Of a stretch of 48,970 nucleotides of DNA, positions 1 through 48,970 are shown piece after piece. Positions within the stretch are counted from its first letter, which is position 1, and each line of letters opens with the position of its first letter. The stretch comes from a virus. The notes under the pieces were generated by a model that was not told the origin of the DNA, ran no database searches, and saw only the letters and a list, made by a program, of their open reading frames with translations. The translations under genes were made by a program, and so were the position numbers. The DNA lies in the IMG/VR virus record IMGVR_UViG_3300049484_000359, positions 1 to 48,970 of that record. One strand, written 5' to 3'.

Positions 1-161
1 ATATAATATATATATTATTATAAGAAAAGAGGTAAGGTGTGGCAGAGGTCTTGGGGTGTGGTACCGCAGCCACACTCGGCCTGGGCAGGGGCGGGGCTTG
101 GGGTCCGTACCCCCCATAGTCTAGCCCTAACCCATTTAGAATCTAGGGCATAGGCCCGCTT

Positions 162-219
162 GGATCTTGACCGGCCCCGGTAAATACCTTGTAAATATCT
201 CGGAAAAACCTTGACTGGG
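162..219 (-). repeat. Left copy of inverted end repeat
   Basis: On the minus strand this reads CCCAGTCAAGG, then TTCCGAGATATTTAC, then CCGGTCAAGATCC. The same three blocks in the same order occur on the plus strand at 48822-48868 (GCCAGTCAAG, TTCCGAGATATTTAC exact over 15 bp, CCGGTCGAGATCG). The left copy has about 12 extra bases, which duplicate the GTATTTAC element. The order and similarity are read directly from the sequence; the function is unknown. Confidence 0.6.
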
Positions 220-268
220 CTTGGGGCTTCCGCCAGTCTTTTGGATGCAGGACGCGATGCCGCTTGGT

Positions 269-283
269 GTTCATGCACTGAAC
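269..283. promoter_or_regulatory. Palindromic site 1, GTTCA-TGCAC-TGAAC
   Basis: Exact copy of a dispersed 15-bp palindrome. It lies downstream of the leftward terminator, outside any gene. Confidence 0.55.
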
Positions 284-309
284 GGCATCTGAGATAGCCT
301 AGACGAACG

Positions 310-337
310 AAAGGCCGGGAGTTGCCTCCCGACCCTT
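310..337 (-). terminator. Intrinsic terminator of the leftward gene
   Basis: On the minus strand a stem of about 12 pairs (with G-U pairs) encloses a GCAA tetraloop, which is a GNRA loop. It is followed by TTTCGTT. It lies just past the stop codon of the gene at 361-801, so it should end transcription from the 893-921 promoter. Confidence 0.75.
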
Positions 338-360
338 CGCTTTACGGTAGATTGTAGAGG

Positions 361-801
361 TTACTCCTCGGTCTGCTGAAGTGCGCGGGCTGCCTCCATG
401 GCCGTCTCGATGGTCTTGAACTTGCCCAGCGCGACCAGCAACGCGGCGACCTTGCGGAGGTTTTTGTCGGGATCTTCGAACTGCTTCTCGTAGGACGTCC
501 TGACCTTGGCTCGCACCTTCAGGCCGTAGCCGTACGCGAGGCACTGGACAACCTCGTTCTCGGTGAGGACCTTGTTGCCGTCCTTGTCTTCGTACTCTTC
601 GCGGGCCTGTTCTGCCAGCTCGAAGAGGCGGTTGATCTCAGCCTCGGAGTTGACGGTGAAGATTGCCGCCTCGAAGGGGACTTCGGTGGCGACATCCTTG
701 CCGTTCTCGTCCTTGCGGTTGACCTTGACCACTCCAGGCTCGAACCGGACTAGCTGCTCTTTCGCAGCCTCGTTGACCCACGACTGGTGATTCTGCGGCA
801 T
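361..801 (-). CDS. Hypothetical 146-aa protein, promoter-proximal
   Basis: Unrecognised, charged, mostly helical soluble protein of 146 residues with no membrane segment or visible motif. The start at 801 is supported by a strong ribosome site (AGAAAGGAAA, about 5 bases upstream). It is the only gene between a consensus sigma70 promoter (893-921) and an intrinsic terminator (310-337), so it forms a private transcription unit that points away from the late genes. That position suits an early-expressed factor, but no function can be assigned. Its codons are richer in G and C than those of most neighbours. Confidence 0.8.
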   Translation of the reverse strand: MPQNHQSWVNEAAKEQLVRFEPGVVKVNRKDENGKDVATEVPFEAAIFTVNSEAEINRLFELAEQAREEYEDKDGNKVLTENEVVQCLAYGYGLKVRAKVRTSYEKQFEDPDKNLRKVAALLVALGKFKTIETAMEAARALQQTEE

Positions 802-892
802 TGTGTTTTCCTTTCTGGAAAGCTAGCTTTTCAATGAGCAGGCTGTCTAGCGGGACAGTCTGACCCGGGGCACGATCGCCCCCGATGCATGT

Positions 893-921
893 ATAATACG
901 GCGGTGCCCCCGCAATGTCAA
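893..921 (-). promoter_or_regulatory. Leftward sigma70-type promoter
   Basis: On the minus strand TTGACA (921-916), a 17-bp spacer and TATTAT (898-893) give a perfect -35 box and a 5/6 -10 box at optimal spacing. The predicted transcript runs left through 361-801. Its leader contains a small CTGTC/GACAG hairpin before the ribosome site. Confidence 0.85.
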
Positions 922-1013
922 GGGCCAAGTTGTAAAATGGATGGGGACGCGGTATGTAGTAAAAAAGACACACGTCCCGCGCGGGGGCAGGCAGGGTCGG
1001 GAATGCCCACATG

Positions 1014-1043
1014 CCGTCGGGGTATGCCCCATCTGACCGACGG
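1014..1043. repeat. Nested inverted repeat
   Basis: CCGTCGG at 1014-1020 is matched by CCGACGG at 1037-1043. Inside it, GGGG (1019-1022) and CCCC (1027-1030) form a second small hairpin. It lies in the GC-rich centre of the divergent control region and could be an operator or cruciform. Confidence 0.45.
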
Positions 1044-1137
1044 GTCCCATCCGACCGGCGGCGGGGGGGATCCATCATCTCGCGTCTATGACATAAATAT
1101 TTTGGGTCCCATATTATGATGCAGATGCGGGTCCCAT
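1042..1137. repeat. Three direct copies of GGGTCCCAT
   Basis: Exact copies lie at 1042-1050, 1104-1112 and 1129-1137, all in the same orientation. The core GGGTCCC is itself a near-palindrome. The second copy lies within the spacer of a weaker candidate rightward promoter and the third lies just downstream of it, which is typical operator placement. No binding protein can be named. Confidence 0.55.
1088..1117 (+). promoter_or_regulatory. Candidate second rightward promoter
   Basis: ATGACA (1088-1093), 18 bp, TATTAT (1112-1117): both boxes match consensus at 5 of 6 positions. It overlaps the GGGTCCCAT repeats and would add about 150 bases to the leader of the late operon. Confidence 0.4.
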
Positions 1138-1168
1138 ATACGCTATAGTTATTTATGCATACGATACT

Positions 1169-1183
1169 GTTCATGGGCTGAAC
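1169..1183. promoter_or_regulatory. Palindromic site 2, GTTCA-TGGGC-TGAAC
   Basis: Exact copy of the dispersed palindrome, extended by one pair to TGTTCA/TGAACA. It lies about 45 bp upstream of the strong rightward promoter, a position suited to control of the late operon. Confidence 0.6.
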
Positions 1184-1226
1184 AAGTGGAATTTCCTGTT
1201 CAGAAAAGCGTTCATAGATATGCCCA

Positions 1227-1255
1227 TTGACAAACGCGTAGGTGGGGGCTATTAT
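1227..1255 (+). promoter_or_regulatory. Rightward sigma70-type promoter of the late operon
   Basis: TTGACA (1227-1232), 17 bp, TATTAT (1250-1255). It is identical in boxes and spacing to the leftward promoter. The predicted start near 1262 coincides with the first arm of the structured leader. It should transcribe the terminase and all structural genes. Confidence 0.85.
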
Positions 1256-1262
1256 GGACTTG

Positions 1263-1391
1263 GCCAGGTATAGCATCTTCTAGGCCATGGAGACTGGCGG
1301 GATCCATGTCACGCTCGAGCCTTTCTTGCCCCTGGACAGGAAGTTGGACTCGCGGATGTCTAGAAGCTCTTGCTATACCTGGCTTTTTCTT
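1263..1391 (+). promoter_or_regulatory. Structured leader RNA with attenuator-like end
   Basis: GCCAGGTATAGCA (1263-1275) is perfectly complementary to TGCTATACCTGGC (1371-1383), and the pairing extends through TTCTAG/CTAGAA. The closing stem encloses about 80 bases with further local hairpins (CATGGA/TCCATG and a GCTCGAGC palindrome). The 3' arm is followed at once by TTTTTCTT. The geometry is that of a multi-branched RNA closed by a terminator-like stem at the very 5' end of the late transcript. It could be an attenuator, a riboswitch-like element or an antitermination (put-like) RNA. The structure is seen; the function is inferred. Confidence 0.65.
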
Positions 1392-1403
1392 CGAACACGT
1401 GGG

Positions 1404-1437
1404 TCTCATGGAGATAAGCATCTCATGGAGATAAGCA
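1404..1437 (+). repeat. 17-bp tandem duplication at the first late start codon
   Basis: TCTCATGGAGATAAGCA occurs twice back to back (1404-1420 and 1421-1437). Each copy contains ATG and GGAG. The GGAG of copy one is placed 11 bases before the ATG of copy two, which opens the small-terminase frame. The ATG of copy one opens only an 8-codon frame. Confidence 0.85.
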
Positions 1438-1982
1438 ACGACGAAGCGGAGGCTTTGCTATCCCATCCAAATAATGGGGCTCGGCTTCCAGTCTTTACGA
1501 AAGATCATCGCGGAATGCCTGAAGGTACCCCGCGTATCTCTCCTGTCTTTCGTACGATCTTAGGCGTAGCTGCGCATCATGATTCCATTCGAGATACGGC
1601 CAAGCTATTTGGCGTCGGGACTCATACTGTACAAGCTGCGAAGGTTGGCGAGCATGTATCTGGCGCGGTGATCCCAGAAGTAAAAGAGAACGTAGAAGCC
1701 ATCATAAGTAAAGGGAAGTCAGACGTACGTAAAGGAGCCCTTGACGCTCTTGCCGGAATGTTCGCGGATACGATTACGCAAGAGAATCTATCCACACTCA
1801 AGCCAAGAGAAGCTGTCTCGGCGGCGAAGGATCTTGCTGTAGTTGTCGAAAAGCTTTCTCCTAAGTCTGCGGGTGGAAACGTTGCTGTCTTCGTCCACGC
1901 TCCACAGGTTAAGCAAGAGGAAACTTTTGGTGAACCAATAGAAGTTGAGTACAATCCGATGGATGAAGGAAAACTCGAATGA
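1425..1982 (+). CDS. terS: Putative terminase small subunit
   Basis: 185 residues. Near residues 48-66 lies a helix-turn-helix-like stretch (DSIRDTAKLFGVGTHTVQAA), followed by helical, charged sequence, as in phage small terminases that bind the packaging site. It lies directly upstream of the large terminase and overlaps it by ATGA. A longer frame from 1287 exists, but its extra N-terminus is unlike protein and runs through the structured leader. The ATG at 1425 has GGAG 11 bases upstream, supplied by the tandem duplication. The assignment rests on position and the DNA-binding motif. Confidence 0.7.
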   Translation: MEISNDEAEALLSHPNNGARLPVFTKDHRGMPEGTPRISPVFRTILGVAAHHDSIRDTAKLFGVGTHTVQAAKVGEHVSGAVIPEVKENVEAIISKGKSDVRKGALDALAGMFADTITQENLSTLKPREAVSAAKDLAVVVEKLSPKSAGGNVAVFVHAPQVKQEETFGEPIEVEYNPMDEGKLE

Positions 1983-3634
1983 GTGTCGAGATCCTTCCTA
2001 ACGAGCAGCTGCGGATTGATATTCGTATGAATCCAAAGCAGGCCCTTTTCTGCTCGATTCCGACATCAATCAAGGAAGGATTCTATGGTGGGTCGGCGGG
2101 ATCAGGTAAGTCATACTGCCTCACGTTAGATCCACTCCTTAGACAGTTTCATCAACATCCGCGTTTCACTGGTATCCTCTTTCGTGAATCCTACCCTGAG
2201 CTTGAAAAGTCGCTTATCCGAGAATCTGCCATCTGGTATCCTCATTTTGGAGCCACATATAATGGCAGTGAGCACAACTGGACTTTCCCGAGCGGGGCAA
2301 AGATATGGTTCTCATATCTTGCTAAAGACTCTCAAGTAACCCAGCACGACTCAGCACAGTACAACTATGCGGCATTCGATGAGCTGACGCAGTTCTCTCG
2401 ATACCGCTATATGTACATCGTGCATACACGCGTCAGATCTGCTGTTGAGGGTTTACCTGCGTACTCGAGATCTGCCTCTAACCCACTTGGAATTGGTCAT
2501 GCGTGGGTTAAAGAGAGATTCGTCGAGCCTGCTCCTCTAGGTGGACGTATCATAGCTGAGCGGATGCCTGATGGTAAAGTTGTCAAGCGTATTTTTATCA
2601 AGGCGCTCGTTCAAGATAATCCCATCCTTCTCAAGGCAAACCCAGAATACATCAACTCTCTCATGCTCTTGCCCGAAGCGGAGCGGAGATCGAAGCTGTA
2701 TGGAGACTGGGATGCAATTGCTGGTGCTGTATTCCGTGAGTTCCGCCAGCTTCATAATGCGGATGAGCCCGAGAATGCGGTACACGTAATTGAGCCCTTT
2801 ATAATCCCCGATCACTGGCCAGTCATACTTGCCATAGATTGGGGCTTTGATGCCATGACTTGGGCTGGCTTCTTTGCTGTGTCTCCATCTGGACGTGTCT
2901 ATCTTTGTCAAGAGTTCTCGGCGCGGCAGACAAAGATAAGCGTATGGGGCGCGGATCTGGCGCGGATAGCTGCTCGATATGCTGGGCTTCGCACTCCAGT
3001 AACGCTTGACGGATCGGCATGGGGTAATCGTGGCGAAGAGTTGACTCTGGCAGAGCAGATAGAAAATGCTATGGGTCTCCCCGTAGAAAAAGCTGATCGA
3101 GATCGTATTGGTGGAAAGATGCTCTTGCATGAGTATCTAAGGTGGCGGCCTCGGCCTAAGAAGTATGAACCACCTGATGGGTATGATCCTGAGATCGAGC
3201 AAAAGATCTGGAGGATCCGTGGAGATAAAGCGGCAGCAGATTATCGTGCCTACTTTATGCCCGAGCCCGATGAGGTTAATCTTCCTCAGTATCAAATCTT
3301 CAATACTTGTCCCCTTGCAATACAAGCACTTGTTGCTTGCACCACGGATCCAGATAATCCAGAAGATGTACAAGAATGGGATGGGGACGATCCTTATGAT
3401 GGTCAACGATATGGACTCAAGCGAGTTCATAGATACTTCGAGGAGGCCAAGCAGGCTGGCTCGTTGGTTGGTCGTCGAGATGATATAGTTGAGCGTCTCC
3501 ATAAGACCGGAGATATGACACAGTTCTACCAAGAGATGGAAGCTCTCGAGCTTCTTGAGGCAGTGACAGATGGGCCAGTCAGAAGGTACAGCACACTTCG
3601 CTCCGGTCGGTCTTACCGTTCCGTTCACAGATAA
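1979..3634 (+). CDS. terL: Terminase large subunit
   Basis: 551-residue packaging motor. The ATPase domain shows Walker A GGSAGSGKS at residues 37-45 and a Walker B/DE pair at FDE 133-135. The C-terminal RNase-H-like nuclease begins at VILAIDWGFD, with catalytic D287 in the AIDWG motif. It drives ATP-dependent DNA translocation into the procapsid and cuts DNA at headful or site-specific ends. The length is normal for the family. The start overlaps the previous stop codon (ATGA), so translation is coupled. The tail of the gene overlaps the next frame by 65 bases. Confidence 0.95.
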   Translation: MSVEILPNEQLRIDIRMNPKQALFCSIPTSIKEGFYGGSAGSGKSYCLTLDPLLRQFHQHPRFTGILFRESYPELEKSLIRESAIWYPHFGATYNGSEHNWTFPSGAKIWFSYLAKDSQVTQHDSAQYNYAAFDELTQFSRYRYMYIVHTRVRSAVEGLPAYSRSASNPLGIGHAWVKERFVEPAPLGGRIIAERMPDGKVVKRIFIKALVQDNPILLKANPEYINSLMLLPEAERRSKLYGDWDAIAGAVFREFRQLHNADEPENAVHVIEPFIIPDHWPVILAIDWGFDAMTWAGFFAVSPSGRVYLCQEFSARQTKISVWGADLARIAARYAGLRTPVTLDGSAWGNRGEELTLAEQIENAMGLPVEKADRDRIGGKMLLHEYLRWRPRPKKYEPPDGYDPEIEQKIWRIRGDKAAADYRAYFMPEPDEVNLPQYQIFNTCPLAIQALVACTTDPDNPEDVQEWDGDDPYDGQRYGLKRVHRYFEEAKQAGSLVGRRDDIVERLHKTGDMTQFYQEMEALELLEAVTDGPVRRYSTLRSGRSYRSVHR

Positions 3635-3854
3635 AGATCGTCTCATCGAACAGTTGCAAGAAGAACTCTTGCATGCACGGATGATGAATGATCGTCTTCT
3701 TTCTCTTCTTGAGTCTCGCGGAGTTCACCACATTAACGATGCGGAGGCTCCATCAGTCGATCTTGAGCAGCTCCCTCGAAAGCGACTTCTTCCAAGTCAG
3801 CGTAGGGCGAGGGCACAACAGATACTCGATGAGAGAGATAAGAAAAATGAGTGA
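3570..3854 (+). CDS. Small helical hypothetical protein
   Basis: 94 residues, charged, with a predicted coiled-coil segment (residues 22-47) and a basic C-terminus rich in Arg and Lys. It starts inside the end of the large terminase (65-base overlap) with GAGG nine bases upstream, and ends overlapping the next start. Function unknown. Position between terminase and portal suggests a packaging accessory or virion component, but nothing specific is visible. Confidence 0.65.
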   Translation: MGQSEGTAHFAPVGLTVPFTDKDRLIEQLQEELLHARMMNDRLLSLLESRGVHHINDAEAPSVDLEQLPRKRLLPSQRRARAQQILDERDKKNE

Positions 3855-4143
3855 GCAGACACTGCTTTGGCTCTTTGCTGGATCATTCGGTTTTACGTTC
3901 CTTGTTTTTAGCGCAGTCGTTACCCAGGCGGTAAAAATGGCTAGATACGGAACTCAACTAGCTGCCATCAGATCCATACTTGAATCCCACGAGGAACGTG
4001 AAGAGAAGATGTTTGAGGAAATCAAACGTGGGGCAGAGGCGGCACAGAGTACAGTACAAGCTGAGGTGCGTACGCTTATCTCTCATGTAATGGCTTTGAC
4101 CTTGGAAGTTGGCAAGGTGGTCGGAAAAAGGATACAGGCCTAA
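3847..4143 (+). CDS. Membrane-anchored coiled-coil protein, lysis candidate
   Basis: 98 residues. One hydrophobic segment (about residues 6-29) is followed by a long charged helix likely to form a coiled coil. An N-in or signal-anchor topology of this type is seen in inner-membrane spanins and some holins. The ATG at 3847 overlaps the upstream stop codon (ATGAGTGA). A longer frame from 3688 is rejected because its N-terminus overlaps the preceding gene. It directly precedes another small membrane protein, so the pair may act in lysis. Function inferred. Confidence 0.7.
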   Translation: MSEQTLLWLFAGSFGFTFLVFSAVVTQAVKMARYGTQLAAIRSILESHEEREEKMFEEIKRGAEAAQSTVQAEVRTLISHVMALTLEVGKVVGKRIQA

Positions 4144-4382
4144 TGGAAGAAACAGCTTATCCCACTTACTCGTACGGAAAGACGATCAAGAAGGCGCTTG
4201 AAGCGGCAGGAGAACTCCTCCTCGCAGCATTCATCGCGGTCCTTCCTCAAATGCTTGAGCAGTTGGTCGTAATGCTAAATGGCGGCGCGGCAGCTTCTCT
4301 TGAACTCTCGCCCAAATCCACGCTTCTCATCGTCTTCATCCTCCGAGCTTTCTCAAACTGGCTGAAGAACCGGAATAACTAA
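4143..4382 (+). CDS. Holin-like small membrane protein
   Basis: 79 residues with two hydrophobic segments (about 24-46 and 58-72), separated by a short loop and ending in a basic tail (NWLKNRNN). Size and topology fit a class II holin that makes holes in the inner membrane so the peptidase encoded at 24533 can reach the cell wall. The start codon shares the TAATG junction with the upstream stop codon. There is no diagnostic motif, so the call rests on topology and on its paired neighbour. Confidence 0.6.
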   Translation: MEETAYPTYSYGKTIKKALEAAGELLLAAFIAVLPQMLEQLVVMLNGGAAASLELSPKSTLLIVFILRAFSNWLKNRNN

Positions 4383-4383
4383 A

Positions 4384-6660
4384 GTGGACGATACACCAGC
4401 TCTGCCCGTCGATGACTCGGTTACAGAGACACAAGAAGTCCCGCCATCATCTGTAACTGAACCAGCGCGGCCAATCGATCTTACAGATGAAGAGAAGGCG
4501 GAGCTGCGTAATGTCTTCACGACCATCACTCGACCTGATGATGATGTCAGAGAGAAGATGGTTCCCATCTGGCAGAAGTACGAATACTACTGGCGTGGCC
4601 TTCAGGATGTAGTGTATGACAAAACTGCCAAAGAATATCGATCCGCCGATGGCGTAATTCGTGCGGCTGGGGAGCTTGAAGATGACTACATCGGGACTAA
4701 GTTCGTTAATCTGTATCAGTCTCATGGAACATCTATCGCCGCCGCACTTTCTGCCGAAACGCCTAAGGTTAAGTTCTTCCCTGAAGATGCAGAAGATCCA
4801 CAAGATATCACGACAGCGAAGACATACTCGACCGCCGCGGAGTTCATAGCCGATGATAACGACGCTCGACTTCTTCTCCTTCGTGCGATATATACTCGAT
4901 GGAATCAGTCGTTCGTTGCGTACTACAACACGTATGTATACGATGATAAGTTTGGTTCCATTGAGAAGAAAACATATCGAACGAGGGAAGTCGAGCGTAT
5001 CGAAACCGTGTGTCCTGAGTGCGGGGAAGACGTTCCTGTTCAGGGTCCGAACAGCATGTGCGAAGTCTGCAGAGTGCCAGCGATACAGACTCCCACGATC
5101 GACCTTGTCCCAGAGATAGCTGAGATCATTACGATCCCAAAGGGTCGTGAGAAGATTGAGGTGTATGGGCCTCGTCACGTTCGTGTTCCATACAACATCA
5201 AGAATGTACAACAAGCTGGCTATCTCATTCTCGAGGGCGAATTCCACTGGGCCATGCTTGCTGATCTTTTTCCTCATGCTGGCATAACTTCAGGATACTC
5301 GGGAAGCCTATCGCCTGAAGGAACTGCGAGGGATGCGCGTAAAGCAAGTGAAGGTGGGGAGTCTGATTCGGATCAGCGTACTCTTCTACGTTGTTGGTTC
5401 AGGCCTTGGACTTTCAACTTGATTGAGGATGAGGCGATCAGGGCGGAGCTGAAAGTCAAGTTTCCTCATGGAATCCAAGTTACATATATCGATGACATTT
5501 TCGTCGAAGCTTTTGATGAGAGCATGGACGATCATTGGACCATCGATATGGATCCATTTGCTGAGCATATCCACGGCGATCCTCTTGGAAAGCCCATGAT
5601 TCCTATCCAGGATATGCACACGGATGTGACTCAGCTCACGCTTGATACAATCCTCTCTGGCATTCCTGATCGATTTGCTGATCCAACCGTACTTAATTTC
5701 AAGAGCTACAAAGAATCCGAGCGTGCTCCAGGTGGTGTCTTTCCTGCCAAGAGACCTGCTGGAATGGGATTGGATTCTGGATTCTGGGAGAGTCGAGCCG
5801 TTACTCTCTCAGAGAACGTAGACTACTTTACTAGTCGCCTTGAGTCATATGGCGAGCAGATGACGGGAGATCGAGCCGGAATTAGCGGCGGCTCTCTCCC
5901 GAAGGGTTCATCGAGGACGGCTGGTGAATATCAGCAGGCCAAGCAGTCAGCTTTGCAGCGACTTAGCGTTGTTTGGTACTGCTTGTCCTTGACTTGGTCG
6001 CAGGTGATGAAGAAGGCTGTGCAAGAACTTCGAGTCAACATGCGATATCAGGGTCAGGACATCAAGTTTGTCAAGGAAGCTGGTGAGGGATTCGCAAACG
6101 TTTGGATCAAGCTTGCTGATATTGACGATGGAAACGTTGGTCGAGTCAGAGCTGAGAACAGTGAAACCTTCCCGATGAGCACACCTGAGAAGCGAGCCAT
6201 GATTATGGAACTTCTCCAGACTGGTATCCCCCCACTCTTCCAATGGCTCTTTGATTCCGAAAATCTTGGTGAGATGTCTCGCATCATGTTTGGTTTGACG
6301 AACTTTAAGATTCCAGGAGAAGAAGATCGTGAGCAGCAACTGTGGGAAATCAGCAATATCCTTCGTGGACAGATGGAGATTGCTGATCCAGATCTGGATA
6401 ATCACGAGATTCACTCAAAGACCATAAGGTCATGGGCGTCCGGCTACAGCGGGCATAAAGTTCGCGACATAAATCCGGTTGGTTATGGAATGGTCATGGA
6501 GCATTTGCAGCAGCATGAGATGATCTTGCAACAAAGAATGCTTGCTCAGCAAGCTATGGCTGCTCCACCCCCACAACCTTCCGGTGCTGTTCCTCCTGGT
6601 AAGAAGGATACGGGAAACGCTCCCGTCTCCAAGCCAGCTAAGCCCCCAATGGGTCAGTGA
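4384..6660 (+). CDS. Portal protein with zinc knuckle
   Basis: 758 residues, with a GTG start one base after the previous stop codon. Its place after the terminase, its large size, its mixed alpha/beta middle and its Gln/Pro-rich C-terminal tail fit the portal of short-tailed phages, the dodecameric channel through which DNA enters and leaves the head. Unusually, residues 210-229 contain CxxC-x12-CxxC (C210, C213, C226, C229), a zinc-ribbon knuckle not usual in portals. The C-terminus (about 700-758) is low-complexity Gln, Ala and Pro. Identified by context and overall pattern. Confidence 0.8.
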   Translation: MDDTPALPVDDSVTETQEVPPSSVTEPARPIDLTDEEKAELRNVFTTITRPDDDVREKMVPIWQKYEYYWRGLQDVVYDKTAKEYRSADGVIRAAGELEDDYIGTKFVNLYQSHGTSIAAALSAETPKVKFFPEDAEDPQDITTAKTYSTAAEFIADDNDARLLLLRAIYTRWNQSFVAYYNTYVYDDKFGSIEKKTYRTREVERIETVCPECGEDVPVQGPNSMCEVCRVPAIQTPTIDLVPEIAEIITIPKGREKIEVYGPRHVRVPYNIKNVQQAGYLILEGEFHWAMLADLFPHAGITSGYSGSLSPEGTARDARKASEGGESDSDQRTLLRCWFRPWTFNLIEDEAIRAELKVKFPHGIQVTYIDDIFVEAFDESMDDHWTIDMDPFAEHIHGDPLGKPMIPIQDMHTDVTQLTLDTILSGIPDRFADPTVLNFKSYKESERAPGGVFPAKRPAGMGLDSGFWESRAVTLSENVDYFTSRLESYGEQMTGDRAGISGGSLPKGSSRTAGEYQQAKQSALQRLSVVWYCLSLTWSQVMKKAVQELRVNMRYQGQDIKFVKEAGEGFANVWIKLADIDDGNVGRVRAENSETFPMSTPEKRAMIMELLQTGIPPLFQWLFDSENLGEMSRIMFGLTNFKIPGEEDREQQLWEISNILRGQMEIADPDLDNHEIHSKTIRSWASGYSGHKVRDINPVGYGMVMEHLQQHEMILQQRMLAQQAMAAPPPQPSGAVPPGKKDTGNAPVSKPAKPPMGQ

Positions 6661-6815
6661 TGCTGAAGAAATGGTGGCAAAGTCGAGTCAGATCAATTGG
6701 GCAAGAGACCTATATTCGTCTTACGCCCAATCCCGGTTTTCGAATTCTCTTTCGTCGATACGAAATTCGATGGAATAAGTTTTACGGTTGGAGAGTTGGA
6801 AAGCTAAAGGGATAA
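6660..6815 (+). CDS. Small basic 51-aa protein
   Basis: 51 residues beginning MLKKWWQSRVRSIG, rich in Arg, Lys and aromatics, with high predicted charge. The ATG overlaps the portal stop codon as TGATG, so translation is coupled, and the frame ends three bases before the next start. The frame fills the gap exactly, which argues that it is real. Function unknown; a nucleic-acid-binding or virion accessory role is possible. Confidence 0.65.
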   Translation: MLKKWWQSRVRSIGQETYIRLTPNPGFRILFRRYEIRWNKFYGWRVGKLKG

Positions 6816-6818
6816 ATC

Positions 6819-7262
6819 ATGGCTCAATTTGCTCGTCCAAGTGTAGATACAACTCGAGACAACTGGGAGGAAGATGATGGTACAACTACGGACATTTGGG
6901 ATCAGATAGATGAGGTAGCATCGGATGATGCAGACTACATTCGTACTGTTTTGACTCCTACGAGTGATGTTTACGTTTGTAAGTTGACGTCAGTAGAAGA
7001 TCCTATCTCGTCTATCAATCATATCGTACGATATCGATATGGAAAGGATGCGGCAAGTGGGGATCAAATTGATTTGACCGTACAGCTTCGTCAGGGATAC
7101 GTAAGTGAGGGAACACCAGGAACTCTCATAGCAACAATTGGGACTCATACAAATATCGCAAGCGGTTGGACTGCTGGATCATACACACTAAGTGGAGCTG
7201 AAGCAGACGCGATAACAAATTACGCTGACCTCTATCTCCGCTTTGTTGCAAACAAGCCATGA
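6819..7262 (+). CDS. Hypothetical virion protein
   Basis: 147 residues, beta-rich and soluble, with acidic N-terminus (about residues 16-40) and repeated hydrophobic/polar alternation. No catalytic motif is visible. Start supported by AAAGGGA six bases upstream. It overlaps the following fibre-like gene by ATGA, so the two are probably made together and may interact in the tail or on the capsid. Confidence 0.75.
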   Translation: MAQFARPSVDTTRDNWEEDDGTTTDIWDQIDEVASDDADYIRTVLTPTSDVYVCKLTSVEDPISSINHIVRYRYGKDAASGDQIDLTVQLRQGYVSEGTPGTLIATIGTHTNIASGWTAGSYTLSGAEADAITNYADLYLRFVANKP

Positions 7263-8602
7263 TTACACATCTCAAGAGTAATACTATCGCGGATATGACG
7301 GGAACCGTCACGATCTTCGATAGTCAAGGTTCGACTGCTACAGTCGCAGCTACGAATCTTGTGCGACCATCCGATTGGAACAGTGGACATCAGCAGGTTA
7401 TTACGCTTGCTGGGAACACTGCGGGTGCGTCTACTCTTAGTGGTACAAACATCGTCATTCAGGGTTCAAACAACATTGTTGTGAGTGGAGTACAGGGCGC
7501 GAGCGTAGCGACGATTGCGATCTCTGGGTCGAATCAGACTCAGCAGCCAATGTACTATTCTGCATCTGGTACAAGCTCTCAGTCTAACACGATTCAGTTT
7601 GGAAACACTCAGGGAATTAGTTTCTCGCTTTCAAATGGATCAATAGTTGGGACTGTCAAGACTGATTACTTGACGACCGCGGCTCAGTCAGATCACTCAC
7701 ATGGAAATCCAACTCTGAATCTTACAAACATCTCAGGTACGACGGCGAGTGCATCAAATGGTTTGACGCTTTCTCTTTCTGCCGCAGCCCCTGGTGGTGG
7801 AGCAGCCGCTACCTTGTCGTACTTCCAAAATATCGAAAATGCGTATTCTACTGTAACAACCGCACTCGTTGGAAGTACGTCTCACATCCAGCCACTACAC
7901 TTGATGGCTAACTACTCGCTTAGCTATCTCAGGATTCCAGTCTCTTTCTCTGTGCCAAGTACGACGTGGACTGGATCGGCAGCTGCGACTTCGTTTTCTG
8001 CTAGTATTCTTTCATCAGTTTACGTTGTGATTTACTCACTCGGGACTGGTGCAAACTCATATCGTCTGCAGTCGGTTGCATCTGGATCAGTAGGTTTCTC
8101 ACAACAGTATAGCGTAGGTCAAAACACATCATCTACAAATACGAGCAGGACTTTTAGTATTAGTCAGGTCTACACTTTTCCTGGAACAAATGGGATAACG
8201 ACAAGCTACTCTACATCCACGACTGGGGCAGGGATTACCATATCTTTCGTAACTGGTCATCTTACGCTCATGACTGGACTAAAGTATGTCAATGTCCCGT
8301 TTGTAACTTCGCTCTCGATGGGTGATTATTGGATTTGTCTTGGGTATAATAGCACTACATCCACGCAAGCTGTTGCGGCTTTAACTGGGGGTAGGGTTAC
8401 TGTATCCAATTGTGTAGTAAGTCAAGCTAACGCTACCGTAGGATTTCTTGGATCAACCGCGCTCAACTCTATACCGTTCAACGCGATTGGTCATGGAAGT
8501 TTTACGACGAACGCAATCGGAACAACAGCATCTTTGAATCTAAGCAATATAACGTCCGCGGCATCTCATGGCATTTTGCTCGTACAAGGCTTCAATTTCT
8601 AG
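7259..8602 (+). CDS. Putative tail fibre or adhesin
   Basis: 447 residues, rich in Ser, Thr, Gly, Asn and Gln with very few charged residues, the composition of beta-structured phage fibres. Segments such as NTIQFGNTQGISFSLSNG and a QSDHSHG turn (about residue 142) resemble fibre proteins in other phages. The C-terminal 250 residues look like a beta-sandwich or receptor-binding head. It probably contributes to host attachment. It starts with an ATGA overlap. The exact receptor or fold cannot be read from the sequence. Confidence 0.65.
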   Translation: MITHLKSNTIADMTGTVTIFDSQGSTATVAATNLVRPSDWNSGHQQVITLAGNTAGASTLSGTNIVIQGSNNIVVSGVQGASVATIAISGSNQTQQPMYYSASGTSSQSNTIQFGNTQGISFSLSNGSIVGTVKTDYLTTAAQSDHSHGNPTLNLTNISGTTASASNGLTLSLSAAAPGGGAAATLSYFQNIENAYSTVTTALVGSTSHIQPLHLMANYSLSYLRIPVSFSVPSTTWTGSAAATSFSASILSSVYVVIYSLGTGANSYRLQSVASGSVGFSQQYSVGQNTSSTNTSRTFSISQVYTFPGTNGITTSYSTSTTGAGITISFVTGHLTLMTGLKYVNVPFVTSLSMGDYWICLGYNSTTSTQAVAALTGGRVTVSNCVVSQANATVGFLGSTALNSIPFNAIGHGSFTTNAIGTTASLNLSNITSAASHGILLVQGFNF

Positions 8603-8611
8603 GGGGGACAA

Positions 8612-8875
8612 ATGAAGGCTCTAGCAATCGTTGGTCGACCGGTCGATATTCAACCTTTCAACGATACGGATATCGATCTTACACTCGAATGTTGGCTTTG
8701 GCAGGATCAGGTCAGTTCTGGCGGACATCAGATTCACGTGAACTTCGATGGAGCGGCATCTACAACTACGATTTTGTCCAGGATTGTCGGACAGATTGTG
8801 GACTACGCAAACGCGCATGGCTTCGATGCCATCGATCGTAAGGACGTTCTCATCGTCCCCTGGATCAGAGGATAA
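8612..8875 (+). CDS. Hypothetical 87-aa protein
   Basis: 87 residues, acidic, with alternating hydrophobic pattern and no Cys. The ribosome site is AGGGGGGA just upstream. It ends four bases before the glycosyltransferase start codon, whose ribosome site lies inside this gene's last codons. Function unknown; it is probably linked to the fibre or to the modification genes that follow. Confidence 0.7.
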   Translation: MKALAIVGRPVDIQPFNDTDIDLTLECWLWQDQVSSGGHQIHVNFDGAASTTTILSRIVGQIVDYANAHGFDAIDRKDVLIVPWIRG

Positions 8876-8879
8876 GATC

Positions 8880-9596
8880 TTGAAGCCTCAACTAGTCGTT
8901 GAAAACTTCGGAGGATTTCACAACTCGAAGATAAATGAGACGCGGTCTCGTATACTTCGTGGTGGATCCTGGAAGAAGCAGCGTATCGTTGTAGTCCTTC
9001 CAGCGGCGGATACTATTCCGGCGAAGGTTGCACTTTCGCATTGGAATATTATCTTTCCCCCGAATAATGGCGTATGTCGTATACTTGCTCAAGGCATGGA
9101 GGTTGGCGAGGCTTACTCCACAGCCTTTGAGCAGATCTTGGCCCACCCAGATCTTAGTCAGTGGGAGTTTATTCTTACGCTTGAGCACGATAATATGCCA
9201 CCCTCAGATGGCGTCATCAAGATCGTGGAGCGAATGGAGAAACACCCTGAGTTTTCTTGCATAGGTGGATTGTACTACACCAAAGGTGAGGGTGGTGTAC
9301 CGCAAATCTGGGGAGATCCAAAGGACCCAATTCTTAACTTTCGGCCTCAACCTCCAGGTGCTATAGGCGAACTCGTAGAATGCTGTGGAACCGGTATGGG
9401 TTTCAATCTCTGGCGTATGTCAATGTTTAAGGACGCTAGATTGAGGAAGCCCTGGTTTCATACTCAGGTTCAAGATGGGTGTATGACTCAGGATCTTTAT
9501 TTCTGGTCAGATGCTCGTAAATTCGGATATCGATGTGCCATTGATTGTGGTGTCTTTGTTGGACACTATGATCTAGCCACCGATATCGTGTGGTAA
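8880..9596 (+). CDS. Glycosyltransferase-like protein
   Basis: 238 residues. The core ILTLEHDNMPPSDG has an acidic EHD (E102, H103, D104) like the DxD metal/nucleotide-sugar motif of GT-A enzymes, and GTGMGFNLWR and the GYRCAID end resemble glycosyltransferase family 2 acceptor regions. A TTG start at 8880 is preferred because AGAGGA lies seven bases upstream; the longer frame overlaps the preceding gene. It probably transfers a sugar to a phage or host surface component. It overlaps the methyltransferase that follows. Confidence 0.7.
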   Translation: MKPQLVVENFGGFHNSKINETRSRILRGGSWKKQRIVVVLPAADTIPAKVALSHWNIIFPPNNGVCRILAQGMEVGEAYSTAFEQILAHPDLSQWEFILTLEHDNMPPSDGVIKIVERMEKHPEFSCIGGLYYTKGEGGVPQIWGDPKDPILNFRPQPPGAIGELVECCGTGMGFNLWRMSMFKDARLRKPWFHTQVQDGCMTQDLYFWSDARKFGYRCAIDCGVFVGHYDLATDIVW

Positions 9597-10144
9597 AAAT
9601 GGGAAAAGCTAAGAGACTTCGAGAAGCCCCTAAGCCGTTAAAGCTCGATCTTGGTTGTGGCATCAACAAGAAGGAGGGATTTGTTGGTGTTGACATCAGG
9701 AAGTTTGAAGGCGTCGATGTCGTAACTAATCTAACCAAGGATTGGCCATGGTTGGATGAATCCGTAGACGAAGTGCACTGCTCTCATTTCCTCGAACATC
9801 TCGTTTCTGAGGATCGTATCTTCTTCGTAAATGAGCTTTATCGCGTTCTAAAACCTGGTGGTACCTGCGCACTGATCGTTCCACACTGGGCATCCGGTAG
9901 AGCTTATGGCGATCTCACGCATAAGTGGCCCCCTGTGTCGGAGATGTGGTTTTACTACCTTGATAAAGGGTGGAGAGCTATCAATGCTCCTCATAATGAT
10001 TTCTATGTTTGTGATTTCGTTGTAACATGGGGCTACGCCGCACACGCAAATGTAGCTACTCGAAATCAGGAGTTTCAGTCGTTTGCTTTCACGTTTTACA
10101 AGGAAGCCGCACAAGATATCCACGCGACTCTGACCAAGAAGTAA
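9590..10144 (+). CDS. SAM-dependent methyltransferase
   Basis: 184 residues of class I methyltransferase: KLDLGCGIN at 18-26 (motif I, SAM-binding loop), EGVDVVTNL (motif II region), VDEVHCSHFLEHL (motif IV region) and YRVLKPGGT (post-motif loop). It is a Methyltransf_11-type fold as used for small molecules, sugars or proteins. The start is GTG 9590 or ATG 9599. The gene overlaps the glycosyltransferase, so the two probably act in one pathway, perhaps making a methylated glycan on a virion protein. The substrate is unknown. Confidence 0.85.
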   Translation: MVKMGKAKRLREAPKPLKLDLGCGINKKEGFVGVDIRKFEGVDVVTNLTKDWPWLDESVDEVHCSHFLEHLVSEDRIFFVNELYRVLKPGGTCALIVPHWASGRAYGDLTHKWPPVSEMWFYYLDKGWRAINAPHNDFYVCDFVVTWGYAAHANVATRNQEFQSFAFTFYKEAAQDIHATLTKK

Positions 10145-10145
10145 T

Positions 10146-10607
10146 GTGTCTACAAGTTTTCAACCCGGCGCTTTTCAATCTGATGCGTTTCAGATACTTG
10201 GCGGAACAGTATCGGCTGGAACAGAGAGGAGAGCACGAATATCGTGGGCAGAGTTCGAAGTACCAAATGGGCCAAGAAGGGCTAGAGTCTCATGGGCAGA
10301 ATTTGAGGCGCCTAATGGACCGAGACGAGGAAGAGTATCGTGGGCTGAACTCGAGGTTCCAACTGCGCCAAGGAGAGCAAGAATTTCTTGGGCAGAGTTG
10401 GAAGTTCCAAATGGCCCTCGACGAGCTAGAGTGTCGTGGGTCGAGTTCGAGGTTCCATATGATCTTCGACGCTGTCGGGTATCATGGGCAGAACTTGAAG
10501 TGCCCAACGCACAACGGCGGGCTCAAGTATCGTGGGCCACATTTGAGGTTCCTTCTCTTGGTGGAGATACAAGAAGGGTTTGGCGCCTAGCCAAACGATT
10601 TAGATAG
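10146..10607 (+). CDS. 16-residue tandem-repeat virion protein
   Basis: 153 residues from GTG 10146, which is directly downstream of the previous stop codon. The N-terminus (SFQPGAFQSDAFQ) resembles short leaders seen in other phage structural proteins. Residues 28-139 are seven 16-residue repeats of the form RRARVSWAEFEVPNGP, with SWAE/VP positions nearly fixed. The basic RR followed by a short beta strand recurs at fixed spacing, suggesting a stacked strand fibre or a positively charged array. Frames +1 and antisense are also open because the 48-bp unit is a multiple of three. Function unknown. Confidence 0.75.
   Translation: MSTSFQPGAFQSDAFQILGGTVSAGTERRARISWAEFEVPNGPRRARVSWAEFEAPNGPRRGRVSWAELEVPTAPRRARISWAELEVPNGPRRARVSWVEFEVPYDLRRCRVSWAELEVPNAQRRAQVSWATFEVPSLGGDTRRVWRLAKRFR
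10227..10562 (+). repeat. Seven 48-bp in-frame repeats
   Basis: Seven consecutive diverged units of 48 bp that encode the RRARVSWAEFEVPNGP repeat. All units keep the phase; third-codon positions differ, so the array is old and under protein selection. Confidence 0.8.
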
Positions 10608-10616
10608 GGGTTAGAA

Positions 10617-10949
10617 ATGCCAACCGAACTCATTCAACCTGGCGAGCCTGTAAAGCTCTTCGATGCAAATGCTGTTGCAGCTCCAGTCAATAGTGCAACA
10701 TACGCTTTGCCGACGTCACTCGCAAAGGTCATCTCGTGGTCTTGTGCTTACGCTTCGGCTCCCTCTGCTACCAACATCAAGCTCCAAGTATCGAATGATG
10801 GGACAGTGTGGACCGATCTGGATTCGAGCACAGTTACCGCGGGAGAGGTAAAGACAACCAACCCAACAAACGCAATTTTCTTGCGAGCACGTAAGGAGTC
10901 ACAGACGGGTGGCGGAGCATTGACGCTACTCGTTGTTATTGGTTTCTAG
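10617..10949 (+). CDS. Beta-sandwich virion protein
   Basis: 110 residues, beta-rich, ending in GGGALTLLVVIGF. The pattern VSNDGTVWTDLDSSTVTAGE...NAIFLRARKES resembles small beta-sandwich phage proteins that decorate capsids or tails. It lies between the repeat protein and the scaffold gene, which supports a head role. No enzyme motif. Confidence 0.65.
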   Translation: MPTELIQPGEPVKLFDANAVAAPVNSATYALPTSLAKVISWSCAYASAPSATNIKLQVSNDGTVWTDLDSSTVTAGEVKTTNPTNAIFLRARKESQTGGGALTLLVVIGF

Positions 10950-10959
10950 GAGAAAGCTA

Positions 10960-12219
10960 ATGCCTAATGATGTCGACGCCGAGGTTGAGAACCTCGATAG
11001 TGAAAGTGGAAGCATGCTCGATGCCCTGAATGAAGGGCTAGACAAAGCTGACAAAGCGGCCGCAGAAAAGAAGGGATCAGACGTTGATACTGATGATATC
11101 GAGGATATTACAGATGACACGTCTGATGAAGTCAAAGACGAGGACGAAGACGAAGTAGAAGAAGAGGACGAAGAAGAGGAAGAGGAAGAAGATGAGTTGG
11201 ATGAGGAGGAAGAACTCAAAGATGCGGAAACTCCCGATCTCATCCGAAGCATCGAGAAGAAATACCCAAAGATCTTCAAGGAGTTCAAGCCTCTTCGTCA
11301 AGCTGTGATTCGTGATGCAGCTTATGGTAGGATCTTCACGAATCCTCAAGAAGCTGCAGATCAAGCACAGGTGTTTGAGGGCTACAAAGAATTCGAATCG
11401 GCTCTCCTACAGGGGGAAAACGAGCGAGTTCTCAGTGCAATCAAATCCACGAGTTCGGACGGATACAAAAAGTTCGTCGGCCAGTTTCTGCCATCTCTAA
11501 GAAATCTGGATCAGAACTCATACTACGAAGTGACTGCACCTGTGCTAGCTGAAATGCTATCAAGCGTGCAGGAAACTGGAAAAGCTCGTGGAGACAGAAA
11601 TCTCTATCTCGCATCTCGCCACATCGCATCTTTGATCTGGCCTTCGTTAAAGGGTGAGATACCCGATTTTGCGTCGCAGAAGCCGAACCCCGAGACAGAT
11701 GCAAGAGCTCGACAACTCGAAGAAAAAGAACGCAGTATCATGCGTCGAGAGATTGCTCGTTTCGGTGAAGATCTTAAGTCAACAACCAGCCGTCTGCTCC
11801 GAAAGAGGGTTGAGAAGGAACTTGACCCTGGTAACGTTCTGTCGCCCTACCTCAAGAACTCCGTGGTTGATAACACAATCAAGGAGATCAAGGAACTGTT
11901 GGATGAGGATAGACGCTTTGGAAAAGTTATGGATGACCTCTTTCAGAGAGCCATTCAGAGTAACTTCTCCACTGAGTTTCGTACTCGAATGATTGGGACC
12001 TACGTTAGCAAGGTCTCCCAACTCATTGGTCCTATCAGAAAGCGCCATTTGCAAGCCGCGTTGGGCAAGTCAACTGGCAAAGAGACACCGCCACCGAAGC
12101 GGCGTGATGTTGGGGATGCGACAAGCCAAGGACGTTCTCAGGCTGTGCGTAAAGAGAATATCGATTGGTCGAAATCGGATCTTGATATCATGTCGGGTCG
12201 GGGGCTTAAGAAGAAGTAA
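10960..12219 (+). CDS. Putative scaffolding protein
   Basis: 419 residues. The start ATG at 10960 has AGGAG seven bases upstream. Residues 40-95 are extremely acidic (long Glu/Asp run), and the rest is helical and charged with a basic tail (SGRGLKKK). It lies immediately before the capsid gene, and acidic helical proteins there serve as internal scaffolds that guide procapsid assembly and leave before packaging. The basic C-terminus fits the capsid-binding helix of known scaffolds. The call is by position and composition. Confidence 0.75.
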   Translation: MPNDVDAEVENLDSESGSMLDALNEGLDKADKAAAEKKGSDVDTDDIEDITDDTSDEVKDEDEDEVEEEDEEEEEEEDELDEEEELKDAETPDLIRSIEKKYPKIFKEFKPLRQAVIRDAAYGRIFTNPQEAADQAQVFEGYKEFESALLQGENERVLSAIKSTSSDGYKKFVGQFLPSLRNLDQNSYYEVTAPVLAEMLSSVQETGKARGDRNLYLASRHIASLIWPSLKGEIPDFASQKPNPETDARARQLEEKERSIMRREIARFGEDLKSTTSRLLRKRVEKELDPGNVLSPYLKNSVVDNTIKEIKELLDEDRRFGKVMDDLFQRAIQSNFSTEFRTRMIGTYVSKVSQLIGPIRKRHLQAALGKSTGKETPPPKRRDVGDATSQGRSQAVRKENIDWSKSDLDIMSGRGLKKK

Positions 12220-12231
12220 AGGACACCCGAC

Positions 12232-13500
12232 ATGCCTGTTCAAAACGAGGCGGCTGTCGCGGCGGCAGAACTGGAGCACGTCGATTCGCTCGTCCCGGTC
12301 CTGTTTGAGCGCGAAGGGCCGTTTTTTCAATGGATTGACACGGCCGAGGATGTTGACATTTCGGCTCGTGATGCTCGAGTCCCTCTCGAGATGTGGAGTG
12401 GTGGGTCGTTTGCCCACTACAACCCGGACGGTGGGGCACTCGGAACTGGTACCGCTCCGCAGTACGACAAGGCTGTCATCAACAGTCAGCACTTGCGGAT
12501 GGCAACCCAGTACACACGTAAGGCTGAGTGGGCCACGGAGTCGAGTCGTAAGGCCGTGGTCAACACCGTACGGAGGCTGAGTGCTTCCGCTCTTGCAGAG
12601 TTCCGACGCTATATCGATTCCATGCTGATGACGCCTGGAAATGGTGTTCTCGGAACTGTTTCTGCTGTATCGAACGATGCAACTTCGGATACCGTCACGC
12701 TTGCATCTGACGGATATGGTGCGAAGTTGGTTCGATATGCGCAGCCCATTGCAGTCTTCGACTCGACGCTTGCGACGAACCGAACGACTGGAACTGACAA
12801 GGTCATCACCTTCCATGATCCCGTTGCGAAGCAGATCAAGTATCTGGCCGGTTCGCAGTTGGCTCAGGTTGGTGACAAGATCGTCGTTGGTGGTCTTGGC
12901 AACGTGACGGGTGCAAGCGTTGTCTCGATCTTGGGCGTGCCGTACCATCACAGTAACGCATCGTCTGGAACGTGGCTTGGTTTGGATCGTGCGACGTATC
13001 CGCAGATTCGAGCCAATGGTATCAACGCAAACAGTGGATCGATTGCGTTGAGCTACGTTCGTCGTGCGATCAACATCATTGGGGATCGCGTCGGAATGGA
13101 CAACATGAAGGATCAGACAGCCTGGATGCATCCGTGTCAGATTCAGGCTCTTGAATCCCTCGGTTGGGGTCTTACGACGATTTCTAAGCAGTCCAAGGAG
13201 GAGGGACTCAACCTCTTCTTCAAGGTCGACCAGATTGCTGGCATTCCCATCAAGAAGTCATTCTCGTGGGACAAAACGAGGATTGACTTCATGGTGAAGG
13301 GTGCTTGGAAGAAGGTCGTTTTCAAGTCCCCTGGACTGTACAAGAAGGGATCGGAGACACTGTTTGATCTTCGGTCGACTTCGGATGGATCTCCTCTGAC
13401 GTCTCTCGTGTTCTACCACGTCATCAGTGCGAACACGTACATCAACAATCCTCCCGTGTGCTCGTATATCAGCTCACTGGCGGTTCCGACGGGTTACTGA
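12232..13500 (+). CDS. Major capsid protein
   Basis: 422 residues, immediately downstream of the scaffold. Segments (PLEMWSGGSFAHYNPDGGALG, the helix SYVRRAINIIGDRVG, and DIR-like VDQIAGIPIKKS...KGAWKKVVF) fit the HK97 fold used by tailed-phage capsids. Codon choice shifts to G/C-ending codons relative to the neighbours, as expected for the most highly expressed gene. It is followed by a strong hairpin (13511-13536), consistent with control of capsid dosage. Confidence 0.85.
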   Translation: MPVQNEAAVAAAELEHVDSLVPVLFEREGPFFQWIDTAEDVDISARDARVPLEMWSGGSFAHYNPDGGALGTGTAPQYDKAVINSQHLRMATQYTRKAEWATESSRKAVVNTVRRLSASALAEFRRYIDSMLMTPGNGVLGTVSAVSNDATSDTVTLASDGYGAKLVRYAQPIAVFDSTLATNRTTGTDKVITFHDPVAKQIKYLAGSQLAQVGDKIVVGGLGNVTGASVVSILGVPYHHSNASSGTWLGLDRATYPQIRANGINANSGSIALSYVRRAINIIGDRVGMDNMKDQTAWMHPCQIQALESLGWGLTTISKQSKEEGLNLFFKVDQIAGIPIKKSFSWDKTRIDFMVKGAWKKVVFKSPGLYKKGSETLFDLRSTSDGSPLTSLVFYHVISANTYINNPPVCSYISSLAVPTGY

Positions 13501-13510
13501 GTTCTCTGAG

Positions 13511-13536
13511 AGGGGAGGGGGTAACTCCTCCCCTTT
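13511..13536 (+). terminator. Hairpin after the capsid gene
   Basis: AGGGGAGGGG, GTAA, CTCCTCCCCT forms a 10-pair stem with a GNRA tetraloop (one G-U pair), followed by TTTCT counting the last paired base. It lies 10 bases past the capsid stop codon. The short U-run suggests partial termination or 3'-end protection, giving excess capsid mRNA. Confidence 0.7.
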
Positions 13537-13549
13537 CTGGTATCATAAC

Positions 13550-14179
13550 ATGAGCGTCCCAAAAGACATTCAAGCAATCAATCAGTGGCTGGATCTGACG
13601 TATGGGCACGATCTTCTTCGTCGTCCCAACTATCGTGTGGTCTGGTCTGTTGGTCAAGTCGAGAAGCGTAAGGGAACCTTTGTAGACATGTATGGTTCCA
13701 TTATCGTTCGTGAGTACTTTGCGGTGAAAGAGATGCCAAAGTATCTCTATCACCCAAATTGGCGCGAGCGATGGATCCTCGAGGTTTTGGACTTTACGCC
13801 CAATGAAGAGTTGGCACTAGACGTGGCAGGGCACTACGAGCCACTCTATGTGTTCTATGATGAAAATGGGAGGTACATCAAACCAACGCTCGCGGCCATC
13901 CAATTCTTCATGACAAAGTTGCTTCTCCGTAAGCCGTGGAAGACTGATGCGGAAAAGCAGCGTGAGATGGACGAAATGGAAAGAGGCGAGCATGATCAAG
14001 AAGCGGAGTTCTTCTACGGTTGCTTGGACGACGCGTTTGGGAGCGATATTGCTTCTGCTCTTCGTTCGAAGACCGGCGTTGTTGTTCCGGGTGTTATTCA
14101 TCTTCCTGATGGTGGCACTCATATGTTTAACAAGGGAGTAACAAATGCAAGCGACAATAGTCAGCCTTCTGCCGTATAA
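13550..14179 (+). CDS. Hypothetical head/neck protein
   Basis: 209 residues from ATG 13550; upstream in-frame sequence overlaps the capsid gene and the terminator and is not part of it. Aromatic-rich, mixed alpha/beta, with an acidic middle. No motif seen. It overlaps the next gene by 35 bases. Position after the capsid suggests a neck or head-completion protein, unproven. Confidence 0.7.
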   Translation: MSVPKDIQAINQWLDLTYGHDLLRRPNYRVVWSVGQVEKRKGTFVDMYGSIIVREYFAVKEMPKYLYHPNWRERWILEVLDFTPNEELALDVAGHYEPLYVFYDENGRYIKPTLAAIQFFMTKLLLRKPWKTDAEKQREMDEMERGEHDQEAEFFYGCLDDAFGSDIASALRSKTGVVVPGVIHLPDGGTHMFNKGVTNASDNSQPSAV

Positions 14180-14810
14180 GTTGAGTGGTGCAAGCACTCT
14201 GAAGCCGGGCCTTTTTCCATCTGAGTATACAATTCCTGCCGCCTATAAAGATGCACCAGGAATTGCAGTGATCAACAATGGACAGAGGGGAGTCTATCTC
14301 GACTCAGAACGTGGGACCGAACTCGTTATTGTTCCTGGAGAAGTCATTGCGAGATCTATCGTTGATGACTACATCATCAGCCAGCCAGGGCAAGATCAGA
14401 CATGCGGTCCTGGTCTCTTCTTTGTGGAGGGAGCACACAAGGTCGAGGAGATTCTAAAGGGATTCAAGGATCAAGTCGAAGCAGCCGCCACTCGACAGAA
14501 GAATTGGTGGAAAATCCTCGTACGACTTGCGGATGATACGTGGCAGCAAAGTCATATCATCGCGCAGATTGGCGATCTTGATCGTATGGCTTGTCGACAA
14601 CTTGGATTGACACGTGATTGGTTGGATGATTCTCCAGATACGATATTCAACTGTCCACTCTGCAATACAGTTCTCTCGACAACTTCCGCCATCTGCTACG
14701 CCTGTAAGGTGATCTTGAAGCCTGAGGTGGTACAGAAGTATCAATTCATCAATGATGGGCCACTCATGGCAAGGAACAATCCCGTTCAGACTCTGAACGC
14801 CAAGGGGTAG
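14145..14810 (+). CDS. Hypothetical virion protein with zinc ribbon
   Basis: 221 residues. A C-terminal zinc ribbon is clear: CPLC (C170, C173) and CYAC (C184, C187). The N-terminal 100 residues are hydrophobic beta strands. The start is supported by AAGGGAG. The last codons contain palindromic site 3 (14784-14798), in coding sequence reading PVQTLN. Found between the capsid and the neck adaptor, so a structural role is likely. Confidence 0.7.
   Translation: MQATIVSLLPYKLSGASTLKPGLFPSEYTIPAAYKDAPGIAVINNGQRGVYLDSERGTELVIVPGEVIARSIVDDYIISQPGQDQTCGPGLFFVEGAHKVEEILKGFKDQVEAAATRQKNWWKILVRLADDTWQQSHIIAQIGDLDRMACRQLGLTRDWLDDSPDTIFNCPLCNTVLSTTSAICYACKVILKPEVVQKYQFINDGPLMARNNPVQTLNAKG
14784..14798. 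promoter_or_regulatory. Palindromic site 3, GTTCA-GACTC-TGAAC
   Basis: Exact copy of the dispersed palindrome; here the arms extend to GTTCAGA/TCTGAAC with a one-base centre, nearly perfect. It lies in the last codons of the upstream gene, near the following start. Confidence 0.55.
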
Positions 14811-14814
14811 TACC

Positions 14815-15468
14815 ATGTCCGTAACTGCTGGTGACGTGATGGACAGAGCTGCAGCTCTTCTTTCGGATGCATCAAAGATCACGATGACTTACGTCTATCA
14901 GCTTCCATTCCTTAAGCTGGCTTGGGATGAGCTTCAAGAAGAGTTGATAGCAAATGATATCGTGGATATTGAAGAGTCAGTTAGCTCGGCTATCACCGTC
15001 AATGCAGGTACAAAAGAACTGACGTCTGGAGTTCCAACGGACTTCGTGGTTCCAATTAAGCTGTGGGAGAGAGCTGTTGGGGAGACCGATGTCGATCTTA
15101 TCCCAATGACGAAGCGAGAGCCGGATCCCACAGAAGCACAAGTTGCAGAGTTGGAGGTGTGGTACTTTGCGGAGGGTCTCATTAAGTTCCGAGGCGCCAC
15201 GTCCAATCGTGTCATTGTCATTCGATATCAGAAGGAGCTAGCTGCCATTTCGAATGAGAATACAATCCTTCCGATTCAGAATGTCAAGTCTTTCTTGGCT
15301 TATCGGACGGCTGGAATTATCGCCGAGACTCGACAGAATAAGGATCGAGCTGCGAAACTTCATGACCGAGCCGAATACTTCCTGAGAAAGACTCTCGGGA
15401 CGAAAGTAAAGGATGAACAGAGCGAACCCGTACGTCCGCATCGTTACGGATACGGAAGGAGAGGATAA
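14815..15468 (+). CDS. Head-tail adaptor (neck) protein
   Basis: 217 residues. N-terminal helices (ALLSDA...LPFLKLAWDELQEELI) are followed by a small beta domain (VSSAITVNAGTKELT...PIKLWERAVG) and a final helical part ending in basic RPHRYGYGRRG. This layout is common in short-tailed phage adaptors (T7 gp11/gp6-like) that join the portal to the nozzle. It lies between capsid and nozzle genes, as expected. Family recognition is moderate. Confidence 0.7.
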   Translation: MSVTAGDVMDRAAALLSDASKITMTYVYQLPFLKLAWDELQEELIANDIVDIEESVSSAITVNAGTKELTSGVPTDFVVPIKLWERAVGETDVDLIPMTKREPDPTEAQVAELEVWYFAEGLIKFRGATSNRVIVIRYQKELAAISNENTILPIQNVKSFLAYRTAGIIAETRQNKDRAAKLHDRAEYFLRKTLGTKVKDEQSEPVRPHRYGYGRRG

Positions 15469-15839
15469 TGGCTGTTGCCGACATCGTTGCTACTGTCACC
15501 CTTGATGCGGTTCTCCCAGGCAAGGGTATGCTGATTCTTGGCACGCTTGCTGTTGATGCTTCACCAGATACGTATGCAACTGGTGGACTCGCGCTTGCTG
15601 CGGCGAACTTCGCGTCAAAGGTTCCACTGGCTCCTGGAGCAAAGCCTTTGCAAGTACACGCAAAAGGAACTTCGGGATATCACTACGAGTATGACTACGC
15701 AAATGCGAAGCTGAAGATCAGACAATCTGCTGCTGCATCAAACCCAGAGGGTGAACTTGCTGTAGCAGCTATTCCTGCTGCTGTCTCCAGTGACGTCATC
15801 TCGTTCATTGCCGTGTTCGAGAAGTTTCCGAGCGTCTAA
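15468..15839 (+). CDS. Small beta-rich virion protein
   Basis: 123 residues, Ala/Val/Gly-rich with few charges, likely beta-sandwich. The start and stop codons overlap the neighbours (TAATG junctions). Lying between the adaptor and the nozzle-like gene, it may be a neck or head-tail connector component. No family recognised with certainty. Confidence 0.7.
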   Translation: MAVADIVATVTLDAVLPGKGMLILGTLAVDASPDTYATGGLALAAANFASKVPLAPGAKPLQVHAKGTSGYHYEYDYANAKLKIRQSAAASNPEGELAVAAIPAAVSSDVISFIAVFEKFPSV

Positions 15840-17716
15840 TGGCTGACTACGACTTCGCTCCCGGTTCAATAGCTCAATTCCGAGGTCGGATGGCTCGGGG
15901 TAGCGTCGATGGTGTGCCTCGAGATTTTGCAATTGACGAAAGAAACAATGAGTTTATTGAGCTGGGAGTGAAGACTCGTAGTGGTTTCGCTTCATTTCTT
16001 CAAACTACCGGTAACTGGAATGGAAAGGTTCTTCGAGGTTACGAGTATAAGAAGCGAAATGAGGCAAGTCGAAGACTCGTACTAGATGACACGGGTAAGA
16101 TCTGGGATACATCAACGGCGATGACAACTCCCATATTGTCAATTGCCACGATGACAGATTTTTCTGCTTTGACTCTATACGACCGAGTTTATATCACGCC
16201 ACATGATGGCGAGCGAGGTCTTTCAAATGAAAAAGTCTACGTCTACGATGGGACTGGAGTTGCCCGAATTGCGGCCGGTGCTGGTCCATCCGGATATACC
16301 CTTGGAGCTGCTACGGGGTCTACAGGAATTGTCGATGCAGGTGTTCATCTCTTCTCAGTTGCCTTTGAGACAGCTTCCGGACATATCACAAAGTTTGGTC
16401 TTGCAGGAGCTGAGGTTGCCACTTACACTGCCCCAGGCAATAAGAAGGTTAACCTTTCAGGGATTCCTACAGGCGGATCTTTCGTTGTTGCGAGACATAT
16501 CATAGTCACAAAAGTTATCAAGGACTACAATGGAAATCCAGTTGATAAGACTTGGTACTTCTTGCCTGATGGAAAGATATCGGATAACGTAACCACAGTT
16601 CTAAACGATATTAACTTCTACGATACGGATCTGATTGATTCTGCTAGTCGACTCATGGATCAGTTGGCCGAGATTCCAGCAGGAAGTTGTATCGGAACTC
16701 TTGGAACTCGTATGGTTGTGGGTGGTGAAAGAGTGAATGATGCCACTCTACGAGTTTCTTTTCCTGGTGAACCCGAGTCGATGTCGGATATTACTGGTAT
16801 TATTAACATAGATCCAGGAGATGCTGGAGGTGGAGTTCGAAACTTTGTAGAGTATAGGTCGAATCTGTACGTTCAGAAGGATTTCAGATTCTATGTAACG
16901 AGTGATAATGAGTCTGATCCCTCGACGTGGAAAGCTCCACAAATTGATGCTTCTCAAGGTACATCCACGCATGGTACTGCTGGCGTTCTAGATTCAAAGG
17001 GACAATCACTTGAATCTTTCTTGATTTGTACTCGAACTGGTCTTTATCGTTTCACTGGATCATTTGGTGATCAACGAGAGCTTTCCTATGTGATTGAGGA
17101 CTTGTGGAAGAGGATCAATCCTGTCTACTTCTATAAGCTCCAAATATCTATCGATCCCATAGTAAAGCGCTTGTACGTTTCGGTTCCGCTTGATACTGCA
17201 ACCTCACCATCGCACATCTTTATGGGTGACTTCTCTGAGGGTCTGACTGCTGATAAGATCAAGTGGTCCATATGGACGCTTCCGAATGCTCCCTCGACTC
17301 ATTGGGTTGAGGTGGATTGGACGACTCGACGTACCATCTTCAGGTATGGTTCCGAAGCGGGTGGTGTGTACTCTCACACTCCTGGACGACTGAATGACTT
17401 CAACAATCTAATCACAAGCTACTATCGTCCAGGTCAATTGGTTGATTCTACCGGAGGAGTGCTACAAATAATAGCAGTTCGAGTGCGTGCTATCGGATCT
17501 GGGAATCTCTATCTCAAACTATATGCGTTAGATGATTCTCAAGTATCTACACTTCCGTCGCTCACTCTTTCCGCCTCACCGGGGAAAGAACTTACTCGAC
17601 TAGTTGGTACGTTTAACAGTGAAAGAATCTCAGTCGAGTTTGGAGTCTCAAGTATAGATCATTGGTATCAGCTTACCAAGATTCGATTGGCCGCCTCGAC
17701 CCTCTGGGAATTGTAG
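15839..17716 (+). CDS. Tail nozzle-like protein
   Basis: 625 residues, beta-rich, containing repeated strand motifs such as LVLDDTGKIWDT, RVYITPHDG, NLYVQKDFRFYVT and ICTRTGLYRFTG that resemble beta-propeller blades. Proteins of this size and type form the hollow nozzle beneath the adaptor (T7 gp12 or P22 gp10-like). Its place right after the adaptor fits. It ends at the GTG start of the next gene. No enzyme motif. Confidence 0.7.
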   Translation: MADYDFAPGSIAQFRGRMARGSVDGVPRDFAIDERNNEFIELGVKTRSGFASFLQTTGNWNGKVLRGYEYKKRNEASRRLVLDDTGKIWDTSTAMTTPILSIATMTDFSALTLYDRVYITPHDGERGLSNEKVYVYDGTGVARIAAGAGPSGYTLGAATGSTGIVDAGVHLFSVAFETASGHITKFGLAGAEVATYTAPGNKKVNLSGIPTGGSFVVARHIIVTKVIKDYNGNPVDKTWYFLPDGKISDNVTTVLNDINFYDTDLIDSASRLMDQLAEIPAGSCIGTLGTRMVVGGERVNDATLRVSFPGEPESMSDITGIINIDPGDAGGGVRNFVEYRSNLYVQKDFRFYVTSDNESDPSTWKAPQIDASQGTSTHGTAGVLDSKGQSLESFLICTRTGLYRFTGSFGDQRELSYVIEDLWKRINPVYFYKLQISIDPIVKRLYVSVPLDTATSPSHIFMGDFSEGLTADKIKWSIWTLPNAPSTHWVEVDWTTRRTIFRYGSEAGGVYSHTPGRLNDFNNLITSYYRPGQLVDSTGGVLQIIAVRVRAIGSGNLYLKLYALDDSQVSTLPSLTLSASPGKELTRLVGTFNSERISVEFGVSSIDHWYQLTKIRLAASTLWEL

Positions 17717-19134
17717 TGGCAGTTACATCTAGCTACGATAAGATCAGCCGCTTGATTGATACATATAGGACGAAGGATCCTCGTCTGGCTGAGATCCTCT
17801 CGACTATTGCATCTGATCTTAATTTGACAATTCTCACGATTAATCCACTACAGGAGACGGTATCAGTTCTTGGTGCCTTTGATGCTGTGCCACCCGATGA
17901 TCTGACGACTGTCGTGGTGTCGCTTCTTCAATTGAACATCCAAATAACTTGGGGAGCAGTTACTGGGGCTCAATTTTACGAGATTCGTGAGGGGGTTGAC
18001 TGGGACACAGCAGTCTTCATACTTAAGACGGCATCGCTTAGTGCTAACATAGAGCCGAGATTGATTGGATCTTATAATCTTCTAATAAAGGGTCTAAGCT
18101 CTGCGTCCGTGTATAGTACCAATGCGATGGCCTTCCAAATCATTATCCCTGCATTGGGATCTATGGTATTGTCTGCCAGTACGATAGACAATAACGTAAT
18201 GCTCAGTTGGAATGCTCCTACGTCTTCTTTTCAAATTCATCACTACAATCTCTACAAGGATACAATCAAGTTCGCCGAGCATAATGGACTCTTCTTTTCT
18301 CGACCCGAGGTAGCTGCTGGTACTTATCTCTTTGAGGTTGAAGCGGTTGACATCGTTGGTAACATGTCGGCAAAGGCGAGTGCAAGTGCAACTGTCAACA
18401 CACCGCCAGATTACATGTTACAAGATGAGAGAACAATTGATCTCTCAACTGTAACAAAGTCGAATGCGGTACTTCAGAATGGAAGGATCATCGCTTGCGT
18501 CAATCTTGTTGAGACATATCAAGACCACTTCACTAGTCGTGGTTGGGCCTCGCCTCAAGATCAGATTGACGATGGGTACGCTCGATGGATTCAGGACAAC
18601 CCACTCACTGGTTATATCCTAGATGAGTATGACTATGGTACGGTTCTTTCAAATACTGTAGCTAGTGTATCCTATGTCAAAGAGATTTACACAGGTACAA
18701 ACGATGTACTCGTAGTTGTAAAAATGAGTTGGAGTGAAGATGGCATAACTTGGAATGACGAACAAATAGGAGAATCGCAGTTCATAGCCTCGCTTCGATA
18801 TCTTAGACTCAAGTTTGAGTTTAATGCATCAAATGACGACGCTATGATATCTTTCTACAATGCAGTGGTAAGATTGAGTGTCAAACGAGAAGTGGACTCT
18901 GGATCGTTCTATGCAGATGAGAACGATTCCAGTGGGACGCTTGTCTTATTCAATAAATCATTTAAGGACGTAGACTCAATTACTGCTACAGCAGCAGAAG
19001 CTCGCACTCCTATCTACGTAAGCGTGAACTTTTTAGACGTTCCGAATCCAGTTTCCTTCAGGGTCCTTGCCTTCGACTCTGCTGGGCGACGAGTTAGTCA
19101 TTGGATTGACTGGAAGGCAAGAGGGATAGTATAA
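17716..19134 (+). CDS. Fibronectin-type tail protein
   Basis: 472 residues from GTG 17716 (GGGAAT upstream). Two fibronectin-III-like units are visible: ITWGAVTGAQFYEIREG... and LSWNAPTSSFQIHHYNLYKD..., with the usual W and Y/L core positions. The N-terminal 90 residues are helical, and the C-terminal half is beta. Such domains sit at tail tips and baseplates and contact host glycans. It follows the nozzle gene directly. Confidence 0.7.
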   Translation: MAVTSSYDKISRLIDTYRTKDPRLAEILSTIASDLNLTILTINPLQETVSVLGAFDAVPPDDLTTVVVSLLQLNIQITWGAVTGAQFYEIREGVDWDTAVFILKTASLSANIEPRLIGSYNLLIKGLSSASVYSTNAMAFQIIIPALGSMVLSASTIDNNVMLSWNAPTSSFQIHHYNLYKDTIKFAEHNGLFFSRPEVAAGTYLFEVEAVDIVGNMSAKASASATVNTPPDYMLQDERTIDLSTVTKSNAVLQNGRIIACVNLVETYQDHFTSRGWASPQDQIDDGYARWIQDNPLTGYILDEYDYGTVLSNTVASVSYVKEIYTGTNDVLVVVKMSWSEDGITWNDEQIGESQFIASLRYLRLKFEFNASNDDAMISFYNAVVRLSVKREVDSGSFYADENDSSGTLVLFNKSFKDVDSITATAAEARTPIYVSVNFLDVPNPVSFRVLAFDSAGRRVSHWIDWKARGIV

Positions 19135-19589
19135 TGGCACGACGAAACATTGTAGTCACGACGGAAGCTGAGGTCGCTCTGGTTGCTGCAACTGCAAAGA
19201 CAATTCTTCAAGTTGTGGCTCCCACGAACCAGCGAGTCGCTATCAAAGGCTTTTCGGTGTCCTTTGATGGTACAAGTGCGACGGCTGAACCAGTTCAAGT
19301 TGATCTTGTCAAGCAGACAACTGCTGGGACGATGACAGCCGCAACTCCAGTGGCCGAGCAAGTTGGCTTGGGTTCTGAAACGATTCAGACGACCGCACTG
19401 AAGAACGCGACGGCTGAGCCAACCACGACCGATGTCTTGAGGAGATACGAGATTCACCCTCAAACAGGTCGAGAAGTTCGATTCAGTATCGATGATGAGA
19501 TCGTCATGGCTGGTGGTACTCGAGTTGGAATTCGATGCACCGCGCCAGCGAACGTCAATGCCCTTGCTCACATGAGTCTCGAAGAGTAA
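19134..19589 (+). CDS. Small beta tail protein
   Basis: 151 residues, beta-rich and hydrophobic/polar alternating, with no Cys other than C139 (IRCTAP). Shares style with small phage tail or decoration proteins (TILQVVAPTNQRVAIKGFSVSF). Start overlaps the upstream stop codon (TAATG). Role in the tail inferred from its neighbours. Confidence 0.7.
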   Translation: MARRNIVVTTEAEVALVAATAKTILQVVAPTNQRVAIKGFSVSFDGTSATAEPVQVDLVKQTTAGTMTAATPVAEQVGLGSETIQTTALKNATAEPTTTDVLRRYEIHPQTGREVRFSIDDEIVMAGGTRVGIRCTAPANVNALAHMSLEE

Positions 19590-20387
19590 ATGTCGCTCTG
19601 GATCAGATACGACGCCTCAAGAGGGATATGGGAGGTAGCTCCGGATGAGGTCTCCCATATCTTTTCTGATCTCGTTGAGAATCATCCTCGAGAATGTGCA
19701 TTTGGAAAGTGGGTTGACTTTAACGGTTTCGCGGATGCTAGAGCTATTAAGTATCAAGATGATGAGATTCAAGGACGTCGTGTCAAGCTGTATGGAGAAG
19801 AAGGACTAGTCAAAGAGATAGCTCGACGTAGAAAGGGTGGAACGTTTGATTGGGGTCCTGGAGAAGTCGATACTCCTCCCAGCGTTTCGCCATCTGGTAA
19901 AGCTCGTGTCTACTTTGATAAAACAACGAATAAACTTCGAGTCTCAGAAAATGCGGGGGCATTTGAAAATCTAGTTAAAGCAGATCCAACTATACCACAC
20001 GCGATGTTTACGAATACAACAGGTGGAGGATCGGCGGCATCATACACAATACCATGGGATACGGAAAGTTTCAACTCTGATAGTTCACTCTTTACTCGAC
20101 AATCTAGTAATACTGAGATCAAAGTTAGCACTACTGGAAAGTATCTAGTCTCATGGCATGCAGATGCAACTGGGAGCGCAAATCAAAGCTTGGCCTGGTA
20201 CTTTTACGTTAATACGACAAGAGAATCACAGTTCGTTGCTTGCGGTGGTGATGTGGGATTTGTTGGTGGATGTGGCACCATGCTACTGCCTCTATCAGCT
20301 AATAACTACGTAAAGTTGACAGTTATTATAGGCACGCATAGTGTATCTGGAACTGACAATCGCATATCCATAGTGAAGGTGGCATGA
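19590..20387 (+). CDS. Fibre protein with C1q-like end
   Basis: 265 residues. A basic middle (EIARRRKGG, residues 76-84) is followed by a C-terminal beta domain (TSYTIPWDTESFN, GKYLVSWHADATGS, QSLAWYFYVN, CGTMLLPLSANNYVKLTV) resembling C1q/TNF-like trimeric heads found at fibre tips. It probably forms a receptor-binding tip. It begins right after the previous stop codon and overlaps the next start codon. Confidence 0.65.
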   Translation: MSLWIRYDASRGIWEVAPDEVSHIFSDLVENHPRECAFGKWVDFNGFADARAIKYQDDEIQGRRVKLYGEEGLVKEIARRRKGGTFDWGPGEVDTPPSVSPSGKARVYFDKTTNKLRVSENAGAFENLVKADPTIPHAMFTNTTGGGSAASYTIPWDTESFNSDSSLFTRQSSNTEIKVSTTGKYLVSWHADATGSANQSLAWYFYVNTTRESQFVACGGDVGFVGGCGTMLLPLSANNYVKLTVIIGTHSVSGTDNRISIVKVA

Positions 20388-20821
20388 TGGCCGACTGGAA
20401 TGACCCACTCATTGATGATCCATATGCTGATCTTCTAGCTACATTTAAGGCTAGAGATGAAGATGCGGCATCTCATGCTGAGAGCCCTACAAATCCTCCT
20501 ATAGGTTATATCAGGTGGGTTGTATCGACATCTAAGTTCCAAAGATGGAGTGGCGCCATATGGGTTGATCTAGTCCTTGCTGTAGGAAGCGGAGGGACGG
20601 GTGGAACTTCAGCACTTGGAACGTTGGCTTTTCAATCAGCCTCAGCAGTTGCAATTACTGGTGGAACGCTTACGGGAGTTGCAATCACGCTAGGTGGTAA
20701 TCTTTCCTTTGATGCGGATGGAACACGAAACATCGGATCTTTCGCGACTCAGGCTGGAAAGATATACGTCAAGAATGCGTGCGTCATCCCAGTCGGACCC
20801 AATAAGTGGGAGACGGTATGA
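20384..20821 (+). CDS. Short tail-fibre-like protein
   Basis: 145 residues, ATG 20384 or 20387. PIGYIRWVVST...FQRWSGAIWVDL and GTLAFQSASAVAITGGTLTG are motifs recurrent in phage tail fibres. Gly/Thr-rich middle, beta C-terminus. It overlaps the zincin start (ATGA at 20818-20821). Likely a fibre or chaperone-like companion. Confidence 0.6.
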   Translation: MMADWNDPLIDDPYADLLATFKARDEDAASHAESPTNPPIGYIRWVVSTSKFQRWSGAIWVDLVLAVGSGGTGGTSALGTLAFQSASAVAITGGTLTGVAITLGGNLSFDADGTRNIGSFATQAGKIYVKNACVIPVGPNKWETV

Positions 20822-21270
20822 TCTTCGATCCTCCTCCTGCAATCGTTGAGAAGTATGAACCTATCTCTCCGTATCCGCTTCGATTTAAAGTGAACGCAGA
20901 TGAGAAACGAAAGAAGTCCATAGCAGAAGCGATCAAAGGAGTACATAAAGGACAGAGATCAATTGTCGATGCATTCAAGCTAAACGTCCTTGATGATCCA
21001 ACGGTAGACATAGTTTTTAACCCAAATAGTAAGTCGAGCGATTCAATTACGGCTTACACAAAGCAAGGAAAGAAGAAGATAAACGTTAATAAATCCTTCT
21101 TCGCAAATCGCACTGATAAAGATAGAACGACTACTCTTAGTCATGAATTGCTTCACGCAGTTGGGCTTCCAGAGCAAATAGAAGGTCACGACTCAGAGTA
21201 CCTCAAACATCCAATAGATGCATCTCAAGCTAACTCTAGAGAGTTGAGGCGGTTACTTGGACTGGATTGA
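20818..21270 (+). CDS. Zinc metalloprotease-like (zincin)
   Basis: 150 residues from ATG 20818 (ATGA overlap; GGGAG upstream). The active-site motif HELLH (H109, E110, H113) is followed by G116 and H124, close to the zincin pattern HExxHxxG. It is too short to be an ordinary secreted protease but long enough for a minimal zincin. The gene overlaps that of the His-x-Asp protein and so may process it, or it may act on host cell wall or virion proteins. Activity is inferred from the motif. Confidence 0.7.
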   Translation: MIFDPPPAIVEKYEPISPYPLRFKVNADEKRKKSIAEAIKGVHKGQRSIVDAFKLNVLDDPTVDIVFNPNSKSSDSITAYTKQGKKKINVNKSFFANRTDKDRTTTLSHELLHAVGLPEQIEGHDSEYLKHPIDASQANSRELRRLLGLD

Positions 21271-22051
21271 GTCAAGTCCAATAAGGCGACGAAGACGAAA
21301 GAAGATAGTTGAATCTTCTTCATATCCAGTCCCAGTAACAGTCTATCTAGATAAGGGACCTGGATCAATTTGGATCGAGGATAAAGAGTTCCACTGGATT
21401 GATTCGAACAAGGCTGAGTGGTATTTTCCTGGTACACTAGTTGAGGCAGCTACAACAGGTAGACCTGGATCTATCTGGATCGAGGGTGACGACTTTCATT
21501 ACATCGACGCATATGGTGATGATAGAAAAGTTTATGGTCCAGTTGGGTCTACTCAGAGTGCTAGACCAAGTATTTGGATAGAGGCAACCTCATCACTCTT
21601 CTCCTGGATAACTGAGCTGTTAGCTAAGAACGTAAGTGGACACGTCGACGTTGTTCACTCAGATACCCATGGTGATACAACGCATAATGATCATGGAGAT
21701 GTTGCTCATGCTGATATTACTCATGTGGATTCTCACGATGATTGGCATAGTGATATTCCACATAGTGATAGTCATAGCGATACTCATAGTGATACACATG
21801 TAGATGAGCATACAGATCATCAAGATGGTTTTAGTCAACCAGATCACTACGACGAGCATACAGACTATCACGATGATTCTCACAGTGACGAAGTTCACTC
21901 AGATGTGAATCATACAGACGATCACGGTGATACGACGCATGGTGATGTCCCTCATACAGATACCCATACGGATCATAACGATAGCGCGCACGTAGATACA
22001 CATGGAGACGTAGTCCACACGGATCTACCAATCTATGTAGGTTTAACATGA
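21257..22051 (+). CDS. His-x-Asp repeat virion protein, probable modification substrate
   Basis: 264 residues, TTG start at 21257 with GAGG about seven bases upstream, overlapping the zincin gene by 14 bases. Residues 8-17 are basic (Arg/Lys run), probably a surface or DNA contact. Residues 35-120 hold three short beta units of the form PGSIWIEGDDFHYID. Residues 129-256 contain 29 histidines, every one in a H-x-D triplet, with Thr, Ser, Val and Gly between; the gene ends in LPIYVGLT. The tract could bind metals, but its place next to a radical SAM enzyme points to modification. The stop overlaps that enzyme's start codon (ATGA). Confidence 0.75.
   Translation: MDWIESSPIRRRRRKKIVESSSYPVPVTVYLDKGPGSIWIEDKEFHWIDSNKAEWYFPGTLVEAATTGRPGSIWIEGDDFHYIDAYGDDRKVYGPVGSTQSARPSIWIEATSSLFSWITELLAKNVSGHVDVVHSDTHGDTTHNDHGDVAHADITHVDSHDDWHSDIPHSDSHSDTHSDTHVDEHTDHQDGFSQPDHYDEHTDYHDDSHSDEVHSDVNHTDDHGDTTHGDVPHTDTHTDHNDSAHVDTHGDVVHTDLPIYVGLT
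21641..22024 (+). repeat. DNA encoding the H-x-D tract
   Basis: Degenerate run of CAY-NNN-GAY codons, 29 copies over about 384 bp. Codons for His and Asp alternate between synonymous forms, so the array is not a simple recent expansion. Confidence 0.8.
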
Positions 22052-23196
22052 CAATAGAAGTCGTCATTACGCCAGCTTGTAACATCAAGTGTACGTATTG
22101 TTATCAAGATCCGATGCGGGATGCTGGTAATTTTGGTGTAGGTCTGCCTCAGTTCGATCGGATCTTTAAGTCTATCGAACAAGCAAATGTAGGTGCAAAG
22201 AAGCCCGGATTCACCGTCTTTGGTGGCGATCCGCTTCTTAATCCCATCCAGACTCTAGAACGTCTATGGGGTTTTGGGTTGGAGAAATACGGTCATAATG
22301 GTGTACAGACTAATGGTGAGTTAATTACGGATGAGCACATTACTTTGTTCATCAAGTACAATGTAGGAGTTGGGATTAGCGTTGATGGACCCTGGCCGTT
22401 GAATAAAGCAAGGAGTGATGAGAAAGGAACAAATAAAACGCTTGATGCTATTAAGAAGTTGAGAGAAGTAAATAGACCGCCCGCGATATCAGTAACGATA
22501 TCTCGAGCTAATGCTAGTCCAGAGCGGCTAGATCAACTTCTTAATTGGATCAAGGAGATAGGTGAGTGGACGTCTGAGATTCGCTTTCATTCTTTAGAGG
22601 TTGATGGAGAAAAGGCTAAGCATTTAGTCCTATCTGAAGCTGATGAGATCGCGGCTTACAGGGCACTGAGTACACTCAAAATCAAAGCAATCATACAGCC
22701 AATGCTGGACATGCGAAATCTTCTAGCTGGAAAGTTCGATGATGTGGGATGTACCTGGAATGGTTGCGATCCACTCTCTACTCCGGCTGTTCAAGGTATA
22801 GGAGCAGATGGTCGATTAACAAATTGCGGAAGGACAAACAAAGATGGCGTGATGTATCAAAAAGCAAATACGCATGGAAATGAAAGAACTATCGCACTGT
22901 ATCATACACCATACGAAGCTGGTGGATGTAAAGATTGTCGATACTTCTTTGCCTGTCGTGGTCAGTGCCCAGGTGAAGCGATAGATGGAGATTGGAGAAA
23001 TCGATCTTCTCATTGTCGCCTTTACTATGCGCTATTTGAGGATATCGAGAAAGAGGTTGGACGTATACCAGATGACAAGATCAAGGAGTATGAACGACGC
23101 ATAACTCTTTCCACATCTGGACATGGAGATCAGCATGGTGACGTGCAGCATGTCGATCATAATATCCTCATGGTTCCTGTAAAGGTCAAGTCATGA
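22048..23196 (+). CDS. Radical SAM/SPASM peptide-modifying enzyme
   Basis: 382 residues. CNIKCTYC (C11, C15, C18) is the radical SAM 4Fe-4S motif; GGDPLLNP, QTNGELIT and GISVDGP are the usual SAM/barrel positions. The SPASM domain is textbook: C-x14-G-x4-C, then CKDC-x5-C-x3-C (CKDCRYFFACRGQC) and a later C. Such enzymes build crosslinks or other changes in peptides. Remarkably, its last 25 residues include three H-x-D triplets (HGD, HGD, HVD), matching the neighbouring substrate-like protein. It overlaps both flanking genes by ATGA. Confidence 0.92.
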   Translation: MTIEVVITPACNIKCTYCYQDPMRDAGNFGVGLPQFDRIFKSIEQANVGAKKPGFTVFGGDPLLNPIQTLERLWGFGLEKYGHNGVQTNGELITDEHITLFIKYNVGVGISVDGPWPLNKARSDEKGTNKTLDAIKKLREVNRPPAISVTISRANASPERLDQLLNWIKEIGEWTSEIRFHSLEVDGEKAKHLVLSEADEIAAYRALSTLKIKAIIQPMLDMRNLLAGKFDDVGCTWNGCDPLSTPAVQGIGADGRLTNCGRTNKDGVMYQKANTHGNERTIALYHTPYEAGGCKDCRYFFACRGQCPGEAIDGDWRNRSSHCRLYYALFEDIEKEVGRIPDDKIKEYERRITLSTSGHGDQHGDVQHVDHNILMVPVKVKS

Positions 23197-24563
23197 ATCG
23201 CACTGGTATTATTCTTCCAGAGTTTACGCGCGTCATCTGGTCATCGGCGGACGCTCAAAAGATGTGGGAGCCTGAGATCCAGAAGGTCAGCAACTACGTT
23301 ACAGACATGGAACTTCAGTCTGTTTTGAGAGGTCGTAAAGCCATCCAGTCAGCATCGGGTCAAAGATTTGCATATGTATCTAACTTTGCCCATCAAAACG
23401 GTTTAGTTATTATAGCACTTGGAGCGACCAACTCAATAAACTACCAATCCAGTCCATCGCCATATAATCCTAATCAACCCTTTGCAGTTAAGTATGCAAT
23501 CCTACGACCTGAGTATGTTGAAAATTTCATAAAGGACTGGAGATCTGGAGATAACGACGCGATTGGTCTTCATCTTGGTTTTCCTAGGTGTTGCCGCGCT
23601 TTCTTCAATCGAGTGTGGGTAGAACAGAAATATCTTGATACGACATGGGCTATGGGAGAAGATCGCGCATTAGGAAATAATATCGAGGCTGGTGGTCCAG
23701 ATGAGTGTAACATCATGCTTCGATGGATGGGTGTACGATCTACCCCACATCTTCCTTGCTCGTTTCATTGTCATCGAACTGTGGACTTTGCTGACACCTT
23801 CAATGACAAATCTCGACCTGAGTATGCATCACTGATGGAAATGCTCTCATGGCCTATTGAGTGGTCAGCCCTTCATGGCATTGCTCGTATTAAGACTCCA
23901 CTCTTTGAGATCGTAACAAGGACAGACCATACGAATGAGAAATATACAGTAAGAAGGGAAGGTAAAAAGTATCCAACTAATGGTGCACGAGGATTGGTCT
24001 TCCCATTCCGTTCACGCCCTGAACAGGAAGTACAAGTTTCCGCGTCGGAAAGTATATGGAAAGATAATGGCTTTTCGACCAAGGAAGCTATGCAGAGTGC
24101 TCATGCCATCATCTTAAATACACTAATTCCTGTGACCCCTGAACTACTTTGTATCCACGACTTTGGATGCGGCAATGGCATGTTGCTTAGTCAGATATCT
24201 AATGTGGTAGAGCATTGCTCGCTTCATGGTGTAGACATAAAGGAGTTTAAGAACCCAAAGTCAAACATCCATTTGCATCAAGCTGATATCATGGAGTACC
24301 ATGAGATCTTCAAGCATACGGGACGAGGTGGACTTGTCTTAATGTCCGTTAATCGATTCGATGACGTGAAAGATGTAGAAAAGCTCAAGCATGTACTTCG
24401 ATATAGTGGGGAGTTCTTCCTCTTTTACTCGTATGATAAATCAGACTTTCAAGTCGATGGAGCTTTTGAGCTACTGAATGAGCAGACAAATGGTATCACG
24501 TACGCTAAGCTCTATCGACAGGAGTTAGGAAAATGGCAAGGCATTTCAGTGATGAAGAAGTAA
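23193..24563 (+). CDS. GFPRCC-domain and methyltransferase fusion
   Basis: 456 residues. N-terminal domain with HLGFPRCCRAFF (C133, C134) and LPCSFHCH (C189, C193), a Cys pattern recalling DUF483-type proteins (G-F/Y-P-x-CC) that accompany radical SAM enzymes and may bind a metal or cluster. The C-terminal domain is a class I methyltransferase with DFGCGNG (323-329), an acidic VDI loop and a VLMSVNRFDD segment. It overlaps the radical SAM gene by ATGA. Probably a second modifying or a carrier protein in the same pathway. Confidence 0.75.
   Translation: MNRTGIILPEFTRVIWSSADAQKMWEPEIQKVSNYVTDMELQSVLRGRKAIQSASGQRFAYVSNFAHQNGLVIIALGATNSINYQSSPSPYNPNQPFAVKYAILRPEYVENFIKDWRSGDNDAIGLHLGFPRCCRAFFNRVWVEQKYLDTTWAMGEDRALGNNIEAGGPDECNIMLRWMGVRSTPHLPCSFHCHRTVDFADTFNDKSRPEYASLMEMLSWPIEWSALHGIARIKTPLFEIVTRTDHTNEKYTVRREGKKYPTNGARGLVFPFRSRPEQEVQVSASESIWKDNGFSTKEAMQSAHAIILNTLIPVTPELLCIHDFGCGNGMLLSQISNVVEHCSLHGVDIKEFKNPKSNIHLHQADIMEYHEIFKHTGRGGLVLMSVNRFDDVKDVEKLKHVLRYSGEFFLFYSYDKSDFQVDGAFELLNEQTNGITYAKLYRQELGKWQGISVMKK
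24010..24024. promoter_or_regulatory. Palindromic site 4, GTTCA-CGCCC-TGAAC
   Basis: Exact copy of the dispersed palindrome inside the fusion gene, reading as codons SRPEQ; so it is kept despite coding constraint. Confidence 0.5.
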
Positions 24564-24856
24564 AAAATCTCGATCCTCGACTTGTCGAGCTTTTAGACTT
24601 CGCACGAGAATCGGCAGGTATACCTTTCGTAATCACTGAAGGTTATGCCGTAGGTGGTTCTCATGTTGGTAACACAGCGCACCAACGTGGTAAGGCTGTG
24701 GATATTCGAGCACGAGATGGGGTATCAAGATTCAAGATCCTCACTGCTTTGCTCTCAGTCGGTTTTGTTCGATTAGGTGTGTACAATCATCACATACATG
24801 CTGATATCGATGCGACATTACCGCAGAACGTCATCTGGTGTGGAGTAAGCAAATGA
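24533..24856 (+). CDS. M15-family peptidase (endolysin-like)
   Basis: 107 residues. Zinc-binding signature of M15 peptidases: SHVGNTAH (H50), VDIR (D57) and HHIHADID (H89), in the order and spacing of D-Ala or L-Ala-D-Glu carboxypeptidases that cut cell-wall peptides. Short length is normal for this group in phages. It lacks a signal peptide, so it would need a holin to reach the wall. Start is supported by GGAG/AGGAAA. The first 31 bases overlap the upstream gene. Confidence 0.8.
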   Translation: MARHFSDEEVKNLDPRLVELLDFARESAGIPFVITEGYAVGGSHVGNTAHQRGKAVDIRARDGVSRFKILTALLSVGFVRLGVYNHHIHADIDATLPQNVIWCGVSK

Positions 24857-25830
24857 GTCTCAGTGAAGAGAAGCGAAATACCGTAGGATCTTGGCTCAAT
24901 GAAGGATCCGACGATACCCGCAATGCGTATCGAGACTTCAATCAAAACTTTACCAACTATCGTAACCGAGCCGCGGATCTTTGGTCTGGTGCCCAAGGTT
25001 GGGGTATGGGCGAGATCAAAGGTCTATACGAGGGTCTGGCCGCTGGAGGTGGTGGCGGCGGTGGTATGCCCGGTTATGGTGGTGAGCTTGATGAATCCAA
25101 GAACTGGTGGAATCAAGTAGCTGACACCGGCTGGAGAACACCCGAGCAGAAAGAAGCCGGTTGGGGTTGGGGCAACTTCAAGAACTTCGCCGAAACTGGT
25201 GGATGGTCAGATCCAGAGAAGGCAGACTTCAGAGCTCGTGCAGCATCTGGAACTCCTCAATTGTATGAAGGAGTTCGAAATGAAATGCAGAGAGGGCGTA
25301 ATGTCCAAGGAGGTTATGGACCTGGATATACGTCATCTCTTGCAGCTCTTGCTCGAGATAAGCAATCAGCTATCGCGAATACACAACTTGGAGCAGAAAC
25401 GAACCTTGCTGAATCAATCCGATCTGGTAAGAAGTGGGGATCGGAGCAAGGTGCAGGAGCAGCCAAGGGTGAACTTGGTCAGATGGAACAAGGTCGTGGA
25501 GAAGTTGATCGTATCCAGCGTGAGATCATGGATCGTAATAATGCTGCAGCTTCGTATAATGCTGGAGCAGGACAACGAGACATGGCTATGCGTTTGGGTC
25601 TGATTGACAAATATACCGATCTTGCTCGTCAGACAGGTGGAGAAACAACATACGGTCAACTTCAACTTGGCGGTCTAGCTGGTCGCTCTGGCGCTGACAT
25701 TGGTTACTCCAACGCTTACACACAAAGTCAGCAGACAAAGGACTTCTGGGACAAAGCCGCTATTACTGCTGACGTGTTGGCCGGCGTTGGCAGTATTGGT
25801 CTAACGTCCTTTACCGGCGGCGTACTATAA
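24853..25830 (+). CDS. Gly-rich internal virion protein
   Basis: 325 residues from ATG 24853 (ATGA overlap, GGAG eight bases upstream). A Gly-rich linker (GGGGGGGMPGYGG, about residues 66-78), helical, Gln/Ala/Arg-rich middle and a hydrophobic end (AITADVLAGVGSIGLTSFTGG). The pattern fits short-tailed phage ejection proteins that are injected with DNA. First of three such genes in a row. Confidence 0.65.
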   Translation: MSLSEEKRNTVGSWLNEGSDDTRNAYRDFNQNFTNYRNRAADLWSGAQGWGMGEIKGLYEGLAAGGGGGGGMPGYGGELDESKNWWNQVADTGWRTPEQKEAGWGWGNFKNFAETGGWSDPEKADFRARAASGTPQLYEGVRNEMQRGRNVQGGYGPGYTSSLAALARDKQSAIANTQLGAETNLAESIRSGKKWGSEQGAGAAKGELGQMEQGRGEVDRIQREIMDRNNAAASYNAGAGQRDMAMRLGLIDKYTDLARQTGGETTYGQLQLGGLAGRSGADIGYSNAYTQSQQTKDFWDKAAITADVLAGVGSIGLTSFTGGVL

Positions 25831-25840
25831 GAGGAACATC

Positions 25841-27121
25841 ATGGGACTCTTTGACTTTGACTTTGGTGGTGGCGCGGATAGCGACTACATCGATGAGCTA
25901 GAGCGCAAGCGTAAAGAAGATGAAGCAGCTCGTATCGCTGCTGCCAACTTTAACAATATGATCAGTTCAACTCCAAATATCAATGGGTTGTTTGATCAAC
26001 AACTTGACAAGCAAAGACAACAAGCTCGAAGTGTTGGCGCGTCAATAGGCAAAATAGGAAATACGGTTGGAAAGTCAATATCGAATCCTAAAGAGATGGC
26101 TGGTCCACCTATCGAAGATATTCAGAGCGATCTAACAGATGCTGAGCTAGATGATCCAGGTTCAAAAGTTGGCGGAATTATTCGTCGACAGGCTGAGATG
26201 AGCAAGGAACCCCCAATTGGTCAGCCCATTGAAGACATCGAAGATTTCTCTCCTATTGAAAAAGAGACAAAGACATCCCCAACTGAAGATGCTCTACAAT
26301 CCTATAAGGATTGGGCATCTCGACGTCCTACAACAGAACAGTATAAACCGTCACTAGGTCGAAAGATTCTTGCTGGACTAGCTGGTGTCTTAGCTGGAGC
26401 AGGTGGTGGACCAGCAGCTGCTGTCAAAATGCAACAAGCCATCATTGGAAATAAGTATCGAAATGCAATGGTGGACTGGGAAACGGAAGGAAAAGCACTC
26501 GAACCAATAGGCGAACTCTCAAAGTCTATTGAAAATGTAGGACAGCGACGAGAAACGTCTAAGCTGGCTCACGAGACTGGTATGGCTCGAGTTGGTGCTA
26601 CGATGGAGGGGGTTAAACAGCGTAGTGATACTGAAGCTATTCGACACTCAGATCGTATGGCTGAGTTGATGTCCAAGGAAGGTAGTGACGCGGAGCGTAG
26701 AGCAGAGGTGTCAAGGCATAACAAGGCAGTCGAGGCAATTGCAAGAGAGACAAATCAGATCCGAAAGACGGATGCTGAGACACGACGTAAGACCTCTGAG
26801 GCATATTCGTCTAGAGTCGACGCTTTGAACAAGGGTGGTGGAAAGGGTAAGAAGGGAAGTCCTCTACCATCTCATTATCGTAAAGCAGTTCAAGATACAA
26901 CGAATGAAGTACTCGCAACACAGCGTCCCGAGATGCGGAAGTATTTCCGTCAAGGTCCAAGTGGAGAGATCTTTCTCCGACCCGGTCAGAAGCTTCAACC
27001 AGAAGAGGCACAGAAGCTTCAGGCTTTCTTGGACGATATGAGAAAGAAAGCCAAGGAAAGACTGGACATTGAGGACGATAACATCGAAGAGTATAGCCCG
27101 CTTCGTGGAGATATCCAATGA
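25841..27121 (+). CDS. Internal virion/ejection protein
   Basis: 426 residues, mostly charged helix with a hydrophobic Ala/Gly segment (about 174-196: LAGLAGVLAGAGGGPAAAVKM). Many Glu, Lys, Arg and Gln suggest coiled coils. It resembles middle ejection proteins. Stop overlaps the next start (ATGA). Confidence 0.65.
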   Translation: MGLFDFDFGGGADSDYIDELERKRKEDEAARIAAANFNNMISSTPNINGLFDQQLDKQRQQARSVGASIGKIGNTVGKSISNPKEMAGPPIEDIQSDLTDAELDDPGSKVGGIIRRQAEMSKEPPIGQPIEDIEDFSPIEKETKTSPTEDALQSYKDWASRRPTTEQYKPSLGRKILAGLAGVLAGAGGGPAAAVKMQQAIIGNKYRNAMVDWETEGKALEPIGELSKSIENVGQRRETSKLAHETGMARVGATMEGVKQRSDTEAIRHSDRMAELMSKEGSDAERRAEVSRHNKAVEAIARETNQIRKTDAETRRKTSEAYSSRVDALNKGGGKGKKGSPLPSHYRKAVQDTTNEVLATQRPEMRKYFRQGPSGEIFLRPGQKLQPEEAQKLQAFLDDMRKKAKERLDIEDDNIEEYSPLRGDIQ

Positions 27122-30100
27122 GTCCACTTTGGCGAGATTTTTCCGGGGAAACCTTTGAGCTTCCCTTTGCTCCATTGAATCGTGAGGAGGAAGCTCGCCT
27201 TGTAGAAGAGGCTCGACGTAAGAAAGAGATCGAAGCTAGATCTCTTGAGGTGGCACTTGCTCAAGCTCAACAAGAAGAAGCTGAGGGGCCAGTTAAGAAA
27301 GCGGCCCGCTGGTTCTTTGATTCTCCAGTCTTGAAGCCTGCAGCTGAGGCTATACGTAGTGGAGAATTGGAGAGACAAATACCTGCTCTTCGTCCTATCA
27401 TCGAACCTCTTCGAGTTCTTCCAGGTGCTATCTCCGGAGGAGCAGCACTTGCTGGGGCATCGATCGATCAAGCTCCTTGGACTGTGCCTGGTATCGGTGA
27501 GGTCATTAGTAAAGAGTACAATCAAGGTCTGCCAACAGCACTTGAACAAGTAGCACCCGTCGATATCACAACACTTGGTCTTGGTGCTGGAGCCTCCATT
27601 GCTTCGAAAGTTCCTCGACTATATCGAACTGCCAAAGCTCTATCTACTGCATCTAAGATTGCCGACATCACAGAAGCTGGATATGGTGGGACTCAAGTTG
27701 TCGAAGGTGTAGGAAAAGCAAGAGAGGGAGCAGGAATTGGTGAATGGGGTCCAGAAGTTGGGGCAGGTGCTGCTCGACTTCTTGGTGGGGCTGCGCATCT
27801 TATTCCAGATACCAAGCCCAAGGTCAAGATTGAAGAACCTGTAAAGATTCCAGACTTGACTGAGTTGCCAATCGAACCCAGACCAGAAGATGTCAATATC
27901 CTCGATCTCATCCATGAAAACGCAAGTGGAGAAAGTGCGGCATCTGCAGAGGCGATTAGTCGTCAGAGTGGAATGCAAGCTAAAGGTGAGCAGTTCGTAG
28001 TCTACGATCGAGCTGGAAACAAACGACCCCTTATAGGTCCCGATGCGGTAGACTATCGTGCCCAGCCAGGTGAAACCTATGGGGTTGAGGGGCCTAATGG
28101 ATTCTGGGCATTAGATAATAAAGGGGGAAAGGTACCAGACATAGAGACAACTTCGCCTGATATCAGTGATGTGCCACAGATTGAAGAACCAGCCACAGCC
28201 CATGAGATCAACGCTGACGAGTTAAACAATACAGATGCGTTTCTCGAAGAGCTTGGTGTGACTAGACAGGGGCCAGAGATCAATCCTGTTCAGGCGCCTG
28301 TCAGTGCAGTTCAGAATGCCCCGGTCGCAGAAACACTCGAGGCCCCAATCAATCGCCCCGCTGAACGGCAATCCGGCGATCTGAACGGCAACGTGAGTGA
28401 GCCACCCGCCGTGCAACCCCAACCCGGGCAGCCAGCGCCTCCAGAAGCTCAAACGTCGACTGGACCAAAAAACTATAATGAGTTCCTAACCGCAAAGTTT
28501 GGGGAACGAGCAACAACTGCCAAAGAAAGGATGTTGGCAAAGGCTGAGTGGAATCGTATTAGAGGCGAAAAGAAACTGATAGAAGCAGCAACTAAAGCTG
28601 GGATGGAACCAGAAAAGATTCAAGAGTTGCTAGCTAAAAACCCTGAAGATGCATCCCCTGAGATGGGTAGATTGTCTGCACTCCGCCGTGCAATTCTACC
28701 CGTCATCGATAACATGGAGCATGTCCATCCTTGGTTTAAGAAGCAGTTTACCAAGTATCTTGATGATGCAGAAACACCAGCCATGCGAAATCTTGCCGAC
28801 TCGTGGAAGATACGCAAAGGCTTGAGCAAAGCAGAACAGGGTGAAGTTGCGCTCATTCTCAATGGAAAGCGAAAGATCACTGATGCATCTACTCCTGGAG
28901 TTCTAGAAGCTACACGAGCATATCGTCAAATGCTTGATCAAGCTCTAGTAGATGCTCGAGATAGTGGGGCTATCAGCAAAGCTACGTACGATAAGATAGT
29001 AGCTAAGTATGGAAGCGGCGATGCTGGTACATACTTCCCACACAAGTTCAAAAAGGGTTGGGATGATGGAGTTGTCAGTGCACTAAATATCGATAAGACA
29101 TGGAACCTCAAAGATCCGCATCTTGAGAAGGGGAGGCTGTCAGATATCGAGGGATACAGAAAAGATCTCGATGTTCTTGATGAGTACTTCCTGTCAGCTT
29201 ATCGACGTTCGTCTGAGGTAAAAAACTTTGGACGACGACTCGAGTTGCTTCGTCGATTTACAAAGAAACACATTACTGATAAGCCAACAAAGAAATGGCT
29301 AGAGACAAACATTCGTAGAGTCCTTGGACGAGAGGAAGCTGGATCATTTGATAAAGTTAGTGGACATGTCCGTCATATCCAAGCCCTATCTGATCTTGGA
29401 CTCGCTGCTGCATATCAGCCAATGCAGGCAATGAATACCGCACTCTATGGTGGGATTGGACGATCAGCTTTGGCCATTCAACGAATAGCAAAAAACTACC
29501 CAGAAGAAATGTACAACGCCATCAGATCTCGAGCCTTGGTTCCAGATATAACACAAGAGATAATCGCCGGAGCTTATGGAGCTAAGGAAGGGATCACGTC
29601 AAAGGCTCTACAAAAGTTCATGTGGGGCGTCCCAACACTGGATCGATGGACTCGCATACATGCCAATACAGTAGGAAGGATGTTGGCAGAAGATGCACTC
29701 AAAGGAAACAAAGCTGCAATACGAGATGTCAAGGCGCTTGGATTTAACAAGATAGAAAATACACCTGAGTTCGCTAATCAGGTTGGAAAGGCCTTGTCAG
29801 ATAAAGCGCTATTCAGAACGGGCAATCTTGAAGTACCAGGATGGACATCCTCGACGGCAGGTAAGCTCGCGACACAGTATACTCGATTCATGTATCGTCA
29901 CGCAATCTTTGTGACTGACATGTTTCGAGAGGCAGGTCGAGGAAACGTTGTACCACTTGCTCGCTTCCTTGCTGTACTCCCTACAGTTATACCAGCAATG
30001 GCAGAGGTCATTTATCCACTACGAGAAAGTATACGAGAGCTTACGCGACAGACTATCGAGGAGCCTGAGTACAATGCTGAAGACTTGAAGTCAGCTGCTT

Positions 30101-30495
30101 TTGGGGATGAGAGTACATGGGAAGATGAGATAAAGTGGAAAGATGTGCTACGCAATAAGCGCATCCCCATGAGTCATCCACTAAAGCGCGGACTTCAAAA
30201 TGCAACTCTTTGGGGTGGTGCAGGCATCTTCCAGCTTCTACTTGAACGAGCGCTTCAAGATCGTGGTGGAGTTGTTGAGACTGGTACGAAGACACTCTCT
30301 GGCCCAGTAGTGGGTAATGCGTACGAACTTCTTGGATCAGCAATCAAGGATATCAATGCACTGCCAGAGGAACTTGAGTATGAAACACATACTCCAGGTC
30401 GCTTTACTAGACGGTGGGGAGCACGACAGATTCCTATTGGTGGATACCCACTGGCACGAAAGATGAGCGACGAGCTTTGGGACTTTGAGAGGTAG
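27118..30495 (+). CDS. Large internal virion protein
   Basis: 1125 residues, the largest product. N-terminal helix and Ala/Gly hydrophobic stretch (about 101-180), acidic linker with Pro/Gln-rich insert (about 404-450), a long helical middle (KAEQGEVALILNGKRK...FPHKFKKGWDD) of the kind found in large polyvalent phage proteins, and a C-terminal hydrophobic segment (FLAVLPTVIPAMAEVIYPL) that could enter the membrane. Probably forms the trans-envelope channel for DNA ejection. A local GC-rich patch lies at 28321-28440. Confidence 0.7.
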   Translation: MSPLWRDFSGETFELPFAPLNREEEARLVEEARRKKEIEARSLEVALAQAQQEEAEGPVKKAARWFFDSPVLKPAAEAIRSGELERQIPALRPIIEPLRVLPGAISGGAALAGASIDQAPWTVPGIGEVISKEYNQGLPTALEQVAPVDITTLGLGAGASIASKVPRLYRTAKALSTASKIADITEAGYGGTQVVEGVGKAREGAGIGEWGPEVGAGAARLLGGAAHLIPDTKPKVKIEEPVKIPDLTELPIEPRPEDVNILDLIHENASGESAASAEAISRQSGMQAKGEQFVVYDRAGNKRPLIGPDAVDYRAQPGETYGVEGPNGFWALDNKGGKVPDIETTSPDISDVPQIEEPATAHEINADELNNTDAFLEELGVTRQGPEINPVQAPVSAVQNAPVAETLEAPINRPAERQSGDLNGNVSEPPAVQPQPGQPAPPEAQTSTGPKNYNEFLTAKFGERATTAKERMLAKAEWNRIRGEKKLIEAATKAGMEPEKIQELLAKNPEDASPEMGRLSALRRAILPVIDNMEHVHPWFKKQFTKYLDDAETPAMRNLADSWKIRKGLSKAEQGEVALILNGKRKITDASTPGVLEATRAYRQMLDQALVDARDSGAISKATYDKIVAKYGSGDAGTYFPHKFKKGWDDGVVSALNIDKTWNLKDPHLEKGRLSDIEGYRKDLDVLDEYFLSAYRRSSEVKNFGRRLELLRRFTKKHITDKPTKKWLETNIRRVLGREEAGSFDKVSGHVRHIQALSDLGLAAAYQPMQAMNTALYGGIGRSALAIQRIAKNYPEEMYNAIRSRALVPDITQEIIAGAYGAKEGITSKALQKFMWGVPTLDRWTRIHANTVGRMLAEDALKGNKAAIRDVKALGFNKIENTPEFANQVGKALSDKALFRTGNLEVPGWTSSTAGKLATQYTRFMYRHAIFVTDMFREAGRGNVVPLARFLAVLPTVIPAMAEVIYPLRESIRELTRQTIEEPEYNAEDLKSAAFGDESTWEDEIKWKDVLRNKRIPMSHPLKRGLQNATLWGGAGIFQLLLERALQDRGGVVETGTKTLSGPVVGNAYELLGSAIKDINALPEELEYETHTPGRFTRRWGARQIPIGGYPLARKMSDELWDFER

Positions 30496-30497
30496 TT

Positions 30498-30926
30498 ATG
30501 CCTTGGGGTACAATGAACGATCTCATGAGTCGTGTAGCTGGTGGTGATCCAAGTCGGATGCAAACCGAAGTGGATATCCTCCGAGGTGCTCGAGAGGGTA
30601 GACCTAACCCAGAGTTAGCGAAGGCTCTTCCAACTCCAGTGGAACAAGCTCAAGCAGATCGATATGCTTGGGGTGCAGATATCGCTCGACAAACAGGAGC
30701 TAACCCATCTGCTAATCCAATCTTGAAAATGGCAGGCATGGCAGCACTTGCTCCTCCAGTAGCGTATGAAGGAGTCAAGGCTGCTGCTCCATCTATCCTG
30801 CCATACATCGGAAAGTTTTTGCCACAGGGTGAAGAGATGCAAGTGAATAATCGAACATCTCCAGCATCAATGGACAACATACGCGCACTCATTGCTGGAT
30901 ACCAGAACTATGGAAATCGGAGATAG
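30498..30926 (+). CDS. Hypothetical protein after the ejection genes
   Basis: 142 residues; a central Ala/Pro hydrophobic segment (about 75-108: KMAGMAALAPPVAYEGVKA). Starts two bases after the previous stop codon and ends just before palindromic site 5. Probably virion-associated like its neighbours. No family recognised. Confidence 0.65.
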   Translation: MPWGTMNDLMSRVAGGDPSRMQTEVDILRGAREGRPNPELAKALPTPVEQAQADRYAWGADIARQTGANPSANPILKMAGMAALAPPVAYEGVKAAAPSILPYIGKFLPQGEEMQVNNRTSPASMDNIRALIAGYQNYGNRR

Positions 30927-30927
30927 T

Positions 30928-30942
30928 GTTCAGAGTCTGAAC
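30928..30942. promoter_or_regulatory. Palindromic site 5, GTTCA-GAGTC-TGAAC
   Basis: Exact copy in the short gap between two genes. Arms extend to GTTCAGA/TCTGAAC around a single G. Precedes the ribosome site of the last rightward gene. Confidence 0.6.
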
Positions 30943-30953
30943 AGAAAGGAAGA

Positions 30954-31310
30954 ATGATGTATCCCAACGATCCTCGATTCGGTGGAGGAATGCCACCTCC
31001 TCAGGGTATGCCAAGTCTTGGCGCAGCTATGATGCGTCCTCCCATGCCACCTCAAGGTATGCCTCCTCAGGGCATGATGCCACCTCGGCCCATGCCAACT
31101 GGAATGCCACCCATGGTTCCACCTCCTCCTGGACTACCTCCAGGTATGGCTCAGCAACCCGGACTTGGAGCAGCTATGATGGGAGGTGGTGCACCGCCTC
31201 CAAACATCGGAGCGGCGATGGCTATGATGGGAAGAGGTGGACCGCCGCAGGGTATGCCGCCGCAGGGTCCACCTCAAGGGATGCCGCCTCAGATGCGTCG
31301 TCCCTACTAG
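30954..31310 (+). CDS. Pro/Met/Gly-rich low-complexity protein
   Basis: 118 residues, almost entirely Pro, Met, Gly, Ala and Gln (PPQGMPPQGMMPPRPMP). Repeats of PPQGMPPQG. No fold is predicted. Start supported by AAAGGAAG. It is the last rightward gene; its TAG stop codon shares CTAG with the opposite gene's stop. Likely an intrinsically disordered virion or assembly protein. Confidence 0.6.
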   Translation: MMYPNDPRFGGGMPPPQGMPSLGAAMMRPPMPPQGMPPQGMMPPRPMPTGMPPMVPPPPGLPPGMAQQPGLGAAMMGGGAPPPNIGAAMAMMGRGGPPQGMPPQGPPQGMPPQMRRPY

Positions 31311-31654
31311 AATCGAAACTTTCTACCCTCGATCTTAGACCGAGCTACGCCTTCGCCTCGACGTAGTCTGAGCTGATTGTCTAGCTCGGTCTTAAGTGGT
31401 TCTCTTAGATCGGCGAGAGATCCAAGACACCACACGATGTAGTCAGAAGGGAGGTCCTCGAGAAACATGCCTTTGTATTTACCAAAGGGCATACGCATAC
31501 CAGTCCTTTGGTTATCGGGTGTAGGATCAGGAGCTGGTGGATCTGGATGATTTGGTAGATCCACCAGCTCTTTCCACTTGTGCCCATCCTGGCAAATATA
31601 TTCCACGGAAACTGTGACGGGCTCTTTCTTGCAGGTTGGACACTCAAGCTTCAC
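31307..31654 (-). CDS. DUF3820-like protein with zinc motif
   Basis: 115 residues, GTG start. N-terminus CPTCKK ... CQDGH looks like a small zinc-binding loop. The core MPFGKYKGMFLEDLPSDYIVWCLG matches the DUF3820 signature, in which the FGKYKG motif precedes a short helical domain. That family is found in phage replication regions, with unknown function. Its coding sequence contains two strong hairpins (31337-31392 and 31531-31570). Confidence 0.75.
   Translation of the reverse strand: MKLECPTCKKEPVTVSVEYICQDGHKWKELVDLPNHPDPPAPDPTPDNQRTGMRMPFGKYKGMFLEDLPSDYIVWCLGSLADLREPLKTELDNQLRLRRGEGVARSKIEGRKFRF
31337..31392. terminator. Inverted repeat in the convergent zone
   Basis: AGACCGAGCTA (31337-31347) is matched by TAGCTCGGTCT (31382-31392), 11 perfect pairs extending with one bulge. 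Lies inside the last leftward gene, 27 bases past the end of the rightward operon. A candidate bidirectional terminator in the absence of any gap between operons. Confidence 0.4.
31531..31570 (+). terminator. 14-bp perfect hairpin
   Basis: GAGCTGGTGGATCT (31531-31544) and AGATCCACCAGCTC (31557-31570) pair perfectly over 14 bases around a 12-base loop, then TTTCC. In the rightward direction it resembles an intrinsic terminator. It lies within leftward coding sequence. Confidence 0.5.
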
Positions 31655-31977
31655 TTTGTGTCTCCAAGTGTTCGGAATATCAATGGAATGCCAAGGTCGA
31701 TAGCTATACGAATACCTTGAAGCATTCCATGAGATACGCCTCTATCCCAGTAGACCACAACTGCGTCTGCTTTCTCTATCCAGGCATGCCCGGCGGCTAT
31801 TCCAAGCGTACGATCCTCTAACTTGGAATCTTTGAGCATGCCTTCCTGTGTGTAGAGAAGATGAGATGCAAGCGGAGCTTCTCCCCTATACAAACTGTCA
31901 AGCATGCACTTCTTAGCATACCAGATATTGGAGTCAACCTCACCGGCATAAGGACTCTCAATCACAACTCGTATCAT
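31651..31977 (-). CDS. DUF7768/SLOG-like protein
   Basis: 108 residues. IESPYAG at the N-terminus, the RGEAPLASHLLYT segment, the DRTLGIAAGHAWIEKADAVVVYWDRGVSHGM core and the Gly-rich end resemble DUF7768, a SLOG-type nucleotide-binding family common in phages. Predicted to bind a nucleotide or dNMP. Overlaps both neighbours by four bases. Function in the phage is unknown. Confidence 0.75.
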   Translation of the reverse strand: MIRVVIESPYAGEVDSNIWYAKKCMLDSLYRGEAPLASHLLYTQEGMLKDSKLEDRTLGIAAGHAWIEKADAVVVYWDRGVSHGMLQGIRIAIDLGIPLIFRTLGDTK

Positions 31978-33170
31978 ACTTGACGCAGGGGGCGCTGACG
32001 CACCTCCATGTCCTCCAGTAGACGCTGACTTGCAACGTATAAGAAGTCTCGTGGACCTCGTTTATCTACTCGGATCCCACCAGCTTTTTCTAGCGTATCC
32101 ACTATCACGTCTAGTTCATGCGACGTGAAGTCTCCCCAGTACTTTCGTAGTAGTAGAGATCGTGTGACTCTGTGCTCTTTCGAATTGTACAACTCCTCAA
32201 GCACGAGCTTGATCTTTGGTCCAAAGTCAGTTAGACCCTGACCCTTCCCTATCGAACTAGCAGTAGCAGTTGCGTGGTTGAGCAGCTCCATGGCATCAGT
32301 TATATGATGGATGCAGAGGACGAGTTCTTTACTTTCACTAAGAGAAAGGAGCATGGCAACTTTTAGAATTTGGTCGTGGATTCGGTTGGCTGTTCCTGTT
32401 TCATCTGATAGTTCTTCGGGGTTGTACTTATTGTACCAACTCTCAAAGAAGTCTCGAGCTTCTTCTTCCCATACGAATTGACCTGTAACCTCCGATATCT
32501 CTTGAAGATGTTTAAGTAGTTCCTCTATGTTGAGCGAAACTACGGGAGCACGAGTGAGGGCATTCTTAAGAGCTCTGCGTTTCTCTTCTACGATGATACA
32601 TCGTGCGACAAACCCGCCCGTTACGTCCTTCTGAGTTATCATCGACTTGAAGAGCGGAGGATTTACAGCACCGAGCATGGTGACTGATATGTCCTTAAGT
32701 TGCTCCACGCCTGTCGACTTGAGCGTGACCTTCCAACCTTCAGAGTGGTAATGACCATCATGCAAGTCAGTCAAGATGGTAAAGGTGAAAGGGTTATCAA
32801 TGAACGTTGTGGATAACTCACCGGAGACTATGAAGCCGTGCGCCTTGGTAAGTGGTGCACGCTTAGGACGTGTGACTGTGGTCGAGAGATCCTTAATGAT
32901 CGCCTCGATGGAATTACGACCAGATATGACTCGTGTGTTGTCTATCTTCGAAACGAGTAGTTTAGCCAACGATGCGGCAAAGCCTTTCCTCAATCCTGAG
33001 TCAGCAATGAGAAGCACATAGATGTTGGGATAGAGCTTATAGTAGAACTTATCAAGGTAGACTCTATCCGCAACAACAGCTGAGATAGCTGATAGCGCTG
33101 CCCATTTGACAAAAGATCGAGGTGTCTCAGCCTCTGCCGTAGCTGCCATCACCTGATCTATCCAGCTCAT
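31974..33170 (-). CDS. DUF3987-like replication ATPase
   Basis: 398 residues. ADSGLRKGF (56-64) is a degenerate Walker A loop of the DUF3987 type, and the central and C-terminal parts (SVTMLGAVNPPLFKSM..., FVARCIIVEEKRRA) fit that family, which is often found with phage DNA polymerases as helicase or primase-associated ATPase. Start at 33170 with GGAG seven bases upstream. Lies directly downstream of the polymerase in the same operon. Confidence 0.7.
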   Translation of the reverse strand: MSWIDQVMAATAEAETPRSFVKWAALSAISAVVADRVYLDKFYYKLYPNIYVLLIADSGLRKGFAASLAKLLVSKIDNTRVISGRNSIEAIIKDLSTTVTRPKRAPLTKAHGFIVSGELSTTFIDNPFTFTILTDLHDGHYHSEGWKVTLKSTGVEQLKDISVTMLGAVNPPLFKSMITQKDVTGGFVARCIIVEEKRRALKNALTRAPVVSLNIEELLKHLQEISEVTGQFVWEEEARDFFESWYNKYNPEELSDETGTANRIHDQILKVAMLLSLSESKELVLCIHHITDAMELLNHATATASSIGKGQGLTDFGPKIKLVLEELYNSKEHRVTRSLLLRKYWGDFTSHELDVIVDTLEKAGGIRVDKRGPRDFLYVASQRLLEDMEVRQRPLRQV

Positions 33171-33185
33171 ATTCTATCTCCGATG

Positions 33186-35642
33186 TTACGTCGTGGTTGG
33201 ATCAATGGGCAGAGGTGCTCCCTTCCACTTCTTGAAGTCCTTATAGTTTTCTCCTATTTCCACATCACAAGGAATGACGAGAGAACCGCGTGGAATCGTA
33301 CAACCTGAAAAGTCTATGGGTGTTTCCATGTACTCCTTTGCGTATCCAGCAAACTCATCTTGCATTGTAGCTGGAAACTCAGCAGCAAATGCGTCGTGAG
33401 CTTCCATGACGAATCTGAGGTACTTTCCAAACTTCTTCTTCATCCGCATCATTGACCACTTGGTCTGATCTGATACATCTGCTTGAGGGATATAGCTATC
33501 CATCTCGCGATATAGATCGTCATTCAAGCGATCGAGGAACTGGCGGATCCTTCCTCGTGCTGTGCGTATTGTTCTATTGCCTTGAGCGATAGCTCGGATA
33601 GCAGGCCAGTAAACTTCACTTATCTTGGGGCAGTGCTTATCCAAAACCTTGAGGATCTCACCTGCTCTCCACTCGCTGATCTCGATATCGATATGGAATC
33701 TACGAGCTTGAGTATTTGATTCGATGGATAACCGCTTAGGTGATGTCTCATAGGCGTATGCGTGCCGTCCAATCTTTCCTATGTGTCGCTCAGGTGGATC
33801 CTTACCTGGACCTTTGCAGTATAGTTCTTCCTTTCCACCGAAGATGAATGCCGCAGTTCTTGCATGAACATCTACTCCTTCCGCAAACCATCGAAGAAGC
33901 TCTTCATCTTCTGAGAGGAGAGCCACGACTCGTGCTTCCGCCTGGGACAAGTCAGCGTTTCCGAACAGCAGTTTCTCTCCCGTCTTGAGACGAGTAGGAA
34001 CAAACATCGTACGGATATCTCCGCCAAACTCACCGTGCTTAGTGATAGAGTGTCCCGACAGCCCAATCTGATGCGGTCGTACCGGCGCTCTAAGGATCGA
34101 AGTCGACGTCCTACCCGCCTCCGTTCCACCAATACGGAAACTGGTACGGAAGCGCCCATCGTAGTCCGGACGGAAAGCGATCTTAGATTTGGCATTTTGG
34201 ATTCGTCTAACGTCGATGATGTGACTAAGAATCTTTCTCTTTCGCTCATCCTTGACACGACTGGACATGAGTTGCACGAGGGTATCTTCGTTCGCATCCT
34301 TCCGCCTCGGAATCTTTAGTTCCTCGTATAGCGTAAGCATGACCTGCTTTGGGGAGCGGCAGTTGATTGGATGGCCTATCAGCTCGAAGAGTTCATCTTC
34401 AGTTACTAACTGTTGATTGACATATTTTGCGTAGAGTTTATTTCTGACGTCATAGTCGATCTCCATACCTAGTTCTTCCATCTCCTTGTAGATGGTATGG
34501 AGAGGCATGATGAAGTCAAAGAAAAACTCCGTGAGTCCTATCTCATCCGCCTCTTTTAGAAGAGCATCAAGAACCTCATCTGTAACGGCAGAGTCTCGAC
34601 CGTTATAGATGAAGATCCTAGATAGTGAGTCTTTACTAGGATGATACTCACGATACTCATCCTTGTAGTAGGGCTCTCGAGTGTAGATGGATGTAGAGAA
34701 CTCAAGTGATGCAGGGAACTCTGGATTGACCAGCTTGGCTAAGAGAGAAGTGTCAGCATAAATTCCAGCGGGGAATCTAAAGCCGATGCATTCGAGTTTC
34801 TCCTGGTCATACTTGAGGTTCTGTCCAATGATCTTTATGTCTGGTTCTCGGAAGAGCCTATCAAGTAGACGCCAAATTTCTGCTAGTTCCGTGGATGATA
34901 TCTTGTAGTTACGATCAAGATGTTCCAGCTTTATGAGTGGAACAGAGATGGCTTCCTTACTATCAAAGGCTAAGCCTACCATCATGGGGACACAGTGGTA
35001 AGCCTCGATATCTAGAGAGGCACGACGCTTTCCTTGCTTCGTCCACTTACGCTCCAAGAACTCGTATAGATCAAGGGAGCGAGTGGCATAGTGGAGATTA
35101 CGATGCGGAAGCTCTAGCTCCTTTGTTTGTGCTTCCTCTACCGCACGTGCTACATCTAGCTGTATGTAGATCCGTGCAGAGTATGGGAATAGACCTTGCT
35201 TTCCTCGTCTCTCAAAGAGATTGGATGGGTGGATTGTTGATACGACTTTCGAGTTGATATATGGAACGGGAAGTATCGAGCCTCTCCACTTCGTGATTCC
35301 ACTCTCACCCGTCAGAGCGTGCAGTGCTGTATTACCTAGAGCGAGGATGCAGTTAGGTCGTATTGCCTTGAGAGTTTCCCACATCTCAGCGATGCCCTCT
35401 TCCAACTCATGCCCAGTCATGGATGCTTTACGTATGTCATCACCTGGTGGTCGATACGGAAAGACGTTCATATAGAACGCCTCTGATGGGTTCATTCCAG
35501 CATTGCGAAGCATGGACTTAACTTCACCGCCAGTTGGCCCTACAAACGGTTGACCCATTTCGTCCTCGTATCGACCTGGAGATTCCCCAAGCACGACGAG
35601 CTTTGCGCAAGATGGTCCATAGCCTGGGACGTATCGGCTCAT
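33186..35642 (-). CDS. Uracil-DNA glycosylase/DNA polymerase I fusion
   Basis: 818 residues. Residues 1-185 are a family-4-type UDG: GESPG (19-23), GQPFVGPTGG (30-39), MNVFPYRPP and TIHPS; most of the family's cluster Cys are absent, only C12 and C98 being seen. A 3'-5' exonuclease follows (D211, E213; N275, D279; Y346, D350). The polymerase core has motif A NADLSQAEARV (D564), motif B RHIGKIGRHAYAY (619-631) and motif C AHDA at 748-751, with Ala in place of the usual Glu. It is the replicative polymerase; the UDG part may keep uracil out of DNA. Confidence 0.9.
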   Translation of the reverse strand: MSRYVPGYGPSCAKLVVLGESPGRYEDEMGQPFVGPTGGEVKSMLRNAGMNPSEAFYMNVFPYRPPGDDIRKASMTGHELEEGIAEMWETLKAIRPNCILALGNTALHALTGESGITKWRGSILPVPYINSKVVSTIHPSNLFERRGKQGLFPYSARIYIQLDVARAVEEAQTKELELPHRNLHYATRSLDLYEFLERKWTKQGKRRASLDIEAYHCVPMMVGLAFDSKEAISVPLIKLEHLDRNYKISSTELAEIWRLLDRLFREPDIKIIGQNLKYDQEKLECIGFRFPAGIYADTSLLAKLVNPEFPASLEFSTSIYTREPYYKDEYREYHPSKDSLSRIFIYNGRDSAVTDEVLDALLKEADEIGLTEFFFDFIMPLHTIYKEMEELGMEIDYDVRNKLYAKYVNQQLVTEDELFELIGHPINCRSPKQVMLTLYEELKIPRRKDANEDTLVQLMSSRVKDERKRKILSHIIDVRRIQNAKSKIAFRPDYDGRFRTSFRIGGTEAGRTSTSILRAPVRPHQIGLSGHSITKHGEFGGDIRTMFVPTRLKTGEKLLFGNADLSQAEARVVALLSEDEELLRWFAEGVDVHARTAAFIFGGKEELYCKGPGKDPPERHIGKIGRHAYAYETSPKRLSIESNTQARRFHIDIEISEWRAGEILKVLDKHCPKISEVYWPAIRAIAQGNRTIRTARGRIRQFLDRLNDDLYREMDSYIPQADVSDQTKWSMMRMKKKFGKYLRFVMEAHDAFAAEFPATMQDEFAGYAKEYMETPIDFSGCTIPRGSLVIPCDVEIGENYKDFKKWKGAPLPIDPTTT

Positions 35643-35968
35643 TTGTTTGTTATCCCCTTTAGAGCTGCGTCTCTTTCATTGAGAGCTTTTTCAAGTTGAC
35701 GTTGTAGGTGTGTTCGTTCATCTCTCATCTTGTTGACTATATCAAAGTTGACTTCCCAGTAATCATCCCACTTTTTCTGTGCCGCGTCCCTTTCTTTCCT
35801 TGTCAACTCCAAAGCATCCTTGAGAAGTTTCACACTTAACTCAAAGATCTCAATCATAGCAAGATGCGGTTTCTCATGGATAACTAGACTCTTTTCAAGC
35901 TCCTCTGGCGTTAGCCTCCAATTACTTGCCATAGAGTGTATCGCAGCGGCTAGTTCTTTGTTATTCAT
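35639..35968 (-). CDS. Coiled-coil hypothetical protein
   Basis: 109 residues from ATG 35968, which has GGA six bases upstream; a longer start at 35986 lacks a ribosome site. Two heptad-rich helices (about residues 41-65 and 79-103), Glu/Lys/Arg-rich. It overlaps the polymerase gene by four bases. Function unknown. Confidence 0.65.
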   Translation of the reverse strand: MNNKELAAAIHSMASNWRLTPEELEKSLVIHEKPHLAMIEIFELSVKLLKDALELTRKERDAAQKKWDDYWEVNFDIVNKMRDERTHLQRQLEKALNERDAALKGITNK

Positions 35969-36164
35969 ACTTAATCCATTTTCCATCTAACAAGCGACTG
36001 ATATACTCGTCTCCTGAGAAAGTACAGTCACCGCAGAGAGACAAACGCTTGTAAATCTTGATGGGGCCAAGATGAAAAAGTAAACGCTTAACTTGAACGT
36101 AAGCCGGATTGTCACAGTGCAACTGACCAGGACTTGTATACATACTACGACATTGGCAGGTCAT
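35961..36164 (-). CDS. Small Cys-rich zinc-binding protein
   Basis: 67 residues. Cys at positions 3, 5, 17, 44 and 47 (MTCQC; HCDNP; CGDC), with CxxC near the end, giving a probable zinc ribbon. Start 36164 with GGAAGG about five bases upstream. One of many tiny zinc proteins in the leftward operon. Role unknown. Confidence 0.7.
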   Translation of the reverse strand: MTCQCRSMYTSPGQLHCDNPAYVQVKRLLFHLGPIKIYKRLSLCGDCTFSGDEYISRLLDGKWIKYE

Positions 36165-36394
36165 TTCAACCTTCCTTTTTCAGCGTCTATCCAGCCACTT
36201 ACATCTAATATGGCCTTAGCTAAAAACTTCTCAGCTGAAGTTGACTTTGGATCAGCTAATATAGTTCGAGCTGATTCTACTCCTTCTTGTATTGCTTTTT
36301 CAGATCGCTTGATCGATTCATTGAACGCGTCGAGGATGATGTATTGGTTATCTTCTATGTATTTTATCGCCGCCTTTGTTTCTTCCTCCGTCAT
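36161..36394 (-). CDS. Small helical hypothetical protein
   Basis: 77 residues, charged, all-helical by composition, no Cys. Its start overlaps the upstream ParB/methyltransferase stop codon by four bases and its stop overlaps the next start codon, so it is translationally coupled. No function can be assigned. Confidence 0.7.
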   Translation of the reverse strand: MTEEETKAAIKYIEDNQYIILDAFNESIKRSEKAIQEGVESARTILADPKSTSAEKFLAKAILDVSGWIDAEKGRLK

Positions 36395-37653
36395 TTTAAT
36401 CTCTCCACAATCTGCTCGTAAAACTTATGATCTCGCTCGATACCAATGTACCGACGTCGTGTATCTTTACAAGCGTGAAGGTGCGAGCCTGAACCAGCAA
36501 AAGGATCAAGGATGATTGATCCCTCATGAGAGAAATCACCAAGTAGATCCTTAAGAAGTGGGAGGGGCTTCTCATTGGGATGACTTAGTGATACGGGTGG
36601 AATAGGTGGATAGATCTTGATGGAGCTTTTCTGTACCGATTGGACGAGAGCTGGGGATCCCTTTACTGCTAGAAGAATCAGCTCAAAGTCTCGACTATAC
36701 TCCCAAGATCGTGCACCCTTGGAGAGTACCATGCCATGAAGCTGATTGTCCTGAATGGACTTCTTCACCCACAAGAGTGGAGTCTTGGAAACTGTGAAGC
36801 CCATCTGTGGAAGCTGTCGAGAGTACGAATAGAAGTCATCAAACCCAACAAACATGTAAAGAAAAGCATCGGCTTTGAGGACCCGATAGATTTCCTTGAA
36901 GACAGGGAGAGTCTCGTCATCTCGTGTCAACTTGGCATCTATATACTTGAGCCAAGGCGGATCGGTGAAACAGGCATTGAACGTATGCCCATCGAACTGC
37001 TTGAGGATATCCGCGGCGGAGCCATTATAGACTTGATTTACTCGGAAGTCTACGGGCATCTCAGCATACATCTCAGACTCAATACGCTTGGCGGCAGATC
37101 TCACGAGGCGGACGGCGGTGTCTCTATCTTTGATGTTGCGTAGGGATGGGTCACGTTTGACTGCACGATCCAGCATGGCAGCTTCTGATACAAACCCAAG
37201 TGATAAATGCAACTCTTGAGCTGTATCTCTCATCGACCATCCGGGATTCTCTCTGCTCTTCTTTCCCTTGATAGGTTCCGAGACTCCATGGATCTGCTGC
37301 TTTGTATCATGCCACTTTGACACAAGCTCGGCAAATTCCCACCATGGAAGGTTGACTCGTTGAAGGTTTTCCTCGAGGGAAATGAGCTTGATCTCGGTTT
37401 CCTCTCCCGATGTGATACGACATGGGATAGACCCAACTCCAAGTATCTGACAGGCCTTGAGACGGCGCCGACCTGCTACTACCTTGAATTGTTGAGTACC
37501 ATCTGGCAAGCTGTTCAGAGCCTGAACAGTAATTGGATGCAACAATCCCTTGGATTTGATGGACTCGACTAGGTCATCAAGATTGGGATCAACACTTCCA
37601 TCTTCACAGATAAGAAGTTGCGCTGGGATATGGACGGTTTCTAGATCGATCAC
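36391..37653 (-). CDS. ParB-domain/DNA methyltransferase fusion
   Basis: 420 residues. ParB/Spo0J nuclease-like domain at 1-100: GLLHPITV (36-43) and VVAGRRRLKAC (58-68), then a helix-turn-helix (141-161). The DNA methyltransferase follows: DPPW (231-234, motif IV), HPNEKP (motif X-like) and a C-terminal DPFAGSGSH (383-391, motif I), the order of class-beta N4/N6 enzymes. Such fusions methylate phage DNA, perhaps against host restriction. It contains palindromic site 6. Confidence 0.9.
   Translation of the reverse strand: MIDLETVHIPAQLLICEDGSVDPNLDDLVESIKSKGLLHPITVQALNSLPDGTQQFKVVAGRRRLKACQILGVGSIPCRITSGEETEIKLISLEENLQRVNLPWWEFAELVSKWHDTKQQIHGVSEPIKGKKSRENPGWSMRDTAQELHLSLGFVSEAAMLDRAVKRDPSLRNIKDRDTAVRLVRSAAKRIESEMYAEMPVDFRVNQVYNGSAADILKQFDGHTFNACFTDPPWLKYIDAKLTRDDETLPVFKEIYRVLKADAFLYMFVGFDDFYSYSRQLPQMGFTVSKTPLLWVKKSIQDNQLHGMVLSKGARSWEYSRDFELILLAVKGSPALVQSVQKSSIKIYPPIPPVSLSHPNEKPLPLLKDLLGDFSHEGSIILDPFAGSGSHLHACKDTRRRYIGIERDHKFYEQIVERLK
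37513..37527. promoter_or_regulatory. Palindromic site 6, GTTCA-GAGCC-TGAAC
   Basis: Exact copy within the ParB-domain codons, extended to CTGTTCAG/CTGAACAG. It reads VQALN on the minus strand. Its presence in a ParB-like gene is suggestive but not proof. Confidence 0.55.
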
Positions 37654-37817
37654 TTTGTCACCTCATCTACTGCTATTGGAGCGCCAGCATCCCAAGTAAT
37701 TGCCCATTTTCTTTTTGTCTCGGAATCTGTGGCAGTTAGGGTGTACTTTAGGTGATTATCCTTTACATCAAGCCACCATCCACCACTTTCTTGATCAAGC
37801 ATTCCGATATCCATCAT
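37650..37817 (-). CDS. Small hypothetical protein
   Basis: 55 residues beginning MMDIGMLDQESGGWW. AAGGAG is five bases upstream of the ATG at 37817; starts at 37820 or 37814 are possible. A longer frame lacks a ribosome site and overlaps the zinc-finger gene that follows. No motif; acidic. Confidence 0.6.
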   Translation of the reverse strand: MMDIGMLDQESGGWWLDVKDNHLKYTLTATDSETKRKWAITWDAGAPIAVDEVTK

Positions 37818-37959
37818 CATCTCTCCTTTTTGCAAGCGCCTTAACTGCAAGGATGAACTCTTTATAGCACGTATCATGAAAGATTGCATCAGAAGATATA
37901 CGCGTCCATCCTTGTAAGTTTGTCACTTCTCTATCGCACCAAACACACTCGCGAGTCAT
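37795..37959 (-). CDS. Tiny zinc-finger protein
   Basis: 54 residues: CVWC (C5, C8), then HDTC (H28, C31), a C-x2-C/H-x2-C zinc finger. AAAGGTGAG is placed four or five bases upstream of the ATG at 37959. First gene after the 37972-38009 hairpin. Overlaps the following gene by 23 bases. Confidence 0.7.
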   Translation of the reverse strand: MTRECVWCDREVTNLQGWTRISSDAIFHDTCYKEFILAVKALAKRRDDDGYRNA

Positions 37960-37971
37960 ACTCACCTTTCA

Positions 37972-38009
37972 ATCCTGGGTGTGTGGGTAAGAATCCACAC
38001 ACCCAGGAT
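37972..38009. terminator. 15-bp perfect hairpin
   Basis: ATCCTGGGTGTGTGG (37972-37986) pairs perfectly with CCACACACCCAGGAT (37995-38009) around GTAAGAAT. There is no U-run on either strand, so it may be an RNA processing or stability site, or a protein-aided terminator, between the envelope genes and the genes that follow. Confidence 0.6.
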
Positions 38010-38016
38010 CAACAAG

Positions 38017-39108
38017 TTACTTCAACTCATGCGTTGCACAAACTTGACCATCAGCCGAACAGATCTTTACCTCGCCCTTTTCGTCGGGCGCGAAAGATGT
38101 GAGAAACGGATTGTCGTTATGGATGGATCGGGGCTGACCATTGAATGTCCAGACCCAGCCGGGTGCTCTCTCGCATACCTCTCGCTGGAGCGATTCGTGT
38201 TGACCAAACTCGCATGATCCCTGCTTGTTGGGATCGTAGTCGGGCCCACTCCAGACTGCGCTACAGTATGCAGAGTTGTGGATGTACGCCGTTGCGTCGC
38301 AGATGACATCGCTGAATTTTCGACATTCGATTCGAATACCCAAGCCTTCTTTTGTACAGGGTACCCGCGTTGCTTGAGCCGGAAGCAACTTGACCGTTCC
38401 ACAGTAAGAGTCGGCAGGCGCAACATGAGGGAAGCGAGGCTTGCAGTGGTGAGGGGGGACAACGGTCCCGTCAGGAAGAGTTTGGTCGTCCCACGCCGTC
38501 GGCCCACCCCCGACATGGAAGCAGTCCCAGATTGCTTTCCACGGATCGTTTTCTCCCGGTTGTGCGACATAGATGTTGTCCGCTTTCGTTGCGCTCCATG
38601 GTCCGGCAGATAAACCTCCAGCTCGTATCTCCGCCGACAGTTCGAGTTGGTATATTCGACAACCTTCCGGGAGCGCATCGCAATCTTCACCTTCACAGTT
38701 CACCCCTCTCTTGGCTAGATACGCCTTGATACGTGCTTCCACGATTTGATTCGTAGCTGATCCCGTATGCCCACTCAAGTTCACGTATTGACTCTCGCCC
38801 AACCCTTGAGGGAAAGGCTGTGCACTGTTTTGCGGCGGAAGTGTTGGTGGGGCTGTTGGAGTCGTTGTGGGCATTGCTGTGGGCGTTGCTGTGGGTACAG
38901 CAGTTGGTGGAGCCGTTGGCTCTGTCACAACAACGCATACGAACTGGCCCGTCATTGGGTCAAGTACGGGCTTTTGTCCTGGTCCACAACTTGGAATTGT
39001 TGGTAGACCAGCGCAGCCACAAAGAGCAAGTGCTATCAGCGTTAGAAACAGTCCGCTGAATAGCACCCAAGGAAATCCACCAAGTTGATAGTGATGTTCC
39101 TTACTCAT
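38017..39108 (-). CDS. Secreted lipoprotein with Pro/Thr linker
   Basis: 363 residues from ATG 39108 (AAGGAGAAGAAGG upstream). N-terminal membrane segment (12-30) ends with LCGC, a lipoprotein signal with acylated Cys near 32. Residues 63-92 are a Thr/Pro/Ala linker. A globular part with many Cys (disulfides likely in the periplasm or outside) follows. It overlaps the barrel-like gene. Phage lipoproteins of this sort often block superinfection, but no match was seen. Role inferred. Confidence 0.7.
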   Translation of the reverse strand: MSKEHHYQLGGFPWVLFSGLFLTLIALALCGCAGLPTIPSCGPGQKPVLDPMTGQFVCVVVTEPTAPPTAVPTATPTAMPTTTPTAPPTLPPQNSAQPFPQGLGESQYVNLSGHTGSATNQIVEARIKAYLAKRGVNCEGEDCDALPEGCRIYQLELSAEIRAGGLSAGPWSATKADNIYVAQPGENDPWKAIWDCFHVGGGPTAWDDQTLPDGTVVPPHHCKPRFPHVAPADSYCGTVKLLPAQATRVPCTKEGLGIRIECRKFSDVICDATAYIHNSAYCSAVWSGPDYDPNKQGSCEFGQHESLQREVCERAPGWVWTFNGQPRSIHNDNPFLTSFAPDEKGEVKICSADGQVCATHELK

Positions 39109-39760
39109 CCTTCTTCTCCTTCTTATCTTCGCCACCAAACAACCCAGCAAACCCAATGGAGATTCGATTCTGCTGAATGCCATTTCGAATCTCTCCAATA
39201 GATGCTCGAACGTTCCATGCTGTATGCTTGGTCTGGCGAATCTGTACACCCGACATGACAGCAAAGCCTATAAGAGCTTGATCCTGACCAGCTCCTACAT
39301 AAGCTGTGACTCCATGCCCGGAGCACCTAAAGACGGGCGCCCACGTCATGAGCGAGGCGGTGGTTGGGTATACACCGTTTTGACTCTCAAGCATGACGGC
39401 ATATCCTGCTGCAAAGCCCGCTCCGCACCGTACTCCTTGTTGAACGAACAAGTTCCAATGTGCAGCTATAGTAATCTCTGCATCACGATACGTCGCAATA
39501 TCTTGAGGGTTGAAACTTCCAGGCATTCCAGATACATCAAGTCGGAAGAGCAAACCTATGCGCTTGATACCTGTATAAGCCTGTACTCGAAAGCCCAAAA
39601 GATCCTTTGGTTCCCCGTTGCTGACGTAGTGTCTCTCTTGCCATGCCCAGATCTCGGAGCCCGTAGAGTCTGTCAGATCCTGACCGCAGCTCAACGTAGC
39701 TATGAGAGAAAAGAGTAGGATGAGAGATATGCCTAGTCCCAGATGCCTCCATCTACTCAT
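39101..39760 (-). CDS. Secreted beta-barrel-like protein
   Basis: 219 residues from ATG 39760 (GGAGG upstream). Signal peptide (about 1-26: LGISLILLFSLIATLSC) and thereafter alternating hydrophobic/polar strands (WAWQERHYV, LLFRLDVSG, AEITIAAHWNLF, VRCGAGFAAGYAVML, ISIGFAGLFG) that suggest an outer-membrane barrel or periplasmic protein. Ends in charged KKEKKDE. Pairs with the lipoprotein, and may alter the host surface during infection. Confidence 0.6.
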   Translation of the reverse strand: MSRWRHLGLGISLILLFSLIATLSCGQDLTDSTGSEIWAWQERHYVSNGEPKDLLGFRVQAYTGIKRIGLLFRLDVSGMPGSFNPQDIATYRDAEITIAAHWNLFVQQGVRCGAGFAAGYAVMLESQNGVYPTTASLMTWAPVFRCSGHGVTAYVGAGQDQALIGFAVMSGVQIRQTKHTAWNVRASIGEIRNGIQQNRISIGFAGLFGGEDKKEKKDE

Positions 39761-39953
39761 TCGTTTCCTCCACTCCATTTCGATACACGCCTACCACTAC
39801 GAATCTCTCCTGCTTGTTTTTACAGAGGAGACAAGTTCGTGTCTGACGAGAGATTAAGTACTTAATCCTACTACGAAATTCATCTGTATGTCCATATCCG
39901 ACCTTTTCCCAAGGAGTATATCGATGCTTTGGTGCGTACCACTTACAAGCCAT
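39753..39953 (-). CDS. Small Cys-rich basic protein
   Basis: 66 residues, basic, with CLLC (C41, C44) near the centre and an early C3. Possible half zinc site. GAGG seven bases upstream of the ATG at 39953. Its stop codon overlaps the next gene. No function assigned. Confidence 0.65.
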   Translation of the reverse strand: MACKWYAPKHRYTPWEKVGYGHTDEFRSRIKYLISRQTRTCLLCKNKQERFVVVGVYRNGVEETNE

Positions 39954-39966
39954 GATGGGCCTCGAT

Positions 39967-39993
39967 GGGGAGGATCCCTGATCGACCCTCCCC
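39967..39993. terminator. Hairpin GGGGAGG/CCTCCCC
   Basis: GGGGAGG (39967-39973) and CCTCCCC (39987-39993), 7 bp with a 13-base loop. There is no U-run. It lies upstream of the start at 39953 and downstream of the acidic gene, so it may be a weak terminator or processing site. Confidence 0.4.
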
Positions 39994-40023
39994 GAACGTT
40001 TAGTAGATCAGGTACTTACGCGA

Positions 40024-40167
40024 CTACTCCTCGGAGTCGTCTTCCTCCTCGTCGTCCTCATCCCAATCGTCACCCTCGTCTTCTTGCTGGCGACGCAGGA
40101 TCTCCTCCTCTTCCTGAAGGGCTGCTTCCTCTTCCTCTGACGACACAAACACGTAACCGAAAGCCAT
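40024..40167 (-). CDS. Small acidic protein
   Basis: 47 residues, beginning MAFGYVFVSSEEEE and consisting mainly of Glu and Asp. Strong ribosome site AAGGAGAAAGACC. A DNA-mimic or a chaperone-like acidic tail is possible; such tiny acidic phage proteins are known as anti-restriction or nuclease inhibitors, but this is a guess. Confidence 0.65.
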   Translation of the reverse strand: MAFGYVFVSSEEEEAALQEEEEILRRQQEDEGDDWDEDDEEEDDSEE

Positions 40168-40198
40168 GGTCTTTCTCCTTCTCTCTTTCGACTACGAA

Positions 40199-40588
40199 CT
40201 AGCCCATCGGGACGATGCGGGGGCGGAACTTGCTGACGCTGTTCTGGAAGTTGCCCTTCTTGTCCTTGGTCTGCTCGACGTACGCTTCGATGTGCTTGCC
40301 GACAGTGAGGTCGAAGTCGAAGACTCCACCCTCCTTGCTCAGCTCGATCTGACAGGCTTCGGCGTACTCCTTGACGAATCCTGGAGCCTTCTCGTTGAAG
40401 TACCGCATGAGCGGCACGCCCTGGAACTCGCCTTCCGACTCGATCGTCATGTCGACGATGATGTTCTGCGAGCCGTCACTCGCGGCAGGTTCCTCTCGGA
40501 TTCCGTCGACGACAACCCCGTACCATTTGGGGTCATCAATCATCGTTCCCTTGAGGAGGTCCTTCGCAGAATATCTCAGCTTTGGCAT
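40199..40588 (-). CDS. DUF669-like ssDNA-binding partner
   Basis: 129 residues. A beta-rich OB-like pattern (YGVVVDGIREEPAASDGS...NIIVDMTIESEGEFQGV...FDFDLTVGKHIEAYVEQTKDKKG) like DUF669 proteins, which bind single-stranded DNA and occur with Sak4-type ATPases. AAAGGAAAGACC precedes the ATG at 40588. It belongs with the ATPase at 41039-41872 in one recombination unit. Family match moderate. Confidence 0.65.
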   Translation of the reverse strand: MPKLRYSAKDLLKGTMIDDPKWYGVVVDGIREEPAASDGSQNIIVDMTIESEGEFQGVPLMRYFNEKAPGFVKEYAEACQIELSKEGGVFDFDLTVGKHIEAYVEQTKDKKGNFQNSVSKFRPRIVPMG

Positions 40589-40669
40589 TGGTCTTTCCTT
40601 TGGTTTTTGGTTTTGTTTGTGTGCGTTACTCTTTCTTAGAAACTCTATGGGAGAGAACGCACAAGAGAC

Positions 40670-40843
40670 CTAGTCCTCTAATGAGGCCGTGACATGATGC
40701 TTATAAAAAGTATGTGGTGTATGCTTATTGCATATATCACATAGAAGATATGGGGTAAGATATGGGCGATCTGATACTGCAAGTCCCCATATCCGAACCA
40801 TATAACAAAATTTACATTTCCAGTACTGTTGTACTACTGACAT
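40670..40843 (-). CDS. Tiny zinc-ribbon protein
   Basis: 57 residues: CKFC (C10, C13) and CDIC (C35, C38) with a His-rich end (KHTPHTFYKHH). Classic CxxC-x21-CxxC ribbon. Starts with TAATG overlap from the upstream gene and with AGAGG six bases before. Confidence 0.75.
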   Translation of the reverse strand: MSVVQQYWKCKFCYMVRIWGLAVSDRPYLTPYLLCDICNKHTPHTFYKHHVTASLED

Positions 40844-41037
40844 TATGTCCTCTCTTTCCTCAGACTGGGACCAGGTGAGAGTATATCGGCTTCCTCGAAG
40901 CGTACTAGTCCAGTGAAAGCGTTTCGCTTCAGCCAGGGGAACTCGGATCGAAGAACTTCGAGTCGTCCGATGACTCGACCTCCATCCACTAGTTCACACT
41001 GGACCATGTTTCCTACTTCTCGATAGAAGATTATCAT
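40843..41037 (-). CDS. Small hypothetical protein
   Basis: 64 residues from ATG 41037 (GGAG seven bases upstream), starting just after the ATPase stop codon. One Cys, beta-rich. Ends with RKERT. The longer frame above it is not supported. Function unknown. Confidence 0.65.
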   Translation of the reverse strand: MIIFYREVGNMVQCELVDGGRVIGRLEVLRSEFPWLKRNAFTGLVRFEEADILSPGPSLRKERT

Positions 41038-41038
41038 C

Positions 41039-41872
41039 TCACTTCTCCAAGATCGCAGCCGCGAAGTTTGGATCCATCTTCTTGACGTACTCCATAATGC
41101 GAGGATAGAGTCCAGGATCTCCACTCTTCATTGTCCAATTGATTATCGTCGGGAGCGATAGCGCAGTACGACACTCCTCGAAGTATTCATTAGGGCAAGT
41201 GAAGACTTGATACTCAGGGAGTACACCCATCACTCCTGAGACCTGGGGCAAGAAGAGATAGACCTCGTCAAAGTAGATAGGAATCTTTGGCGCAATCTTC
41301 TTTCCTTGCGTCACGATTGTACGTTCCACGCGTCGCTCAGGCTCTCCACCTTTCTTGCCCATGGTTTGATACTCCGTGGTCACAAGGTGGGCAGTCATGA
41401 TGAAGTGGCGAGGATAATCACGAAGTTCATTGAGTATGGCAGTTACCCCACGAACTTCGGCTTTGTAGTCTTGGATCTCTGGCATATCCAAGACGCCCTT
41501 CTTCATCTTGCTGGACTTGTTGTCTGTCAGACCGATCGAGTACTGCATGGTCATGTCGGCAAGCATGGTGAGTCCATCTAGGATGACTCCCCAGTACTTG
41601 TGTGGATTGTCGCAGAGCCACCCTACCTTGTCCCACATCTTGGAGAAATCATCAGGACCGTATGACTCGAAGTCGATTTTATTGACGATCTGTGGGTACA
41701 TCTTGACGAGCGGTCGGATGCGGCCGTCGAGATCGAGGATGAAGATCTTCTCTCCCTCAGGCGCGATCTGTGCAAGCGATGCGGCTCCGACCGTCTTTCC
41801 TCCACCTGATCGACCGACATGGAGCGCTTTGATTCGTGTGGCGGGTTTTGTTTCACTTAGGGATGGCATCAT
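41039..41872 (-). CDS. Sak4-like RecA-fold ATPase
   Basis: 277 residues. Walker A GRSGGGKT (20-27), an IFILDLDGR strand and Walker B-type VILDGL with D98 indicate a RecA/AAA ATPase of the Sak4 (AAA_24) type, which anneals single strands in phage recombination. It stands in one operon with a DUF669-like protein and the PD-(D/E)XK nuclease, the expected partners. ATG 41872 or 41869. Confidence 0.8.
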   Translation of the reverse strand: MMPSLSETKPATRIKALHVGRSGGGKTVGAASLAQIAPEGEKIFILDLDGRIRPLVKMYPQIVNKIDFESYGPDDFSKMWDKVGWLCDNPHKYWGVILDGLTMLADMTMQYSIGLTDNKSSKMKKGVLDMPEIQDYKAEVRGVTAILNELRDYPRHFIMTAHLVTTEYQTMGKKGGEPERRVERTIVTQGKKIAPKIPIYFDEVYLFLPQVSGVMGVLPEYQVFTCPNEYFEECRTALSLPTIINWTMKSGDPGLYPRIMEYVKKMDPNFAAAILEK

Positions 41873-42226
41873 TCACTCACTCTCTGGTCCATCATTCATG
41901 TGACGAGTTAGTTGATTTATTTCCGATTCTTTCTTCTTATCCGACTCTCCAAGGATATACTCGACGTCTATTACGTCTCCTGAGGTTAAGCTTCTCCAGT
42001 TCGACTCAATGAAGTCATGAGCTGCAGCCATTGTACGATTACTCCAGTTGTACATATCATAGTTGATTTGCATCCCCTCCAAGTGAATAAGAAGGACATA
42101 ACGCCCACGAAAACCAGCTCGAGCTAGAAGAGCGTATTCCTTTCGTGTCCTTTCATCGTCATTCCTGATGGCCATAGCAGGAATTAACGTTGCTCTATCT
42201 CGAATTTCAAACAACTTGATTTCCAC
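41873..42226 (-). CDS. Conserved hypothetical protein
   Basis: 117 residues. MEIKLFEIRDRATLIPAMA...ALLARAGF...YVLLIHLEG...DPYDW-like YDMYNW and VEYILGE segments form a pattern seen in other phages, with unknown function. Its stop codon overlaps the Sak4-like start. Soluble, alpha/beta. Confidence 0.75.
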   Translation of the reverse strand: MEIKLFEIRDRATLIPAMAIRNDDERTRKEYALLARAGFRGRYVLLIHLEGMQINYDMYNWSNRTMAAAHDFIESNWRSLTSGDVIDVEYILGESDKKKESEINQLTRHMNDGPESE

Positions 42227-42227
42227 T

Positions 42228-42647
42228 TTATTTCTCCTCTCGATCCTTTAGCACCTGCTCAATATCGGTCTGCAAGCGCGCGATCTCCATCGCCTGCGAT
42301 GTGACGGTCTGGCGCAGATCGTCTCGCTCGCGTTCGAGGAAGGCATTCCTAGCTTCGAGCGCCCTCGCTTCGCCTTCGGCTTTCTTGGTGCGTTCCTCGG
42401 AGACTTCCAACTTGGCTCCTAGGTCGTGGATCGCCTCGGTCGCTTCGGACTGTGCTTCGGCCTGCTCGCGCCGCGCTTCGTCGCGCTCCTTGGCCAGCAA
42501 CCGGAGCGGCGCGGTCAGCTCCTCGCGGTAGGCTTCGAGAATGGGGGCGAAGTTAGAACCTAACTGTTGCGATGAGATGTTGCCCAACCCCATAACCGTA
42601 GTTAGTAATCCGGCGACCTGGAAGTCGCGTTCGTTCGGCTCACTCAT
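42228..42647 (-). CDS. Coiled-coil protein with high GC
   Basis: 139 residues. From residue 49 onward it is one long coiled coil rich in Glu, Ala and Arg (EARREQAEAQSEATEAIHDL). Its base composition is markedly richer in G and C than that of the flanking genes, suggesting recent arrival or different constraint. No other features. Function unknown. Confidence 0.65.
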   Translation of the reverse strand: MSEPNERDFQVAGLLTTVMGLGNISSQQLGSNFAPILEAYREELTAPLRLLAKERDEARREQAEAQSEATEAIHDLGAKLEVSEERTKKAEGEARALEARNAFLERERDDLRQTVTSQAMEIARLQTDIEQVLKDREEK

Positions 42648-42651
42648 GGCA

Positions 42652-43509
42652 TCACCTCAGATCAAAGATCGAACGATGCTTACGACGCTGTATGAAGTTG
42701 TCGTTCAGGAATCTTTCTCTGTCTACAAGATTCTGCATGCAGACATCCTGATAGAAACAACCATCATACTTATCGCATACTGTAAAGTCGGGCGGGAAGT
42801 TCTCGCTCTTGACACAGGCATCAATGTACTGTGCCCGATAGACTGTCCACTCTACCCACCAATTGATGACTGACTTTGGGTAGGGAAAAAAGTCGCGGGT
42901 GAACTTTTTCTCTGGGGCCAGACTCTTCTGGAATCCGATATTGTTCCTCATGGAGCGTCGATCACCGGAAGCCCAAGCGTACGCTAAAAATTGATTTGAG
43001 AGCGGAGTGGCTTCTCGATTACGTCGTCGAGTCTTATGATCTGTCCAGGTGCGTTGACCTTGCCGATTCTCGAAGATGACGTCTACAATGAGTTGGAGAA
43101 TTACACGGAGACCTTCTTCATCTTCTGTATCGGGACGCTCATAGAGTGTAAGAACCATGGGCTGTTCTACGGCTACTGGAGTCTCCTTGTCATCCTGATA
43201 AAAGAGACAGTACTGTTGGAAAGTGGAAATGACTTCATCCTCTGCCGCCTCGATGGAGAGATCCATTGTGATGGCACGCTTACGACCCAGTTTGATTGCA
43301 TTATCAATCATCTCAATGTGCGGCGGGCGATCTGCAACCGGAAGCATCTTCTGTCTGTAATATTCCGCAAGCATGAGATGCATGAGGTCGCCTTCATCAA
43401 GATATGAGGGCTTTGCTTCTGGTCCAGCGCCTACGATCTTTTCGTACATGTACTTTGTCATACATGCCGAAGCATCGAGCGAGCTAGGCGACTCGATTAG
43501 GGTCTTCAC
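42652..43509 (-). CDS. PD-(D/E)XK nuclease with probable Fe-S cluster
   Basis: 285 residues from GTG 43509 (AAGGAG seven bases upstream). The RecB/Cas4 fold is clear: H44 in GDLMH, D143 in IVDVIF, DHK (157-159) and QFLAY (Q173, Y177). C16 with C245, C251 and C257 fits the AddB/Cas4-type 4Fe-4S cluster (one early and three late Cys). Likely an exonuclease making single strands for the Sak4-like ATPase. Confidence 0.85.
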   Translation of the reverse strand: MKTLIESPSSLDASACMTKYMYEKIVGAGPEAKPSYLDEGDLMHLMLAEYYRQKMLPVADRPPHIEMIDNAIKLGRKRAITMDLSIEAAEDEVISTFQQYCLFYQDDKETPVAVEQPMVLTLYERPDTEDEEGLRVILQLIVDVIFENRQGQRTWTDHKTRRRNREATPLSNQFLAYAWASGDRRSMRNNIGFQKSLAPEKKFTRDFFPYPKSVINWWVEWTVYRAQYIDACVKSENFPPDFTVCDKYDGCFYQDVCMQNLVDRERFLNDNFIQRRKHRSIFDLR

Positions 43510-43657
43510 GCTTGTTCTCCTTGAGATGTTGCAATATGAGTCTAATGACTCGTTCCGATCCGATAATGGGCATAACAGATGTAGATCCACATGTCTCGCA
43601 TCGCCCATCACGAAGTAGGATCTTTGTCTTGTCACAATCGACGCAGAAGCCTATCAT
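43484..43657 (-). CDS. Tiny zinc-ribbon protein
   Basis: 57 residues: CVDC (C5, C8) and CETC (C20, C23), a compact ribbon. ATG 43657, close upstream GAGTAGGA. It overlaps the nuclease start by 26 bases. Similar in style to the other small zinc proteins. Confidence 0.7.
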   Translation of the reverse strand: MIGFCVDCDKTKILLRDGRCETCGSTSVMPIIGSERVIRLILQHLKENKREDPNRVA

Positions 43658-43661
43658 GGTC

Positions 43662-43709
43662 CTACTCGTTGATGAGGACTACGCCATCAGGCGTGAGTAC
43701 ATTACTCAT
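43662..43709 (-). CDS. Possible 15-residue micro-gene
   Basis: MSNVLTPDGVVLINE. It starts in an ATGA overlap with the upstream stop codon, has GGAG seven bases before, and ends four bases before the next start codon. Perfect spacing but extremely short; it may instead be a coupling element. Confidence 0.4.
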   Translation of the reverse strand: MSNVLTPDGVVLINE

Positions 43710-43879
43710 TGACTTACTCCATCCTTCCTGTTCATACCCTGAACGGGTTTCCGTACGAACTCACGATGCGTATCTCGACAGGCCCCACAGAGTCGATAGT
43801 GAAAATGCTTGCAGTATACGATACGACACCCAAAGTGTCGATCACATGCGGGGCAAGTGTGCTCGTGATCATTTTCCAC
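43706..43879 (-). CDS. Small zinc-binding protein
   Basis: 57 residues from GTG 43879 (AGGAGA seven bases upstream). CPAC (C9, C12), then C17, C22, and CGAC (C30, C33) with several His: a double zinc site. The end carries palindromic site 7. Overlaps the gene upstream by 11 bases. Confidence 0.7.
   Translation of the reverse strand: MENDHEHTCPACDRHFGCRIVYCKHFHYRLCGACRDTHREFVRKPVQGMNRKDGVSQ
43730..43744. promoter_or_regulatory. Palindromic site 7, GTTCA-TACCC-TGAAC
   Basis: Exact copy, within the end of the small zinc gene, reading PVQGMNR on the minus strand. Confidence 0.5.
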
Positions 43880-44183
43880 TTTGATCTCTCCTGCGTAGAT
43901 ATGATGATATTGCCTGACGAGCCGGATTCTCCCCATACGAGTCGAGATCGACAGATGGAGCAATCAGCAGATCCGATTGCACAACTCTCGAACCCACTGA
44001 CTTCCAAACGATCTTTCCGATTTCCAAGTCGACGATCTGAATCATGAAGATATGTGGGATATATTTTGTCACATCATCAAGTGCGTTATTCAGACTAGCG
44101 TAGCTGGCAAGGTAGTCTTCCCATCCACCAGCTCGATCCCACTCTTTACAACAAAAGACTGCGAAGCGTCTTACATTGCCCAC
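43869..44183 (-). CDS. Conserved hypothetical protein
   Basis: 104 residues, GTG 44183 (GGGAGAAAG upstream). FCCKEWDRAGGWEDYLASYASLNNALDD near the start, beta-rich after. The WDxxGGWxD pattern recurs in phage proteins of unknown function. Overlaps the helicase end by 13 bases. Confidence 0.7.
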   Translation of the reverse strand: MGNVRRFAVFCCKEWDRAGGWEDYLASYASLNNALDDVTKYIPHIFMIQIVDLEIGKIVWKSVGSRVVQSDLLIAPSVDLDSYGENPARQAISSYLRRRDQSGK

Positions 44184-45874
44184 TTCTTTCTCCCTTCTCT
44201 CGCGAGCTTTTCGATCAGTTCCTTCATGATCTCTGACTCGTTGAAGTTAGACCACTTGCCCTTTGCGGTGAGTAGATATTGACGCTTCTTTTCTACCAAT
44301 TCCGCAAGGTATTCATCGACCGTTCCCAGTGCTACTGGATAGAGGATGTTAACTTGTGATGCTGTTGTACCTGGACGTGGGAAGCGAGCTTCTGCTTGTT
44401 CCTCATTTGGAGGATTCCACTGCCGCTCCATGAGGACCGCATCTGAGCAGAATTGGAAGTTCTTTCCTTCGCCTGCTGCAAGCGTTGATGCTATAAGGAC
44501 CCGTCTTAGCGGATTGTTCTTGAACTCCTGCTCGATAGCATACGATTGCTTGCCACTTATTCCGCCTAGCAGGCGTATGGGAGGCTCAAAGCCTCTCTCT
44601 CTCAATATTGGCGTGAGCTTTGATTCAAGTATCGTTCCGACATTGATATGGTGGATGAAGATGACAATCTTAGGCTTTGCCACCAGCTTCGATCCGCCAT
44701 TAAGCAACTCACGCTCTTCGTCGTGATCGTCAAGCCACTCTGTAACGTAATCAACTGTGGGGGCAACCTTCGAGAAACCCACAATCTGACGCATTACTAT
44801 AAATGACTGATCTATACGATTTCTCTTTGAGAATTCATTGTCATCTTCATCTTCGTAGATAGACATGAAGTTCTCAAGCTCTCGAGCATAGGCCTCTTTA
44901 GTCTCCTGACCCATGGCGAAGTATCGACGCTGGCGGAAAATCTTGGGGAGCTGAGCCATGACTACATCACGTTCGTAGTCTATGATGTAATTCTTAGTGA
45001 TCTCATGGAATCGATCGTACCGATCTTTTCTCAAGCCACCAATCTTAGGCGCCTTTGTCCCACCAGTGGTCTTGGAGTACGTATACTCACAAAACTGATC
45101 GATGAAGAACGTTCGATTGCTAAAGTTCTTCGGGTCGATAATGTTGAGTATCGTGAAGTATTCACCAAAGTGATTCTTGATGGGCGTTCCAGAGGGAGCC
45201 AAGAAGTTGGGCGTCTTGGCGGCCAAGTCTTGTACGAACCGCGTCCGCTTAGCGTCCGGATTCTTGATATGCTGGACTTCGTCATAGATGATAGTCTTGA
45301 GCGGATAGTCCATCAACCAAGGCAGACCGCTATTCTCTTTGACTTGACCCTTCTTATCTGTACGGGGAGCTAAGAGATCCTGAGATACGATAAAGGCTTT
45401 AAAACCCTTTGCGGGTCTATCTCGGGTAGATTCAAGGATCTGAAAGAGTCGATCAGGACACCAATCCATCAACTCTTGAAGCCACTGCTCCGTCATGGAA
45501 GCCTTACAGATTATGAGTGCGGGCGTCAATTCCTTCCAGTACTGACGGAGAAGTGTGGCTGATATGACGGTCTTTCCAAGACCCATATCTAGTCGAAGGA
45601 TCGCTTTGAATCCTGACTTTACGGATCTCTCACAAGCTTCGATCTGAAAAGGAAAAAGAAACTTGTTCGTAACAGATCGAAGAGAGGAGAAGTCAAATAT
45701 CTCGCACTTCTCCTCTCTTATCGAGTGCCCACACTCCAGCTTCGTAATGAGCGTCCTGATAGGCTTGACAACACCATCCACAACCTTTGGCAGGTTGACG
45801 TGGAAAGAACTAACCTGGCGGGCAGGCTTTCCACATTCGGGACAATCAGGACGAAGCATGTGGGTTTGTGGCAT
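44171..45874 (-). CDS. SNF2-like superfamily 2 helicase
   Basis: 567 residues. A zinc ribbon at the N-terminus (CPEC at 11-14, later C48 and C57). Walker A DMGLGKT (96-102), DEVQH box (198-202), SGTP (228-231), and a C-terminal motif VI region (EEQAEARFPRPGT). The architecture is that of SNF2-type DNA translocases used in phage replication or repair. The DExx box is unusual: DEVQ rather than DEAH. Its start lies four bases beyond the stop codon of the upstream gene. Confidence 0.9.
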   Translation of the reverse strand: MPQTHMLRPDCPECGKPARQVSSFHVNLPKVVDGVVKPIRTLITKLECGHSIREEKCEIFDFSSLRSVTNKFLFPFQIEACERSVKSGFKAILRLDMGLGKTVISATLLRQYWKELTPALIICKASMTEQWLQELMDWCPDRLFQILESTRDRPAKGFKAFIVSQDLLAPRTDKKGQVKENSGLPWLMDYPLKTIIYDEVQHIKNPDAKRTRFVQDLAAKTPNFLAPSGTPIKNHFGEYFTILNIIDPKNFSNRTFFIDQFCEYTYSKTTGGTKAPKIGGLRKDRYDRFHEITKNYIIDYERDVVMAQLPKIFRQRRYFAMGQETKEAYARELENFMSIYEDEDDNEFSKRNRIDQSFIVMRQIVGFSKVAPTVDYVTEWLDDHDEERELLNGGSKLVAKPKIVIFIHHINVGTILESKLTPILRERGFEPPIRLLGGISGKQSYAIEQEFKNNPLRRVLIASTLAAGEGKNFQFCSDAVLMERQWNPPNEEQAEARFPRPGTTASQVNILYPVALGTVDEYLAELVEKKRQYLLTAKGKWSNFNESEIMKELIEKLAREGRKKWAM

Positions 45875-45878
45875 GGTC

Positions 45879-46223
45879 TTACTTCTTCGATCCAGCCTTG
45901 AGCGGGATGAGGTTGGATGGTGAGAAGGACATGAGCCACTTGTCGAAGTAGATCAAGGTGAGGTCACCGTGAGCTTTCGCACAACGACGACCCATCTCGT
46001 CTGCGATCTTGAGGGCTTTGATCTTGAACTCCTGAACCTTCTCAAGCAACTCGCCATCCATCTTCTTGATCCGACGCTTGGCAAAGTAGACGACGTGCAT
46101 GTAGGCCTTCTTTGCACGCCTCACCATGTTCTTCGGGTAGTGGGTGTTCAGGTACTCGGCCCTCTTGGCGGGTGAGCGACGCTTCTTCGAGCAACCCTTC
46201 TTCGACTGCTGCTGTGCTGGCAT
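45879..46223 (-). CDS. Small basic protein
   Basis: 114 residues from ATG 46223 (AAGGAGAGTGTA). Very basic N-terminus (SKKGCSKKRRSPAKR) and helices. Possibly a nucleic-acid-binding protein. The longer frame is not supported by a ribosome site. Confidence 0.65.
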   Translation of the reverse strand: MPAQQQSKKGCSKKRRSPAKRAEYLNTHYPKNMVRRAKKAYMHVVYFAKRRIKKMDGELLEKVQEFKIKALKIADEMGRRCAKAHGDLTLIYFDKWLMSFSPSNLIPLKAGSKK

Positions 46224-46233
46224 TACACTCTCC

Positions 46234-46500
46234 TTAGGAAGGTTGACGGACGGGGATCTTCTCGTATCGTACATTTGGGTCTGCATTGTACGATTTCGAC
46301 ACCGTGGCAATCAGTTGAGCGAAGTTGAACATGATCTCACCCACGGATAGACCCTCACCTGCATACTGCGCGTACAGGATCATGATGAGACCAAGGAAAA
46401 CCTCAGGACTGGGTCGATACCCAGCCTCGGCTAGCGACAGAACTACGAAATCGCTAATCTTTGCTGCGCTTTCCAACTTCACTTCTTGCATCTGGACCAT
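46234..46500 (-). CDS. Small hypothetical protein
   Basis: 88 residues; start 46500 with GGGAG eight bases upstream. A hydrophobic helix pattern (VFLGLIMILYAQYAGEG) in the middle might be a buried helix. Function unknown. Confidence 0.65.
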   Translation of the reverse strand: MVQMQEVKLESAAKISDFVVLSLAEAGYRPSPEVFLGLIMILYAQYAGEGLSVGEIMFNFAQLIATVSKSYNADPNVRYEKIPVRQPS

Positions 46501-46504
46501 GTGA

Positions 46505-46864
46505 CTACTCCCTTCGATTTTCTTGCGCGGGGTTGATAATCTCCGCGATCTTCTTGAGCTTTGCTTCGCTCTCTCCTAGCAAGTTCAACAACGTGTGATG
46601 GGGTGTGTCAGGGTGTTGGTATCGACTATGAAGCTTTTCCATTTCTTCAAGACGACTCCCAAGTGCGTCAACTTGACGCTCAAGTGCGTCGATTGCTTGC
46701 TGTTGGATCGATGCTTGTGAGTACTCCATTTTATTTCTCCACTCCATTTTATTTCTCCTGACCTCCTGTGCGATGATACGTCGAAGTCGATCTGTCTCTT
46801 TCATCAAGCTATCAACGATCTTAGCTTGATTGTTTATTTGTTCGTTCTCTGAAAACAAAGGCAT
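46505..46864 (-). CDS. Coiled-coil protein with internal start
   Basis: 119 residues from ATG 46864 (GAGGTGAGTG upstream). The C-terminal 75 residues are coiled coil. At 46723-46758 a perfect 18-bp tandem duplication supplies two ribosome sites (GGAGAAATAAA) with ATGs at 46747 and 46729, so a shorter form MEYSQASIQQ... could also be made. No function known. Confidence 0.6.
   Translation of the reverse strand: MPLFSENEQINNQAKIVDSLMKETDRLRRIIAQEVRRNKMEWRNKMEYSQASIQQQAIDALERQVDALGSRLEEMEKLHSRYQHPDTPHHTLLNLLGESEAKLKKIAEIINPAQENRRE
46723..46758. repeat. 18-bp tandem duplication carrying a ribosome site and ATG
   Basis: ACTCCATTTTATTTCTCC on the plus strand, twice with no gap (46723-46740, 46741-46758); on the minus strand each copy is GGAGAAATAAAATGGAGT. 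In frame (six codons), so it adds MEWRNK-like residues without breaking the protein. Confidence 0.85.
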
Positions 46865-46974
46865 CACTCACCTCGATCCATCTTCTCGAGATTCCAGAAG
46901 AGGTAGAAAAGCAGCCAGATCATTCCACCCAAATAAATGGCAAGGGCAAGCGTTGTGAAGTCTACGTTCTCCAT
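46864..46974 (-). CDS. 36-residue single-pass membrane protein
   Basis: MENVDFTTLALAIYLGG opens a hydrophobic run (about 8-28) that continues to a charged tail (NLEKMDRGE). Starts one base after the upstream stop codon and ends with a TGATG overlap. A tiny inner-membrane protein; function unknown. Confidence 0.65.
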   Translation of the reverse strand: MENVDFTTLALAIYLGGMIWLLFYLFWNLEKMDRGE

Positions 46975-46975
46975 G

Positions 46976-47449
46976 TTACTCTTCTTTCTGTTCAGAGTCT
47001 GAACGGATTGCATCTTCTACGATCTCACGTTCCGTTTCTTTTCGCGCTATGCCCTTCCACGTATCTTCCACGTCATGTTTGTGATATGGAATCTCAGGCA
47101 CAGCAGAGATAGGACCAGCAAGTCGTAGGATCTCGCGAAGCGATGCGGTGGGTCTCCTATCCTTCGCGATCTCGATCTTCAGCTCATCCAACTCTTCAGC
47201 TGCGATACGAGCTTTGCACTCTGCCGTATTTGTTCCACACTTCACCTTTGCGTATAGCAATGCATATGGTGAGAGAACAAATGGCGTATCGCAGATATAG
47301 CAACGCGCACGCTTTCCGATGAGCACCTCGTAGTTATACGTAAACGATGGACAGTCTACGCAGCTCCACAAAGGCTTTCCATTCGCGTTGGTATACCGAC
47401 GATATCGGTGGATACCACTGATATGCTCACACTTTCTGCGGCGTGACAT
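46976..47449 (-). CDS. Zinc-ribbon protein
   Basis: 157 residues. Cys at C7, C30, C33, C50 and C53: WSCVDCPSF and RCYICDTPF, two CxxC knuckles, one ribbon. A helical, charged C-terminal half with a His pair (YHKHD). AGAGG precedes the ATG at 47449. Contains palindromic site 8 near its end. Confidence 0.75.
   Translation of the reverse strand: MSRRRKCEHISGIHRYRRYTNANGKPLWSCVDCPSFTYNYEVLIGKRARCYICDTPFVLSPYALLYAKVKCGTNTAECKARIAAEELDELKIEIAKDRRPTASLREILRLAGPISAVPEIPYHKHDVEDTWKGIARKETEREIVEDAIRSDSEQKEE
46990..47004. promoter_or_regulatory. Palindromic site 8, GTTCA-GAGTC-TGAAC
   Basis: Exact copy at the end of the zinc-ribbon gene, reading RSDSEQ on the minus strand. Identical to site 5 in all 15 bases. 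Confidence 0.55.
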
Positions 47450-47450
47450 C

Positions 47451-47585
47451 TTAGCCTCTCGTCTCCATGGGATATGATATGATTGCGTCCTGTTTAACGT
47501 ACATGTACATGACTTTATTCTTATTGATGGACCGCGCCCCCATCGGCTTTAATAATCCACGCGGAGATAGTAGCTCGTCAGCCAC
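47451..47585 (-). CDS. Possible 44-aa protein
   Basis: GTG 47585, preceded by AGGTTTTAGA, which is a weak site. Sequence includes NKNKVMYMYVKQDA. It lies immediately after the hairpin at 47595-47613. Uncertain. Confidence 0.4.
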   Translation of the reverse strand: MADELLSPRGLLKPMGARSINKNKVMYMYVKQDAIISYPMETRG

Positions 47586-47594
47586 TCTAAAACC

Positions 47595-47613
47595 TACGAC
47601 CTGGCGGGTCGTA
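47595..47613. terminator. Bidirectional hairpin
   Basis: TACGACC (47595-47601) and GGTCGTA (47607-47613), with 5-base loop, followed by AGTTTT on the plus strand and by GGTTTT on the minus strand. Lies between two small leftward genes; possible intrinsic terminator in both directions. Confidence 0.5.
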
Positions 47614-47625
47614 AGTTTTGACTGG

Positions 47626-47787
47626 TTACGAGACACGCTCTTCGATTTGCGCGCGGAGGCTGCCACGACCTTGCAACATCTTGCGCGCCTGCCGTCGGGT
47701 CGTCTTGATCCCCAAGCGGTCAGCCTGCCCAAGAATGGTGTTGACCGCTTCCGCCGTCTTCGCGTCTCGCTCTGCTTGTCGTTCCAT
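47626..47787 (-). CDS. Small helical basic protein
   Basis: 53 residues: begins MERQAERDAKTAEAV, followed by LGIKTTRRQARKMLQ, basic and helical. AAAGGAC about eight bases upstream of the ATG at 47787. This frame fits better than a longer overlapping one (47451-47819), which is Arg/Ser-biased. Function unknown. Confidence 0.6.
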   Translation of the reverse strand: MERQAERDAKTAEAVNTILGQADRLGIKTTRRQARKMLQGRGSLRAQIEERVS

Positions 47788-47832
47788 CGTCTTTGTCCTT
47801 TCCTAGTTTCAGGAGCCAATAAGAGGTGTTAT

Positions 47833-47848
47833 GTCAGGCTAGCCTGAC
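47833..47848. repeat. 16-bp perfect palindrome
   Basis: GTCAGGCTAGCCTGAC, symmetric over all 16 bases, overlapping the stop codon of the gene at 47848-48123. Possible operator or protein site. Confidence 0.55.
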
Positions 47849-48123
47849 TAGCATCCAAACGCGTCGAGAACCGCATCGATCTGAGCTTTCTGTGGGATGG
47901 TGAAGCGTACGTACTTCTGATGGCGCCATGGACGTGCGTTGAGTGCATTCGAGATTACGTTTTGCGCACGATTCCTGGCTCCCCACGCCCCCAGTGGTGG
48001 ACAGCGGAGAGTCAGAATCTCCGAGCTCGGCCTCACTCCAAGCTCAGCCTCATGTAGCCTACGAGCCATCTCGCCATACGCTGTGAGATATCGACGTTGA
48101 TGATGCGACAACTTCTTTGTCAT
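47848..48123 (-). CDS. Conserved hypothetical protein
   Basis: 91 residues, basic, with SSEILTLRCPPLGAWGAR and a helical core. GAGG eight bases upstream of the ATG at 48123. One Cys early and one at the end. No family recognised. Confidence 0.7.
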   Translation of the reverse strand: MTKKLSHHQRRYLTAYGEMARRLHEAELGVRPSSEILTLRCPPLGAWGARNRAQNVISNALNARPWRHQKYVRFTIPQKAQIDAVLDAFGC

Positions 48124-48144
48124 GATTTGACCTCTCTTTTTAAA

Positions 48145-48780
48145 CTACTTAGCGTCCCCAACCGCTGCTAGAAATTTCTCGGCCGCATCACGCGACATGC
48201 CCATGAGCTTCATGATCTGCGTGATGGCATCGTCTTTCTTTGCGGTACCTGCGGCGCGGCGAGGCTTTGTGACCTTGGAGTCATCATCCTCCTTGGGTCG
48301 CACGACAGGCTTGTACTGCATGTCTCGAAGCCTGAGAGCTTCGCGCTGCTCCTTGTCAAGATGTATACGCTTCTGCTCGAGCGTCACCTTGGCAGCCTGC
48401 TTCGCAATACGGACTCGTAATGCAAAGGCTGATAGAAGGTTGACGTGGTCGACTAGCGCCTCTGGTGATAAGTCTTTCGTGGCTGGAAGGGTATATGTCA
48501 TTTCCATACCCTCACGCACTGAGCGATTGAAGAGCGCTGCGTATTCTTCCTCGGTCAGCTCTGGCTCAGCGCCACTCATCTTGACGTCATCCGGCATGTT
48601 AGCCTCCGTGATTGCGACGTTACAGGATACGCATGATTTTGAAAAGCATGGCGGTTTGACAGCATCGCGTATCGTCTCGATCCCACACAAGCTACGATAT
48701 CCGCAGCCTTTGGGATAGAAAAGATGCGTGATGTCATCAAAGATGGATACAAGTCTTTCAATTTGTGGGTAAGAAGCCAT
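48145..48780 (-). CDS. Zinc-ribbon protein with internal start
   Basis: 211 residues. The first 60 form a zinc ribbon: SLCGIE (C32) and CVSC (C50, C53), with H19 and C26 nearby, as in many small phage proteins. The rest is helical, acidic then basic (KKDDAITQIMKLMG). A stronger start lies at 48597 (GGAGG six bases upstream) and would give a 150-residue form without the ribbon. Whether one or two products are made is unclear. Confidence 0.6.
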   Translation of the reverse strand: MASYPQIERLVSIFDDITHLFYPKGCGYRSLCGIETIRDAVKPPCFSKSCVSCNVAITEANMPDDVKMSGAEPELTEEEYAALFNRSVREGMEMTYTLPATKDLSPEALVDHVNLLSAFALRVRIAKQAAKVTLEQKRIHLDKEQREALRLRDMQYKPVVRPKEDDDSKVTKPRRAAGTAKKDDAITQIMKLMGMSRDAAEKFLAAVGDAK

Positions 48781-48938
48781 GATTTGATGACCGCGACGAA
48801 AAGACTGAAAATCGCAATGGGGCCAGTCAAGATCGTTCCGAGATATTTACCGAGCCCGGTCGAGATCGTTCCGGGGTTTTTTGGCCCCACGCCCCCCGCT
48901 AAGCTATTGATTCCATGGGGCTTACGGCCAATCCGCAT
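48576..48938 (-). CDS. Possible membrane protein at the right end
   Basis: 120 residues, ATG 48938 with GGAG about six bases upstream. Residues 33-55 (GTILTGPIAIFSLFVAVI) look like a membrane segment. The C-terminal half overlaps the zinc-ribbon frame and looks random; a frameshift or an early end is possible. Low confidence. Confidence 0.35.
   Translation of the reverse strand: MRIGRKPHGINSLAGGVGPKNPGTISTGLGKYLGTILTGPIAIFSLFVAVIKSWLLTHKLKDLYPSLMTSRIFSIPKAADIVACVGSRRYAMLSNRHAFQNHAYPVTSQSRRLTCRMTSR
48822..48868 (+). repeat. Right copy of inverted end repeat
   Basis: See 162-219. The core TTCCGAGATATTTAC is at 48836-48850. GATCGTTCCG is also directly repeated at 48831-48840 and 48864-48873. 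Confidence 0.6.
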
Positions 48939-48970
48939 AACGCACTCCCCCCGGTACGGCCCCCCCGCCA

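Follow-up and report, generated by a model that had tools for sequence, protein, structure and literature searches.

A repeat protein, a radical SAM/SPASM enzyme and a GFxCC protein conserved among phage tail genes suggest a stapled viral fibre

Introduction

What might a radical SAM/SPASM enzyme do among viral tail genes, next to a protein with a long tract of His-x-Asp triplets? The question is raised by IMG/VR virus record IMGVR_UViG_3300049484_000359, of which positions 1 to 48,970 form the window analysed here (48,970 nucleotides). A sequence-only reading had proposed a four-gene peptide-modification system consisting of a zincin, a repeat protein, the enzyme and a Cys-domain methyltransferase. 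The four ORFs form the translationally coupled run that it described, joined by start/stop overlaps (ATGA at 20818, 22048 and 23193). Neither Rfam families nor tRNA genes were detected when the window was scanned for them. The features of the locus are as follows.

20818..21270, + strand: HELLH (SprT/zincin-like) protein, a neighbour judged to lie outside the module
21257..22051, + strand: repeat protein, 264 aa, presumed substrate; the TTG start is uncertain and homologues start near 21347
21347..21649, + strand: N-terminal domain of the repeat protein, with three 'GSxWI-G-x-HYID' beta units
21641..22024, + strand: H-x-D tract, residues 129-256, with 29 H-x-D triplets spaced by 3-5 residues and a single gap of 9
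22016..22048, + strand: C-terminal peptide of the repeat protein, HTDLPIYVGLT, a variant of the recurrent ending H-x-D-x-P-x-x-V/I-G
22048..23196, + strand: radical SAM/SPASM enzyme, 382 aa, presumed maturase
22078..22101, + strand: CxxxCxxC radical SAM cluster motif CNIKCTYC, at enzyme residue 11
22765..23016, + strand: SPASM cysteine region, Cys 240, 260, 294, 297, 303, 307 and 323
23122..23160, + strand: the enzyme's own H-x-D tail, HGDQHGDVQHVDH
23193..24563, + strand: GFPRCC (DUF483-like) protein carrying a fused SAM methyltransferase domain, with a presumed accessory role
23577..23594, + strand: GFPRCC motif, at residue 129 of the fourth ORF
23748-23771, + strand: HLPCSFHC, in the fourth ORF

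Results

The repeat protein has 31 histidines, two of which (residues 46 and 81) belong to its N-terminal domain. The other 29 fall between residues 129 and 254 and are all followed by Asp at +2, a regularity already pointed out from the sequence and far above that expected within the tract, where 200,000 shuffles gave a mean of 7.2 H-x-D and a maximum of 16. The N-terminal domain recurs in 64 ORFs from 62 related loci; fold searches gave no relative in the PDB and a single confident match among viral structures.

The third ORF encodes a radical SAM enzyme with a SPASM domain, as had been claimed. The radical SAM domain is recognised by Pfam (E=5.9e-17), the CxxxCxxC motif is present, and the SPASM pattern is complete, with all seven cysteines (CX14GX4C from residue 240, CX2CX5CX3C from 294, last Cys at 323); the SPASM cysteines are invariant in an alignment of 25 diverse family members. 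The profiles that match it best are of mixed kinds (DynA, AmcB and sulfatase maturase), and its scores lie far below the curated cutoffs for all named families of cyclophane maturases (in bits, AmcB 69.9 against 425, YhhB 56.8 against 445, GrrM/OscB 45 against 310, XyeB 39.3 against 450). Its branch in the enzyme tree is long and its placement unsure. The H-x-D tail of the enzyme was overlooked in the sequence-only reading; 82% of 91 family members have at least two H-x-D/N beyond residue 320, and this tail might be an auto-substrate or a substrate mimic.

The association of these genes was assessed from both sides. Viral-contig relatives of the enzyme were retrieved with an alignment query, a single-sequence query having given none. 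Among 91 distinct loci with this enzyme, 83 had an H-x-D/N repeat ORF and 86 a GFxCC gene, and most of the loci without such a repeat ORF had contig ends or F-x-N/Q/S repeats instead. In this survey 112 of 113 repeat ORFs lay within 5 kb, many genes abutting or overlapping. The repeat-side survey used 120 loci picked by DNA pattern alone, independently of the enzyme, and here the condition that had been named as refuting the proposed system, a general lack of radical SAM neighbours beside repeat proteins, did not hold: the enzyme was in the excerpt for 16 of the 20 ORFs with at least 15 H-x-D, against none of the 100 other loci, and for one more ORF, with 14 H-x-D, it was elsewhere on the same contig. 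The enzyme was found in only 4 of 780 scanned genomes of two bacterial classes, with an H-x-D protein directly upstream in all four. There are counter-cases: Halorussus L362 has the enzyme and its partner with no repeat ORF nearby, L282 has both with none within the stretch examined, and L208 has 39 H-x-D on an 18.9 kb contig that lacks such an enzyme. The repeat protein, the radical SAM/SPASM enzyme and the GFxCC protein form a conserved module. These surveys also bear on the notion that the repeats are a chance or low-complexity artefact and the enzyme an unrelated neighbour, to which we give hardly any credence. H-x-D strings do occur as microsatellite-like ORFs (L195, L187, L142), but these lack the enzyme, true repeat proteins accompany it in many divergent lineages, and the repeat-side counts contradict such an origin.

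The part of the proposed system that did not stand is the zincin. The HELLH motif is real (residue 109 of the first ORF), and the protein is SprT-like at 26.5 bits, against a cutoff of 25.6. Yet an HExxH gene of any kind lies near only 9 of the 91 related loci, and these genes are of several unrelated types. The HELLH gene is therefore placed outside the system, and its role as pathway protease or module member is rejected.

The fourth ORF joins a GFPRCC region to a methyltransferase, as first read. Its C-terminal half is a SAM methyltransferase by alignment profile and predicted fold, with Pfam scores under the cutoff; a fold search of the protein matched this half only, the best match being the RiPP methyltransferase BpumL, and the GFxCC half had no match in the PDB. 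The Cys region matches DUF483 (PF04467) weakly, at 14.1 bits, below the Pfam cutoff of 25; the partner protein of phage Cumys is annotated as DUF483. Four Cys and one His across GFPRCC and HLPCSFHC are conserved at 94-100%, and these residues likely form a metal or Fe-S site. Two genomes from the class of Sphaerisporangium encode the GFxCC protein and the radical SAM enzyme as a fusion. Fusion to a methyltransferase is seen in most loci (75 of 86 partners); a motif test finds none in the other 11, some of which are fragments, and all three Thermus phages are among the 11. The GFxCC gene thus belongs to the system as proposed, but its methyltransferase half is optional.

The tracts keep a strict register. 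Across 63 tracts (n=2058) the residue at +2 of His is D/N in 98%, against 11, 7 and 4% at +1, +3 and +4, so that His-x-Ser repeats are absent as a motif. The H-x-D tract singled out in the window is real, but orthologues swap H for F or Y and D for N. Two loci with the same N-terminal domain have Phe tracts, F-x-N/D in L231 (N/D at F+2 in 93%, n=42) and F-x-N/S/Q/D in L281 (99 of 103 F); parts of the L016 and L139 tracts are also of the Phe-x-Asn/Gln/Ser type, and Y-x-D is found in L041, L024, L236 and L288. Across 10 independent close pairs the rate of change is 2.2% at position 1, against 6.5% elsewhere. The eight changes at position 1 are mostly aromatic swaps (three H/Y, one H/W, one F/W; the others are H/L twice and A/F once), and 11 of 14 changes at position 3 are D/N. 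What is conserved is therefore an aromatic-x-(Asp/Asn) element rather than the His-Asp pair itself. Substrate types cluster on the enzyme tree, yet many switches are seen (at least 7 changes for H-x-N and at least 3 for F-rich tracts). Substrate type is not tied to enzyme clade, and the repeated switches therefore indicate that the enzyme family tolerates different rings.

These substitutions also weigh on another view of the tract, as a metal-binding or acid-buffering fibre segment, with the enzyme modifying it or a neighbour incidentally. A sequence rich in His and Asp is a classical chelator, and the window tract has 29 His and 33 Asp in 132 residues. However, the Phe-type tracts of L231, L281 and parts of L016 and L139 keep the register, the N-terminal domain and the enzyme. 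Because such orthologous tracts cannot chelate in this way, we reject the idea that H-x-D serves mainly to bind metal, and this alternative as a whole appears very unlikely.

The module lies among phage tail genes. Many uncultured phages carry the repeat protein together with the enzyme, as do three Thermus phages and one archaeal tail-gene cluster, a haloarchaeal one with baseplate J. The tract is fused in L008 to a central-tail-fibre-J-like protein (phrog_31, 4e-47), and elsewhere to LamG proteins. Among 50,697 phage records all three components were found only in phiMa and Cumys, and the enzyme and partner in phiLo; beyond these there was a single weak enzyme match (25% identity). The exception of phiLo is only apparent, as three giant repeat proteins (104, 75 and 58 H-x-D/N) are encoded near its baseplate genes. 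In Cumys the number of triplets is 54.

The same three-gene set was described in Cumys and phiMa as an 'rSAM module' (Kolesnik et al. 2024, PMC11437467), and the window enzyme has 42-45% identity with the enzymes of that module. That study, in which the word histidine is absent, gives the third protein as of unknown function and suggests DNA modification, whereas here this protein is likely to be the substrate, and a motif is defined for it. Some cyanobacteria do place relatives of the enzyme and of the DUF483 protein among deazapurine genes (PMC11437467). Nevertheless, the module has the repeat protein as its third conserved member and is embedded in tail genes, repeats occur as fusions with tail proteins, and the motif is present in the enzyme itself. 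Given the repeat protein and the tail-gene setting, we judge modification of phage DNA to be highly unlikely.

Discussion

Our results suggest that a chemistry known from small peptides may act on a tail protein. On the evidence of sequence, we think it likely that the three genes form a post-translational module that staples a tail-region protein through i/i+2 three-residue cyclophanes, stiffening its tract. Since the repeat protein and the enzyme are carried together, the latter probably staples every triplet to give a rigid fibre, a modification probably new for a virus particle. We infer that the repeat protein is the substrate and that the enzyme would work on every aromatic-x-(Asp/Asn) triplet of the tract. 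The most likely product would be a C-C bond that links the ring of the aromatic residue i (the imidazole of His, or the ring of Phe, Tyr or Trp) to the beta-carbon of residue i+2. Each triplet would then be a three-residue cyclophane like those of triceptides, lighter by 2 Da. With tens of successive staples, a tract that is flexible, charged and of low complexity could become a stiff rod or anchor on the tail, resistant to proteases. As regular partner, the GFxCC protein may be a metal-bearing helper, a substrate presenter or a second modifying enzyme, and its methyltransferase half may add an optional decoration.

The tract might instead be the substrate of another modification, such as beta-hydroxylation or epimerisation of Asp/Asn, or methylation or another ring change of His/Phe, to which the methyltransferase half would perhaps contribute. 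SPASM enzymes are chemically diverse, the profile matches of this one are mixed, and most partners have a methyltransferase domain. Yet repeats are kept where the methyltransferase half is missing (Thermus phages, L024, L171), and a bond between i and i+2 fits better than a one-residue change because both ends of the triplet are conserved and position 1 is mostly aromatic. We consider this alternative unlikely, if worth keeping in mind.

The proposed stapling has precedents in chemistry. Like the triceptide/cyclophane enzymes (XncB/XyeB, OscB/GrrM, MscB, YxdB, HaaB, YhhB), the module enzyme is a SPASM radical SAM protein encoded beside a substrate with aromatic-x-polar i/i+2 pairs. Documented triceptide crosslinks are F-x-N, F-x-S, Y-x-D, W-x-N/D and His-based ones, with an aromatic residue at position 1 and N, D, S, R or A at position 3 (PMC11002830); F-x-N, F-x-S, Y-x-D, W-x-N/D and His at position 1 are common to the module. 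The His crosslinks among those examples are His to Ala and His to Arg, H-x-D not being among them (PMC11002830). The substrates also differ, because triceptides arise from short precursor peptides, whereas those of the module are tail-region proteins of ~150-1400 residues with up to ~100 triplets; the window protein has 264 aa and an N-terminal beta domain. Unlike triceptide enzymes, that of the module falls below all family cutoffs, has the extra GFxCC partner and carries the motif in its own tail. The His-Xaa-Ser (Hxs) system likewise combines His-x-polar repeats with radical SAM genes, and its HxsB is represented in NCBIfam. The module differs from it by its H-x-D/N repeats and by an enzyme scoring 31.9 bits against the HxsB cutoff of 370, which places it outside that family.

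With somewhat less confidence, we find it rather probable that the stapled fibre is widespread in viruses, with tens to ~100 cyclophanes on aromatic-x-(Asp/Asn) in tail-associated proteins from bacterial phages as well as from one archaeal tail-like cluster, and with no known virion counterpart. The open-access literature, most subscription papers being outside this scope, yielded nothing relevant on phage cyclophanes or radical SAM-modified virion proteins. The stapling reading can be checked directly on the cultured phages phiMa, Cumys and phiLo, for which T. thermophilus HB8 is the laboratory host, and if true it would give the 'rSAM module' of Thermus phages a testable function. Viruses would then use the radical SAM chemistry of small natural-product peptides for a mechanical part, with up to ~100 crosslinks per protein, in bacterial as well as archaeal tail gene clusters. 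This would predict a new class of stiff protein fibre, made by one enzyme acting on a genetically encoded repeat.

Gene order and the repeat tract

The four overlapping open reading frames described by the sequence-only reading are present where it placed them in this virus record of 48,970 bases, in the following setting:

1979-3634, terminase
17662-19134, tail/host-specificity-like gene, upstream of the module
20818-21270, HELLH protein, weakly SprT-like
21257-22051, repeat protein
22048-23196, radical SAM/SPASM enzyme
23193-24563, GFPRCC-methyltransferase protein (with its relatives, the GFxCC protein)
24533-24856, M15/endolysin-like gene, downstream of the module

The tail-like gene upstream and the endolysin-like gene downstream place the module among late tail genes. 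The tract of the repeat protein holds exactly the 29 histidines first counted, at residues 129 to 254, each with Asp at +2; two others (46 and 81) lie inside the N-terminal domain. Shuffling the 132-residue tract 200,000 times gave 7.2 H-x-D triplets on average and 16 at most, against 29 observed. Both codons of His and both of Asp occur in the triplets, which are unevenly spaced (3, 4, 5, once 9), so the tract is no simple DNA repeat. The third frame, as had been read, encodes a radical SAM/SPASM enzyme: its radical SAM motif lies at residue 11, and all SPASM cysteines are present. The zincin must be dropped from the proposed parts, because the HELLH protein is not conserved alongside the module.

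Linkage of repeat protein, enzyme and GFxCC protein

A search of 50,697 phage records with the enzyme gave the Thermus phages phiLo, Cumys and phiMa, at 42-48% identity, and a weak match (25% identity) to one unannotated contig. The GFxCC protein matches the same three phages, and the N-terminal domain of the repeat protein matches phiMa and Cumys. Alignment searches of IMG/VR gave many more relatives, and removal of duplicates left 91 enzyme loci. An open reading frame with at least eight H-x-D/N occurs in 83 of these, a GFxCC gene in 86, and both in 78; in more than half, no more than 15 bases lie between the end of the repeat gene and the enzyme gene, or the two overlap. The loci lacking such a frame are mostly accounted for: in L231 and L281 the repeat proteins are of the Phe type, L227 and L228 are of the L231 type with a different gene order and lie close to contig ends, L292 and L294 start at a contig edge, and in phiLo, a close relative of the 8-kb fragment L007, the repeat proteins lie about 4 kb away on the opposite strand. 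L282 stayed unexplained on inspection. On a Halorussus plasmid (L362:7001-9206), the enzyme and a GFxCC-like gene have no repeat frame nearby, which is either a counter-case or a remnant.

The sequence-only reading had asked whether H-x-D repeat proteins lie beside radical SAM genes. A DNA pattern blind to the enzyme (four consecutive H-x-D-x) gave at least 120 loci, which we sorted by the number of H-x-D in the in-frame reading frame. Among the matches listed, the excerpt contained the enzyme in 16 of the 20 loci with fifteen or more H-x-D, versus 0 of the 100 others (0/58 with none, 0/35 with one to eight, 0/7 with nine to fourteen), so the expected neighbourhood was found. Two of the four misses (L205, L211) resemble low-complexity frames and L189 meets a contig edge on the side where the enzyme gene is expected; L208, an 18.9-kb fragment without a radical SAM gene of the family, is a real miss. 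Its protein (L208:2014-2841) is tail-region-like, with 39 triplets. L143, with 14 mixed H-x-D/H-x-E triplets, has the enzyme elsewhere on the same contig. The repeat protein, the enzyme and the GFxCC protein almost certainly form a conserved module.

Nature of the motif

In 63 tracts taken together, 98% of 2058 His have D/N at +2; the figures for +1, +3 and +4 are 11, 7 and 4%. His at position 1 is not universal. In the L015-L030 group of loci, Phe has D/N at +2 in 84% of 205 cases, and Ser, Ala and Tyr show no such pattern; in the orthologous L231 protein, which shares the N-terminal domain, 93% of 42 Phe have N/D at +2, and in L281 99 of 103 Phe have N, S, Q or D there. Tyr-x-Asp occurs in L041, L024, L236 and L288, and the tract of the haloarchaeon Halomicrococcus mixes H, Y and F with D and N. 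When close relatives were compared in ten independent pairs, substitutions at position 1 were three times rarer than in the linker and mostly led to another aromatic; at position 3, 11 of 14 were between D and N. On the enzyme tree, the distribution of H-x-N takes at least 7 changes and that of F-rich tracts at least 3, hence shifts in triplet type recurred. A metal site might be thought to explain the histidines, but it would not survive the replacement of His by Phe seen in the tracts; a bond from ring to beta-carbon, unlike a metal site, would tolerate it.

The enzyme and its partner

The radical SAM core begins directly at the N-terminus of the window enzyme, leaving no space for an N-terminal peptide-recognition domain. 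Its C-terminal tail, HGDQHGDVQHVDH, had escaped the first reading; 82% of family members carry at least two H-x-D/N triplets in such a tail, which, speculatively, resembles an auto-substrate or a mimic holding the active site engaged. A tandem pair of family enzymes follows a single repeat protein at L139:10403-13315, the first with a long tail in which PHGDHTDQALVEGIVDR units recur.

The GFxCC protein keeps four Cys and one His at 94-100% (GFPxCC ... HLPCxxxC), and its N-terminal half has a confidently predicted fold with no match in the PDB. In two genomes (L367, L368) it is fused to the enzyme, which argues that both take part in one reaction. For the methyltransferase half, the matches are natural-product methyltransferases, with BpumL the best; as an optional part (75 of 86 by a motif test), this half cannot be the core activity. 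In the two bacterial genomes with the enzyme fusion (L367:9541-11700, L368:8850-10901), it directly follows a 1363-1395 aa protein ending in a short H-x-D tract, and Sphingomonas L042 has the same arrangement with a 1363-aa protein; in such cases the module may have a use outside phages. An extra 118-122 aa protein separates enzyme and GFxCC gene in one clade (L015:3318-3683, L016:11342-11707, L029:11322-11687, L030:5486-5839), with two copies of an H-A-D-H-x-D-x-x-G-x-Y-like motif also present in the clade's enzyme tail.

Probable location in the virion

In L008, a central-tail-fibre-J-like protein (phrog_31, 4e-47; Pfam Phage-tail_3, 1.9e-15) has a tract as its C-terminal part; in L031 and L111 a LamG domain precedes the tract. 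The Cumys repeat protein comes just after a collar-fibre gene, and the module of a Halomicrococcus plasmid lies downstream of a baseplate J gene. Gene context in the window and these relatives make it likely that the repeat protein belongs to the virion. The plasmid's full module (L361:6359-9519) sits inside a haloarchaeal tail-like gene cluster. Three giant phiLo proteins near baseplate genes, annotated as hypothetical, carry 58, 104 and 75 H-x-D/N (L359:41511-47364; phiLo 141511-147364). Some repeat proteins of the L015-L030 group have Cys-rich inserts (L015:1391-1933, L016:7428-8636), and in their phages there are, in addition, genes for collagen-like GPTG repeat proteins that carry H/F-x-N tails.

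Proposed chemistry and role

Kolesnik et al. 2024 described the same gene trio in Cumys, phiMa and prophages, with DUF483 fusions to methyltransferase or rSAM domains, and proposed an unknown DNA modification as its role; the word "histidine" is absent from their text (PMC11437467). In the open-access literature we found no report of a virion protein that carries cyclophanes or is modified by a radical SAM enzyme. Triceptide enzymes join residues i and i+2, linking Phe C4 to Cbeta of Asn/Ser, Trp to Cbeta of Asn/Asp/Arg, Tyr C3 to Cbeta of Asp and His C2 to Cbeta of Ala/Arg (PMC11002830). The enzyme fits none of the named maturase families compared by sequence, and we therefore liken the module to a triceptide system without classing it as one.

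As judged from sequence, the tract is very likely the substrate of the enzyme. Its residue pairs are of the same kind as triceptide pairs, which makes a cyclophane on each triplet the most likely product, and by this analogy a fairly probable one. The enzyme would thus make a triceptide-like ring on each triplet, and in the mature tract small strained rings would follow one another with a few free residues in between, making it more rigid and more resistant to digestion than the unmodified sequence. We speculate that the phage may use it on its tail as a spike, a spring or a stiff anchor.

Follow-up and report, generated by a model that had tools for sequence, protein, structure and literature searches.

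The His-Xaa-Ser HxsB/HxsC system was reportedly described by Haft and Basu. C2(His)-Cbeta(Ala), C2(His)-Cbeta(Arg) and C3(Tyr)-Cbeta(Asp) are among the known triceptides, and several three-residue cyclophane substrates show an aromatic-x-Asp/Asn pattern (PMC11002830). ChlB is a multiple cyclophane synthase (PMC12636437). In phages, a radical SAM module has been described in the Thermus phages Cumys and phiMa and also in prophages, with DUF483-methyltransferase fusions, and the passages on this module suggest DNA modification on the basis of deazapurine genes near cyanobacterial homologues (PMC11437467). Our search of the open-licence part of PMC found this module paper and nothing on HxD tails, the HxD repeats or the cyclophane reading.

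The stretch of DNA analysed here, hereafter the window, is a 48,970-base virus record that contains a terminase, a weak portal match, a DNA polymerase and further phage genes. Its tail-like region holds a cassette of three genes that overlap stop-to-start: an HxD-repeat protein, the probable substrate (21257..22051, + strand), whose stop overlaps the ATG of a 382-residue radical SAM/SPASM enzyme (22048..23196, +), whose stop is in turn overlapped by the start of a DUF483-type protein with a fused methyltransferase-like domain (23193..24563, +). The DUF483 match of the latter reaches only E 0.048 (Pfam), and it aligns at 30-31% with phage DUF483 proteins. The radical SAM gene, the DUF483 gene and the third gene are adjacent in the same order in the window, Cumys and phiMa. 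Upstream lie a protein with matches to tail families (17662-19131; phrog_1727 and phrog_31) and a small fibre-like protein ending VIPVGPNKWETV (20384..20821, +; phrog_1325, a family of unknown function, E 1.4e-5). Immediately upstream of the HxD protein, a SprT/metalloprotease-like gene (20806-21270) could process it. Elsewhere in the window, a uracil-DNA-glycosylase-like domain is fused to a family A DNA polymerase (33189-35675, - strand), and an N6/N4 DNA methylase to a ParB-like N-terminal domain (36394-37662, -). We consider it fairly probable that these genes form a viral cassette for protein maturation which cross-links a probable tail-fibre protein, its enzyme carrying a substrate mimic in cis.

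The enzyme matches PF04055 (62.8 bits for a cut-off of 29.5, E 5.9e-17; Pfam) and phrog_1802 (E 2.9e-29; PHROGs). The CxxxCxxC cluster motif of radical SAM proteins starts at residue 11, and C11, C15 and C18 are invariant among the aligned enzymes. The protein starts at the catalytic domain and lacks a recognition domain at its N-terminus; the substrate must therefore be delivered by other means. SPASM domains carry a seven-cysteine motif, CX9-15GX4C...CX2CX5CX3C...C. The enzyme has all of it, as C240-x14-G255-x4-C260, C294-x2-C297-x5-C303-x3-C307 and C323, each cysteine being invariant in 29 sequences. The AlphaFold model (mean pLDDT 82.5) predicts a SPASM-type fold, for which the top solved folds in Foldseek are peptide-bound anSME and then ChlB. 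The enzyme is thus a SPASM radical SAM protein. The cyclophane-forming models AmcB, DynA, YhhB, OscB, XyeB and FxsB match all 29 enzymes scanned, with scores for the window enzyme far under the curated cyclophane-maturase cut-offs (AmcB 69.9 for 425 bits, YhhB 56.8 for 445, OscB 45 for 310), and the HxsB model gives 31.9 bits for a cut-off of 370. By score it lies outside every curated cyclophane or Hxs family.

The HxD-repeat gene of the window has a TTG start with GAGG 7 bases upstream. Its product contains two or three GSxWIE...YID units followed by about 130 residues with 29 HxD triplets, all towards the C-terminus, and phiMa and Cumys encode a relative of its N-terminal part. At least two GSxWxE-type units are found in 18 of 31 clusters. 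Triplet statistics were drawn from 40 repeat regions in 31 clusters (8656 residues), delimited by H-x-[D/N] and not by Phe. Because of this delimitation, the excess of His with Asp/Asn at +2 (1376/1392, 315 expected) is partly built in. That of Phe (106/161, 35 expected) does not arise by construction and comes mostly from one clade (77/90; elsewhere 29/71, 16.8 expected). Tyr shows no enrichment overall (39/161, 35.9 expected), with a mild excess outside the Phe-rich clade (39/108, 26.1 expected) and 0/53 within it, and neither Glu (5/72) nor Cys (1/9) is in excess. The repeat proteins therefore follow a [His/Phe]-x-[Asp/Asn] rule, as triceptide substrate triplets do, and are putative substrates; they are not HxS repeats, the +2 residue being Asp/Asn and not Ser. 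Thioether chemistry of the sactipeptide or ranthipeptide type is unlikely, with only 9 Cys among the 8656 repeat-region residues. In one clade of viral contigs (L015-L030, e.g. L017:7000-7932), several adjacent H-x-D/H-x-N/F-x-N proteins lie beside the enzyme, and some of these triplet proteins end in Cys-rich stretches.

Both His and Asp commonly coordinate metals; F-x-N is an unusual chelator. The triplets could be metal ligands, the tail of the enzyme delivering iron to the Fe-S clusters and the repeats forming a metal-stiffened fibre, with no covalent change, a reading for which the compact HGDHxD consensus of the tail would be suitable. We find it quite unlikely: where His is replaced it is Phe that is enriched and not Glu or Cys, so that the aromatic-x-Asp/Asn pattern speaks against metal binding, and the conserved radical SAM and DUF483 genes would be left unexplained.

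Regarding the nature of the repeat proteins, scans with Pfam and PHROGs revealed lectin-type LamG domains in two HxD proteins and no tail family in several HxD proteins scanned, and most of the repeat proteins tested have no match among known tail families. The large upstream gene, taken once in each of nine loci, was named a tail protein by PHROGs in two of them (L008 and L028), and the repeat genes sit in tail modules, annotated as such in Cumys. The VLPVGxDKW motif is present in 9 of 29 loci, at a threshold that misses the window variant, and a small protein ending in it often lies shortly upstream of the HxD gene; in our reading, these small proteins belong to the same family as the window protein at 20384..20821. 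Taken with the GSxWxE-type units, these features make the repeat proteins probable fibre proteins, which would place them in the virion.

These data also bear on the proposal made for the same module in Thermus phages, that the cassette modifies DNA, in which case the HxD protein and the tail would be a nucleic-acid or metal-binding element. It draws on the homologues near cyanobacterial deazapurine DNA-modification genes and the DUF483-methyltransferase fusions reported in the passages on the module (PMC11437467), and many DUF483 proteins of the present set likewise contain a methyltransferase-like part. However, QueC occurs in 1/25 and TGT in 0/25 cassette-bearing records (many of them fragments), so that deazapurine genes are rare in this set; the SPASM motif and the fold, like almost every one of the leading family matches, belong to enzymes that modify proteins or peptides; and the 29-fold [H/F]-x-[D/N] repeat beside the enzyme, repeated on the enzyme, looks like a substrate. 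DNA modification by the cassette therefore seems unlikely to us, and we retain protein maturation as the preferred reading.

The initial annotation held that three H-x-D triplets close the C-terminus of the enzyme after the SPASM domain, and the translation confirms it. It ends ...SGHGDQHGDVQHVDHNILMVPVKVKS, with HGD at 23122-23130, HGD at 23134-23142 and HVD at 23149-23157, all in the last 24 residues. This tail (23119..23168, +), of pattern HGD-Q-HGD-VQ-HVD, begins 36 residues past the last SPASM cysteine. AlphaFold gives pLDDT below 50 at residues 357-382, so that the tail is predicted to be disordered, and does not place it in the active site. Shuffling the 59-residue post-SPASM stretch of the window produced three HxD in 0.3% of cases (n=2000), and a count over the enzyme family is a stronger test.

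Relatives were gathered by enzyme similarity from phage records, viral contigs and genome contigs, with no HxD in the search patterns, and by a second, independent route, the HxD repeat pattern in viral contigs (at least 120 loci). A single-protein query (P0001) of the viral contigs gave nothing; an alignment query succeeded. With a profile of four enzymes, at least 50 ORFs scored at least 100 bits, and the 47 with an intact C-terminus form 33 clusters at 90% identity among the matches listed; three family ORFs, one apiece from L139, L152 and L174, are truncated on the 3' side by the contig edge and were left out of the tail count. Past the last SPASM cysteine, two or more HxD are present in 29 of the 33 clusters, again among the matches listed: 18/21 by the enzyme-similarity route, window included, and, among the matches listed, 11/12 by the HxD-pattern route. 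Such an ending is found in 0/72 distant radical SAM ORFs and in 6/715 other ORFs of at least 150 residues from the same loci, all six being HxD/HxN-rich at their end. Since the majority of distant relatives keep the same ending, the tail is a real working part of the enzyme.

The clusters without a full tail are L024, L041 (Sphaerisporangium) and L042 (Sphingomonas), with no HxD, and L123, with one. Two further bacterial genomes, L226 and L227, also lack an HxD tail on the enzyme. All four chromosomal bacterial enzymes are tail-less, and they group together on the tree (94/95 support). With these six relatives, it would be too strong to say that the tail always accompanies a repeat protein; its conservation among homologues stands; the tail is usual but not essential, and the enzyme works without it. 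On a tree of the enzyme cores, built with the tail excluded, its presence requires 3 changes compared with a shuffled mean of 5.6, showing that it was kept through deep divergence, the details being unsure on a tree with several long branches. Between the SPASM domain and the first HxD lies a linker of variable length, 24 to 95 residues, whose sequence is unconserved, yet the tail is conserved. Searching genomes further, we obtained a strong match in 1/296 for the order of the Sphingomonas genome, the already-known one, and in 3/394 for the class of the Sphaerisporangium genome, two of them new. Two side observations concern the family itself. L139 carries a tandem pair of family radical SAM genes (L139:10391-13315), the first with 14 HxD in its tail, mainly as HGDHTD units. 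A deeply divergent enzyme subfamily is present in the viral contigs L123, L171 and L174; L171 still has both an HxD tail and an HxD protein near the enzyme, and L123 has such a protein nearby.

A further point was that the tail makes a sequence link between enzyme and repeat protein, and the homologues, which keep both, bear this out. An HxD protein lies near the enzyme in 32 of the 33 clusters (31 by threshold, and L123 by inspection), the sole exception being L007, an 8 kb contig. A DUF483-type gene is present in 31/33, being absent from L123 and L139, and in many relatives its product includes a methyltransferase-like part. Tail and HxD-repeat protein are both found in the Thermus phages Cumys, phiMa and phiLo. 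Conversely, the HxD pattern scan of at least 120 loci gave an HxD-rich ORF by threshold in 22, and 13 of these also have the radical SAM gene. Among the nine others, seven (L120, L178, L185, L195, L205, L211, L219) seem on visual inspection to be simple repeats or wrong frames, L189 stops at the HxD gene, and L208 has a genuine-looking HxD protein and no radical SAM gene in its 10.9 kb. In L226 and L227, from actinobacterial-class genomes, the radical SAM and DUF483 parts share a single open frame, and the large protein next to it has HxD at its end. L226, L227 and L042 are chromosomal cassettes in which the HxD triplets stand at the end of a large protein and the enzyme has no HxD tail. On a haloarchaeal Halomicrococcus plasmid (L231:4338-6554), the cassette lies beside a baseplate gene, with H/Y/F-x-D/N repeats and one HxD in the tail region of the enzyme; L230, another haloarchaeal homologue, has neither a tail nor an HxD protein within 5 kb.

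Three explanations had been put forward for the tail: self-modification, a docking mimic or a recent exchange between the two genes. The third would mean that a recent recombination in this phage duplicated part of the repeat gene at the 3' end of the enzyme gene, and the identical amino-acid motif in the neighbouring gene is what would be expected from it. Nevertheless, the tail has a consensus of its own, HGDH[T/W/Y]D, with HxDHxD in 25/33 tails, though not in that of the window. The middle residue is Gly in 66/126 tail triplets versus 143/1002 repeat triplets, which favour Ser/Thr (463/1002), and triplets are spaced by exactly 3 in 38/98 cases in the tail versus 88/974 in the repeats, where spacings of 5 and 4 account for 574/974. 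Over 28 clusters, these differences give paired Wilcoxon p values of 8e-5 and 1e-5. At the DNA level, the longest word that a tail shares with the repeat gene beside it is 10.0 bp on average, near the background of 9.0 bp with the repeat genes of other phages, and equal-length pieces within one repeat gene share 14.0 bp. Because of this separate consensus and background DNA sharing, recent exchange is rejected. The homologues, with the tail in 29/33 clusters, refute a purely local recombination, which we regard as extremely improbable. Simple DNA slippage was also considered. Tandem Repeats Finder reports no array in the tail and, for the repeat gene, only arrays that are short and weak; the motif is therefore maintained at the protein level. 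Judged from its sequence, the tail is an old motif under separate selection, for which self-modification and docking mimicry are both possible.

In the mechanism that we propose, the enzyme would act on the [His/Phe]-x-[Asp/Asn] triplets in the repeat protein next to it. Most probably, it would bond the aromatic ring of the first residue to the beta-carbon of the third, giving a three-residue cyclophane. Since triceptides with a His half and with an Asp half are known, His-x-Asp would combine known halves. A flexible charged stretch of the probable tail-fibre protein would thereby become a chain of small rings. The tail would be a conserved substrate mimic in cis, whose linker of 24-95 residues could reach the peptide site of its own or of a partner subunit; most likely, it would occupy the site while substrate is absent, for docking or gating, and would itself be modified. 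The Gly-rich, tightly spaced consensus, which differs from that of the substrate, would also be compatible with some role besides mimicry. As the main alternative, the tail would be a homotypic adhesion tag outside the active site, which would hold the enzyme on the growing fibre by binding either the HxD stretch or the DUF483 protein. It would be in keeping with the distinct consensus, the flexible linker and the L226 and L227 enzymes, which are fused to DUF483 and have no HxD tail; however, L041 and L042 are tail-less without such a fusion, and we judge this alternative rather unlikely. Going beyond the cassette reading, we put forward only tentatively, and with more doubt than belief, that viruses of bacteria and haloarchaea use a radical SAM enzyme to cross-link tail fibres, whose [H/F]-x-[D/N] repeats become poly-cyclophane rods, and that this enzyme also cyclises the HxD tail that it carries, giving itself an integral gate or docking element. 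If so, we know of no earlier virion-protein maturation of this kind.

The window and the Thermus phage module share the same three genes, radical SAM, DUF483 and third protein. For the latter, PMC11437467 proposes DNA modification of unspecified type, and its passages on the module mention neither HxD repeats nor a cyclophane reading nor the tail. The module is widespread among phages, and for it the protein-maturation reading offers a specific alternative to the published proposal that can be put to the test. Since the cultured Thermus phages Cumys, phiMa and phiLo carry the cassette, a direct test on virions is possible. It would suggest that phages harden a structural protein by radical chemistry, and the conserved substrate-like tail offers a handle on how a maturase may find its sites, and iterate over dozens of them, without a recognition domain. 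The triceptide enzymes XncB, OscB, YxdB, HaaB and YhhB are likewise SPASM radical SAM proteins beside aromatic-x-Asp/Asn repeats (PMC11002830); their substrates are small peptides, whereas here the probable substrate is a fibre-like phage protein with tens of triplets, the motif is also on the enzyme, and the cross-link is putative. ChlB (PDB 9gm3, 9gmc), among the closest solved folds at 17-18% identity, is bound in its solved complexes to a leader-bearing precursor. In the His-Xaa-Ser system, HxsB/HxsC similarly link a radical SAM maturase with a His-x-residue repeat protein (PMC9062424), residue 3 being Ser there and Asp/Asn here, where no HxsC/HxsD partner came to notice. In TvgA/TvgB, a SPASM-type radical SAM enzyme also modifies a short repeated motif many times, but it converts Val within TVGG to cyclopropylglycine (PMC9062424). 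Finally, borosins also have their own core motif at the C-terminus of the enzyme (PMC8429565). They are backbone N-methyltransferases (PMC8429565), whereas the window enzyme is a radical SAM protein and not an alpha-N-methyltransferase fused to its core, and its locus also encodes a separate substrate protein; if it does cyclise itself, it would be the radical SAM counterpart of the self-modifying borosins.
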